Shown: positions 1 through 45,641 of the stretch, piece by piece | Layout: each line of letters begins with the position of its first letter | How positions within the stretch are numbered: position 1 is the first letter of the stretch | DNA from: a candidate division WOR-3 bacterium | GTDB lineage: Bacteria; SDB-A | Direction: 5' to 3' | NCBI GenBank assembly: GCA_016926475.1 | Contig: JAFGON010000096.1 | Span: 1-45,641, forward strand | DNA length: 45,641 nt | Position numbers and translations under genes: made by a program | Notes under the pieces: generated by a model | The model's input: only the letters and a program-made list of their open reading frames with translations | Database searches by the model: none | Told to the model about the DNA's origin: nothing

Positions 1-607
1 AGATCACCAATATTTTTTCGTGTTTTTTTATAACTTCCCATAGAGACTTCAAAACATCAATAGAATAGACATTTCCCACCGGGTTGGAGGGCGTGTTGAC
101 GAAGATGGCTTTTGTTTTATCCGTGATTTTTTCTGAGAGTTTTTCAGGGTCGAGAAGATAGTCTGTGTCTTTTGTATCAATGAATACGGGATTTGCACCA
201 GTCAATTGTACAAGGTAGGGGTAACTAACCCAATAAGGAGAAGGTATAATCACCTCGTCCCCTGGTTCGCATGTAGCCATCAAAGCGTTGAATATTGCGT
301 TTTTACAGCCCGCGCAGACCACCACATTTTGAAAATTGTATTTTTGGGAGATAAATTCATTTGTTCTCAGCGCTATTATTTCCCTGAGTTCTTTTATTCC
401 GGAGGCCGGCAGATACCTCGTAAATCCTCTTTCAATAGCCTCCTCGGCGGCTTTACGAATATGCTCCGGTGTGTCAAAATCAGGTTCTCCAGCGGTCAAA
501 TTCGCGATATCAGCTCCCTGAGCTATGAGTTCTTTTACGAGTCCTGAAAGTCTTATGGTCTCTGAAGGTTTTATGAGCGCAGACCTCGATGACAAGAAAA
601 TGGACAT
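1..607 (-). CDS. Class I/II aminotransferase (aspartate aminotransferase type), 3' end cut by window
   Basis: I translated the reverse strand by hand because the gene runs off the left edge. It begins at an ATG (605-607) preceded by AAGGAGAAGG. The first ~200 residues match the N-terminal half of fold-type I PLP aminotransferases of the aspartate aminotransferase group: 'LTAGEPDFDTPEHI', 'RYLPASGIKELR', 'PSPYWVSYP' and 'NTPSNPVGNVYS', the last carrying the Asn-Pro region that contacts substrate and cofactor. The PLP-binding lysine would lie beyond the edge. The family moves an amino group between aspartate (or another amino acid) and 2-oxoglutarate in the cytoplasm. It is the last visible gene of the minus operon, 12 bases after the coaD stop. 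The exact amino-acid specificity cannot be told. Confidence 0.9.
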   Translation of the reverse strand, partial: MSIFLSSRSALIKPSETIRLSGLVKELIAQGADIANLTAGEPDFDTPEHIRKAAEEAIERGFTRYLPASGIKELREIIALRTNEFISQKYNFQNVVVCAGCKNAIFNALMATCEPGDEVIIPSPYWVSYPYLVQLTGANPVFIDTKDTDYLLDPEKLSEKITDKTKAIFVNTPSNPVGNVYSIDVLKSLWEVIKKHEKILVI

Positions 608-619
608 ACACCTTCTCCT

Positions 620-1120
620 TTATTTTTTTTTCAATTTGTATTTCGATTCCAGAGCACCCTGCACACAATTAGGGACCCATTGGCTGACGTCTCCTCCAAA
701 CGAAGCGATTTCTTTGACCATTGTTGAGCTCAAATAAATCAGTTCTTCTCTCGGAGCGAGAAATATAGTTTCTATGCTTGAATTTAACTTTCTGTTCATC
801 AGGGCGAGAGATAGTTCGTATTCAAAATCGGAGACAAACCTGAGTCCGCGAATGACAATGTTGACGTTGCTTTTTTGAATATATTCCGCGAGAAGGCCTT
901 TGTGGATTTCGACGCTGATCTCTTTAGTTTCTCCAATGGCTTTTATAATGAAGTCTTTTCTGTCTTCTGCGTTGAACACGTATTTTTTGCTCGGGTTGTC
1001 GGCTACGAGTATAATCAAATTCTGAAAAATACCCGAAGCTCTTCGGACAATATCCAAATGGCCGTTTGTCACAGGGTCAAATGACCCCGGGTAGATCGCG
1101 GAATTTTTATTTTTCCGCAT
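620..1120 (-). CDS. coaD: Phosphopantetheine adenylyltransferase
   Basis: 166 aa, the normal size for CoaD. It catalyses the penultimate step of coenzyme A synthesis, joining ATP and 4'-phosphopantetheine to give dephospho-CoA. The nucleotidyltransferase signature is present near the N-terminus ('YPGSFDPVTNGH', a T/HxGH-type motif), as is the C-terminal 'YLSSTMVKEIA' motif that binds the nucleotide. I chose the ATG at 1120 because the family begins a few residues before 'AIYPGSFD'; the longer reading frame back to 1171 lies inside rsmD. The gene overlaps rsmD by 14 bases, and the rsmD-coaD pair is a very common bacterial arrangement, so translation is probably coupled. Confidence 0.96.
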   Translation of the reverse strand: MRKNKNSAIYPGSFDPVTNGHLDIVRRASGIFQNLIILVADNPSKKYVFNAEDRKDFIIKAIGETKEISVEIHKGLLAEYIQKSNVNIVIRGLRFVSDFEYELSLALMNRKLNSSIETIFLAPREELIYLSSTMVKEIASFGGDVSQWVPNCVQGALESKYKLKKK

Positions 1121-1649
1121 TTTGGATCTCGAAGAAAAACAATTTTTTACCTCCGGTTTCAACAAAATCATCTAAAACAAAACTGTCGGGCAAATATAAA
1201 TCCCTATTTGTGTGCCAGATAACTTTGGCACCTGTTTCAGAAAACTGGATTATTTTCAGCGCCAATTCTCCGATTTTTTCAAAAGCATATGGCGGGTCGA
1301 CAAAAATCGGATTGAACCTCTCCCCGCACGAAAAGCTTAAAACATCGGATTTGAAAACTTTTATCCTGTCTTCTATTTTCCATTTTTTAGAAATTTCAGA
1401 AATATAAACAGCCCTTTTGGAGTCATTTTCGACAAAAACAACCCTGGAACAGCCTCTCGATAAAGCCTCAAACCCTATGGCCCCGGACCCGGAAAAAAGA
1501 TCCAAAACATTTTTACCGATTATAAAATCTGAAATTTTGTCGAACATCCTTTTTCTCATGTAAGCAGTCATTGGCCTGACTCCTGAACCCACGCCCTTGA
1601 GAGGTCTGTTCTTGAGAATCCCGGCTACTATTTTTGTTTGAACTGTCAA
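1107..1649 (-). CDS. rsmD: 16S rRNA (guanine966-N2)-methyltransferase
   Basis: 180 aa, typical for RsmD, which methylates G966 of 16S rRNA using S-adenosylmethionine. It shows 'AGILKNRPL' and 'RPMTAYMRKRMFD' near the N-terminus, the SAM-binding motif 'VLDLFSGSGAIGFEALSRG', an acidic ribose-binding residue in 'VFVEND', and the catalytic 'VDPPY' motif. The start appears to be TTG, sharing bases with the stop of the upstream small gene (TTGA, 1649-1646). No ATG exists between that stop and the conserved N-terminus, and no strong Shine-Dalgarno is visible, so translational coupling is likely. It overlaps coaD by 14 bases. Confidence 0.94.
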   Translation of the reverse strand: MTVQTKIVAGILKNRPLKGVGSGVRPMTAYMRKRMFDKISDFIIGKNVLDLFSGSGAIGFEALSRGCSRVVFVENDSKRAVYISEISKKWKIEDRIKVFKSDVLSFSCGERFNPIFVDPPYAFEKIGELALKIIQFSETGAKVIWHTNRDLYLPDSFVLDDFVETGGKKLFFFEIQNAEK

Positions 1650-1864
1650 TTTTTCGAGGAGGTTTTTGGGGCTTTTTCTTTAAGTTGTTTTGCGAGTTTA
1701 GTGACCTCTTTCAAGAGTTCTTCTCTGTCGATCAACCCTTTTTCAGAGAGAACATTCACCAAAGCCTCTATCGCGATGGCGTTGTTGTAGGGAAGCCTCT
1801 GGTTCAAAGCCAGCTCGTCTACGTTTTTTTTCTCTCTGCCGAAAAGTTTTCTCAATTGACTCAT
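1646..1864 (-). CDS. Small conserved-looking helical protein, function unknown
   Basis: 72 aa. I do not recognise a named family. The sequence looks mostly helical and charged: a basic N-terminus, then 'IAIEALVNVLSEKGLIDREELLKEV', read here in two parts as a helix followed by a turn and a second helix. It ends with a Lys/Ser-rich tail. No Cys, no signal peptide and no membrane segment are present. It starts at ATG (1864) within an ATGA overlap with the hydroxyacid dehydrogenase stop and ends in a TTGA overlap with rsmD. This double coupling argues that it is a real gene. Short proteins with the 'EKGLIDREELL' pattern are common as uncharacterised bacterial ORFs; that resemblance is from memory, not a search. 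Confidence 0.75.
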   Translation of the reverse strand: MSQLRKLFGREKKNVDELALNQRLPYNNAIAIEALVNVLSEKGLIDREELLKEVTKLAKQLKEKAPKTSSKN

Positions 1865-2838
1865 TTCGTCACCTCAGGGTTTACGGAGTTGTATGGCAGT
1901 TCGCCTTCGAAGTACCTGACTATGCTCTCGGCGGCAATGATCGCCATTTTATCCCTCGTCTCTTTGGAAGCGCTTCCTATATGCGGAGCCAAGACGACGT
2001 TTTTCAGTTCCATAAGGTCTCTTTCGACCTCGGGTTCCCTTTCGAAGACGTCTAAGGCGGCTCCTGCTATAGCTCTATTCTTCAAAGCTTCACAAAGAGA
2101 TTTTTCGTCTATCAAAGGGCCTCTCGCAGTATTGACTATGTAGGCGTTTCTTTTCATCTGACCTATTTTTTTTGCGTCTATCATGTGGTAGGTTTCTTTC
2201 GTCAAAGGCGCGTGCAGCGTGACAATATCCGATTGTCTTATCAAATCCTCGACTTCTTGGAATTCAGCACCGTAGGATTTTTCAAAATCTTCGTCTCTTG
2301 TTCTCGAGTGATAAACTATCCTCATGCCAAAACAAGACGCTCTTTTGGCTACAGCCCTGCCTATTCTTCCGAGACCGATTATTCCCAGAATTTTTCCGTT
2401 TAGGTCTCCTCCTATCAAAAGTTCGGGAGCCCACCCCTTGAAGTTGCCTTGTCTGACGAACCTGTCAGCTTCAGTTATCCTTCGGACAACCGAGAGAAGC
2501 AGTGCAAAGGTGAGGTCGGCAGTCGCTTCGGTCAGAACTCCCGGAGTGTTCGTGACAAGAATTTTTTTCTCGCCGGCGGATTTAAGATCAATATTGTCGA
2601 AACCAACGGCATAATTGGCGATAATTCTGAGATTGTCGGCGTAACGCAGGACTTCAGAGTCAATTTTGTCCGTTAACAGGCATAAAAGAGCGTCTTTCCC
2701 CTTTATCTTTTCACACAATTCCTCTCTCGGTATTGCTTGAGTTGGATCGGTAGGGAGCTGGTATCCTCCAAAATATTTTTTCAGTATATCCAGACCTGCC
2801 CCGGGAATCATTCTTGTCACCAGAATATTTTTTTTCAA
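1861..2838 (-). CDS. D-isomer-specific 2-hydroxyacid dehydrogenase (glyoxylate/hydroxypyruvate reductase type)
   Basis: 325 aa from the start chosen here. NAD(P)-dependent reduction of a 2-oxoacid such as glyoxylate or hydroxypyruvate to the D-2-hydroxyacid is the family reaction. The dinucleotide fold is clear ('LGIIGLGRIGRAVAKRA', GxGxxG), and the catalytic Arg ('NTARGPLID'), Glu ('FEREPEV') and His ('APHIGSAS') are all present. I chose TTG at 2838 because a TGAGG Shine-Dalgarno sits about six bases upstream and family members begin just before 'ILVTR'. An in-frame TTG at 2856 is possible but poorly placed. It overlaps the HD-domain gene only if the longer start is used, and it is coupled downstream by ATGA. 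D-3-phosphoglycerate dehydrogenase is less likely because no ACT domain is present. Confidence 0.9.
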   Translation of the reverse strand: MKKNILVTRMIPGAGLDILKKYFGGYQLPTDPTQAIPREELCEKIKGKDALLCLLTDKIDSEVLRYADNLRIIANYAVGFDNIDLKSAGEKKILVTNTPGVLTEATADLTFALLLSVVRRITEADRFVRQGNFKGWAPELLIGGDLNGKILGIIGLGRIGRAVAKRASCFGMRIVYHSRTRDEDFEKSYGAEFQEVEDLIRQSDIVTLHAPLTKETYHMIDAKKIGQMKRNAYIVNTARGPLIDEKSLCEALKNRAIAGAALDVFEREPEVERDLMELKNVVLAPHIGSASKETRDKMAIIAAESIVRYFEGELPYNSVNPEVTK

Positions 2839-2845
2839 AAAAACC

Positions 2846-3391
2846 TCACAGGCCAAGAGCTCCCGAAATTTCAGCCATAGATTTCAAACATACATCAATA
2901 AAATCTTCAAATTTAAGATTTGTCTTTTCTATGGTCATTATTTGGTCTCTGTTCGCCCCGGCCGCGAATCTTTTTTCTTTGAATCTTTTTTTAATAAATT
3001 CTCTGTCTATAGATCCGATCTTTTTATCAGGGTGCATCAGAGCCGAGGCGATCGCAAGACCGGTAAAAGGATCGACCGCGTAAAGGCAGAGTGACATTAA
3101 GTCCTCCGGCGGTTCGGGTTTACAATGGTTTTCGATGGCGTTTAAAATTTCTTCTTTCAACCCCTTGGATGACAACATTTCTCTTCCAATCTTGCCGTGC
3201 AGCTCAGGATTATCTTTGGTCATGTCGTAGTCGATATCGTGAAGTATTCCCGCCATAGCCCAATCGGACGCATCCCCGCCGAAGTGCTCGGCCAATCCTT
3301 TCATGCAAGCCTCTACAGCAAAAAGATGTTTTTTTAAGTTTTCGTTTTTTATGTTTTCATCTATCAACTTCAAAGCTTCTTCCCTGGTCAT
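2846..3391 (-). CDS. HD-domain phosphohydrolase-like protein
   Basis: 181 aa, ATG start with AAGGAG nine bases upstream. The HD signature is visible: a helix with His near residue 22, 'GILHDIDYD' (the His-Asp pair), 'NPELHGKIG', 'IENHC' and 'LYAVDPFTGL' with the distal Asp. Such stand-alone HD proteins are metal-dependent phosphohydrolases, usually acting on nucleotides. The C-terminal half ('DREFIKKRFKEKRFAAGANRD') resembles small predicted hydrolases of the HDIG/COG2316 type; I cannot name a substrate. It sits between the M24-like gene (17-base gap) and the hydroxyacid dehydrogenase in the minus operon. Confidence 0.85.
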   Translation of the reverse strand: MTREEALKLIDENIKNENLKKHLFAVEACMKGLAEHFGGDASDWAMAGILHDIDYDMTKDNPELHGKIGREMLSSKGLKEEILNAIENHCKPEPPEDLMSLCLYAVDPFTGLAIASALMHPDKKIGSIDREFIKKRFKEKRFAAGANRDQIMTIEKTNLKFEDFIDVCLKSMAEISGALGL

Positions 3392-3408
3392 TGTCTTCTC
3401 CTTAAAGC

Positions 3409-4488
3409 TTAAACCACCAATTTATAATCGAACGGAGTCAATACTTCATTCGGGCTTGACACTAAAATCGTGTCTGAAAACCTCAATATGCCGAAATCCG
3501 GGATATTCAACGACAGCAAAGCCACCAAGGCTTCATTTTCGCGAAAAGTATGTTTGCTCAAAGGCGCCAGATAAAAATAATCAGATGACGCTCCGAGGCT
3601 GAATCCGGATACAGTCATAATATAATCCGAAAGAGATCCGAGTTTTTCAGAAATGAATTCAAAGGCTTTTCCGGCGATTTTGCCCACTTCTATCCAGTCA
3701 ATCATCTTTCTGTAAGCGTCAAGAGCTTTGTTTAAAACTTCGAGTTTTTCCACTTCAGGTTCATTAAAAAATGAAGTCCTTCCGAATATCGGAGCTTCTG
3801 TTCTTATGCCTGCTGAAATCTCATACATGACCATGTCGCCGAGGCATAGTTTCTGTGATGTGGGAACGGGGTCTGGAAAACTTGAAGAGTTTGAAAAACT
3901 GACAATTGTTGGAACGCCGAGTCTTTCGGCGCCCGTATTATGGAGTTCCTCATCGACAATGTTCCTGGCCTGAATCTCTGTGATTCCCTCTTTGAGCCGA
4001 GGAATAAACCTTTCGACGGCTGTTTTCATTATTCTGTACGCTTCGGATATCGAATCCAACTGCCAATTTTCTTTTTCAGACGCGATCATAGACAGGGTAG
4101 ATCCTAAATTTCTGCATGAAAAATGGGTTTTAATATCTTTCCTCAAAAACTGGTTGTCAACAGCCAGAACTGTCTCTGATTTTTTATCCTTCAGCACCTG
4201 TGATAATTCACTCAGGAAAAAACCGCCAGTTTCATAGCTACTTTTCCAAGAGCTTTTGACGGATTTAAAATCCGTGTCAGTCAAAACCCTGAAAAGCTCA
4301 ATCGAAGACGGATCTGATATCAAAAACAAATCGTCTAAAAAAACAAGCAGAAGAGCTCTTGTCTCGATAAAGTTGATGAATTTTTTAGGGTTCAATACAA
4401 AGTAAATATCCAAAATTTTTGACACCACGCAACAATCCCAGCCGTTTTGAAGCATTTTGGCTCTTAATTTGTCTAAAGGGGTTACCAT
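3409..4488 (-). CDS. M24 (creatinase/prolidase) fold protein lacking the metal ligands
   Basis: 359 aa from ATG 4488, which overlaps the upstream lipoprotein by seven bases; the longer frame to 4560 lies inside that gene. Residues 1-135 look like a creatinase N-terminal domain and 136-359 like the pita-bread M24 domain ('LKEGITEIQARNIVDEEL', 'GVPTIVSFSNSSSFP', 'LCLGDMVMYEISAG', 'GRTSFF'). Aligned by eye with aminopeptidase P, the five metal ligands D, D, H, E, E correspond here to E223, I234, F296, a hydrophobic/Ser position near 325-327, and S338. The usual GHGIG is G-F-S-L-G. It is therefore probably not an active dinuclear metallopeptidase. A binding or structural role is inference. Confidence 0.75.
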   Translation of the reverse strand: MVTPLDKLRAKMLQNGWDCCVVSKILDIYFVLNPKKFINFIETRALLLVFLDDLFLISDPSSIELFRVLTDTDFKSVKSSWKSSYETGGFFLSELSQVLKDKKSETVLAVDNQFLRKDIKTHFSCRNLGSTLSMIASEKENWQLDSISEAYRIMKTAVERFIPRLKEGITEIQARNIVDEELHNTGAERLGVPTIVSFSNSSSFPDPVPTSQKLCLGDMVMYEISAGIRTEAPIFGRTSFFNEPEVEKLEVLNKALDAYRKMIDWIEVGKIAGKAFEFISEKLGSLSDYIMTVSGFSLGASSDYFYLAPLSKHTFRENEALVALLSLNIPDFGILRFSDTILVSSPNEVLTPFDYKLVV

Positions 4489-5366
4489 TGCACGGTTCCA
4501 TCCGGCAATATGATTATTGTCGGTGGAAGTTCTTCTCTGTTTGGAGGGATGAATGCGCATCTAAAACCTATGTTTGAGTATACGATGTTAGGATAAGCTA
4601 TGCCCCGGTAGGTGGTTGAAGCGAGCTCTTTTGAGTTCTCAAAAGAACCGCCTCTTATAACCTTCACAATGCTTCCGAAATACTCGCTTTCCGCCGAGCT
4701 GTTAGGGTAGGCGTTGTACCATGTCGATGTCCACTCAAAAACATTTCCAGCCATGTCCAAGACTCCGTAAGGGCTGGCAGAATAGTCTCCATGCCAACCG
4801 ACGAATTGCGGAAGGCTGAATTTATCTTCTATGGTTCTTGCGGCGTCATCAAACCAGTCGTCACCCCATGGATAAACCCGCCCGTCTACACCCCGAGCGG
4901 CTTTTTCCCACTGTGTTTCCGTGGGAATAGTCTTTCCAAGCCATTCTGCGTAGTCTTCGGCGTCTTGGTAACTGATGAATCTCACCGGTTCGAAATATTT
5001 GCTCAAAGCCAGGTAACCGCCTGGCCAATTCTCCGGTTTGGGATGACCGGTCAATTCACAAAAAACCATGTACTGGTAACAAGTCACTTCGTATTTGTCT
5101 ATGTAAAAATTGTCGGTGAAAGCGTTGTGCTGCGGGATTTCATCTTCTAAACCATTTGTTGAACCCATTTTAAAATTTCCGGCGGGGATCAAGACCATTT
5201 CCCACAAATTCATGTTTTTTTCGGTCATTATCCTGGGCTGTGAAGATTTAAATGTTTTATCGTATTTCACTATGATCTCAGGGCTGACACAAGAAGTGAC
5301 TGTAAGACCATAAACCGAAAAAACAAAAAAGGAGAAAATTTTTATAGTATTATTGGAGATCCGCAT
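4482..5366 (-). CDS. Lipoprotein with formylglycine-generating-enzyme/sulfatase-modifying-factor (SUMF1) fold
   Basis: 294 aa. The N-terminus is a lipoprotein signal peptide: a hydrophobic stretch, then 'TVTSC' with the lipobox Cys at residue 26. From residue ~57 it follows the SUMF1/FGE-sulfatase fold: 'MVLIPAGNFKMGS', 'FYIDKYEVTCYQYMVF', 'PVRFISYQDAEDYAEWLG', 'PTETQWEKAARG', 'YPWGDDW', 'YGVLDMAGNVFEWTS', 'VIRGGSF' and 'IGFRCAF'. The Cys pair used by true formylglycine-generating enzymes near the C-terminus is absent (the region after RGGSF reads 'ENSKELASTTYRG'). It is therefore more like the non-oxidase members of the fold. It is probably membrane-anchored on the periplasmic side and overlaps the zinc-ribbon gene by 25 bases. 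Confidence 0.87.
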   Translation of the reverse strand: MRISNNTIKIFSFFVFSVYGLTVTSCVSPEIIVKYDKTFKSSQPRIMTEKNMNLWEMVLIPAGNFKMGSTNGLEDEIPQHNAFTDNFYIDKYEVTCYQYMVFCELTGHPKPENWPGGYLALSKYFEPVRFISYQDAEDYAEWLGKTIPTETQWEKAARGVDGRVYPWGDDWFDDAARTIEDKFSLPQFVGWHGDYSASPYGVLDMAGNVFEWTSTWYNAYPNSSAESEYFGSIVKVIRGGSFENSKELASTTYRGIAYPNIVYSNIGFRCAFIPPNREELPPTIIILPDGTVQW

Positions 5367-6298
5367 TTTTCACAATTCCAGGCATCAGGTCTGTTTTCAA
5401 AACCGCATTTAGGACATTTAATCGTGTTTTCAGATTCATCTTGAGTTTCAAACATCTCGGAAGTTATGTCTTCATCCTCCTCTTCTGAGGGTGGTTCTTC
5501 CTGGGTCATATCCTCTTCTTCATCTTCCTGAAAAAGACTGTCGAAAGAGTCTTCAAAAGAATCTTTGGGTTTGGAGTATCCGTCGGTCACTGACTGAACG
5601 GTTTTTATAGGTTCAAAATCGCTTGATTCGGGTTTTTTCGCCTCTACGGAAAATGTGTCTTTCACTAAAGGCTCCTCGAAATCAGGTTTCTCTGAAGCGT
5701 ATTCGATTTTATTTTGTTGGGGCTCTTTATCCGGGGAGTCAGAAAAAGAAAACGTGCTGTCCGACAAAAAATCCTCTTTTGAATCGAATTTAGCTTCAAT
5801 TTCATCGTCAGCGTCAACTGGAAAACCTTTTTTAGGAGTTTCCTGCTTTACAACAGGAGTTTCGGCATAGGAATTTTGAGTAGAAAATTTTCCGATTAAA
5901 TTTTCAAAATCCTTTCTCGATTTGCTTAGTATTACAAGGCTGTCTTCGTATTGTTTTCTGTTTAAAGCAAAAGTATTGTTTTTTTGCTGGTATTCTTCTT
6001 CGCGTATCTCTCCCAACATGTGCCGGAATTCAGTTTCTTCTATCTGAATCTGTATATAGTCTATTTTCTTCGTCAGTTCATCAATATCTTTGTCGAGGCT
6101 TTGAATTTTCTGATTTACTTCAACACCCATGCCGCTCAACTGAGAATTATAACTTTCAAGCTGAATAAAATAATCGTTTATCACTTTATCATATACATCG
6201 GGCCGAACTTTATCTTTTAGTTGCTCGGCTTTGCTAATCATCTCTTTCAAAGAAATAATCTTGGACAGAATAGCCTCAAAATTCCTCTCTTCAGGCAT
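5342..6298 (-). CDS. Coiled-coil protein with acidic linker and C-terminal zinc ribbon
   Basis: 318 aa; ATG 6298 is chosen because AAAGGAG lies eight bases upstream. Residues 1-145 are strongly predicted coiled coil by heptad pattern (Leu/Ile spaced within Lys/Glu-rich sequence). Residues ~146-285 are a low-complexity acidic, Ser/Glu/Asp/Pro-rich linker that is probably disordered, including a run of mixed Glu and Asp. The last 30 residues hold a CxxC...CxxC zinc ribbon ('CPKCGFENRPDAWNCEKCG') of the kind often seen on bacterial scaffolding proteins. There is no signal peptide or membrane segment. I do not recognise a named family. It lies between holA and the lipoprotein in the operon. Confidence 0.8.
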   Translation of the reverse strand: MPEERNFEAILSKIISLKEMISKAEQLKDKVRPDVYDKVINDYFIQLESYNSQLSGMGVEVNQKIQSLDKDIDELTKKIDYIQIQIEETEFRHMLGEIREEEYQQKNNTFALNRKQYEDSLVILSKSRKDFENLIGKFSTQNSYAETPVVKQETPKKGFPVDADDEIEAKFDSKEDFLSDSTFSFSDSPDKEPQQNKIEYASEKPDFEEPLVKDTFSVEAKKPESSDFEPIKTVQSVTDGYSKPKDSFEDSFDSLFQEDEEEDMTQEEPPSEEEDEDITSEMFETQDESENTIKCPKCGFENRPDAWNCEKCGSPIIL

Positions 6299-6311
6299 AC
6301 TCAAAACTCCT

Positions 6312-7370
6312 TTATTTTTTTGTATTTATTATATCACCAATCAATGAAGAAAGTGACAAAAAAAGATCGGATCCACCTGTTCTGATATCGAGATTTTTGT
6401 GAAACAGAATTTCTCTAACTTTTGATATTTCTTTCTCTTTCCAGTTTTTAGCGCCTATGATATACTTCGGGGCATTTTCAGGAGAAACGTATATTCGGTA
6501 ATCCTTAAGAAGAAGTTTTTGAAGTGAATAGCTGTCAGAAGGCAGGCATTTTTGATCCATATAGTACCTGATGGCGCGAATTGTATCGAAGTAAAGGGAT
6601 AGAGTTCTCACAATTTCGTTTGTTTTAATCCCCCATCGTGTCGCGTCTTCGAGACAGATAATAGCATAACCGAGGTCTCTGCCCCCAACAGAAAACGCCA
6701 AATTCTCAAGCGTTCCCGTTTCCGTAAAAAGGTCTTTAATTTCAAGTCCTGTTCCTTTCAGCAATTCATCTTTTATGATCCCAAATATTCGGTGGAGTTC
6801 TACCGCGGTTTGCGGTCCTTGGGCACAAATAATCTCTTTGTTCTGAGGTTCAATATTGACGTCGTATATCTTTTCCAACTCACCGATAAATGATTTTCTC
6901 TCGTTCGGGTAAGGGTCCAAAAATATGCAGACCTCTGAAAACGAAGATATGTCTCTTATAACAGAAGGGCATTTCCGAGATGATAAATACCGTTTCCCTT
7001 CACCAAGGTCTGAGAGAAAGACGACTATAGATGTACCGGGAATTTTTTTTTGTTCCTGCTCGGAAAAATATTTGTTGTCCTTGAGTTGATCGGTCTTGTG
7101 AACAATGATGATTTTGTATTCTGAAAAAACCGGAATAGACCAAAGCGCTTCGACAATTTTATCAAAAGCGTTCTTTTCATCTCCCCAAACCACTACCCTG
7201 TCAAAGGATTTACCGGACGAGTCTAAAAAAGTTTTTTCAATTCTTTCCAAAAATAATTTTTTGGATACAAAATCTGGTCCAAGCAAAAGATACTTATTAT
7301 TTTTTGTTTTTCCGATGTTTTCAATTGCTTCGGTTAAATTGAATACAATGTTTTTTACGCCAGTAATCAT
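6312..7370 (-). CDS. holA: DNA polymerase III delta subunit
   Basis: 352 aa, the usual length of HolA. The delta subunit opens the beta sliding clamp as part of the clamp-loader complex. The sequence is divergent but follows the family layout: an N-terminal Rossmann-like region ('YLLLGPDFVSKKLFLERI', 'SFDRVVVWGDEKNAFDKIVEALWSIPVFSEYKIIIV', read as separate strands and helices), then a helical lid with 'LEDATRWG' and a C-terminal helical collar ('SLYFDTIRAIRYYMDQ', 'NLDIRTGGSDLFLSLSSLI'). No Walker A motif is present, as expected for delta. ATG 7370 is used; no convincing Shine-Dalgarno is seen. It lies 42 bases after the permease gene. Confidence 0.85.
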   Translation of the reverse strand: MITGVKNIVFNLTEAIENIGKTKNNKYLLLGPDFVSKKLFLERIEKTFLDSSGKSFDRVVVWGDEKNAFDKIVEALWSIPVFSEYKIIIVHKTDQLKDNKYFSEQEQKKIPGTSIVVFLSDLGEGKRYLSSRKCPSVIRDISSFSEVCIFLDPYPNERKSFIGELEKIYDVNIEPQNKEIICAQGPQTAVELHRIFGIIKDELLKGTGLEIKDLFTETGTLENLAFSVGGRDLGYAIICLEDATRWGIKTNEIVRTLSLYFDTIRAIRYYMDQKCLPSDSYSLQKLLLKDYRIYVSPENAPKYIIGAKNWKEKEISKVREILFHKNLDIRTGGSDLFLSLSSLIGDIINTKK

Positions 7371-7412
7371 AAGTTGTCTTTGTAATAATATAACTGGGCT
7401 TTTTCATCAGAA

Positions 7413-9251
7413 CTATTCAAAACGTCTTCTCTCGCTCAATTGTATAAGGTTTTTGATAGCTTGAAGATTCTTGCAATTAAGCCACCTTTTCTCGAATTTT
7501 CTGTTCAGCACTATCTGGGCGATAGCTGAAAGCGCTTGAAGGTGGAAGTTTCTTTCGTCCAACGATCCGATAACAACAAACACGGCTCTGACAGAGCTTT
7601 TTTCTTCTGAAAACACCAGGCCCTTAAGGGATCTCGCTACGATTATTTCAAAAATTTTTTCACCTTCGACTATAATGTGAGGAATCGCGACAAAAGGAGT
7701 GATTGCGGTCGAAGCCAGATTTTCTCTATCCATAAAAGATTTTTTTATCGTTTCCGTGTCGGCGTTTAATTTATCCGCTACGTCTTCGGAAATCATAGAA
7801 AAGAGTTCTTCAAGATTCATTTCAGCGTCGATGTCATAAACAAGGGCGTTGTCAATGAGTTTGTCGAATCTGTCGAAAACGATTTCGTCTCTGTCGGAGA
7901 TTACTTTTTTTAGTTCGAGCTCGAGAGAATCAGAATGCATTTTTTTATTCGTTATTCTCTCTACAAGATGCAAAAGAGCGTATTCGTTTTTATTCTTGAT
8001 TCTTCCGTACGCGAAGTAAAATATGACGGCGGTGAACACCAGAGCCATACTGGTCAGAACAGTCTTTATTCCCATGTCAACTATCAAAAAACAGTATAGT
8101 ATCACGCTCAGTATTTGCAGCCATGGATAAAGAGGACTTTTAAAGGTCGGCTGGTAGTTTTCGATCCGGCTTTCCCTCAATACAATCAAAGATATCTGTA
8201 TCAGTATATAAGTCAGAATAATACTCGTCGAAGCCACTTTGACCAAGTTTTCAAGTTTCAGAAAAAAAGCTGAAACAATTATTATCCCTGTCAAAACTAC
8301 CGCGAAAACAGGAGTTCTCGGATGAGAAGGAATCTTTCCAAAAATTTTAGGCAGTAATTTATCTCTCGAAAGAGCATAAGGATACCTAGAAGCCGCCATA
8401 ATTCCGGCGTTACCAGTTGAAATAAAAGCGAGCATAGCCGCTAAAGTCAGCGCGTAATAACCGAACCCACCGGAGAAGGTTTTTGCCGAATCGGCTATCG
8501 GAGTCAGACTTCCCGACAGAGAATCTGGAGTTAACGTACCGACCGCGACCATAGACATAAGAGAATAAAAAACGATTACTGTGAAGAGTGAAACAAATAA
8601 TCCAAGCGGCAAGTTCTTTCTGGGGTTTTTAACTTCTTCGGCCACAGTAGTTATTTTAAGAAGCCCTCCGTAAGCGACAAAGACAAATCCGCTCGTCTTC
8701 ATTATGGAGTTGATTCCGCCCGAGGAAAATCTCTCAAAGCGCATTATATCAATGTTTCCAATACCGACAATTATGTAAAATGATACGATCAGCACCAGGC
8801 CTACCACAACGATGCTTTGGAAAATCGCTGAGTCTTTTACGCCGATTATGTTGAGAAAAACAAAGAAAACGGACAAAGTGACTGCTGAAAAATATACGTT
8901 GACTCCTAAAATGATAAACAGAATTTCGGCAATACCAATAACCGCAAAAGCCGTTTTCATGGACAAACCCAGCCAGCTTATCAAGCCGCTTATAGTGCCC
9001 GTCAGAGGTCCCAGACTTCTCGTTATATAAAAATAATCGCCTCCGGCTTTCGGCATCGCCGAGGACAATTCCACAATGCTCAGCAAACCGAGCAACGCGA
9101 GGATTCCCGAAAATAAATAAGAGACGAAAACCGCAGGGCCTGTCTTTGAAAACGCCAAACCCGGCAAAATAAAGATTCCGGAACTTATCATGGTCCCTGT
9201 AGCTATGCAGTAAATTTCCAAAAAACCGAGGTCTTTTTTCAGGGAGTTCAT
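7413..9251 (-). CDS. APC-superfamily amino acid permease fused to a PTS EIIA-type domain
   Basis: 612 aa. Residues 1-~430 are an APC-superfamily amino acid/polyamine permease with about twelve membrane segments. The opening helix motif 'GTMISSGIFILPG' and 'AMPKAGGDYFYITRSLG' are typical. Residues ~450-600 form a cytoplasmic PTS EIIA type-2 (fructose/nitrogen) domain: 'FMDRENLASTAITPFVAIPH' with the phosphorylatable His at 525, then 'VFVVIGSLDERNFHLQALSAIAQ'. In PTS EIIA domains this His takes phosphate from HPr. Here it could report PTS or energy state to the transporter, which is inference. No EI, HPr or EIIB gene is in the window. ATG 9251 sits in an ATGA overlap with the upstream gene. Confidence 0.92.
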   Translation of the reverse strand: MNSLKKDLGFLEIYCIATGTMISSGIFILPGLAFSKTGPAVFVSYLFSGILALLGLLSIVELSSAMPKAGGDYFYITRSLGPLTGTISGLISWLGLSMKTAFAVIGIAEILFIILGVNVYFSAVTLSVFFVFLNIIGVKDSAIFQSIVVVGLVLIVSFYIIVGIGNIDIMRFERFSSGGINSIMKTSGFVFVAYGGLLKITTVAEEVKNPRKNLPLGLFVSLFTVIVFYSLMSMVAVGTLTPDSLSGSLTPIADSAKTFSGGFGYYALTLAAMLAFISTGNAGIMAASRYPYALSRDKLLPKIFGKIPSHPRTPVFAVVLTGIIIVSAFFLKLENLVKVASTSIILTYILIQISLIVLRESRIENYQPTFKSPLYPWLQILSVILYCFLIVDMGIKTVLTSMALVFTAVIFYFAYGRIKNKNEYALLHLVERITNKKMHSDSLELELKKVISDRDEIVFDRFDKLIDNALVYDIDAEMNLEELFSMISEDVADKLNADTETIKKSFMDRENLASTAITPFVAIPHIIVEGEKIFEIIVARSLKGLVFSEEKSSVRAVFVVIGSLDERNFHLQALSAIAQIVLNRKFEKRWLNCKNLQAIKNLIQLSERRRFE

Positions 9252-9796
9252 AATTTAAACTTCAATTCTTTCGTCACTTTGAAAGTTTTTTTTGCTTCAG
9301 GATCGGATAGAAGTGGCGGAGTGCATATAATTAAAGCTTTTAACCCCCCCCCCTTATCGAATTCAACCTGCCACTCGACTTTTTCCATTTCATAAAAAAG
9401 AATAATTTCGTCATCATCTTCATCTCTCCAAAAAACATCGGGAAAAATCTCTTTGAAACTGTCTTCTGTAGTTGATTTCGATATTATTAGAGGTTTTCCT
9501 GAAAGGAGAAAATCGCCCTTGAATGGTTGAAAAGGCGGATAAAAGTCACTGACGTTGATAAAGATATCCACTATTTTATCATTTTCGGCGTCGAACTCGA
9601 ATCCTTGAGAATAATAACTGAATTTCATGGACAGCGCGTTGGACCTGTCTTCTGGAGTTCCGAATTTCTTCAAAAGAGAGAAATCGTCAAAAATGCCGAC
9701 CTGGGAAAGCTTTAGATATTTAAAATCGAACTTTATCGGTATAGATGGTTTAGGGCCCCAATCGCATCCAGGAAATTTTTTTCTACCGAAAATCAT
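9248..9796 (-). CDS. Hypothetical protein carrying an internal G10 tract
   Basis: 182 aa, unrecognised. It begins at ATG 9796 with an AGAGG-like site upstream and a plausible promoter at 9817-9844. Features seen: 'FDFKYLKLSQVGIFDDFSLLKKFGTPEDRSN' (here in pieces), a beta-rich middle with many aromatic residues, a very acidic stretch 'WRDEDDDEIILFYEM', and a C-terminal 'FDKGGGLKALIICTPP'. There is no signal peptide or membrane segment. The GGG is encoded by ten consecutive G (9344-9353), so a one-base slip would truncate the last ~35 residues and disturb the ATGA coupling to the permease. It is the first gene of the long minus operon. Confidence 0.7.
   Translation of the reverse strand: MIFGRKKFPGCDWGPKPSIPIKFDFKYLKLSQVGIFDDFSLLKKFGTPEDRSNALSMKFSYYSQGFEFDAENDKIVDIFINVSDFYPPFQPFKGDFLLSGKPLIISKSTTEDSFKEIFPDVFWRDEDDDEIILFYEMEKVEWQVEFDKGGGLKALIICTPPLLSDPEAKKTFKVTKELKFKL
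9344..9353 (-). repeat. Homopolymeric G10 tract inside a coding region
   Basis: Ten consecutive C on the plus strand, G10 in the sense of the gene at 9248-9796, encoding the end of Lys and three Gly. Mononucleotide G/C tracts of this length are known slippage sites in phase-variable genes of other bacteria. A sequencing or assembly length error is the alternative; the current length keeps the frame open. Confidence 0.9.
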
Positions 9797-9816
9797 TTTT
9801 CCTCTTCATACCTTCA

Positions 9817-9844
9817 ATTTTAACGGGATTTCTCGTCGGTGCAA
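9817..9844 (-). promoter_or_regulatory. Likely sigma70-type promoter of the operon 9796 to 1
   Basis: On the minus strand TTGCAC (9844-9839) and TAAAAT (9822-9817) are separated by 16 bases, with the start codon 21 bases beyond the -10. It lies just downstream of the tRNA-Pro terminator, where a new promoter is required if that terminator works. The -35 match is moderate (three of six). Confidence 0.45.
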
Positions 9845-9866
9845 GAAGCAAAAAATATTTCCTTTG

Positions 9867-9896
9867 ACAAAAAAAAGAGGGATTTTTATCCCTCTT
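9867..9896 (-). terminator. Rho-independent terminator after tRNA-Pro
   Basis: Read on the minus strand: a perfect 9-bp stem (9888-9896 pairing with 9875-9883) with a 4-base loop, followed by a run of eight T. It is placed 12 bases after the 3' end of tRNA-Pro and would end the subtilase/tRNA transcript. Confidence 0.88.
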
Positions 9897-9908
9897 ACAC
9901 ATTATAAA

Positions 9909-9982
9909 TCGGGGCGAGAGGATTTGAACCTCCGGCTTCTTGGTCCCGAACCAAGCGCGCTACCGGGCTGCGCTACGCCCCG
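9909..9982 (-). tRNA. tRNA-Pro (anticodon CGG)
   Basis: 74 nt including the discriminator A. The acceptor stem CGGGGCG pairs with CGCCCCG (9910-9916). The anticodon stem CTTGG/CCAAG holds loop TTCGGGA with anticodon CGG, reading CCG. The T arm contains GGTTCAAATCC. The 3' CCA is not encoded, so a CCA-adding enzyme is needed. It lies only 12 bases after the stop of the subtilase gene on the same strand and is followed by a strong terminator, so it may be transcribed partly from the protease promoter. Confidence 0.96.
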
Positions 9983-9994
9983 AACAAAAACTTT

Positions 9995-12364
9995 TTATTC
10001 AAAAATAAAAACTTTAGAATAAACTTTTCCGTATTCAGTTGTCAACAAATAGATGTAACTTCCCGTGGGCATGTTTCCGGCGGGTAAATCAATTGAATGA
10101 CCTCCCGCGGTCTTCTGACCTTCGTAGGCGGTCGCTACCTCTCTTCCCGTCACGTCAAAAGCTTTGAGTGAGACGAGTCCGGAAGACGGCAGAAAGTAGT
10201 CCACTCTCACTGAATTTCGGGTGAAGTCATATTTTGCCGACAATGCAAGCTGCACTTCTCTGCCGGGTATAATGACTTCCTCAACTCCATTTTGCAGACA
10301 CACTACGACACCGACAGGCCAGCCATAGTAATAACTGAAATCTGCGAGTTCTTCCCAACCTCCGGTATTTGTCCAAGCCCAGTCGCTCTTGTCTGCTATG
10401 TAGGAATTCTCATTTGCCGGGAACGGATACGACGAAGAATTTGCGTATGTGAAACCGACGAGAACCCACATGTCTCCTGTGGCGTTGATGGGTACGTGGT
10501 TCGCTCCGAGAGCGATATCATACCATTGTTCGGAACCTGTAACCGAAAAAGACGACATGAGCAAAGTGTCGCCGGGGTTGGTCGAAGACCCGTCGCCAAA
10601 AATGTAAAATTTCGCGTCGTTTGCGGGGTTGCTTCCGTCAGAAAGCATGAACAACACCCTTTCGATATAACGTCCCGAATAGGGTGACAATTCCGTGGGT
10701 GTAAACCTCACTCCCATCCCCATCCATTCCGGGGGATCTCCGTAATTAAAAGTTGTTCCAACAGTTCCCCAGTCCCAATAAGTCAATGTGTCGCACTGTG
10801 ATGCCGGTTCTGTTTCAATCGTGAAAACAGCGTCGCTGACGTCATAAACAGTTGAAGGGTGATTGTAATCTCTCACTCTGACAAGGCATTGTGAAGAAGG
10901 AGCGTTGGGAATCGTCCATGACCTTGAATTGCCCGTCACGTTGCTCGCGACAGAAATCCAAGTCGATCCGTTGTTCGTGCTGTAGTGAACGTCAAAATTT
11001 GAGACATTATTGTCTGTCCATGTTATGTTGTGCGAAGATCCTATATACCAATGCTCCCCACCGTTTGGTGCCGTGACGGTTATCGAAGTGTCGGGCGCTG
11101 TCCCCTGCACCGAAGCGTAGGCGTTTATCTTTCCGGCTCCCATGTACCCACTGTTGTAGTAACTGCAGGAAGGCATGGAGTCGGCAGCGTCGTAGAGCCT
11201 TTGAATAATCTGTGTGTTATTTTCACCGGGGAATTGGCATCTCATCAATGTGATGAGACCCGCTGTAATGGGGCAGGCCATCGATGTTCCGTCCATGTAG
11301 GCGTATGTTCCAAAGGGCACTGTCGAGTATATGTTGACTCCTGGCGCTGATATATCTATCCATGTCCCGTAGTTGGAAAAATTTGCTTTCTGGTTTGAAG
11401 AATTTGTAGCGGCTACGGCTATAGTGTTGTCTCCAGCCGCTGGATAGTATGGAGAAGACGTGTTGTAATTTCCGGCAGCGGCTACACAGACTACATCGTA
11501 ATTGTTGTAGGCGTCGTTGATGGCGGTCGCTATTGATGAAATTGGAGAACTGGCGACCCAGCTCATCGAGATAGCATCCGCTCCGTTTTGCGCTGAAAAG
11601 TTGATTCCCTGGACTATCGCTGAAACGTTAAGTTCTGTCCTGATTCCTATCAGTCCGATGCCGAATCCTATAGAAGAAATTCCAGTCGAGTTGTTTGTCA
11701 CTGCGGCGGCACATCCTGAACAGTGTGTTCCGTGATCATAACTAGCGTTAGGTGGAGTCGGGTCGTTATCGTTGCTGACATAGTCGTACCCCGTAATGTA
11801 ATTTCCGGCGAGATCCGCGTGTCCTTTTTCGCAGGCATCATCGACTATTGCCACTATGTGAGAATGGTTCCCTGTCTGGATGTCCCAAGCCGCTGGAGCC
11901 TGGATGTTGGGTAAAAACCACTGACTCGAATAAGATGGATCATTGGGAGTGAGAAAAGGTTCCCATGAATTAAAAGGCGTTATCCCCGCCATTTCCATTT
12001 GAAAGTTCAGTTCGCAGAAATCGACCCAGGGGTTGTGCGTAAAAGCATTTACGCTGGAAACAGCTCTATCGTCTCGCGTTGAAGAGAAAACATAGATTAA
12101 ATCCAAACCGTAGTCTATGTTTCTGCCGTAATCGTAATCCGGGATCAATTGATCGTAGGATACGATTTCGTACTCCGAAAATATTGAATTCAACGAAGGG
12201 ATATTCGACGATACGAGACCGTCGGCCACTTCGAATGTGATTTCATCTCTGGAGCTGTTTCTGAATTTTACAATCACTTCACCGGGTTTGTGTACCATAG
12301 CACCTGCTACAGCAGTCGTAGCGATAAAAACCGCCAAACATGCTAAAATCAATCGACACTTCAA
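9995..12364 (-). CDS. Secreted subtilisin-like (S8) serine peptidase with C-terminal sorting-type domain
   Basis: 789 aa. The TTG start at 12364 is supported by AAAGGAGG five bases upstream and an immediate signal peptide (residues 1-~22, 'LILACLAVFIATTAVAGA'). A propeptide-like region (~25-130) precedes the S8 domain. The triad is visible: D175 ('VAIVDD'), H211 ('YDHGTHCSG') and S361 ('DGTSMACPITAG'), with oxyanion N299 ('AAGNYN'). Residues ~415-510 form an Ig/FN3-like domain ('TAPNGGEHWYIGSSHNITWT'). Residues ~515-690 look like a beta-sandwich domain. The last ~80 residues resemble FlgD-like/type IX secretion C-terminal domains ('LKAFDVTGREVAT', 'LPTGSY'-like 'MPTGSYIYLL'). It is probably exported for extracellular protein degradation. 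Confidence 0.93.
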   Translation of the reverse strand: MKCRLILACLAVFIATTAVAGAMVHKPGEVIVKFRNSSRDEITFEVADGLVSSNIPSLNSIFSEYEIVSYDQLIPDYDYGRNIDYGLDLIYVFSSTRDDRAVSSVNAFTHNPWVDFCELNFQMEMAGITPFNSWEPFLTPNDPSYSSQWFLPNIQAPAAWDIQTGNHSHIVAIVDDACEKGHADLAGNYITGYDYVSNDNDPTPPNASYDHGTHCSGCAAAVTNNSTGISSIGFGIGLIGIRTELNVSAIVQGINFSAQNGADAISMSWVASSPISSIATAINDAYNNYDVVCVAAAGNYNTSSPYYPAAGDNTIAVAATNSSNQKANFSNYGTWIDISAPGVNIYSTVPFGTYAYMDGTSMACPITAGLITLMRCQFPGENNTQIIQRLYDAADSMPSCSYYNSGYMGAGKINAYASVQGTAPDTSITVTAPNGGEHWYIGSSHNITWTDNNVSNFDVHYSTNNGSTWISVASNVTGNSRSWTIPNAPSSQCLVRVRDYNHPSTVYDVSDAVFTIETEPASQCDTLTYWDWGTVGTTFNYGDPPEWMGMGVRFTPTELSPYSGRYIERVLFMLSDGSNPANDAKFYIFGDGSSTNPGDTLLMSSFSVTGSEQWYDIALGANHVPINATGDMWVLVGFTYANSSSYPFPANENSYIADKSDWAWTNTGGWEELADFSYYYGWPVGVVVCLQNGVEEVIIPGREVQLALSAKYDFTRNSVRVDYFLPSSGLVSLKAFDVTGREVATAYEGQKTAGGHSIDLPAGNMPTGSYIYLLTTEYGKVYSKVFIFE

Positions 12365-12384
12365 AATGCCTCCTTTTTATTTTC

Positions 12385-12413
12385 TTGAAACTATTTATGA
12401 AATCACTTAATAT
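12385..12413 (+). promoter_or_regulatory. Candidate promoter for the GDDxY-repeat operon
   Basis: TTGAAA (12385-12390) and TAATAT (12408-12413) with a 17-base spacer; the start codon is 26 bases beyond the -10. The spacing is ideal, while the -10 matches consensus in four of six bases. The 75-base divergent gap between the subtilase and this operon is where promoters must lie. Confidence 0.45.
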
Positions 12414-12439
12414 TTAAAGAATATATCACAAATAGGCTT

Positions 12440-14227
12440 ATGAGACAAATTATCTGTATTGTAATTTTAGTATCCCAACCCCTTTTTTCTCAGGAAGTTC
12501 CCCGTGACGAATACGATCATCCTCCTGAAGATTATTACAAAAAATTTATCCCTTTAGCTCTCAGCGTCCTGAGAACCTCCGAAAGCGACGTAGGTTTTGA
12601 ATTCTCCAACCCTCCTGCCCTTTTTGCAGAATCTCTTAAAACAGTCCTCAGAAAACCGCTTTCAGGAAGCGATAAAATGAAAGAAATCATGGAGAACATC
12701 GAAAATCTCGATATCCGAAGGGTTTATCCTATTTTTTGTTCTCTTTCCCTGTTTTTCAAATCTTCTATGACGGTTGCTGACTATACAAATCCGGAATTAT
12801 TTTTGGGAGAATGCCAAATGGTTTTATCAGAAACTTTCGGTGAACACCAAGACACCCTGTTATCTCTTGCCGGCTCACTGCTCAAAGACGACGCGGCTCT
12901 TCTCAACCTCGACCCGTATGAAGAATACGCTCTTTCACTCGAATACAGATCATTCGTGACTTCTTTCACGCTTTTCGCTTGCCAAATAGACCTCTCGGGC
13001 CATGCGGCGGTCTTCAACGCTCTGCTCGAACACTCGGATTTCGGTCTTTTTGACGGGGATGCAAGTCCCTGTCCTTATTCAGAAGGCGAAATTGTGAAAT
13101 GGAAAGACACACCACAAGGTCCAATAATAATCGGAGGATTGGGTTCAAACGTCTACAGGTTCAAAACAGGGATAATAATAGACATGGGCGGAGACGACGT
13201 ATATTACATCGGTGAAAATTTTTATTCCGTAACCATGATAATAGACGCCGAAGGAGACGACAAATATTTCGGAACAGACGATTTCTCAATAGCCGGAACT
13301 TTTGGCGGTGTTTCAGTTCTTATAGACAGCTCCGGCGACGACTTGTACCGGGGAGGCTACGCATCTGTAGCCTCCTCAATTTTCGGAATATCCCTTCTTG
13401 AAGACATTGAAGGAGACGACACATATTTGGGAAAAGTTGGTACCTGCGGTTCTTCAGCATGCGGAGTAGCGTCTCTGATAGACAGGTCAGGAGAAGACAG
13501 GTTTATTTCATACGCATACTCCCAGGGTTGCTCGGGGGTTTCCGGAGTCGGAATTTTCGCTGACATTGAAGGAAATGATTCCTACATCTGCAAGGGAGCG
13601 TATTTGGACGATTTAAGGTTCAGCCAGAGATACCTCTCTTTCGGTCAGGGTTTTTCAATAGGCCTCAGGCCGGATCTGCCCGGAGGGTTTGGATTGCTCC
13701 TCGACGGCGGCGGCAACGACTCCTACGACGCCGACGTCTTCTCGCAAGCTTGTTCCTACTGGTACGGTTTCGGAGGAATTTACGACAAGTCAGGAAACGA
13801 CAGCTATTTAGCTTCCCAATACTCACAGGGATCAGGAGTTCACCTCGCGCTTGGTATACTTTTGGACAGTGACGGAGACGACACATACATAAGCAAATCT
13901 GTCTCTCAGGGCTGCGGACACGACTTTTCGACAGGAATACTCGTCGATGAAGGCGGCGACGATTTTTACAGCGCCGAAGGTCTTTGTCAAGGTGCCGGAA
14001 ACGCCAATTCATGGAGCATTTTCGTTGAATCCGCCGGAGACGACCTCTACTCCGTCAAAATCTCTGAAAATTCCCGTGGATGGTCCGACACTCGACGCGG
14101 CTACAGGGGGACGGGTTTGTTTCTCGACATACGAGGTGACGATTCCTACCTTGGAATAGGCGATGATTCACTTGTGTTTTTAAGACCTGATCTCGGTTTA
14201 TTCGCTGATATCGAGGACGGGTTTTGA
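12440..14227 (+). CDS. Exported protein with twelve GDDxY repeats
   Basis: 595 aa from ATG 12440. Residues 1-~18 form a signal peptide ('IICIVILVSQPLFSQ'). Residues ~20-245 are a mostly helical unique region. Residues ~248-572 contain twelve copies of a motif of the form [SEGD]G[DN]Dx[YF], spaced roughly 25-40 residues apart and separated by 'SQGxxxxxGxxxLxD'-like segments ('LLDSDGDDTYISKSVSQG', 'ILVDEGGDDFYSAEG'). The periodicity and Gly/Asp turns suggest a beta-solenoid, perhaps binding calcium as RTX repeats do, although the RTX nonapeptide GGxGxDxUx is not followed. I do not recognise a named family. It is followed by a TTGA overlap with the HEAT-repeat gene, so the two are probably made together and act in the envelope. 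Confidence 0.82.
   Translation: MRQIICIVILVSQPLFSQEVPRDEYDHPPEDYYKKFIPLALSVLRTSESDVGFEFSNPPALFAESLKTVLRKPLSGSDKMKEIMENIENLDIRRVYPIFCSLSLFFKSSMTVADYTNPELFLGECQMVLSETFGEHQDTLLSLAGSLLKDDAALLNLDPYEEYALSLEYRSFVTSFTLFACQIDLSGHAAVFNALLEHSDFGLFDGDASPCPYSEGEIVKWKDTPQGPIIIGGLGSNVYRFKTGIIIDMGGDDVYYIGENFYSVTMIIDAEGDDKYFGTDDFSIAGTFGGVSVLIDSSGDDLYRGGYASVASSIFGISLLEDIEGDDTYLGKVGTCGSSACGVASLIDRSGEDRFISYAYSQGCSGVSGVGIFADIEGNDSYICKGAYLDDLRFSQRYLSFGQGFSIGLRPDLPGGFGLLLDGGGNDSYDADVFSQACSYWYGFGGIYDKSGNDSYLASQYSQGSGVHLALGILLDSDGDDTYISKSVSQGCGHDFSTGILVDEGGDDFYSAEGLCQGAGNANSWSIFVESAGDDLYSVKISENSRGWSDTRRGYRGTGLFLDIRGDDSYLGIGDDSLVFLRPDLGLFADIEDGF
13187..14149 (+). repeat. Coding repeat region: twelve GDDxY motifs
   Basis: Protein-level tandem repeats in the gene at 12440-14227. 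The first copy (G250-Y255) is GGDDVY and the last (R565-Y570) is RGDDSY. Copies differ at the DNA level, so this is an old repeat under protein-level selection and not a recent tandem duplication. Confidence 0.85.
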
Positions 14228-15099
14228 TTTTTTTAACGACGTTTTTTTTGCCTTTTTTTGTCTCTTCAACAGACCTGACCGTATTAGACAGCCTTTTCGT
14301 CAGGGCATCGGTCGGAAGATACGACTGGATAGAACTCAACGAACCCGCTAGAGAATCTTTCGCCCGGATGGAAGGAGACTACGTCCTCGATTTTTTGACT
14401 TCCAAACTCAAACATGCTTCCGCCAGAGAATTTTTAGCCATAACAGAGATTTTCAAAATCATGGGCATCCGAACCCGGGAGCGGCTGCTTTCTCTTATGG
14501 AAAATGAAGATGAAGACTTGAAGATCTCAGCTGTCTACATTTCAGGCGAAATGGAAGACTCCTTTCTAATAAACAGAGCCTCAAATCTTTCTCAAGACGA
14601 AAACTGGAGGGTCAGGGCAAACGTAGCGAGAATTCTCGGCAATTCATGCGACCCCTTTTTAATCCCTGTGATAAAAGATATGTTGGATGATTTCTACCCC
14701 ACGGTAAGGCTCAACGCTCTCGTCTCACTCGGCAAATTTGATGATTTACCTTTTGATGTTCTGCTGAGAACAGCCGACCTTTTATGCGACTCGAATTTAT
14801 TTGTCCGTGAAAAAGCCGTTGAAATACTTCTGATAGAAGATTCAATTTCTGCAGAGATTTTACTTCAAAACAGCGATTTTTACCTCGATGAATCGAGAGA
14901 TCAATTTCTTGTTTTTTTCATGAAATCTTCACACTCTGAAGCCGTAAAAGTCTTAGAGAGTTTTTTGACAACAGCTTCAGACATTGAAAATACCGCCGTT
15001 TCAATAAATTTGAAATTTTACAACCCCGATCTATGGAATGCTCTGGAAAATTTTTGGACTGGTTCGAGTTCGAACATCAACAGCGAAACTGGAGAATAA
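14224..15099 (+). CDS. Exported HEAT-repeat protein
   Basis: 291 aa. It starts at TTG 14224, overlapping the upstream stop (TTGA); GAGG lies about eight bases upstream. The N-terminus is a short signal peptide ('MIFLTTFFLPFFVSST'). The rest is alpha-solenoid: helix pairs with the HEAT/PBS-lyase pattern 'NWRVRANVARILGN' (~120-135), 'YPTVRLNALVSLGKF' (~155-170) and 'NLFVREKAVEIL' (~185-200). Such repeats usually hold a protein partner; coupling to the GDDxY protein suggests that one as partner, which is inference. The C-terminal tail is Ser/Asn-rich. Confidence 0.8.
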   Translation: MIFLTTFFLPFFVSSTDLTVLDSLFVRASVGRYDWIELNEPARESFARMEGDYVLDFLTSKLKHASAREFLAITEIFKIMGIRTRERLLSLMENEDEDLKISAVYISGEMEDSFLINRASNLSQDENWRVRANVARILGNSCDPFLIPVIKDMLDDFYPTVRLNALVSLGKFDDLPFDVLLRTADLLCDSNLFVREKAVEILLIEDSISAEILLQNSDFYLDESRDQFLVFFMKSSHSEAVKVLESFLTTASDIENTAVSINLKFYNPDLWNALENFWTGSSSNINSETGE

Positions 15100-15101
15100 A
15101 T

Positions 15102-16565
15102 TTGAAAAGATTTGTTTTAAAAAACTGCCTTTTGTATCCAAATTATGAAAAAAAAGACGTGATGATTGAAAATGGAACCATTAAAGCGTTAGAAAACCCG
15201 GGAATAATTCAAAACGCCGAAGTAATAGACCTATCCGGAAAGCCTTTGCTACCAGGTTTCACGGATTGTCATACACACCTTAACCAGTGGGGGTTATCGC
15301 TCTCTGGACCGCACCTGGGCGACGCCCAAAGCAAGGAAGAATCCCTGCAGATAATATCGGATTTCATGTCCAAAAATCCTTCTTTCGAACATTTCGTCGC
15401 CTGCGACTACGACGAAAGTTTTTGGAGCGAAAAGGCCGGATTCAGCAAAAATGAACTCGATTCAATTTCACCAAAAAAACCGCTTGTCGCGAGAAGAATA
15501 TGCGGACACTTAGCAGTCGCGAACACTTCAGCACTTGCTTATATCGATTCAAAAAAATCCGATTACCAAAATTTCTCGCCGGAGATGATAGACAGAAAAA
15601 GCGGCGTTTTAAAAGAAATTCCCGTTTTGAGGATCAACGAAATTTTCCCTCCAGGAGAAAAACTTTTAGAATCAGCCCTGAAAAACGCTGTTAAAAAATA
15701 CCATTCTTTTGGGGTCACTTCGGTGGGCGAAATAACTTCCAACTCCTCCAGAAGGAAAATCCTCAACCTCGACGGGCTGAAAATGAAATTCAGGTTTGCC
15801 GCTGTTGAAAAAAATTTCGACGATTGCCTTAAAAATAAAGGCGAAATCGACGAAATAATAGCTCTGAAGATTTTTTTGGATGGATCCATAGGCGCTCGGA
15901 CCGCGGCGGTTTCTTTTAAATGGACCGACGACGAAAACTCGGGTTTTTTGCTTATGGACAGTGAAAATATTAATTCCTACGTCATCAAAGCCCTCGACCA
16001 TGGTAAAATGGTCTGGTCGCACGCCATTGGAGACAGAGCTATAAGACAGATTCTCGATGTTTATGAAAATTTCAACCCCGAGGACAGAAAGCATTTCCGT
16101 ATAGAACATTTTGAACTCCCCCGTTTAGACGATATAAAAAGAGCGTCAGACCTCGGAATTTTTCTGAGCATGCAGCCCAATTTTATCAGGGCTTGGTCAG
16201 GTCCCGGTGGACTCTACGAAAATTGCATTCCCCAAGACGTTTACCGAAACAACAACCCGATATCCATGATTCAAAACCTGGGCGGCAGGATATGTTTCGG
16301 CTCAGACACGATGCCCCCGGGTCCATTCTGGGGGATAAAAGGAACGGTGAACGCATGGCTTGAATCTCAGAGAATCACAACCAAAGAAGCCATAGAGTAC
16401 TACACCTTACACTCCGCACAATCTCTGGAAGATCTGGACAGAGGTGAAATTGCCAAAGGCTATCGAGCTGACTTGATAGTATTGTCGGTCATACCCGACC
16501 AGGACAACCTCGACGAAGTTAGAGTAGAAAAAGTCTTTATAGACGGCGAAATTGCGTATGGTTGA
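15102..16565 (+). CDS. Amidohydrolase family 3 (YtcJ-like) metal-dependent hydrolase
   Basis: 487 aa from TTG 15102, which has GGAG seven bases upstream and follows the previous stop by two bases; the longer frame to 15033 lies inside the HEAT gene. Family motifs: 'PLLPGFTDCHTHLN' (metal-binding HxH), 'KIFLDGSIGARTAAVS', 'VWSHAIGDRAI', 'RIEHFELP' and 'CFGSDTMPPGPFWGI' with the catalytic Asp, then 'GYRADLIVLS'. The YtcJ branch hydrolyses amide or ester bonds in largely unknown substrates. No signal peptide is present, so it is cytoplasmic. It overlaps the PHP phosphatase by eight bases. Confidence 0.9.
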   Translation: MKRFVLKNCLLYPNYEKKDVMIENGTIKALENPGIIQNAEVIDLSGKPLLPGFTDCHTHLNQWGLSLSGPHLGDAQSKEESLQIISDFMSKNPSFEHFVACDYDESFWSEKAGFSKNELDSISPKKPLVARRICGHLAVANTSALAYIDSKKSDYQNFSPEMIDRKSGVLKEIPVLRINEIFPPGEKLLESALKNAVKKYHSFGVTSVGEITSNSSRRKILNLDGLKMKFRFAAVEKNFDDCLKNKGEIDEIIALKIFLDGSIGARTAAVSFKWTDDENSGFLLMDSENINSYVIKALDHGKMVWSHAIGDRAIRQILDVYENFNPEDRKHFRIEHFELPRLDDIKRASDLGIFLSMQPNFIRAWSGPGGLYENCIPQDVYRNNNPISMIQNLGGRICFGSDTMPPGPFWGIKGTVNAWLESQRITTKEAIEYYTLHSAQSLEDLDRGEIAKGYRADLIVLSVIPDQDNLDEVRVEKVFIDGEIAYG

Positions 16566-17316
16566 CATTCACTGTCACCTTCTTCCAGGCGTCGACGACG
16601 GATCCTCTAATTGGGATGAGACCATGGATCTCGCACGTGAAATGCAGGACTTGGGTTTTAAAAAAATAGTCGCGACACCTCATTGTTACAATAATGGTTT
16701 TGACTCATCTTTAATAAAATCACTTACTGAAAAAGCCTCGAAAAACTTTTCGGAAAAAGGTGTCAAAATAGAAGTTATGCCTGGAGCTGAAATTTATTAT
16801 GACGATTCGGTTTCGTTTGAACCCTCTTTTCACCTTGGCTTGACCCTCGGTGATTCAAAATACATACTCGTAGAATTCGGCTTTCTCGGGATTCCACAGC
16901 GGTTTGAAAATTTCAGGTTTAGCGCAGAGACTCACGGACTTGGAGTAATCCTCGCCCATCCCTGCCGATATCCCTACCTTGCTCTGAAAAACCTCGAAAA
17001 ATTGGTACTCAACGGGACGCTTGTCCAGCTGAACCTCGGGGCTCTTTCCGGAAAATACGGCTTTGAGGCCGAGAACAGATGCAAAAAGATTCTTCAAGCA
17101 GGTCTTAGCCATTTTTTGGCTACTGATTCACACGGTTTAAACCGCTGGAACCGCACACTCGCAGAGGAATTGGAGACGGCGAAAAAAATTATCGGAGAAA
17201 AGGAGTTTTACTATTTAACTGGAGAAAATCCACAAAAAATTTTCAACGGCGCAAAAGCTTCATCAATCGCTCCCGTTGAAGTCAAAATAAAGACCGGAAA
17301 ATTTTTTGGGGTTTGA
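16558..17316 (+). CDS. PHP-domain tyrosine-protein phosphatase (CpsB/YwqE-like)
   Basis: 252 aa from ATG 16558, inside the end of the amidohydrolase gene (an in-frame TTG at 16552 is the alternative). The PHP metal-binding pattern is complete: 'DIHCHLLPGVDDGS', 'ATPHCYNN', 'PGAEIYYDD', 'LAHPCRYP' and 'LATDSHGL'. CpsB/YwqE enzymes dephosphorylate the autophosphorylating tyrosine kinases that control capsule or exopolysaccharide polymerisation. No such kinase is in this window, but glycosyltransferase genes lie on the opposite strand just downstream. It ends convergently 26 bases from the GT2 gene. Confidence 0.9.
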   Translation: MVDIHCHLLPGVDDGSSNWDETMDLAREMQDLGFKKIVATPHCYNNGFDSSLIKSLTEKASKNFSEKGVKIEVMPGAEIYYDDSVSFEPSFHLGLTLGDSKYILVEFGFLGIPQRFENFRFSAETHGLGVILAHPCRYPYLALKNLEKLVLNGTLVQLNLGALSGKYGFEAENRCKKILQAGLSHFLATDSHGLNRWNRTLAEELETAKKIIGEKEFYYLTGENPQKIFNGAKASSIAPVEVKIKTGKFFGV

Positions 17317-17334
17317 AACCGAAAGATCGGTTTT
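17316..17334. terminator. Weak bidirectional terminator hairpin between convergent genes
   Basis: A 7-bp stem (17316-17322 with 17327-17333) with a 4-base loop and a short T run on the plus strand, in the 26-base gap between the convergent PHP phosphatase and GT2 genes. The U-tract is short, so efficiency is uncertain. Confidence 0.45.
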
Positions 17335-17342
17335 AGCAATTT

Positions 17343-18302
17343 TCAGGTATCGGATTTATCTCCACAAGGATATTCCCTTTCCTTGTTTTCAATCTTATAA
17401 ATCCTTTTGAGTATCATCTCCTGCTGTTTTGATATTCCCGCCAATTTTTCACCGACAATTCCGAGCATGAATGAAAGAAATCCTCCCAGGACAAGAAGAA
17501 TGACGAGATATAAAAGAGGCCTGTAACCGTGGGAGAGCAACCTGAGCACGAGAGCCAAAAAAGCGACAACACCTCCGAATGCCATGGACAACAACCCAAC
17601 TGTCCCGAAGACGAGCATTGGTTTTTTCATAATTCTTATTTCGGAAAAAACGCCCAGGAGGTCGAGAATACCTATAGGTATTCTCATCGCTGTGAATTTT
17701 GACTTACCGCTCTTTCTCGGATGTAAATTGACGTCAATCTCCCCTATCGCCGCGCCGGATTCATAGGCGAGAATTACAATATACCTGTGCCATTCTTTTC
17801 TCAAAGGGACGGAAACGATTGATTTCCTGTTGTACGCTTTTATCGAATTCATGTCTTTTACCGGTATTCTGAAAAGAAATTTTCCTAAAGAATTGTAGAT
17901 ATTTGAAACGAATCTTTTCTCATACTTACCTATTTTTTTCCCTGTGACGACGTCGTACTCGCCGTTTACCACGGGTCCCGCGAGTCTTTCAATGTCATCC
18001 ACTTCGAATTGAAGGTCGGCGGGAAAAAAGACAAAAACGTCTGATCTCGCCGCTTCATGCCCTGTTTCAAGAGATTTCGTTATTCCCAACCTTCGGGGAT
18101 GTTTTATGGTTGTAATCCATTCATCATCCTTTGTCAGCTCTTTTAAAACTTTTCCTGTCCCGTCTTTGCTGCCGTCGTCGACGATGACGACCTCAAAGTT
18201 AAAACGGCTTTTTCCCTTCAGGAATTTCAGAGAAGACACAAGTTCAGGGATGTTGTTCTCTTCGTCGCAGGCTGGAATGATCGCAGTATAATCATATCTC
18301 AT
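17343..18302 (-). CDS. Family 2 glycosyltransferase with C-terminal membrane anchor
   Basis: 319 aa, ATG start. The GT-A domain fills residues 1-~215: 'YTAIIPACDEENNIPELV', 'VVIVDDGSKDGTG' and 'FFPADLQFEVDDIERL', with the Asp-rich donor and metal site, then 'EVDVNLHPRKSGKSKF'-like 'IDVNLHPRKSGKSKF'. Two hydrophobic helices follow (~225-285). This is the dolichyl-phosphate-mannose-synthase-like/ArnC-like group, which moves a sugar from a nucleotide donor to a polyprenyl phosphate. It overlaps the upstream flippase-like gene by 11 bases and is the last gene of the central operon. Confidence 0.9.
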   Translation of the reverse strand: MRYDYTAIIPACDEENNIPELVSSLKFLKGKSRFNFEVVIVDDGSKDGTGKVLKELTKDDEWITTIKHPRRLGITKSLETGHEAARSDVFVFFPADLQFEVDDIERLAGPVVNGEYDVVTGKKIGKYEKRFVSNIYNSLGKFLFRIPVKDMNSIKAYNRKSIVSVPLRKEWHRYIVILAYESGAAIGEIDVNLHPRKSGKSKFTAMRIPIGILDLLGVFSEIRIMKKPMLVFGTVGLLSMAFGGVVAFLALVLRLLSHGYRPLLYLVILLVLGGFLSFMLGIVGEKLAGISKQQEMILKRIYKIENKEREYPCGDKSDT

Positions 18303-19311
18303 CGATTCCTCCTCTTCCGAACTTCATCATAGGCAAAAAAATCAAGCCGCTGAGGCTGACAAAAAGCGAAACTATGTAATAAAAAAGCGACAGGGTCAGA
18401 GCTTCGGCAGACGAACAGCCAGTGTTGCCGAGCAAAAGTACCACAGAAGCTTCTCTTGGTCCTAGTCCTCCCGGCGTTGGTATCATTGACACAACGTTGA
18501 TAAAAGGAAGGTATCCGAGAAGAGATGTGAACGAGACTCCGTCAAGGTTCAGAGCTCTGGCGAGAAAATACATATTCAGCGTCAAAAAAAACTGAAGGAG
18601 CATTGAAAAAAAGACCGCCTTGAAAGCCGTTGAAGGCCTGTCCATGTAGCTTTTAAAGGCTTCATACAGAGTGACAATTCTTGAACCAATTTTCAGAAAA
18701 CGCATTTTCTTAACGTTGAAAGTTATGAATTCAAAAAATCTTCGATTTGAAAACAGTACCAGGAAAACCACCATGAAGACCAAAATCGAAAGTTCCACGC
18801 AGAAAATCAAAAAAGAGTGCTTCACTCCCATATAGAGTGGAAAACAAACTATTCCGAGGAGTATCATTCCTATCAACCCGAAAAAACGGTCGGCGAGGAG
18901 GGAACTGAAAACCTCTCCTTTCTTTTTTGTGATTGAAAAGGCATAAGCGCCTCTTATTGCGTCCATGCCTATAGATGCCGGAAGTATATTGTTGTAGAGG
19001 TAGCCTATGAACTGAATTTTAATAGTCGTAAAAAATTTTATTTTGTTTCCATGCGAGGTCAAAAGCAGGTGCCATCTCTCGACAGACTGCATAATCGCTG
19101 TTATGTTCGCTATGACAGCGGCGGCTACGAAAAAAAGATTGCTCGAAAGCACAAGACCGAGCATTCCCAGCCAAAGGTTCTCCCCTCCATGGGACTCTGC
19201 CCAAATGGCGCCCTGGTCTTTTTGAACTTTGTAAAAAACGACGAAAAGTATTACAATCGAAAAAAACATCTTTAAAAGGAAAAAAATAAAATTTTTATAT
19301 CTGCTTTTCAT
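18292..19311 (-). CDS. LPG-synthase transmembrane-region / flippase-like (UPF0104) membrane protein
   Basis: 339 aa from ATG 19311, which is in an ATGA overlap with the GT4 stop; the frame extends to 19362 but that is inside GT4. It has about eight hydrophobic segments and the family marks 'LTSHGNKIKF', 'NNILPASIGMDAIRGAYA', 'SSLLADRFFGLIGM' and 'VSMIPTPGGLGPREAS'. The family (COG0392, YbhN/AglD-like) includes MprF transmembrane domains and proteins beside glycosyltransferases thought to act on lipid-linked sugars. Its position between GT4 and GT2 supports a role in glycan assembly or lipid movement. Confidence 0.88.
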   Translation of the reverse strand: MKSRYKNFIFFLLKMFFSIVILFVVFYKVQKDQGAIWAESHGGENLWLGMLGLVLSSNLFFVAAAVIANITAIMQSVERWHLLLTSHGNKIKFFTTIKIQFIGYLYNNILPASIGMDAIRGAYAFSITKKKGEVFSSLLADRFFGLIGMILLGIVCFPLYMGVKHSFLIFCVELSILVFMVVFLVLFSNRRFFEFITFNVKKMRFLKIGSRIVTLYEAFKSYMDRPSTAFKAVFFSMLLQFFLTLNMYFLARALNLDGVSFTSLLGYLPFINVVSMIPTPGGLGPREASVVLLLGNTGCSSAEALTLSLFYYIVSLFVSLSGLIFLPMMKFGRGGIDEI

Positions 19312-20408
19312 TTGAGGATTCTTTCCATGAGTTGATACGTTTTTTCCGCCGCGTTTTCCCACGTCAAATCTTTTACCCTTTCAATGGCCCCCGTTTCGAT
19401 TTTTTTTCTTTGTTCTACGTCTTTTAGAAGATTTGATACCGCCTTTGTCAGATCATCTAAATCACCATGCCTGACAAGGATTCCAGAAATACCGTCTATT
19501 ATCGAATCTTTGATTCCCGGAGAGTCGGAAGCGACGACCGCCGTTCCGCATGCGTTGGCTTCGACCCCCGTCAATCCCCAGCCCTCCTTTTCAGAAGTGT
19601 TGACTACTATATTCGCTTTTCTCATCCAATAGACCTTTTCTTCAAGGGACACAAAACCTTTAAATTCATAATCCTCGGGGTTCAGCATTTTCGAAGCGAT
19701 TTTTTTCAAACCCGTTAAGGCGTCTCCGTCGCCCACAATAACCAGCTTTATCCCCGGAAAATCTCTTTTCAACTCTTTCAGGGCTTTTAGGGGCAAATCT
19801 ACTCTTTTATACTTCTTCACCCTTCCGACGTAGACCAATAGGGGAATCGCGCTCTTTTCGCCGCCCGGGTTATAGACAGACCTGTCGATTCCGCAGTGGA
19901 TAACGTGTATTTTATCTTTCACAAAACCTCTCTTGACGAGATCTTCTTTCGTTGACTCTGAAATCACTTCCATTTCATGGTCTCTGTAAAATTTTAACAG
20001 AGGCTTTTCCCACAAATACACATACAAAGCGAGCGGAAAAGGGGCTTCTCGGAATACAGTGGTTCCGAAAAGATGCGGTATCACAGGCAAAACAGGCGAC
20101 TTCACCCAAAGAGGGGCGTAAAAAGGTATTTTGTTTATATCTTCGACTACAATGTCAAAATGTTCGTGCCTGAGGTTTTTTATGTAGAAATCTCTCGCGT
20201 CGAAGTTAAAGGTAGCTCTTTTCCCTGTTCTGATGATATCGATTCCGTCTATAGTTTCTTCTCTTTTGGCGCCTTCGAAATTTGAGCAGAGAAGATAGAC
20301 TTCGTTTCCCATTCGAGATATTCTCGAAAAAATTTCTTCTAAATGAACTTCAGCCCCTCCGCCGAGGGGGTTTTTTCTGTCGCACCAGTTTATGAGGAGT
20401 ATTTTCAT
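19308..20408 (-). CDS. Family 4 glycosyltransferase
   Basis: 366 aa, ATG in an ATGA overlap with the epimerase stop. The GT-B fold of GT4 is clear: N-terminal 'NPLGGGAEVHLEEIFSRI', a C-terminal donor-binding lobe starting 'LLVYVGRVKKYKRVDLPLKAL', and the EX7E region 'SEKEGWGLTGVEANACGTAVV' followed by 'SDSPGIKD'. It most likely adds a hexose from a nucleotide or GDP-sugar donor to a lipid-linked or surface glycan. The sequence cannot fix donor or acceptor. It is embedded in a four-gene glycan cassette. Confidence 0.92.
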   Translation of the reverse strand: MKILLINWCDRKNPLGGGAEVHLEEIFSRISRMGNEVYLLCSNFEGAKREETIDGIDIIRTGKRATFNFDARDFYIKNLRHEHFDIVVEDINKIPFYAPLWVKSPVLPVIPHLFGTTVFREAPFPLALYVYLWEKPLLKFYRDHEMEVISESTKEDLVKRGFVKDKIHVIHCGIDRSVYNPGGEKSAIPLLVYVGRVKKYKRVDLPLKALKELKRDFPGIKLVIVGDGDALTGLKKIASKMLNPEDYEFKGFVSLEEKVYWMRKANIVVNTSEKEGWGLTGVEANACGTAVVASDSPGIKDSIIDGISGILVRHGDLDDLTKAVSNLLKDVEQRKKIETGAIERVKDLTWENAAEKTYQLMERILK

Positions 20409-21343
20409 CTGTAATCTTCCAGTATCAGTTTCAATTCTTCTTCAATTTTCTTTTCAGCTCTGAATCCCGTCAATTGTTCAATTTTTTCCGAGGAGCCCAG
20501 TTGAAAATTGGGATCCGAAGCCCTGAAAAAGGATTCGTCCTGCTCGATTTGGGCTTTGACCCCCGCCTTTTCCACCATCATGAGTAATATCTGACGCAGG
20601 TCTAAATCTGATTTCCCGGCAAGGTTGTAGATTTCTCCGCTCTCGGCTTTGTCAATCAATCGGATATAGAACGTAAGGGCGTCTTCCGCGGTGATGTATG
20701 TGCGTTTTGGTTTTAAATTGCCTGTCTTAATGACCGGCTTTCTGGAACCTTTTTTAATTTCCATTATCTGCTTGGCAACAGAAGGTATAAAAAACCTGCT
20801 GTTTTGCCCCCTTCCAATTTGAGGGAAAGGCCTTATCACGCAGCATTCAACCCCGTATGTCCTAAAGTATTGCAAAACCGCTTCTTCAGCCGCTGCTTTA
20901 CTTGCGCCGTAAGGGCTCAAAGGCTTTTTGGGGTCCTCTTCTTTAGCTTTTTCATTTCCGGTGTCACCGTAGACCTCCGACGAAGATATAAAAAAGAATT
21001 TCACCCCGTTATCCCTGGCAGCTTCCAGAAAATTGACTGTCCCCATGAAGTTGACCTTAAAAGTCTCAACTGGATTCTTGAATGAGTAACCCGCGCTCGA
21101 CTGCGCGGCAAAATGGTATATCAAATCCGGCTTCACAAAATCTACAAGAGTTTTGACGCTTTCAAAATCGGTGATGTCGCATTTTTGGAATTGAACCCCT
21201 TCAACTCCTTCAATCAAATCGCTGTATGTCGTCCCGAACACTTTGTATTTTTTATCAACCGCCAATTTTTTTGCCACGAGCCCACCGACAAAACCATCAG
21301 CACCAGTAATTAGCAATTTTAAATGATTTGAATTATAAATCAT
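20405..21343 (-). CDS. NAD-dependent epimerase/dehydratase (GDP-mannose 4,6-dehydratase/reductase-like SDR)
   Basis: 312 aa, ATG 21343, overlapping korB by 11 bases. Extended short-chain dehydrogenase: 'LLITGADGFVGGLVAKKL' (nucleotide binding), 'DLIYHFAAQSSAG', 'FFISSSEVYG' and the catalytic 'YGASKAAAEE' (YxxxK). The 'SSAGYSF...NP' and 'FPQIGRGQN' patterns fit the GDP-mannose 4,6-dehydratase / GDP-6-deoxy-mannose reductase branch, giving a deoxysugar nucleotide for the GT4 and GT2 enzymes next to it. UDP-glucose epimerase is an alternative. Confidence 0.9.
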   Translation of the reverse strand: MIYNSNHLKLLITGADGFVGGLVAKKLAVDKKYKVFGTTYSDLIEGVEGVQFQKCDITDFESVKTLVDFVKPDLIYHFAAQSSAGYSFKNPVETFKVNFMGTVNFLEAARDNGVKFFFISSSEVYGDTGNEKAKEEDPKKPLSPYGASKAAAEEAVLQYFRTYGVECCVIRPFPQIGRGQNSRFFIPSVAKQIMEIKKGSRKPVIKTGNLKPKRTYITAEDALTFYIRLIDKAESGEIYNLAGKSDLDLRQILLMMVEKAGVKAQIEQDESFFRASDPNFQLGSSEKIEQLTGFRAEKKIEEELKLILEDYR

Positions 21344-22199
21344 AAAGTTTTGCTTTGCAATAATCTTTCAATATGCTGTTTTTTGATTTATTTGGTTCAA
21401 TAATTAGCTTTTTATATTTATCTGAATACTCTTCGGAGGGTATGTTCTTGAATATCCCCATAGGAATTTTTTCCTTTTTTGCCTCTTCGTCGAGCGCATC
21501 GTATGCTTTTATTGGGACCATCCTCTTTCTAAGCCAGTCCATCATGCTGTAAGGGGTTTTGAGCTTGTTTCGTTTTCCGTATTGTACATGGCAAAAACTT
21601 AAAATTTCTACGACCGAAAACCCCTCGTAGTTCAGCGCCTGATATATTATGTCGTCCAGGCCAGGGACATGAACAGCCGAACTTCTGGCGACAAAACCTG
21701 CTCCGGCGCCAATCGCCAGAGCTGCAATGTCGAAATTATTGTCTATGTTTCCGTAGGGTGTAGTAGAAGCTATCGCTTTTCCAGGCGTCGTAGGAGAGAA
21801 TTGTCCTCCTGTCATGCCGTATATGTAGTTGTTGAAGATCAGGGCGGTTATGTTGAGGTTTCTTCTCGACGCGTGTATAAAGTGATTTCCCCCAATGGCT
21901 ACAGCGTCTCCATCTCCCATGACAGATATGACGTTCATCTTTGGATTTGAAAACTTTATGCCGCACGCAAAAGCCAAAGATCTGCCATGGGTTGTGTGAA
22001 GAGTGTTGAAATCAACATAACCGGGTGTCCTGCTGGAGCAACCTATGCCGGAAACCAGCGTTATGTCGTCTTTATTCCATCCGGTTTTGTGTATTGCCCT
22101 TAAAAGAGAGCCCAAAATTATACCGTGGCCGCATCCTGGACACCATATATGAGGGAGTTTGTCTTTCCTCAAATATGAGAGGACAATTTCTGTCGTCAT
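21333..22199 (-). CDS. korB: 2-oxoacid (2-oxoglutarate) : ferredoxin oxidoreductase, beta subunit
   Basis: 288 aa from ATG 22199, which has AAGGAG upstream and an ATGA overlap with the ferredoxin subunit. It carries the thiamine-diphosphate fold: 'HIWCPGCGHG' (CxxC), 'GIGCSS', 'TTHGRSLAFACGIK', and the TPP/Mg motif 'GDGDAVAIGGNHFIHASRRN...NN'. With the alpha, gamma and delta subunits it forms an enzyme that oxidatively decarboxylates 2-oxoglutarate (or a related 2-oxoacid) to the acyl-CoA, reducing ferredoxin, or runs in reverse to fix CO2. Assignment to 2-oxoglutarate rests on the KorABCD layout and alpha-subunit length. Confidence 0.92.
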   Translation of the reverse strand: MTTEIVLSYLRKDKLPHIWCPGCGHGIILGSLLRAIHKTGWNKDDITLVSGIGCSSRTPGYVDFNTLHTTHGRSLAFACGIKFSNPKMNVISVMGDGDAVAIGGNHFIHASRRNLNITALIFNNYIYGMTGGQFSPTTPGKAIASTTPYGNIDNNFDIAALAIGAGAGFVARSSAVHVPGLDDIIYQALNYEGFSVVEILSFCHVQYGKRNKLKTPYSMMDWLRKRMVPIKAYDALDEEAKKEKIPMGIFKNIPSEEYSDKYKKLIIEPNKSKNSILKDYCKAKLYDL

Positions 22200-22411
22200 G
22201 CTTCTTCTCCTTTTATTTCCGTTACAGTGACAGCGAAATCCGGACAGACATATTCGCACCTCAAGCATCCTATGCAGTCATCAGGTCTCGCTCCGAAAGC
22301 TTTTTGTCTTGAATTGAGTTCAAGGACTTTTTTTGGGCAGGCAAGAACGCAATTTTCGCATCCCTTGCAAAGTTTTTCATCAACCGTGACAATAAATTTT
22401 TTTCCCTGCAA
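22196..22411 (-). CDS. korD: 2[4Fe-4S] ferredoxin-like delta subunit of the 2-oxoacid oxidoreductase
   Basis: 71 aa from TTG 22411, chosen because AGGAGG lies six bases upstream and it starts after the stop of the double nucleotidyltransferase; a frame back to 22429 is less likely. It has two Cx2Cx2Cx3C clusters: 'CKGCENCVLACPKK' and 'CIGCLRCEYVCPDF'. It would carry electrons from the TPP subunit to ferredoxin. It sits directly upstream of korB with an ATGA overlap. Confidence 0.9.
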   Translation of the reverse strand: MQGKKFIVTVDEKLCKGCENCVLACPKKVLELNSRQKAFGARPDDCIGCLRCEYVCPDFAVTVTEIKGEEA

Positions 22412-22421
22412 ACTCGACCTC

Positions 22422-25385
22422 CTAAACAAATACGGATTGAACCAATTTAGCGATATTATTTTTTGATTTCACCATTATATCTCTGTAGAACTCGTCAAAA
22501 TCAGACCAAGATTTCCCATGGTAGGGTATGATCGAAGCTTTAAAATTCCTGAAAATCTCAGCGACATCAACAATATTCGTCTTGGCTACCGTCAAACGCA
22601 TGCACTGCCTTATCTCTCTGAGCTGTTTTAGGTGCATAAAGGCGAGGTCTAATTCGCCGGCGTAACCAGGGATTTTTTGGCGTAAATCTTCGAGAAGCTC
22701 GTCGCCGAACTTAAATGTCACACGATGTTTGGCTTTTAAAACGAGCACAACCATTTCTATGTCCTTTATTCCCCCGGGGCTTTCTTTGACGTTGTATATA
22801 AAATTGGAATTGTCAGCGTGACGATTCCGAATCTCTTCTATCATATTACGGGCAAAAATTTCCCAGTTTGAAAAAATCTGGTTTTCTATGAATTCATTCT
22901 TGAATTTTTGGAGAAAACTTTCGGATCCAACCAGAAATTTGGATTCCAGAATCTGGGATTTCTCGATGAAATTTTCCGATGAATCATCCGCGAAAAGATT
23001 TTTTAAATCGTTCAGTTTGGTAACGTATGTGCCGAAATGGTCGGCTAACCTGAACTGCGGAAGCGTTCCAGTCCTCACAATTTCCCGGCTCATTTTTGAA
23101 AGTATCTTGTTGTAGGTTGAGAATGTCTTCAAATCTTCCGAGCCAAATACTGCGACCAAATCTATATCGTCGTTGAAAGAACTGCCCCGAGCCATGCTAC
23201 CTGCGACCAGCAGCATGAATTTGTCGTCGTCTCGAAGTCGGATCGATTTTTGTTCTTCCATCTCGAGTGAACAAATATCGAAAAGCGTCGTCAGGTAGTC
23301 GTCGTTTAAATCCATAAAACTTCCGGAGATTTCGTCGAAAGGTTTGCCCAGAATACCTTCAAGTCCAATGTTTAAAAATTTCAAAATATAAAATCTCGTC
23401 AAAAGTGATTTCTGTAGCTGTCTGTTTACAGTTCTGAAAATATCGGCGAAAATTCCCGAGCAGATGTCCTCGATTTTTTCTTCTGATTCAATAAGCTTTA
23501 CTATCCATGGATCGGATAGAATTATTCTCTGGAAATATTTCCGAAAATACCTGCTGCCCTCGGAATACACGGTTAGGATGTTTTTAAAATTCTCATTTTT
23601 AGATTTTTTAAGTTTCCTCTCGGAAAAGTCTTCCTTTAGTTCTGAAAATGATTTTTGGATTTTCCTTAAGCTTTCTCTGTCTATGTTTTCAAGAAGTCTG
23701 CAAAAACCGATGTTGTCCTTTTCGAAAAATCCTACGAGTGAAAATAGAAGGTCCGGGTTTCTGTCCAAACATTCCATGAGAAAGCCCAAAAATTCTTCCG
23801 CAACTCTGTGGAACTCTTCATCATCGGGCAATTTTTCCAGCATGATGATAAAAGAGACGAGTCCGTCAAAAGTATATTCTACATGGGAGAAAAGGCCCTT
23901 AAGAATAACCTTTCTCAACCTCTCGTTCAACGCCAGGTAATCCTTTGTGAATACTTTTAGAAGTTTATAATCATCCGAGGCAAAAGATTCGAGTATGTCG
24001 TCCCAGAAATCCGAGCTTTTATAAATGCCGGAGTTTTTGGCGAAATTCACGGCGAGGTTGCCTCTGTTCTCGGAGAGGATTTCGTTGACCAACGTTATTC
24101 TCTTCAGGTATTCACGACAGTCTTCGAGCATAAGCTGGACTATTTTTTTTACCCTTCTCAAGTGGTCGTAGTATCTTATGAGGATATGCTCCTGTTTAGA
24201 AACCGCTCCTATTGAACCTATTCCCATCGCCGTGGACACCTGGTTTATCGTCCTTATGTTTTCCGGTAGGTCGAGGTATATCTGCTCTTCCTGTGTCCCG
24301 TAGAGCATAAAAAGAAACCGAAAAGTCTCAATAAAAGCAAGGCTTTCTCCAATTGCTTTGTATATGTCCCAGTTCTTCGAATCCAGATATTTCAGTTTGT
24401 CGAGAACCGCCCATGGATTTTTTTTGAAAACTCCGTATCTTGTCTTTTGAATGGATAACAGGGCTTTTATCATTCTCAGGGCGTCGTTTTTCGGATTGAT
24501 ATATTGAGATTCTATCGGTCTGTTTAAATAAAGCCTTATCTCTCCGAGTATCATTCTCAGATAAGCTTCGTGAAATCTGATGTCGGACGTGTAATCCTGG
24601 TAAAACAGCCTCTGGACAGCGTTTTCAAAACTATCCATTATTTCTTTGGGTCCGTAAATCTTCTTCGCGCCAATGATCTCGGTGATAAAAACGAAATTGG
24701 AAATATTCTCAATCGCGAAATCGGCGAATTCATCAACTGTAGCGCTGTATTTGTTGTTGTTTATGCTCTCGGCAAGATGAAAGTGCATTGGGGTTCCGTA
24801 TTTAGTCAGGATTTTGTTTATTCGGCTCAACAGCTTGTCCAAATCTCTCGTTTCCTCTTCAACAGTAATCACCGCTACATCTATGTCGTCCAAATCTGTT
24901 CGGGTTCCTACGCTCGCTATGATGAATTGGGGGGTATTCAAACCTCTTGAGAGTATGGGCACGAGGTTTTCCAGAAATATCGATGTCAAAGACCTGAATT
25001 TCCATCCTATTTCCCTCATGAAGTTCATGTAAACTTTTAGAGGGTCTGATTTGATGACTTCAGGCTTCATGTAATCAATCATCGTGACGTTGAGTTCCAC
25101 AAGTTTCATGGAATAATAGGTGCCAAGGTATTTTAGTTTGTCCTCATACTCGACATCCAGACCTGATAACAGCGACATCTCCCTGGACAACTGCTTGTCG
25201 AAATCGGGAAGGCTGTGCGAAAAATGAATTTTGTCTGAAAGGTTGTTTTTGTTGAGTACTTCAACGAGCGAATCATAATAGCTCTCGATGAAATAGGCGT
25301 ATTTCCGCATGTGGTTTCCCCATTCGGAAATTTCAATTAAATTCCTCTGAAGAGGAGTGAGTAACTTGTGCTCGGTGCTTTTCAA
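22422..25385 (-). CDS. Double nucleotidyltransferase protein, GlnE/GlnD-like, inside the kor operon
   Basis: 987 aa. It starts at TTG 25385, overlapping the korC stop as TTGA, and stops 10 bases before korD. Two DNA-polymerase-beta-type nucleotidyltransferase cores are visible. The N-terminal one has 'SVGTRTDLDDIDVAV' (D167-x-D169, without the usual GS). The C-terminal one has 'VAGSMARGSSFNDDIDLVAV' (G729-S730, D740-x-D742), which is complete. About 125 residues later comes 'KESPGGIKDIEMVV' (867-880), matching the GG-I/L-R-D-I motif after the catalytic core in GlnE and GlnD. The rest is helical. This resembles GlnE, the two-headed glutamine-synthetase adenylyltransferase, in order and length, but 'GlnE' itself is not claimed: no glnA or PII gene is nearby. 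Its site suggests that the 2-oxoacid oxidoreductase or a partner is the target (inference). Confidence 0.85.
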   Translation of the reverse strand: MKSTEHKLLTPLQRNLIEISEWGNHMRKYAYFIESYYDSLVEVLNKNNLSDKIHFSHSLPDFDKQLSREMSLLSGLDVEYEDKLKYLGTYYSMKLVELNVTMIDYMKPEVIKSDPLKVYMNFMREIGWKFRSLTSIFLENLVPILSRGLNTPQFIIASVGTRTDLDDIDVAVITVEEETRDLDKLLSRINKILTKYGTPMHFHLAESINNNKYSATVDEFADFAIENISNFVFITEIIGAKKIYGPKEIMDSFENAVQRLFYQDYTSDIRFHEAYLRMILGEIRLYLNRPIESQYINPKNDALRMIKALLSIQKTRYGVFKKNPWAVLDKLKYLDSKNWDIYKAIGESLAFIETFRFLFMLYGTQEEQIYLDLPENIRTINQVSTAMGIGSIGAVSKQEHILIRYYDHLRRVKKIVQLMLEDCREYLKRITLVNEILSENRGNLAVNFAKNSGIYKSSDFWDDILESFASDDYKLLKVFTKDYLALNERLRKVILKGLFSHVEYTFDGLVSFIIMLEKLPDDEEFHRVAEEFLGFLMECLDRNPDLLFSLVGFFEKDNIGFCRLLENIDRESLRKIQKSFSELKEDFSERKLKKSKNENFKNILTVYSEGSRYFRKYFQRIILSDPWIVKLIESEEKIEDICSGIFADIFRTVNRQLQKSLLTRFYILKFLNIGLEGILGKPFDEISGSFMDLNDDYLTTLFDICSLEMEEQKSIRLRDDDKFMLLVAGSMARGSSFNDDIDLVAVFGSEDLKTFSTYNKILSKMSREIVRTGTLPQFRLADHFGTYVTKLNDLKNLFADDSSENFIEKSQILESKFLVGSESFLQKFKNEFIENQIFSNWEIFARNMIEEIRNRHADNSNFIYNVKESPGGIKDIEMVVLVLKAKHRVTFKFGDELLEDLRQKIPGYAGELDLAFMHLKQLREIRQCMRLTVAKTNIVDVAEIFRNFKASIIPYHGKSWSDFDEFYRDIMVKSKNNIAKLVQSVFV

Positions 25386-25936
25386 AGTCCCTGTATTTGT
25401 TTGCCTTTTTCGTAACCTATTTCAAACGCCTGCAAATTCAGGTCTTCTGTGCCTTTTGGAACCCTTGACTTTATGGCTTCTTTCACGGAATCTACCGTTA
25501 GAATATTCGATATGTTTATGACAAGCCCAAGGGCTATCATGTTTGCGACAATGGGTTTTTTGAGTTCGTTGATAGCAATGTCGGTGATATCGGATGAAAA
25601 AAACCTCACGCCTTCGATTTCTCTCGGAGAATGGACGAGTTCTTTGTCGTATAAAACTACGCCGCCTTTTTTTGTCATATCCGAATACTTGTCAAAAGCT
25701 TCTTGTGTCATCGCTAAAAGAAAATCAACTTGTCCCGCTTTAGGGTAATCTATGTCTTCGTCGGAAATTATCACTTCGCTTCTGCTCGCTCCGCCCCTTG
25801 ATTCGGGGCCGTATGATTGACTTTGTGTCGCGTTGAGGTCGGAAAATATAGCGGCCGCCTCGGCCAATATTTTGCCTATCAAGATAAGGCCCTGCCCTCC
25901 TGCTCCGCTTAAACGTATTTCGTATCTAAAAGACAT
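25382..25936 (-). CDS. korC: 2-oxoacid:ferredoxin oxidoreductase, gamma subunit
   Basis: 184 aa, ATG with AGGGGA upstream. It has the gamma-family start 'EIRLSGAGGQGLILIGKILAEAA', followed by 'SQSYGPESRGGASRSEVI', 'FLLAMTQEAFDKY' and 'VANMIALGLV'. The gamma subunit helps to close the CoA-binding side of the enzyme. It lies 13 bases after korA and its stop overlaps the start of the double nucleotidyltransferase, so the latter is translated together with the enzyme subunits. Confidence 0.93.
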   Translation of the reverse strand: MSFRYEIRLSGAGGQGLILIGKILAEAAAIFSDLNATQSQSYGPESRGGASRSEVIISDEDIDYPKAGQVDFLLAMTQEAFDKYSDMTKKGGVVLYDKELVHSPREIEGVRFFSSDITDIAINELKKPIVANMIALGLVINISNILTVDSVKEAIKSRVPKGTEDLNLQAFEIGYEKGKQIQGL

Positions 25937-25949
25937 TTCAAGTCCCCTT

Positions 25950-27074
25950 TTAAAATTTTTTAAGAACTTTCAATATATCCTCAGGATGCATGGATTCGCC
26001 GTCGTATCTGTTCGCTCCCAAAACTTTTACCCTTCCGGAGACGGCATTTTCGACTTCGTGAAGCGCCTGCCCCATGTTCATTTCCGCTACGATTATTCCC
26101 TTTAGGTTTTCAGTCAGAGCGAAAATTTCTTTGTCGGGAAAAGGCCAAAGGGTCAGCGCTTTCATCAATCCGACCTTAAATCCCTGTTCTCTCGCCATTT
26201 TCAAAGCTTTTCTCGAACACCTCGCCGAACTGCCGAAAGAAAATATCAAGTATTCCGCGTCTTTAACGTCTATAAGTTCCGTCATGACTGTTGAGTTTCT
26301 GGCCAGGTCGAATTTTTTACGCCATCTGTCTTTCAGGGCTTTGATCTTTTCGTTGTCGTTTGTCGGAAAACCCGTCTCATCGTGCATGAGTCCGGTGACG
26401 TGGTGCCTGTACCCGCTTCCGAAATCAGCCATTGGAGGAACGCCGTCCTCGGTGTCCTCGTATGGCCTGAAATTCTCATGCTTGACGGAAGGCCTCTTTC
26501 TTTCAACCACTTCAATCTGCCCAGGTTCGGGAAGGACCATTTTTTCGGTCATATGTCCCACTATTTCGTCCATTAAAAGAATCACAGGCGACCTGTATTT
26601 TTCTGAGAGGTTGAAAGCTTTCACTGTCAGGTCAAACGTCTCTTGGACGCTCGAAGGGGAAAGGACTATTATAAAATGGTCTCCATGGGTTCCCCATCTG
26701 CTCTGCATCAGATCTTCCTGAGACGGCATCGTAGGGCTTCCGGTCGAAGGTCCTCCGCGCTGAACGTTGACAATGACGCATGGAATTTCGGCGTTACAAG
26801 CGTATCCTATGTTTTCCTGCTTTAGGCTGAAACCAGGTCCTGAAGTCGCGGTTAAAGACTTCACCCCGTTGAGACTCGCGCCAATCACAGCGGCTATAGA
26901 GGCTATTTCATCCTCCATCTGTATGAATTTACCCCCGAGTTGAGGCAGCAAAACCGCCATTTCCTCAGCTATTTCGCTCGAGGGCGTGATTGGATATCCG
27001 GCAAAAAACCTGCAGCCGGCTATAATAGCGCCGTAGGCGCAGGCTTCGTTGCCGTGCATCATTTTTTTTATCAT
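25950..27074 (-). CDS. korA: 2-oxoacid (2-oxoglutarate) : ferredoxin oxidoreductase, alpha subunit
   Basis: 374 aa from ATG 27074 (AGGAGG four bases upstream; a TTG three bases earlier is too close). Family motifs: 'GNEACAYGAIIAG', 'FFAGYPITPSSEIAEEMA', 'QMEDEIASIAAVIGAS', 'TATSGPGFSLKQENIGYA', 'RGGPSTGSPT' and a C-terminal Rossmann-like domain ('FSFGSSARCSRKALKMA'). The length and 'GYPITPSSE' fit KorA-type 2-oxoglutarate synthase. The start overlaps the upstream gamma-carbonic-anhydrase-like gene by one base (TGATG), giving a CO2-related gene pair. Confidence 0.94.
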   Translation of the reverse strand: MIKKMMHGNEACAYGAIIAGCRFFAGYPITPSSEIAEEMAVLLPQLGGKFIQMEDEIASIAAVIGASLNGVKSLTATSGPGFSLKQENIGYACNAEIPCVIVNVQRGGPSTGSPTMPSQEDLMQSRWGTHGDHFIIVLSPSSVQETFDLTVKAFNLSEKYRSPVILLMDEIVGHMTEKMVLPEPGQIEVVERKRPSVKHENFRPYEDTEDGVPPMADFGSGYRHHVTGLMHDETGFPTNDNEKIKALKDRWRKKFDLARNSTVMTELIDVKDAEYLIFSFGSSARCSRKALKMAREQGFKVGLMKALTLWPFPDKEIFALTENLKGIIVAEMNMGQALHEVENAVSGRVKVLGANRYDGESMHPEDILKVLKKF

Positions 27075-27568
27075 CAATCCTCCTGTCTTTTCAGACTTAT
27101 TTCAACCAAACTTTTTTTAGCCAATTTTACGTACTCAACAGCAGATTCGGTTATTTTTTGTACCTCTTTGTCGGTGAGTTGCCTCTTAATCTTTGCCGGA
27201 ATTCCCGCCACAAGGCTGTTTTTAGGAATTTCCTGATTTTCAAGGACCACAGAACCCGCGGCTACTATTGAATTGTCGTTTATTTTTGCGCCGTCGAGTA
27301 TTATGGCGCCCATACCGATCAATATATTGTCTCCAATTACGCATCCGTGGATTATTGCACCATGCCCGACCGTTACATTTTTCCCGACAACAACAGGCAA
27401 TTCATGGGTTACATGCACAAGACAGCCGTCTTGAATATTAGTGTTCTCGCCTATTTGGATATAGTTGATGTCCCCTCTCAGGACCGCGCACGGCCATACA
27501 TTGGCGTTTTCGCCAAGCCTGACATCTCCTTCGAGGACGGATTTGTCACTCAAGTATTTTTTTTGCAA
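27074..27568 (-). CDS. Gamma-carbonic-anhydrase-family left-handed beta-helix protein
   Basis: 164 aa from TTG 27568 with GAGG five bases upstream. Hexapeptide repeats of the left-handed beta-helix are evident ('VLEGDVRLGENANVWPCAVLRGD', 'VVVGKNVTVGHGAIIHG', 'ILIGMGAIILDGA', 'SIVAAGSVV'). The three zinc-binding His of the family appear to be present in 'CLVHVTH', 'VGHG' and 'IIHGC'. The YrdA/PaaY/CaiE branch contains both active carbonic anhydrases and thioesterase-like members. Location directly before korA fits supply or removal of CO2/bicarbonate for that enzyme, which is inference. Confidence 0.9.
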   Translation of the reverse strand: MQKKYLSDKSVLEGDVRLGENANVWPCAVLRGDINYIQIGENTNIQDGCLVHVTHELPVVVGKNVTVGHGAIIHGCVIGDNILIGMGAIILDGAKINDNSIVAAGSVVLENQEIPKNSLVAGIPAKIKRQLTDKEVQKITESAVEYVKLAKKSLVEISLKRQED

Positions 27569-27575
27569 TTTGTCC

Positions 27576-28688
27576 TCACTTTCCGAATATTCTTAGACCA
27601 TTTTCCGAAAAAAAAGTCAAAACACCTGAAAAAACAAAAAAGTCCGACATGACCGAACTGTCTGTGAAAATTCTCATGGTTTCACCATTGTAATCTACAA
27701 CGGATAAAAAACTATCTCCAGCCAAAACAATAGCGTTTTCAAAAAGCAGAGGTTTTCCATACAGATCTTCTCTTTGCCAGGACAATCTCCCTTCTTTCGC
27801 ATCGAAGAGAAAACAGTTCTTTTCACCCTCAAAAAGGGAGGAGACCACTATTTTATTTTCCTTGACGGCGACAAAACAAGGCGATGATATTCGCGGCATC
27901 GAAAGTTTTCCGTCTAAAAAACCTGTCTCGGGGTCCAGGATGTGAAAACTGCCTTCACAGTCGAGAAAGGCGGGTTTGGATCTGAAAACTACCGGAACCG
28001 ATCTTATGGGGAAAAAATTTCCCGTGAAATAGCTCCAGAGAAACTCTAAATCTTCAAAATCAAGGCAAACCAGTTTTCCTTCAGCTCCTGGCGCGAAAAT
28101 TTTACCGTCAAAAACCAGAGGTGCTATTCTTCCGCTCCCCCTGAAATCGGCTCCTTCGTAAACTGCTGAAATTTCGCCATTGGACACCGTTATTTTGTAA
28201 ATTCCCTTTTCGCAAAAAACGACGAGAAAGTCTTTATAGATCACAAGATGAGAAATTATGGGGCAAACAAGACCTTTTCTCCAGACCTCTTTAAAATCCG
28301 GGTCGAGTTTTACCAGCCAAAAACTGTCAGCGACAGCGTAAAAAAAACCGCCTGACTCAATCACCGAAGATATTTGCCCGCCGATTCTGCCTCTGTCGAT
28401 TATCTTGCACTTTTCCAAGTCAATAGATAAAACTTCTCCTGTGTTTCCAAAACACACAAAATTTTCTTCCAAAGAAAAAATTCCGGCACAGGGTGTTTTT
28501 ATGTCAAAAAATAGTTCATCGCTTTTTTCGAACAATCCAAGATCGAAAATTTCGGATCTATAGGGAGAATGAAAGTTGTCTCCACCGTAAACCGAAAAAT
28601 CGTACTGCCTGGCAGTTGAACAGGAAACGAGAGTTAAAACTGACAATAAAAAAAATCTTCTACCTTTTCCCGATGACACAAAAAACAC
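27576..28688 (-). CDS. Beta-propeller (PQQ-like repeat) lipoprotein, second of a tandem pair
   Basis: 370 aa from GTG 28688, with GGAG six bases upstream, inside the end of the preceding gene (29-base overlap). The signal peptide ends in 'VLTLVSC' (Cys23). The rest is a chain of beta-blades with PQQ-like repeat patterns, for example 'GKIFAPGAEGKLVCLDFEDL', 'GSFHILDPETGFLDGKL' and 'CFLFDAKEGRLSWQRE'. The fold recalls BamB of the outer-membrane assembly machinery and other quinoprotein-like scaffolds, but no BamB-specific mark is certain. It is likely a paralogue of the next gene. Confidence 0.82.
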   Translation of the reverse strand: MFFVSSGKGRRFFLLSVLTLVSCSTARQYDFSVYGGDNFHSPYRSEIFDLGLFEKSDELFFDIKTPCAGIFSLEENFVCFGNTGEVLSIDLEKCKIIDRGRIGGQISSVIESGGFFYAVADSFWLVKLDPDFKEVWRKGLVCPIISHLVIYKDFLVVFCEKGIYKITVSNGEISAVYEGADFRGSGRIAPLVFDGKIFAPGAEGKLVCLDFEDLEFLWSYFTGNFFPIRSVPVVFRSKPAFLDCEGSFHILDPETGFLDGKLSMPRISSPCFVAVKENKIVVSSLFEGEKNCFLFDAKEGRLSWQREDLYGKPLLFENAIVLAGDSFLSVVDYNGETMRIFTDSSVMSDFFVFSGVLTFFSENGLRIFGK

Positions 28689-29730
28689 CTTTCTCTCCTA
28701 CTGCAAACAAAAATTTACCGAAATTTTCAAAATACTTTACTCCGGACAATCCCATTTGAAACGTCATTTTAGAGGTTCCCGTCCACCTGTCGACGACAAT
28801 AAACTTGCCGTCGAGGCTGGCATATATAACATAATCCCCTTCTAATAAAGGTTTGACCAAATACAAATTTTCTGTCTTGAGATTCCAAAGGAAACCGTCA
28901 GACACCCTGAAATATACTCCTAAATCCCCGTTTTCTGCAATATAATAAACATCTTCACAGGACAGGTCAAAGAAAAACCCCATATCTAAGAATAATTTTC
29001 TATTGTCGTGGATTCTTCCGTCAAAACTCTCTAACGAAACCAGAGATCCGTCACAAAAAGAGACGAAAACCGTGTCGTTGAAGACGTCGAAATCACTGGG
29101 AATAGCTGTCTCGTCAAATGGTGAAAACCAGAGAACGTTGCCCGTATTTTCGTCCAGACACCAAAGTTCTTCCCTCGTCAGAAAGAAAACCTTTCCCATG
29201 CTTTTGACCGGTTTTCTCATTCCTATGCCAGTGGCGTCTGTAATACCGACTTCTGAAATAAACAGTGTCTTGACGTCGAGAATGTAGATCATTCCGTCAA
29301 TTTTTTGGTAGAATATTTTATATTCGCTCTCAAAAGAAGGCATGTATCTGCCCTTTGAAATTTTGAACTCCTGCAAGATCTCGAATTTTTCGTCAAACAT
29401 TTTTATGACACCGTCTTCGAAAAGAACCACCATTTCACCGTTTACGCAATTTATCGCAGAGACGGAACTTTGGAATGTCGTGTCGAAAATTCTACTGCCA
29501 TTTTCCAGAGAATACATAGTTATCCTGCCCAACGAGTTTCCGACAATGAGAATCGAATCGCCTTTTGTGTCCCAGGAGTTTATCTCTCCCCCCAAAGAAT
29601 CTCGGAAAAGAGTGAAGTACTCGAAATTTTCAGGCTCTTGGGCGATATTTATTTCTCTTCTGGAACAGGAAAAGAAAATAAAAGAAATCAAAAAATACTT
29701 ACATATTTTTTTACTCGGTGTTTTCGGCAT
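28660..29730 (-). CDS. Beta-propeller (PQQ-like repeat) lipoprotein, first of a tandem pair
   Basis: 356 aa from ATG 29730, overlapping the end of rimO by 20 bases. The lipoprotein signal has 'FIFFSCS' with Cys22. It then shows repeated blade patterns: 'GDSILIVGNSLGRITMYSLENG', 'MVVLFEDGVIKMFDEKF', 'ELWCLDENTGNVLWFSP', 'VFVSFCDGSLVSLESFDG' and 'YVIYASLDGKFIVVDRWTG'. The repeats match WD40/PQQ-like propellers, probably seven or eight blades. It faces the periplasm, anchored by lipid. Function is unknown; a scaffold role such as in BamB-like assembly is one guess. Confidence 0.82.
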   Translation of the reverse strand: MPKTPSKKICKYFLISFIFFSCSRREINIAQEPENFEYFTLFRDSLGGEINSWDTKGDSILIVGNSLGRITMYSLENGSRIFDTTFQSSVSAINCVNGEMVVLFEDGVIKMFDEKFEILQEFKISKGRYMPSFESEYKIFYQKIDGMIYILDVKTLFISEVGITDATGIGMRKPVKSMGKVFFLTREELWCLDENTGNVLWFSPFDETAIPSDFDVFNDTVFVSFCDGSLVSLESFDGRIHDNRKLFLDMGFFFDLSCEDVYYIAENGDLGVYFRVSDGFLWNLKTENLYLVKPLLEGDYVIYASLDGKFIVVDRWTGTSKMTFQMGLSGVKYFENFGKFLFAVGEKGVFCVIGKR

Positions 29731-31015
29731 ATATTCTGTTTTTTGTAACTCTCGTGATTTTAAAATTTGACCAAGTTCCGCTGAAAAGTTTTCTTTCGCC
29801 GTCTTTTATGAAAATTGCCTTGTCTATATCGGGCATATCCCAGTCTGTCCTAGCTACAGCGTAATCTCCCAGGTATCCGTCGATAATTCCCTCGACCACT
29901 TCACCCTGCCTTTTTTTGTCCTGTTCGAGCATTATGTCTTCAAGAACTTTTTTTACTTTGAAATACCTTTTTCTCGACACGCTTTTTGATATTTGACTTT
30001 CAAAATTTATCGCTGGAGTCTTTTCTTCCGGGCTGAATACAAAAATTCCCGCTCTTTCAAATTTGATCTTGGGCGCGCAATCTAAAAGTAATTCAACATC
30101 ATCCTCGTCTTCTCCTGGAAAACCGACCATAAAGGTCGTCCTTAAAGCGACCTCGTTAATTTTTTTTCTGATCTTGCAAACCAGATCAAGAATTTTTTCT
30201 CCTGAATAACCTCTGTTCATGCTCTTTAGGATTTTGTCAGAGAAATGCTGAACAGGAATGTCGAGACATTTAACCATTTTCTCTGAATTTCCAATGGTGT
30301 CTATCAAATTGTCGTCTAATCCCTTTGGGTGCAGATAAGGTATTCTGTACCTCGTTTCTTTGTTGACCGTGTTTTCCAATTTTCGGATTAAATCCGTCAG
30401 AAGGCTTTCTCCTCTGTTCAGGTCTTTTCCGTAAGCAGTGGCGTCCTGAGAGACGAGAATCAATTCAGTGCAACCTTCATCTTGAAATTTTTCTACCTCT
30501 GCGATTATATTTTCCATGGGTCTGCTTCTCAAAAGACCTCTGATGTAGGGAATCGCGCAGAAAGAACAATTGTTGAGACAACCCTCGGATATTTTGACGA
30601 AGCCTATATGGAATAACCCCATCCTGTTTCGGTTGCCTTCAAGAGACGGCAGTAAAAGGTCTCTTGAGCTCTCTCCGGTCTTTAAAGCCTTTACGAAAGA
30701 TTCGGGATTCGACCCTTCAACCCAAATGTCGACTTCGGGAAGGTTTTTTTTCAATTCTGCTCCGTGCCTTCTGAAAATACAACCTCCCACGACGAGAACC
30801 GCCTCTTTTTTCATAGAAAGACGGGTCTCAATTATCATCTCTATGCTCTCCCGCCTCGCCTCTTCTACGAAACCGCAACCCAAAAATATGCATATATCAG
30901 CGCTCTCTGGGGAATTGGTCTCAAGATAAGAGTTTTCGATGAGCCTTGAAGAGACCAATTCCGCATCGACGTGGTTTCTGTGGCATCCGTTGAAGTCTAT
31001 AAAAAATTTTTTCAT
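29711..31015 (-). CDS. rimO: Ribosomal protein S12 methylthiotransferase
   Basis: 434 aa from ATG 31015; the frame extends to a TTG at 31039, but the conserved N-terminus starts at the ATG. RimO inserts a methylthio group on S12 Asp88 by radical SAM chemistry. The N-terminal UPF0004 domain has its three Cys ('DFNGCHRN', 'IFLGCGFV', 'VVGGCIFRR'), followed by the radical SAM triad 'CLNNCSFCAIPYIRG' and a C-terminal TRAM-like domain ('GIIDGYLGDYAVARTDWDMPDID'). The last supports RimO over MiaB. Its 5' leader contains the tRNA-Leu promoter on the other strand. Confidence 0.93.
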   Translation of the reverse strand: MKKFFIDFNGCHRNHVDAELVSSRLIENSYLETNSPESADICIFLGCGFVEEARRESIEMIIETRLSMKKEAVLVVGGCIFRRHGAELKKNLPEVDIWVEGSNPESFVKALKTGESSRDLLLPSLEGNRNRMGLFHIGFVKISEGCLNNCSFCAIPYIRGLLRSRPMENIIAEVEKFQDEGCTELILVSQDATAYGKDLNRGESLLTDLIRKLENTVNKETRYRIPYLHPKGLDDNLIDTIGNSEKMVKCLDIPVQHFSDKILKSMNRGYSGEKILDLVCKIRKKINEVALRTTFMVGFPGEDEDDVELLLDCAPKIKFERAGIFVFSPEEKTPAINFESQISKSVSRKRYFKVKKVLEDIMLEQDKKRQGEVVEGIIDGYLGDYAVARTDWDMPDIDKAIFIKDGERKLFSGTWSNFKITRVTKNRIYAENTE

Positions 31016-31017
31016 TC

Positions 31018-31046
31018 TTGATTTGTCCTGTCCGAGCAATTATAAT
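31018..31046 (+). promoter_or_regulatory. tRNA-Leu promoter with a palindromic -10 shared by both strands
   Basis: On the plus strand TTGATT (31018-31023), 17-base spacer, TATAAT (31041-31046); the tRNA begins 16 bases after the -10. The core ATTATAAT (31039-31046) is its own reverse complement, so a perfect TATAAT (31044-31039) also faces rimO on the minus strand, 24 bases before the rimO ATG. The corresponding minus -35 would fall in the tRNA gene and does not match consensus. Confidence 0.65.
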
Positions 31047-31061
31047 CTCTCTTCTTTATGT

Positions 31062-31145
31062 GCCGGAGTGGCGGAACTGGTAGACGCACTGGACTCAAAA
31101 TCCAGCGGGGTTAGCTCCATATGGGTTCGATTCCCATCTCCGGCA
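31062..31145 (+). tRNA. tRNA-Leu (anticodon CAA)
   Basis: 84 nt. The acceptor stem GCCGGAG pairs with CTCCGGC (31138-31144), with discriminator A. The anticodon stem CTGGA/TCCAG holds loop CTCAAAA, anticodon CAA reading UUG. A long variable arm marks a class II tRNA, and the T loop is GGTTCGATTCC. The CCA end is not encoded. The next base begins the stop codon of the convergent winged-helix gene, so there is no space for a terminator and any read-through would be antisense to that gene. Confidence 0.96.
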
Positions 31146-33380
31146 TTAACTTTCATAAATGACAATTTCATCGCCTTCAAAAACGTTGTCAATTTTTTTA
31201 ACTTCCCTGAAATTTTCCGAAATTTTCGACTCCAGTCCGCCCTTTTCTAAAGCTCGGTTTTGAAACCTTTTTTTTCTTATGTAGATTATTTTTCCCTTGA
31301 TGTTTTTCAGATTTTTTTCTATCACGTTTTGGTAGGGCTCAGAGTAATTTCCCCCAAAACCCGCCGCGTTTGAAATCAAGCGGGATTTGGCTTCTGTTAA
31401 TTCATAGCCCAAAGGTTGCTCACGGGCTACAGCAAAATCCGCGCGAACCAATTCCGTTTTCTGAAAACACAAATTCTCCCTGAAAGACCTCAAAACATAA
31501 GAAAAGGAAAGATAGAACTCGGAAAAAAGGTTAAAATCGGACAATACAGCGCTGTCCCTTTTTTTGGTGTAGGCCATCATCAGACATACAAGAAAGAAGA
31601 GCTTTTCATTTTTATCCTCGATTTTATCTATTTCACCTAATATAAAAGAGACAGACAGTTTATTTCTCGTCGTGTCAGACCTGAAGAGAGAAATTTCATC
31701 GTAGAATCGACCGCCATTTTTCTCCAAAGAGTCAAGAATCTCTTTAAAAGCAATAAAATCTTCATCCGTGAATTTAATCGACACTGCTTTTCTCAAAGAT
31801 GAATATGAGCACCCCGTATTCGAGCATATTGCCTGGGCTCCGTCGTTTCCCACCGGATGTCGGTAAACAACCATTTCAGAACCACACGACGGGCATTTTT
31901 TTCCGGTGAAAAGATATTTTTTAGAAACCTCCGTAAATATTTTCTGCTGTTCAGAAATCCTTTTTTTCACCCTTCTGATAAAATCGTACTCTTGTCTTTT
32001 TTGTTCGAAAACTATACCGGAAAGCATCTTTTCCCAAGAGGATAAAGGTATAAATTTTACCTTTCGCTTTGACGATTCAAGCATTTTACAAACGTCGAGA
32101 GCCCCTTCAAAAGAAAAGACGAAACCGGTTTCACCCCTATTGGTCGCGAGGTCTAAAAGATCTCTCAACGGGAAAAGAATCCTCTCCGAGGATTTTTTCG
32201 GCAAACGCATTTGAGTTGAGCTTTCGTCTTCTTTTCTGCCGGGTTTTTTATCCGCCGTCAGTAGATAAACCTTCAATTTTATGTCTTTCAAGGTGAAATT
32301 AAGGACGTCTCCCTTTTCCAGAGAGAGAGCTCTGATTATACTCTGCGCGTTCAGAAGTCTCTTTTTTGAAAAGTCGTATTCTACGAGCATTTTTTTCCCG
32401 CCTATCTCGAGTATGATCTGCGTGTCATTGTCGGGAAAAAACTCGTAAACCACAGGCTTTAAAATCAGATAGCCCTCTTTAAGCGATTTCTCGGAAACAG
32501 GATTTGTCGTGTAAAACTTTCTCGTCCCCGGCTGGTAGAGGGTTCTCGATTTTTCATACTCCCATTTTTTCAGGTGCCAAAATCCCCTGCGAGCAGACGC
32601 AAACCTTTTGTCCTCGGAAAGGGCCGCGGAAATAGTCCTGTCTTTAAACTCCATCCCGAATTTATCCCTTAAATCGTCTTTCAGTTCTCTCAAGAGCAAA
32701 GGCCTCTGTTTTTCAACAAAAACAGATTGAATCATTTCGGTCACGTTTGATTGAAAATGCTTGAAAGACTTTTCTTCCGAAGCCAGTATGGATTTACCGA
32801 TATTTCTGACAATATTTTTTTTAGTTAAACGGGACAATTCCGCGTAAAAGCCCCCGTCAGGGTTTATGTATATACCTGTGTTTTCGGATATGTGTCTCGC
32901 CAGATCGTTTCTGTGCACGAACAGTTTATTTTCTAAAAGAAAGTCTGTTATTTTCTCGGAGAAAAATTCTCCAATACTCGATGTCGGCATAAACTCTTTT
33001 TTTGCGGCGAAATAATCGCTTGTCCCCCACCTGTAAAATCCGCTGTCGACCAAAACTTTCTTTATGGTGAAGCTCTCCTGGGAAGTTATCTTGCCCCTGT
33101 TTATCAGGCATGTGGAAATTTCCTGGACGAACATGGGTTTTTTCTTTTCTTCGAGAATTTCCTTCACCGCTTCTTTAAGCTTTATATCGTCTTTTGTCCC
33201 GGTGTTTATTCTCCAATAACCGTTTCCGTCGCTTTCAAACCTTCTGTCCTGACTCATCAGAGCGTTGACGGTGCCCGGCTTTACCTTGAAACCGGCTTTT
33301 GACAGCGCTTTATGGATATCCATGTAGTGAAGTTCAGGATTTTCCTCGAGTAAAAGAAATATTTCGTTTGAAATGCTCAT
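31146..33380 (-). CDS. Multi-winged-helix (HARE-HTH-like) protein with zinc ribbon
   Basis: 744 aa, ATG 33380 in an ATGA overlap with the macro-domain gene. The N-terminal 270 residues hold four winged-helix units of the HARE-HTH type (~1-58, 68-125, 137-200, 211-271), each ending in a 'F...GYW'-like wing ('[13 protein letters not shown]', '[12 protein letters not shown]', '[13 protein letters not shown]'). A beta-rich region (~290-385) and a helical region follow. A zinc ribbon comes next with Cys at 496, 499, 519 and 524. The C-terminal helical domain ends in '[11 protein letters not shown]' and '[13 protein letters not shown]'. No catalytic motif is obvious. HARE-HTH domains are linked to DNA modification and chromatin in other proteins. 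DNA binding is likely; the process is unknown. Confidence 0.8.
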
Positions 33381-33892
33381 GAATTATTTTCCATACATAG
33401 AATGTTTTTGTATATTTTTTTGTCTTCCGGCGAAAAGCAAACAAATATTACTTTTTTGGGCAGGGCGTGTTTTTTTGAAAACTCAAGAACAGCGTTGACG
33501 GCTATTCGGGCGGCTTTTATTTTCGGGTATCCGTAAACACCTGTGCTTATCGCGGGAAATGTTATAATCTCGACGCCGTTGTTCTCCCCCAGCAAAAGAG
33601 AATTCCTGTAGCAGTTCTCCAGCAATTCAGGTTCTCCGTCCTTTCCTCCCCTCCAAACAGGGCCCACCGTGTGTATGATGTATTTTGCGCCGAGTTTAAA
33701 ACCCGGGGAAATTTTTGCCTGCCCGGTCTTGCATCCTCCAAGCCCTCTGCAGTATTCGAGCAGTTGGGGACCCGCGGCTCTGTGAATAGCGCCGTCCACG
33801 CCACCTCCTCCGAGAAGAGTATGGTTTGCGGCGTTGACAATTGCGTCCGCCGCAATTTTCGTGATATCACCTTCGATGACTGTAATTTCCAT
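33377..33892 (-). CDS. Macro-domain protein (O-acetyl-ADP-ribose deacetylase / ADP-ribosyl-hydrolase type)
   Basis: 171 aa, the size of stand-alone macro proteins such as YmdB. It has the ADP-ribose site motifs '[19 protein letters not shown]', '[16 protein letters not shown]', '[10 protein letters not shown]', 'IIHTVGPVW' and '[12 protein letters not shown]'. The catalytic Asn and Asp positions (NAAN..GGGGVD) are intact, so removal of ADP-ribose or deacetylation of O-acetyl-ADP-ribose is plausible. It is translated just ahead of the winged-helix/zinc protein (ATGA), which suggests a shared role. The upstream gap (33893-33988) is divergent with the M14 gene. Confidence 0.93.
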
Positions 33893-33910
33893 TTTCTCTT
33901 GCTTGCCCTG

Positions 33911-33939
33911 TGGATTTAATTTTTATTTTAACATATAAT
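33911..33939 (+). promoter_or_regulatory. Candidate promoter for the M14 carboxypeptidase gene
   Basis: A perfect TATAAT (33934-33939) with TGGATT 17 bases upstream (33911-33916, three of six matches). The transcript would begin about 43 bases before the ATG and carry the strong AGGAGG at 33979-33984. Confidence 0.45.
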
Positions 33940-33988
33940 CGAAGTTATAAAAAATTATGATTTTTCGTCTGATTTTTCAGGAGGATAA

Positions 33989-36025
33989 ATGAAACTTTTT
34001 TTGACGTTCACCCTTTTATTTTCTTTTTCTCTGACAGGAATTATTTTTGCTCAATCCGGCGAAAAATACGAGTACTACTCGATCCGGATAAATTCCAGAG
34101 AAGACATGGACATAATCCGAAACATGGGAAACGCTTTTATTGTCTCTAGGGATGGTGATCTCTTATACATCGAAGCAGACTATACGGCGGCTCTAAAACT
34201 CGCCTCGTCGGGTTACAGGTTGGCAAAACTCTCACAAGAGGATATTTTCGGAAAAGCTCCCGAAGGTTATTATCACAGTTGGGATCAAGTTCTTTTAGAA
34301 ATTGACTCCTTCACCAGCACATATCCGGGTATAACAAAATGCGACACCATAGGTTTTTCAGTCCAAAACAGGCCTATTGTCAGGATTAAAATAAGCGACA
34401 ATCCTACAGCCGATGAGCTCGAAGGCAGAATCCAGTTCAACGGATGCCACCACGGAAACGAGAAAATTGCGACGGAGATCAACCTCTACTATATGCGGTA
34501 TCTCTGTGAAAACTACGGCGTTTTAGGCGAAGTGACATCAATGGTCGACAACAGGGAGATATTCATAATACCTGTCGTCAACCCCGACGGATTCGTCCTG
34601 AACCTAAGGAGAAATGCAAACAATATTGACCTCAACAGAGACTATGGATACCAGTGGTTCAGCGAAAGCGGAGCTTCCGTCCCTTTTTCCGAGCCTGAAT
34701 CCAGGGTAATGAGAGACGATTTCATAAACGCCGGATACACCGTTTCTCTTTCCTACCACTCGACAGCTCAATACGTAAACTATCTCTGGGATTATTCACC
34801 AAACAACATACCGGATTACTACGAAGAAGTCGACATGTTCTCAATTCCCTACTCAGATTCCACAGGTTATGTTCCGATAAGGGGTAATGACTGGTATCAG
34901 ATCGCTGGTTCATGTCAGGACGCCACATACGGCCTTTTTGGCATTTTGGCTGTGACGATAGAGACTTTGATGCCCACAACAGACCCCGACCCGGAATGCC
35001 TGAACAATCTGGGTGCTATGAAAATGACGACAAAGTTTGCAGGATACGGCATCAAGGGATATGTATTCGACTCTTTGACAAACCAGCCTCTCGAGGCAGT
35101 TTTGTTTTTTCAAAAAGGGTCCGACCCAAAATGGCCTGTAAACTCAAGGGTGCAAAACGGTGAATATCAGAAAATCCTGTCCCCGGGGTCTTATCAGGTC
35201 ACGGCGCATGCACCGGGCCACCAATCAAAAAGCCTGACAGTGCAAGTTTACTCAGACACTTCAATCGTCCAAAATTTCTATCTTGCTCCATCAAACTCTG
35301 CATTTGGCTTAAGGATGATGTGCGCCAGGCAGGAATATTCAAATTTTTCGAATACCACGTATTCATTCAACGCTCTCGGTCCTTCCGACGGAGTCGCGAT
35401 GTCCCTGAACCGACAGGGTTACGCAATAATTGATTTCGGAGAGAATCACCGCATAACAGACGTAGCCGGATACGACCTGAAGATCCATGAGGCCGACGAT
35501 GGAACACTTGATTCATGCCTGGTCTACGCGGGAAACTCTCCCGATTACAGCGGAGCTTGGATTTACCTCGGAAAAATATCCGGCACGGACAGCTTCGACA
35601 TATCTTCAGCCGGCATCACAAGCGCCAGATACGTGAAAATTCTCGACGACGGAAGCTCGACATCCGGAACAACCCCCGGTTACGACCTTGACGCCGTGAC
35701 CGGAATAAACCAGCCGCTTTCAGTAGAAGAACCCGAACTCCCCGGGGTTGAAAACGAATTGAGTTTCAGTCTGTCGGGCAATTTTCTGGGAAAAAAATTA
35801 CTCATAGTCAAAAACCAAACAGGTGAGACATTCCCTGTAGAAATCTCCATTTCAGACCTCTCTGGAAGAATAGTCAATCGGGATATTTATGCCGTGGAAA
35901 CCGGCGAAAATCTTCTTGATCTATCGGTTTTATTCGGCAGGGACATTGTCCGTTCAGGCACTCATTTTCTGATAATTGAAGGCGACGGTGTCTTTCAGTC
36001 TTTTAAACTGGTAACGGTGAAATAA
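33989..36025 (+). CDS. Secreted M14 zinc carboxypeptidase with C-terminal beta-domains
   Basis: 678 aa from ATG 33989 with AGGAGG upstream. The signal peptide ends near 'IIFAQS' (residue ~22). The M14 domain spans ~90-345: 'CHHGNEKIA' (zinc ligands H155 and E158), H257 ('SYHSTAQ') as third ligand, and the catalytic Glu325 ('AVTIETLMP'). The substrate-binding Asn/Arg region is 'NANNIDLNRDYG'. It continues with a CarboxypepD_reg-like beta-sandwich (~350-430), a discoidin-like region ending 'GYDLDAVTG', and a C-terminal sorting/FlgD-like domain ('ISISDLSGRIVNRDI'). It removes C-terminal residues from proteins outside the cell. Its stop abuts the uvrC stop on the other strand without any gap. Confidence 0.92.
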   Translation: MKLFLTFTLLFSFSLTGIIFAQSGEKYEYYSIRINSREDMDIIRNMGNAFIVSRDGDLLYIEADYTAALKLASSGYRLAKLSQEDIFGKAPEGYYHSWDQVLLEIDSFTSTYPGITKCDTIGFSVQNRPIVRIKISDNPTADELEGRIQFNGCHHGNEKIATEINLYYMRYLCENYGVLGEVTSMVDNREIFIIPVVNPDGFVLNLRRNANNIDLNRDYGYQWFSESGASVPFSEPESRVMRDDFINAGYTVSLSYHSTAQYVNYLWDYSPNNIPDYYEEVDMFSIPYSDSTGYVPIRGNDWYQIAGSCQDATYGLFGILAVTIETLMPTTDPDPECLNNLGAMKMTTKFAGYGIKGYVFDSLTNQPLEAVLFFQKGSDPKWPVNSRVQNGEYQKILSPGSYQVTAHAPGHQSKSLTVQVYSDTSIVQNFYLAPSNSAFGLRMMCARQEYSNFSNTTYSFNALGPSDGVAMSLNRQGYAIIDFGENHRITDVAGYDLKIHEADDGTLDSCLVYAGNSPDYSGAWIYLGKISGTDSFDISSAGITSARYVKILDDGSSTSGTTPGYDLDAVTGINQPLSVEEPELPGVENELSFSLSGNFLGKKLLIVKNQTGETFPVEISISDLSGRIVNRDIYAVETGENLLDLSVLFGRDIVRSGTHFLIIEGDGVFQSFKLVTVK

Positions 36026-37795
36026 TCAATATTTTTTTTTGACGAAGTCGACGATATATCTCGCCTTTTTCTCCCCTATTAAATCTATTTCGGCGACTTC
36101 CTCGACAGGACAATTTTTTATGTCCTGAATTTTTTTGAACTTTTTTCTCAATTCTCTGGCAATTTTTTCACCAACACCCGGTATCTCGAGAAAAGAGGAT
36201 TTAAAGAGGTTTTTAGTCCTTTTTTTCCTGTGCGATGTCACCCCGAACCTGTGGCTCTCGTCTCTTATCCTCTTCAGGAGAAATAAAACCGGAGAAAACC
36301 CAGGCAAAGAGAGGGTTTCCCCGTTTTCAAAATGGATGGTTTCATACCTTTTCGCTATTGAGATGGCGTCTATTTCAAGCCTCGACTCCCTCATTCCCCT
36401 TAGCGCCGCCTTCAACTGCTCAGGACCTCCATCGAGAACGACGAGATCGGGTTTTTCAAGATCTCCAGACGCAACATGCTGTGAAAATTTTTTGACGACG
36501 AAATTCATCGCCGCCAGGTCGTCAAAACCGTCGGGTATATCGTATTGACGGTACATCTTTTTATAAGGCCTGGCGTTTTTAAAACAGATCTGACTGCCTT
36601 TTATTTCCCTGAACTTTGTGTGGGAAATGTCGAAACAATATATTGTCTGGGGCGGCTCATCTAGTTTGAGGGCTAATGCGAAATCTCTGAGCAGGGGGGG
36701 AACTCCCCTTTTTACGGGCAAGAGTTTGCTCAAGGCGATTTTCGAGATTTCGTCGAGTTTATCCCTTTCAAAAGCATTTCTGGGGTTTCTGATGACGGAT
36801 TTAGTCCCGTGTGAATCCTTCATCCATTCTTCAATCAAATTTTTATCGTTTACCCTGGTCTGTGAAAGAATGATTTCAGGGGGCTGTCTCGACCTGTAAA
36901 AGTCCACTATAAATCTGGAGAACGCCTCTTCTTCGCTTATTTCAGTGGGAAGTTCGGTCATGACCGGAAATGCCTCGTGTAATCTACCTTCTCTTATCTG
37001 CATAATGAAAAAACAACCTCTTCTTCCCCTTTTCGCAAAACCGACAATGTCCCTGTTCCTCCCATCGTTGAAAATCTTTCTCTCTCCGAACATTATATTT
37101 CTCATGTGGGTTATCGCGTCCCTCTTTTCGGCGGCTTTCTCGTATTCCATTTTTTCAGAAAGCTCTTCCATCTGGATCTGGAAAGACCTAACCATTTTCT
37201 GAACTCCTCCAGACAGGAAATCCACAAAGGCAAGAATTGATTCTCTGTATTCAGCCCTGCTAATTTTTTCTGCGCAAGGCGCTGAACAGAGCCCAATGTG
37301 GTAATCCAGGCATTCTTTCTTGGGCAAAACCCCTGTACAGGACCTGAACTTAAAGTATTTTCTCGAAAGAAACAGCGTGTTTCTCAGCGAATTGGGTTTC
37401 AGGTAGGGTCCGAAATACTTCGCTCCGTCCTTTTTTACGTATCTCACAACCTCGGGGTAAGGCCATTTTTCGCTTAGGTCTATTCTTATATAAGGAAATC
37501 TCTTGTCGTCTTTGAGAAGAACGTTGTATTTAGGCCTGTGAAACTTTATGAGGTCGGCTTCGAGAATAAGAGCTTCGCTCTCTGTTTTCAGCGTCAGAAA
37601 ATCGAGGTCTCTCGCCAATTTAATTATTTGGGTGTTTTTGGTATTCTCTTCTTTGAAATAGCTTATGACGCGCTTCTTTAAACTCTTTGCCTTTCCTATG
37701 TAAACAGGTTTTCTCGCAATATCCCTGAAAATATAAACGCCGGGTGTATCCGGCGCGTTTACCGCCGTCTCTTTGAGTCTGTCTCTGATTGTCAA
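36026..37795 (-). CDS. uvrC: UvrABC excinuclease subunit C
   Basis: 589 aa, a typical length. Domains in order: GIY-YIG nuclease ('PGVYIFRDIARKPVYIGKAKSLKKRV') making the 3' incision; a Cys-rich region ('CLDYHIGLCSAPC'); the UVR helix pair ('MEELSEKMEYEKAAEKRD') that binds UvrB; the RNase-H-like domain with 'CFDISHT' and 'VVLDGGPEQLKA' (5' incision); and the C-terminal helix-hairpin-helix pair ('LEIPGVGEKIARELRKKF', 'DLIGEKKARYIVDF'). The start is TTG 37795 with no clear Shine-Dalgarno; no earlier or nearby ATG is available before the conserved start. It is the last gene of the seven-gene minus operon. Confidence 0.96.
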   Translation of the reverse strand: MTIRDRLKETAVNAPDTPGVYIFRDIARKPVYIGKAKSLKKRVISYFKEENTKNTQIIKLARDLDFLTLKTESEALILEADLIKFHRPKYNVLLKDDKRFPYIRIDLSEKWPYPEVVRYVKKDGAKYFGPYLKPNSLRNTLFLSRKYFKFRSCTGVLPKKECLDYHIGLCSAPCAEKISRAEYRESILAFVDFLSGGVQKMVRSFQIQMEELSEKMEYEKAAEKRDAITHMRNIMFGERKIFNDGRNRDIVGFAKRGRRGCFFIMQIREGRLHEAFPVMTELPTEISEEEAFSRFIVDFYRSRQPPEIILSQTRVNDKNLIEEWMKDSHGTKSVIRNPRNAFERDKLDEISKIALSKLLPVKRGVPPLLRDFALALKLDEPPQTIYCFDISHTKFREIKGSQICFKNARPYKKMYRQYDIPDGFDDLAAMNFVVKKFSQHVASGDLEKPDLVVLDGGPEQLKAALRGMRESRLEIDAISIAKRYETIHFENGETLSLPGFSPVLFLLKRIRDESHRFGVTSHRKKRTKNLFKSSFLEIPGVGEKIARELRKKFKKIQDIKNCPVEEVAEIDLIGEKKARYIVDFVKKKY

Positions 37796-37806
37796 GGGCT
37801 AAAACG

Positions 37807-39564
37807 TCACCTGACTACCGCTATTCTCTTGATATCTTTTCCGTAACCTGTCTCCAGAACAAGATAGTATAGTCCTGAAGCCACAAAATCCCCGTCACGG
37901 TTCTTTCCGTTCCAAGAAAACGTGTGCCTTCCATCGTCTATAACGCCAATTTCATGAGACCAGACCATCGTCCCGTCGAGAGTGAAAACGTAAAAACTCG
38001 CATAAGTCCTGTCGAGGAGTATGTACTCAATTGTCAGTGAAGAAGCATCGGAAGGTTTGAAAGGGTTAGGATATAAAATTTGGATAGTGTTGTCTGTAAC
38101 CGGTTCAACTTCGGGTGTCTGGCTGTGAAGCGCCGCGTATATATTAGCGACTCCCCAGCCAGTTGTGTCGTTCGGATTTTGATTTCTCGACGCGGTGGAT
38201 TTCAGGGCGTTGATGACGTCTGAGAGCTTCCACGAGGGATGTGCCTGTAATAGAAGCGCAACGCCACCCGCTGTTACCGCCGTAGCGCTCGAAGTCCCTC
38301 CCGCGTAGCTGTAACCGCTGTCTCCTGAATTCGGTTCGAGAGTCAGCGCCCACCATGAAGCGGAAACTTCAGGTTTCCTCCTGCCGTCAAAAGTCGGCCC
38401 GCAAGCGCTCGCGTACCAGGTGTTGTTTGAAGAAGAGAGTCTCATGTAGTGGTTCCCGGAAGAATCTGTCCCTCCCAGGGAGAGAATAGAATCGGCGTCG
38501 GCGGGAGTCTTGATACATGTGTCGAGGTCAGGCTGTATCGCCGAGTTGAGCCACGTGATGTTGCTCATCGCTGTGACTACGACAATCCCTGCCCGTGCTG
38601 CTTGATAAGCAGCTCTCGAAGCGTAAGTCGTCTGACCGTTCATAGAGTTGTAAGACCAGTCCAGGGAGTCTCTGAAGACCTTGTAGGAAAGGCTCGAAGA
38701 TATTATGTCCGCCCCCGCTGAATCTGCTCTTTCAGCGGCTAAAACCCACCAGTGCTCTTCGTGGACTACGTCGAGGTTGTTGCCGTCGTACCATTCGGTC
38801 TTGTATAGGCAAAAATCCGCGTTTTTCGCGGCTCCTATAAGCATTCCCGATTTGTCGCCCGCTATAAGCCCGAACATCCTCGTCCCGTGCCTGAATTCAC
38901 CCAGGGGGTCAGGGTAATTTATCGTGTCTTGAGGGTCGCCCTGTGCCGTAGAGCGGTTTCCGTTGACGAAATCCCATTCATCTACTATTCTCATGCTGTC
39001 GCTTTGAGAGAACCTGTCGAGAGCTTCGTGCGTCCTGTTAAAACCGGAATCAAAAATTGAAACAATAACTCCTTCTCCCCTGTATCCTTCATCATGACAT
39101 TGTTTAATTCCTAAAAAAGAAAGCTGGAACTCACTCGGACCATAAATGAGATCTCCGTCAAACGACTTAAAAACTTGAGTTTCATCGAGATCAGACTCCA
39201 TGACATTCACTTTATCTACATAAACAACATAACTAAGGTCTTTTATACTTTCCAAAAGATTTGAGTCATCTGTTCTTATCACTGCTGAATTCAGCCATTT
39301 TGAAGTGCCGATAATATCTACGCCGACTGCTTCGACTTCTGACATATAGTAAGGGCTGACGGGTACATCGTCGAGTGTGACCCCTGAACCTCTTATGGTT
39401 CTCCTCCAAAGTGATCTTGGAGAAAGGTGGTTTTGAGCCTCTATCATGACGCTTTCTACCCCTCCTCTTCTGTCGATGTCTTTGTCCCTGAAAAAAACCC
39501 AGTAATCAGCGCTTTGTATGTAAAGTGGAAATAACAAAAGCAGAATTGACGTTAGTTTTAGCAT
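37807..39564 (-). CDS. Secreted subtilisin-like (S8) serine peptidase, second copy
   Basis: 585 aa from ATG 39564 with GGAGG upstream. A signal peptide (1-~18), an N-terminal propeptide (~20-145) with 'LSPRSLWRRTIRG', and the S8 domain with D172 ('VSIFDSGF'), H226 ('FRHGTRMFG'), N335 ('TAMSNITW') and S425 ('GGTSSATAVTAGG') are present. The last ~80 residues are a FlgD-like domain ('ILYPNPFKPSD', 'SFYVFTLDGTMVWSHE', 'WNGKNRDGDFVASGLYY'). This is typical of secreted peptidases in candidate phyla. It differs in domain content from the copy at 9995-12364. The gene sits 11 bases before uvrC and 12 bases after the flavoprotein gene. Confidence 0.93.
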   Translation of the reverse strand: MLKLTSILLLLFPLYIQSADYWVFFRDKDIDRRGGVESVMIEAQNHLSPRSLWRRTIRGSGVTLDDVPVSPYYMSEVEAVGVDIIGTSKWLNSAVIRTDDSNLLESIKDLSYVVYVDKVNVMESDLDETQVFKSFDGDLIYGPSEFQLSFLGIKQCHDEGYRGEGVIVSIFDSGFNRTHEALDRFSQSDSMRIVDEWDFVNGNRSTAQGDPQDTINYPDPLGEFRHGTRMFGLIAGDKSGMLIGAAKNADFCLYKTEWYDGNNLDVVHEEHWWVLAAERADSAGADIISSSLSYKVFRDSLDWSYNSMNGQTTYASRAAYQAARAGIVVVTAMSNITWLNSAIQPDLDTCIKTPADADSILSLGGTDSSGNHYMRLSSSNNTWYASACGPTFDGRRKPEVSASWWALTLEPNSGDSGYSYAGGTSSATAVTAGGVALLLQAHPSWKLSDVINALKSTASRNQNPNDTTGWGVANIYAALHSQTPEVEPVTDNTIQILYPNPFKPSDASSLTIEYILLDRTYASFYVFTLDGTMVWSHEIGVIDDGRHTFSWNGKNRDGDFVASGLYYLVLETGYGKDIKRIAVVR

Positions 39565-39576
39565 ATATCCTCCGGT

Positions 39577-40773
39577 TTATTTATTGAAGACCATTTTCAT
39601 CAACGTCGGGACCAATGAAGATGTCATTTTAAAAAGGGCAGGCACAGACTTAATCAGTCCTAAAAGCATTTCATCCGCTGAAAATTTTTCTATGGTTTTG
39701 CCGTCCAGATTCTTTTTTGCCCAGTCAAAAACCGGCGGCATAATTTTTTTGTCGTTTGCTATATAGACGTTTCTCAAAAAAAGCCTCTGTTCAAACTGTC
39801 TTCCCTCACCGTGCCACCACGCTTTGTCGTATATATTAGAATCTTCGAGTTTATCCTTTTTTAGGAGTTTTGACGCTATTTCAGACGCAAGCCTCGCAGA
39901 TGTGAGCGCAGGTCCTATTCCTCCTCCGCTCAAAGGATCTGCCAGTCTTGCGGCGTCTCCGACGAGAAAAACCCCGTTGGCGGAAAGTCTGTCCATCTTT
40001 TTTACCGGCACCACGCCGGCAGTTTCGGAAACTATTCCTGCGCTTTTGAAACTTCCGCTCAGCCAATCATCGAGCCTCTCCAAAGCAGTTTTGCCCCCGG
40101 CATCTCCCCTTATTCCAAGACCTATATTGGCGGAATGGTTTTCCTTTGGAAAACTCCAGGCGTATCCACCGGTGAACAGATCTTCATCAAGAGCCAAAAG
40201 AAGCGCTCCATCCTCTTCCATACCTGAAATATCGGCTCGGACTTCACAGCAGGAATAAATATCCCTCGGCGAAATGCTCGTGTCTATGCCCGCCATTTTG
40301 CCTACCATAGATTCAGGCCCGTCTGCGCCGACGACAATTTTCGCTTCTATTTCAACCGGTAATCCGTTTTTTTGCCCTTTCGCCCTCCAAAATCCATCTT
40401 TTTGCTTGAGTTCGTTTACAGTGCAGCCCAGAATAATTTCAGCGCCCGCTCTCGCCGCGAGATACCCCAGATATTGGTCGAACAATTCTCTGTTCAAAAT
40501 TACGCCGTGGCCGGGAGAATTCAACCTCACCCTGTCGCATTTATAGTCAATTATGATTCTGTCTATCTCAAAAGAGACCAGGTTTTTAGGGATTTCACCG
40601 ACGATATCCCTAATGGTCGGTAGGTCCAACCCCTCCGCGCATCTTATGTCCCCTCCTATTCTGTCCCTTCTCTCGACTGCCGTGACTTGAAAACCCTCCT
40701 GGGCTAAAAACCTGGCGGCGGTCGTCCCCGCTGGGCCGCATCCGACTACGAGGGCGTCAGTTTTTATCTTCAT
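39577..40773 (-). CDS. Geranylgeranyl-reductase-family FAD oxidoreductase
   Basis: 398 aa from ATG 40773 with GGAG six bases upstream (frame extends to TTG 40785). FAD-binding motifs: N-terminal 'ALVVGCGPAGTTAARFLA' with 'VERRDRIGGDIRCAEG', 'IVVGADGPESMVG', and the C-terminal 'VFLVGDAARLADPLSGGGIGPAL'. The 'GGDIRCAEG' signature and size fit the geranylgeranyl reductase group, which hydrogenates isoprenoid double bonds (archaeal lipids, chlorophyll, quinone or polyprenol side chains). It overlaps the ferredoxin gene by 17 bases, and the ferredoxin is the likely electron donor. The natural substrate in this bacterium is unknown. Confidence 0.88.
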   Translation of the reverse strand: MKIKTDALVVGCGPAGTTAARFLAQEGFQVTAVERRDRIGGDIRCAEGLDLPTIRDIVGEIPKNLVSFEIDRIIIDYKCDRVRLNSPGHGVILNRELFDQYLGYLAARAGAEIILGCTVNELKQKDGFWRAKGQKNGLPVEIEAKIVVGADGPESMVGKMAGIDTSISPRDIYSCCEVRADISGMEEDGALLLALDEDLFTGGYAWSFPKENHSANIGLGIRGDAGGKTALERLDDWLSGSFKSAGIVSETAGVVPVKKMDRLSANGVFLVGDAARLADPLSGGGIGPALTSARLASEIASKLLKKDKLEDSNIYDKAWWHGEGRQFEQRLFLRNVYIANDKKIMPPVFDWAKKNLDGKTIEKFSADEMLLGLIKSVPALFKMTSSLVPTLMKMVFNK

Positions 40774-40954
40774 CTTTCTCTCCAAGTTTTATGGCACCCA
40801 TTGGGCATACTTTGACGCAGTTCATGCAGAAAACGCATCTCTCATGTGAATAAAACAGTTTATCATTTTTCATCGAAAGAGCTGTCGGCTGACAGACTGC
40901 AACGCATCCCCCGCACAATTTGCACTTTGAATGTTCAATCAATATCCTTTTCAT
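40757..40954 (-). CDS. 2[4Fe-4S] ferredoxin
   Basis: 65 aa from ATG 40954 (GGAG five bases upstream; a GTG at 40960 overlaps the permease stop as GTGA and is the alternative). It contains two Cx2Cx2Cx3C clusters: 'CKLCGGCVAVCQPT' and 'CVFCMNCVKVCPMG'. The second differs from korD in spacing of surrounding residues, so the two are not recent duplicates. It immediately precedes and overlaps the flavoprotein and so probably passes electrons to it. Confidence 0.9.
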   Translation of the reverse strand: MKRILIEHSKCKLCGGCVAVCQPTALSMKNDKLFYSHERCVFCMNCVKVCPMGAIKLGEKDEDKN

Positions 40955-40956
40955 AT

Positions 40957-42252
40957 TCACTCCGCGAGAAGTTCCGGCAAGTTTCTATCAACTGTTCTCA
41001 AATATACAAAATAAGCTATAACGGAAGGAATTATACTCAAAGTGAGCAGTATAATCAAAAGTAAAATTACCGGAAACGCGATTACACCGCCGGTGAGTAT
41101 GTGTATAGAAGGCAAAAACTGTTCTATAAACTTGTCCAAAGCTTTTGAGAGCGCGAATCCCAGAGAATAACCTATAAGCAAATCCACAAAAGCAATTGAA
41201 AAAACCTGAAAAGAAAATATTTTCGTAAGATCAGAAGTTGAAGCGCCGAGAGCCCTTAAAACTCCTATCTGACCGGAACGCTCTGATATTCCTCTTGAAA
41301 TAGTGTATATCGTGCTCGTCAGGGACGAGATGACGATTATCAGAGAGAAAGCGGTTATGCCGAAAGTTACAAGCCTTAAAAAAGTAGATGTTTTTTTGAC
41401 AAGTTCGCTGTCGGTTCTCGCTTCAAAACCCATTTTTTCTATTTCCTCTACAACTTTTGAGACCTCAGAAGGCGACTCCACTGTCACTATCACTGAGGAA
41501 TACTGCTGCGGCTTTTCGGGGTGGTAGTAGGAATTAGCCTCCCTGACAAACTCTGTCGGGACTCCGAGGGCGAGAAGCGACAGGTTGGATGATAGCCCGA
41601 CGAGTTTTACCCTGAATAGCCTTGGCGGCAGGCTTTCTTCTGTTATAGAGCTTCTACCGACTTCGAGGTTTGCTTCAAAACCTATCACGGCTTCGGGGGT
41701 TATTCCGGGAAGTTTATTTGCCGGTGCCAGTCCCGCGTTGTAAAGATTTAGAAGTGAAGATGAAATCACCACGGGCAAAATCCTTGCTGAACTGTCGTAG
41801 AAACTCCGTTTAAAATGGAGTCTTGCGACAGGGTCGTCTATGTAAGAACTGTCAATTCCCTCTATAGTGACATCAGTGAAGTAATTGCCTTGAATCCCGG
41901 GGACGTGCCCTGATAAAGAAGCTGGGACTGTGCAGAATAGCTGTGAATCAATTGAGACTACTCCCTCTATTCGAAGAATTTTTACGGCCGCTTCGTAGTC
42001 GAGAATCGAAGAGTTTTTTTTGTCGATGGTGAAAAAACCGACCCTGTTGACGGCAGGAGACACGAGTATCTGACCGCTGGTGAGAGAAGACGAGAATATT
42101 TTCCCAAGCGCGGATTTGATGCCAAACCCGAGAGAGAGAAAAAGGAAGACAAGCGAAGTGCTTACAACAAGCATTGTGCTCGAATACAAAAACGAGGACC
42201 AGTGCCCGCTGTTCCAAAAAGAGAAAGCCCGGATTGAGTTCCTAAACTTCAT
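40957..42252 (-). CDS. LolC/FtsX-type ABC transporter permease
   Basis: 431 aa from ATG 42252 with GGAGG six bases upstream; the longer frame to 42291 overlaps the ATPase. It has one N-terminal membrane helix (~25-50), a large periplasmic domain (~55-285, MacB-core-like), and three C-terminal helices of the FtsX domain ('LVTFGITAFSLIIVISSLTSTIY', here as one helix; 'ERSGQIGVLRALGASTSDL'). The family includes the LolCE lipoprotein-release permeases and MacB. With the adjacent ATPase and lipoprotein genes, lipoprotein trafficking is the most natural guess. The ATPase gene overlaps it by 11 bases. Confidence 0.88.
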   Translation of the reverse strand: MKFRNSIRAFSFWNSGHWSSFLYSSTMLVVSTSLVFLFLSLGFGIKSALGKIFSSSLTSGQILVSPAVNRVGFFTIDKKNSSILDYEAAVKILRIEGVVSIDSQLFCTVPASLSGHVPGIQGNYFTDVTIEGIDSSYIDDPVARLHFKRSFYDSSARILPVVISSSLLNLYNAGLAPANKLPGITPEAVIGFEANLEVGRSSITEESLPPRLFRVKLVGLSSNLSLLALGVPTEFVREANSYYHPEKPQQYSSVIVTVESPSEVSKVVEEIEKMGFEARTDSELVKKTSTFLRLVTFGITAFSLIIVISSLTSTIYTISRGISERSGQIGVLRALGASTSDLTKIFSFQVFSIAFVDLLIGYSLGFALSKALDKFIEQFLPSIHILTGGVIAFPVILLLIILLTLSIIPSVIAYFVYLRTVDRNLPELLAE

Positions 42253-42922
42253 CCACGACCTCCACTTTTTTATCTTGAACCAAAAAGACACAGTCCGGGT
42301 TCAAGGAAACATTGTGGACAACTGCAATAAATGTAAAAGGCTTTTCTGATCTCAGTTCACCGACAAGGTCGAAAAGAATTTTTGTGTTTTTCTCATCGAG
42401 GCTCGCCGTAGGCTCATCGCAGAGAAGTATCGAAGGAGAATTTATCAGCGCTCTGGAAAACGCCACCCTCTGTTTTTCTCCCCTTGAAAGCTTGTTTACG
42501 CTGTGGTTATAAACTTCTTCCAACCCAAGCCGCACAAGAAGCCATTTTGCCCTTTCATTAATCCTTTTATAAGGCAAATCCGTAAAAAGGGCCGGCAAGA
42601 CTACATTTTCAAGAGCGGAGAGATTCCCCAATAAATGAAAATCCTGAAACACAAAACCAATCATCTTCTGCCTCATCAGAGACATCTCCCTGTTTCCGAG
42701 TTTTTTCACGTCTTTGCCGTCAATGAGAACTTCTCCGGAAAAATCCTTGTCTATCGACCCCAGAATTCTCAGCAAGGTCGATTTGCCGCTTCCGGAGAGG
42801 CCTTTGATGAAATATATCTTTTCTTTCTCGATTTTAAGATCAATATCTTTTAGGACCTCTAAAGTTTCGGAGGGGAGTTTGTAGCACTTTTTGAGGTTTT
42901 TTACATTTATCAGAGGTTCCAA
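42242..42922 (-). CDS. LolD/MacB-type ABC transporter ATPase
   Basis: 226 aa from TTG 42922 (AGGCGG about five bases upstream, conserved N-terminus at 'LINVKNLKKCYKL'); an ATG at 42967 is possible but would overlap the upstream gene by 58 bases. Complete ATPase motifs: Walker A 'GLSGSGKST', Q-loop 'VFQDFHLLGN', signature 'LSRGEKQRVAFSRAL' (Arg for the usual Gly), Walker B 'ILLCDEPTASLD' and H-loop 'VVHN'. The pairing with the FtsX-type permease and a lipoprotein suggests the LolCDE/MacB group. Confidence 0.92.
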   Translation of the reverse strand: MEPLINVKNLKKCYKLPSETLEVLKDIDLKIEKEKIYFIKGLSGSGKSTLLRILGSIDKDFSGEVLIDGKDVKKLGNREMSLMRQKMIGFVFQDFHLLGNLSALENVVLPALFTDLPYKRINERAKWLLVRLGLEEVYNHSVNKLSRGEKQRVAFSRALINSPSILLCDEPTASLDEKNTKILFDLVGELRSEKPFTFIAVVHNVSLNPDCVFLVQDKKVEVVDEV

Positions 42923-43695
42923 AAAAACCGCCTGGAAATTGACGCGTGGACTTTTTTCGGATCCCATCCACTGAAAGATACTTTGGCTGAAATCTCCCCA
43001 GAATCCACTATTGCGAAAGCTTCCAAAACAAGGCTCTTTTCACCCATCACCCTCGCCGAGAAGCCTTGAACTTTTTCGGCTTTGACATCCTCCAAAAAAA
43101 GAGGCTTCAATTCCGAAGGGACCATGTCGAGTAGCGAGAAAACCGAACCCGGTATAAAAACCCTCACCCAGTCATTTTCTGAAAACATCTCCGACAATTT
43201 TTGAAAATTGTCCGATCTATGAAAAGGCCTGTCGTTTTCAATGATCCCTTTTAGTATTGTGTAGGACGAGCTTCCGGAATAGACATACGCCCTGGAATCC
43301 ACAAGGGTATAGCCTCCCGTTTCCCTGTTAAGGTCGTCGCGGAATATCACCATTTTCTCGACAGTGTCTTTTAGGCTTTCAATTCTAGAGGGAAAAGCGG
43401 TGTCAGAGATAAACATGAACTTAATCTCTCCATTTACCGGGTTGAAGCCTAAAAAACAGAAAGCCCAGGGTTTTTGAATTCTCTGGGGTAACGGCCAACC
43501 CATTCTATTTATCAATACTTCTCTCAACACACCGTAATACTGATCCGAGACTTCATCGGGTGTTTTTTGTGTGACTTCAAAATACAGCATAACACCTTCT
43601 TGAACATTCTCTCCGTAAGGCGTAAAAGTCTTTTGAATGCAACCCGTTGAATAAAAGATATAAAACCCTAAAAAAACAAAGAAAACTTTCTTCAT
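42910..43695 (-). CDS. Lipoprotein of unknown function beside a LolCD-like transporter
   Basis: 261 aa, ATG 43695, with AAGGAG upstream. The signal peptide ends 'YSTGC' (Cys19). Beyond it nothing clear is recognised: 'PYGENVQEGVMLYFEVTQKTPDE', 'REVLINRMGWPLPQR', and 'KPWAFCFLGFNPV' are read here in pieces. The rest is a mix of beta-strands and amphipathic helices. It resembles small outer-membrane-associated lipoproteins, possibly DUF4837-like, but that is only a weak impression. It is the first gene of the seven-gene minus operon, and its stop overlaps the ATPase start by 13 bases. Confidence 0.75.
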   Translation of the reverse strand: MKKVFFVFLGFYIFYSTGCIQKTFTPYGENVQEGVMLYFEVTQKTPDEVSDQYYGVLREVLINRMGWPLPQRIQKPWAFCFLGFNPVNGEIKFMFISDTAFPSRIESLKDTVEKMVIFRDDLNRETGGYTLVDSRAYVYSGSSSYTILKGIIENDRPFHRSDNFQKLSEMFSENDWVRVFIPGSVFSLLDMVPSELKPLFLEDVKAEKVQGFSARVMGEKSLVLEAFAIVDSGEISAKVSFSGWDPKKVHASISRRFFWNL

Positions 43696-43715
43696 ATCAG
43701 CTCCTTGATTTCAGG

Positions 43716-43744
43716 ATTATAAGATTTTTTAATCTATATATTAA
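43716..43744 (-). promoter_or_regulatory. Candidate promoter of the lipoprotein-uvrC operon
   Basis: On the minus strand TATAAT (43721-43716) is preceded, at 17 bases, by TTAATA (43744-43739, four of six matches). The transcript would start about 14 bases upstream of the ATG at 43695, leaving a short leader with AAGGAG. The region 43696-43916 otherwise holds no gene and is very AT-rich. Confidence 0.5.
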
Positions 43745-43877
43745 GTCCTTTTTATCTAAAATCAAAAAAATGCTTTATTATGTTTGATTTTGAAAATACG
43801 ACGCTATTAATTATGTGGTTTTAACGAGATCTCAATGATCTACCAATTAAGGTATTGAATATCCAAAAAAAATCAGC

Positions 43878-43906
43878 TTGAACATAAATTTTCTGTATAT
43901 TAGAAT
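43878..43906 (+). promoter_or_regulatory. Promoter giving a nearly leaderless sugar-transferase mRNA
   Basis: TTGAAC (43878-43883), 17-base spacer, TAGAAT (43901-43906). The ATG of the sugar transferase is only ten bases beyond the -10, so the transcript would begin roughly zero to five bases before the start codon. No Shine-Dalgarno is visible ahead of the ATG, in contrast with most genes here, which fits leaderless translation. Confidence 0.55.
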
Positions 43907-43916
43907 GTTTGCTTAA

Positions 43917-45311
43917 ATGAAAATTAGAAGAAGAAACTTTATTCAATTTTACCTTTATCTCGCCGCAGATTTATTGACCATTTTTTTTTCATTTGTCCTG
44001 GCGTATTATGCCAGATTCAATTTCATAAAATTTCATCTGGTACCTGGTTTTAAACCTTTTTTTGAAATCTATTTAATGGCTTTCTTCTTCACAACATTTT
44101 CTTATCTTTTAATATTCTACCTTCTCGGACTGTACGATACTCAGAAAAAACACTACATTATTGATGAATTTTATGACATAGCCAAAGGAATCCTTTTCGG
44201 AACAGCCCTTGCTCTTCTGCCTGCCTTTTTTTACAGAACAGGAAGCTTCTCGAGACTTGTCCTTGTCATAGGCGGGACGATTTCTTTCTTTCTCATCAAC
44301 CTCAACAGGGTTCTCATATACATAATCCTCAGATATTTCAACAAAAAAGGAAGAGGCGTAATCAGGACAGCAATTGTCGGAAGCGGAGAACCGGCAAAAA
44401 CCATTTTAGAAATGCTCAACAGAGACAAAGAATTCAAGTTAATCGGTCAGATCGCTGGAATAAATGACATGTCCTTAGAAAATGTAAAACTCCTCGGATC
44501 AAGCGAAGACATACGAACGATAGTCAAAGAAGAAGGAATTGACATGCTCGTCATGGCATTCCCTCTCAGAAACTCGAGCGACGCGACCAACATAATAAGG
44601 AGCTGTGCTAATCTCGACGTCCAGCTCAGGTTTCTTCCCGACATACACGGCCTTGTTTCGAGCAGAATAAAATTTTTTGAAATCGGCGGCCTTCCTCTTC
44701 TCGGCCTAAGAGTTTTCCCCCTGACAGGCATCAACAAGTTCATTAAACGTTTCCTCGACATAACGGTTTCAACAGTGGGACTAATATTCACCTCTCCTTT
44801 GATGCTTCTTACCGCCTTAGGTGTAAAATTGACTTCCCCCGGTCCCGTCTTCTATCGGCAAGAAAGAGTTGGAAAAGACGGAAAAATCTTTATAATGATA
44901 AAATTCAGATCAATGAAAAAAGACGCGGAAAAATACACAGGTCCCGTGTATGCCCAGAAAGAAGACTCTCGCAAGACCAGATTTGGTTCTTTTATCAGGG
45001 CGGCAAGCATTGACGAACTCCCACAACTTTTTAATGTCATCAAAGGCGATATGAGCTTGATAGGCCCCAGGCCCGAACGAGAGATTTTCGTCGAGAAATT
45101 TATAGAAGAAATTCCAAGATATAACGAGCGACACCGTGTAAAACCCGGCATCACCGGCTGGGCTCAGGCAAATGATTTACGGGCAAATTCGTCCATCGAA
45201 GAACGTGTTGCCTATGACTTGTATTATATAGAAAATTGGTCCTGGGACTTCGACATTAAAATCATGCTCAGAACAGCTTTTACAATATTTTTCCATAAGA
45301 ATGCTTATTAA
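43917..45311 (+). CDS. Polyprenyl-phosphate sugar-phosphate transferase (WbaP/WcaJ-like)
   Basis: 464 aa, ATG 43917. The N-terminal ~150 residues contain four or five membrane helices. A Rossmann-like domain ('TAIVGSGEPAKTILEMLNRD') follows. The C-terminal bacterial sugar transferase domain includes a further helix ('KRFLDITVSTVGLIFTSP'), 'LTSPGPVFYRQERVGKDGK', 'KFRSMKKDAE', 'ASIDELPQLFNVIKGDMSLIGPRPE' and 'PGITGWAQAND'. The family starts surface-polysaccharide repeat units by moving a sugar-1-phosphate to undecaprenyl phosphate. The catalytic Asp-Glu ('DELPQ') is present. This marks the start of an extracellular-polysaccharide locus extending beyond the window. Confidence 0.94.
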   Translation: MKIRRRNFIQFYLYLAADLLTIFFSFVLAYYARFNFIKFHLVPGFKPFFEIYLMAFFFTTFSYLLIFYLLGLYDTQKKHYIIDEFYDIAKGILFGTALALLPAFFYRTGSFSRLVLVIGGTISFFLINLNRVLIYIILRYFNKKGRGVIRTAIVGSGEPAKTILEMLNRDKEFKLIGQIAGINDMSLENVKLLGSSEDIRTIVKEEGIDMLVMAFPLRNSSDATNIIRSCANLDVQLRFLPDIHGLVSSRIKFFEIGGLPLLGLRVFPLTGINKFIKRFLDITVSTVGLIFTSPLMLLTALGVKLTSPGPVFYRQERVGKDGKIFIMIKFRSMKKDAEKYTGPVYAQKEDSRKTRFGSFIRAASIDELPQLFNVIKGDMSLIGPRPEREIFVEKFIEEIPRYNERHRVKPGITGWAQANDLRANSSIEERVAYDLYYIENWSWDFDIKIMLRTAFTIFFHKNAY

Positions 45312-45342
45312 TGCATAATCTGAAATTACAAAAAAAAAAATA

Positions 45343-45641
45343 ATGAAATACAAACTATGTCAAGTTATAAACCACGCCAAAATTGCCGGAACAGAAAAGC
45401 ACGTCTTGCTTTTATCAACAAATCTTTCAAAAAACGATTTTATATGCACTGTCTGTTCTTTCGAATCAGGTGAATTGATAAATCATTTAAACGAATTACA
45501 GATCAAAACCAAAACAATACAAAACAAAAATAAATTGATTCACTTTTTATGTTTAGTTAGATTCTTAATGACCAATGAATTTGATTTAGTCCATTGTCAT
45601 TCTGGCGGATACGGATGCATAGCAGCCAAAATTGCGGGAAT
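45343..45641 (+). CDS. Glycosyltransferase N-terminal domain (GT4 family), cut by window edge
   Basis: I translated the first ~99 codons by hand. ATG 45343 is preceded by an A-rich stretch without a clear ribosome-binding site. The start 'CQVINHAKIAGTEKHVLLL' and the motif 'EFDLVHCHSGGYGCIAAKIAG' fit the N-terminal acceptor lobe of GT4-type transferases, where 'HxHxxxxG' is typical. The gene runs off the right edge. It is noticeably more AT-rich than most genes in the window. It probably belongs to the polysaccharide locus begun by the sugar transferase 31 bases upstream. Confidence 0.85.
   Translation, partial: MKYKLCQVINHAKIAGTEKHVLLLSTNLSKNDFICTVCSFESGELINHLNELQIKTKTIQNKNKLIHFLCLVRFLMTNEFDLVHCHSGGYGCIAAKIAG

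Follow-up and report, generated by a model that had tools for sequence, protein, structure and literature searches.

The window analyzed here, the whole stretch of 45,641 nucleotides, carries within a 2-oxoacid:ferredoxin oxidoreductase (Kor) operon a gene for a GlnE-fold double nucleotidyltransferase (NT) that, judging from sequence comparisons, is probably a covalent on/off switch of the adjoining Kor in many uncultured bacteria. On present evidence, NT works like GlnE yet is no member of GlnE or GlnD. The fold and the kor linkage are well supported, and our observations comprise the fold, a duplication, intact acidic motifs, the operon, synteny across phyla, and a signature on the gamma subunit KorC. 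A fuller reading, which we regard as evenly poised between right and wrong, is that the GlnE/GlnD enzymes have a third branch, not described before, to which NT belongs and which would reversibly attach AMP or UMP to the co-transcribed Kor, with KorC the likeliest contact and target. The original prediction was supported in part: a double nucleotidyltransferase related to GlnE/GlnD is indeed built into a kor operon.

Contig C96 of G000, a candidate-division WOR-3 draft genome of 2.15 Mb that is 100% complete, makes up the window. The open reading frame predicted for NT was confirmed and lies on the minus strand, within the following operon.

21333..22202, minus strand: korB, TPP-binding beta subunit (PF02775; nearest PDB chain 8ys5_C, E 2.4e-81)
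22196..22411, minus strand: korD, ferredoxin subunit with two 4Fe-4S clusters (Fer4 models; best NCBIfam match OorD)
22422..25385, minus strand: NT, GlnE-fold double nucleotidyltransferase of 987 aa with a TTG start, also labelled P0001
25382..25936, minus strand: korC, gamma subunit, POR domain (PF01558, E 7e-37); its stop overlaps the NT start
25950..27077, minus strand: korA, alpha subunit (PF01855/PF17147; NF006412, 563 bits against a cut-off of 411)
27074..27568, minus strand: gamma-carbonic-anhydrase-like gene overlapping korA (below the cut-off of NCBIfam gamma carbonic anhydrase, E 8e-46; synteny)

The operon reads gamma-carbonic-anhydrase-like gene, korA, korC, NT, korD, korB, and Pfam and NCBIfam models confirmed the identities of KorA, KorC, KorD, and KorB. 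The TTG start of NT and the TGA stop of korC share bases as TTGA, and the TTG start of korD, at 22411 and preceded by AGGAGG, stands 10 bases past the NT stop; the placement between korC and korD, the overlap, and the spacing were all as predicted. The gamma-carbonic-anhydrase-like gene overlapping korA is kept in all same-family genomes (L018, L019, L020); Kor itself consumes or releases CO2. Elsewhere in the window, positions 12440-14227 on the plus strand encode a secreted-looking protein with repeated GDDxY-type motifs.

The Kor of the window has all of its alpha, beta, gamma, and delta subunits. The nearest PDB chains of KorA and KorB include 8ys5, a 2-oxoglutarate:ferredoxin oxidoreductase, and the nearest models and chains overall are 2-oxoglutarate or generic 2-oxoacid enzymes, with KorB scoring 336 bits against a cut-off of 364. 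2-Oxoglutarate is the probable substrate of this Kor.

All of the residues named in the original prediction (D167/D169, G729-S730, D740/D742, and PGGIKDIE at 870-877) were found in place, and they fall into two modules.

24054..25385, minus strand: N-terminal nucleotidyltransferase module, residues 1-444 (AF2 pLDDT 89, pTM 0.88; Foldseek; homologous to the C-half)
24879..24914, minus strand: N-core motif V-G-T-R-x-D-x-D-D-I-D (G160...D167, D169), strictly or almost invariant in an alignment of 30 N-halves
22425..23468, minus strand: C-terminal nucleotidyltransferase module, about residues 640-987 (hhalign to the N-half and to true GlnE)
23160..23201, minus strand: C-core motif G729-S...D740-x-D742, with G729, D740, and D742 invariant in 20 homologues
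22755..22778, minus strand: PGGIKDIE motif, start of PF08335 (GlnD_UR_UTase)

The sole Pfam match in NT is to PF08335, over residues 845-897 (E 2e-10), and this domain was matched by all 20 of 20 NT homologues. The full-length AlphaFold model (pLDDT 85.6) gave as its best PDB match 1v4a, the AR domain of GlnE (E 7.4e-9, target TM 0.70), followed by 3k7d, the GlnE AT domain, and DrrA, with none else below E 0.001. The N-half alone (AF2, Foldseek) matched 3k7d best (E 2.4e-6) and DrrA at E 4.4e-5. Taken together, the models had confident PDB matches only to the AR and AT domains of E. coli GlnE and to DrrA. Both solved GlnE domains were also retrieved from the PDB with a profile built from 20 NT homologues; a single-sequence PDB search gave chance kinase matches only, and a viral structure library yielded zero matches. 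An anti-phage role for NT was considered and rejected, the only indication being that a candidate model of PADLOC weakly matched the C-core (E 0.007). Aligned to one another by hhalign, the N-half and C-half matched over 320 columns (E 1.3e-32), D167/D169 falling on D740/D742, and the C-terminal module aligned to true GlnE at E 1.2e-14; by these alignments, an internal duplication gave rise to the two halves, each of them a nucleotidyltransferase module. Between them, at about residues 445-640, lies an all-helical linker. We recognized no signal-sensing domain in NT, and this helical middle is the only candidate for a sensor.

The N-terminal core had been described as the less active-looking one, and this was not supported: it is no less conserved than the other core and its acidic residues are invariant, although its loop is 4 residues shorter than the canonical and C-core loops. 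In the first 10 homologues V159, G160, D164, D167, and D169 of the N-core are invariant, and family-wide a GT stands in place of GS. The shortened loop and the replacement of the canonical GS by GT or GG would suit a pseudoenzyme that has the GlnE fold and binds Kor non-covalently, as a scaffold or to sense nucleotides, but the invariance of all DxD aspartates in both halves, even among distant homologues, points to retained catalysis. We consider the pseudoenzyme reading very unlikely. Full-length homologues of NT, 21 to 70% identical, occur in many genomes, and the DxD aspartates of both cores are invariant down to 21% identity. The NT open reading frame is therefore real, far beyond chance, and because these aspartates are kept in both cores, the two modules look putatively catalytically competent.

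The nearest sequence models of NT are those of GlnD and GlnE, and a glutamine synthetase was found in every NT genome examined, so NT might be a divergent GlnE or GlnD acting on glutamine synthetase or PII, with its kor linkage either incidental or joining carbon and nitrogen status. This alternative is largely refuted, and we consider it extremely unlikely. PF03710, the GlnE nucleotidyltransferase domain, had no match in NT at E<=1 and none anywhere in G000, and it was found in 3 of the 20 NT genomes tested as a true GlnE beside NT, not as NT; since the two coexist in those three genomes, NT is not the GlnE orthologue. Likewise, the stretch of NT that contains PGGIKDIE (803-897) scores best against GlnD models, but NT reaches 38 bits on the GlnD NCBIfam equivalog, whose cut-off is 519, and Pfam found neither an HD nor an ACT domain in NT. 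A P-II protein (PF00543) was absent from G000-G003, G056, G060, G101, G330, and others by a search that was positive in 13 of 14 control genomes. The single glutamine synthetase of G000 has Phe at the adenylylation position (KNLFELPPREQ), as does that of G001 (KNLFELPP), whereas that of G094, a genome with a real GlnE and PII, has Tyr (KNIYDLSP); the adenylylated residue of the E. coli enzyme is Tyr397. Orthology to GlnE or GlnD was rejected on these grounds together. For G000, the absence of GlnE and PII and the Phe at the glutamine synthetase site remove the nitrogen-regulation reading, and with it the link to PII or nitrogen status that had been proposed. The prediction had named orthology to a glutamine-synthetase adenylyltransferase as evidence against itself, and NT showed no such orthology.

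Among relatives, and across the phyla of G000, G060, G330, and G101, our searches turned up NT in 42 genomes. In 32 of these, spread over 10 family-level lineages and at least four phyla, korC lies just upstream of NT on the same strand, a count that includes two genomes (G004 and G104) in which one extra gene separates them. The gene order is korA-korC-NT-korD-korB in the family of the window and korA-korB-korC-NT in other lineages. Within the phylum of G330, korC stands upstream at all NT loci that have their upstream flank within the contig, one locus being cut by a contig end; the NT locus of G200 is also cut off upstream. Synteny across lineages rules out a chance neighborhood limited to one genome, and homologues lying mostly away from kor, which would have spoken against the original prediction, were not what we found. 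The extra gene of G004 and G104 (L022:11481-12233 and L052:3834-4670; 251 and 279 aa) is related between the two genomes, has no Pfam or NCBIfam match, and by eye resembles a minimal nucleotidyltransferase. Downstream of korABC(-NT), several lineages repeatedly have ndk, which encodes a nucleoside diphosphate kinase (L021:10375-10827, L022:8070-8495, L174, L181).

Six genomes have NT away from kor (G047, G079, G221, G094, G361, and G106), and in G047 sdhA is nearby. The divergent homologues of G079 and G221 (L026, L057) lie between fabG and a conserved gene of 103 to 107 aa and are probably a subfamily with another partner. Those of G094 and G361 (L027, L058) lie beside an OB-fold/HD-domain (YhaM-like) gene, and both of these genomes have true GlnE and PII. 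In the NT tree, the fabG-, HD-, and G106-type proteins form long branches outside the core, and they may have other partners. In G274, about 2 kb separate NT from core-type kor genes on the opposite strand, and the NT homologue itself (L053:7329-10634, 1102 aa) is a natural fusion with a C-terminal HdrC-type double 4Fe-4S domain, which supports a link between NT and low-potential electron carriers. In G322, NT belongs to an Hdr cluster, and a Kor paralogue is nearby.

The subunit evidence centers on KorC. Three of its residues, Lys22, Thr37, and Arg52, track with NT.

25781..25873, minus strand: KorC signature stretch K22...T37...R52

All three residues were present in each of the 31 kor-linked genomes examined (36 rows, five genomes contributing two each) and likewise in the two genomes of the core family, G322 and G047, whose NT is on another contig or at another locus. 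They were found together in none of 27 NT-less genomes and in none of eight paralogous Kors inside NT genomes, and they are missing from four genomes with divergent NT types. The Kor cluster adjoining NT in G322 is itself a paralogue without the signature, the signature-bearing Kor of that genome lying on another contig; such in-trans cases and in-genome paralogues are the best controls for the signature. In PDB 3on3, a KorC homologue, the three positions hold V, V, and K. Weighing against the Kor reading, the six NTs away from kor and the divergent types without the signature indicate that some members of the wider family probably have other partners.

KorC is the least conserved subunit without NT and the most conserved with it. 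Mean identities were 0.50 for KorA, 0.47 for KorB, and 0.37 for KorC among unlinked pairs and 0.61, 0.60, and 0.64, respectively, among linked pairs; at a KorB identity of 50 to 55%, KorC identity was 0.59 in linked versus 0.38 in unlinked pairs. In the KorA+KorB tree, the NT-core Kors fall into two groups on a poorly resolved backbone, so the signature counts could reflect few independent events; a single origin of all these Kors is possible from the tree. The KorB type linked to NT was present in none of four NT-less genomes in the phylum of G101, and the sister genomes G597 and G598 lack both NT and that KorB. The KorB profile (A3) was built from linked KorBs, and its scores for those genomes, being circular, were kept out of the evidence.

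Conserved synteny and the KorC signature make Kor the most likely target of NT, and KorC the best candidate within it, in agreement with one of the targets first proposed. An enzyme of the same class might instead act on another target, such as the KorD ferredoxin, Hdr subunits, or a signalling protein, the kor linkage then being one of shared regulation only. Several NTs occur with HdrA/B/C or near sdhA and not beside korC, one carries a fused ferredoxin domain of HdrC-like type, and ferredoxin is common to Kor and Hdr. However, the constant neighbor is korC and not korD or hdr, and the signature that tracks with NT sits on KorC even where NT is in trans; we judge another target to be rather unlikely. 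It is distinctly unlikely that NT is a maturation or assembly factor of one Kor subtype, making a single nucleotidyl transfer as do CitX/MdcG with a nucleotide-containing prosthetic group. Obligate-looking co-inheritance with one subtype and invariant KorC residues fit such a fixed modification equally, but close Kor relatives without NT exist (G321, G044, G189), and two homologous modules per chain are the architecture of GlnE, an enzyme that both adds and removes.

Under reversible nucleotidylation of Kor, NT would be co-transcribed with KorABCD and would attach AMP or UMP to the enzyme through the gamma "wing" domain of KorC, one module writing and the other erasing, and the flux between succinyl-CoA, CO2, and 2-oxoglutarate would be tuned by NT to some signal. 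We looked in KorA, KorB, and KorC for a tyrosine that is both conserved and NT-specific and found none. A guess at the acceptor is Thr37, which offers a hydroxyl and belongs to the signature; Thr at this position occurs in unrelated Kor subtypes too. In the Sulfolobus enzyme StOFOR, domain III, the equivalent of KorC, forms a wing by which, in a model, the ferredoxin is held (PMC5020499), and a bulky nucleotide there could thus gate electron transfer or CoA access. Catalysis, the nucleotide, the target subunit, the division into writing and erasing, and the signal are what we infer. The most specific version, a new type of covalent control over central carbon metabolism, falls a little short of an even chance: that a dedicated, kor-encoded NT reversibly AMPylates or UMPylates KorC, with T37 as candidate site and K22 and R52 at the interface, and so sets the ferredoxin-dependent step between 2-oxoglutarate and succinyl-CoA in several uncultured phyla, with neither PII nor GlnE.

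Covalent metabolic control has its textbook example in the nucleotidylations carried out by GlnE and GlnD, which are known for nitrogen enzymes only. A literature search of partial coverage found no nucleotidyltransferase linked to Kor. If the proposal is true, a third branch acting on a low-potential oxidoreductase at a carbon/nitrogen branch point would extend nucleotidylation control to the carbon and ferredoxin metabolism of anaerobes and would suggest a way for PII-less cells, which lack the usual sensor, to control 2-oxoglutarate. The KorC signature offers a testable site, and the interest would be high if the target of NT were confirmed.

Among the closest known systems is GlnE, which also has about 950 to 1000 aa and two homologous nucleotidyltransferase modules flanking a helical region, and whose two domains are the best PDB fold matches of NT. 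Unlike GlnE, NT lacks PF03710, shares about 13 to 14% identity with it, is linked to kor and not to glnA, and occurs in genomes without the targets of GlnE and alongside true GlnE in others. GlnD (PF08335, TIGR01693) shares the PF08335 region, whereas NT has two nucleotidyltransferase modules without HD or ACT, and G000 has no PII. DrrA (SidM), the Legionella AMPylator of Rab1 and the third-best PDB match, has a GlnE-like adenylyltransferase fold but is a single-module secreted effector with a host target. The operon of the window has all four subunits of KorABCD/OOR 2-oxoglutarate:ferredoxin oxidoreductases and differs from them in having NT inserted between korC and korD and a KorC with K22/T37/R52; in other lineages NT follows the korC of a korABC set.
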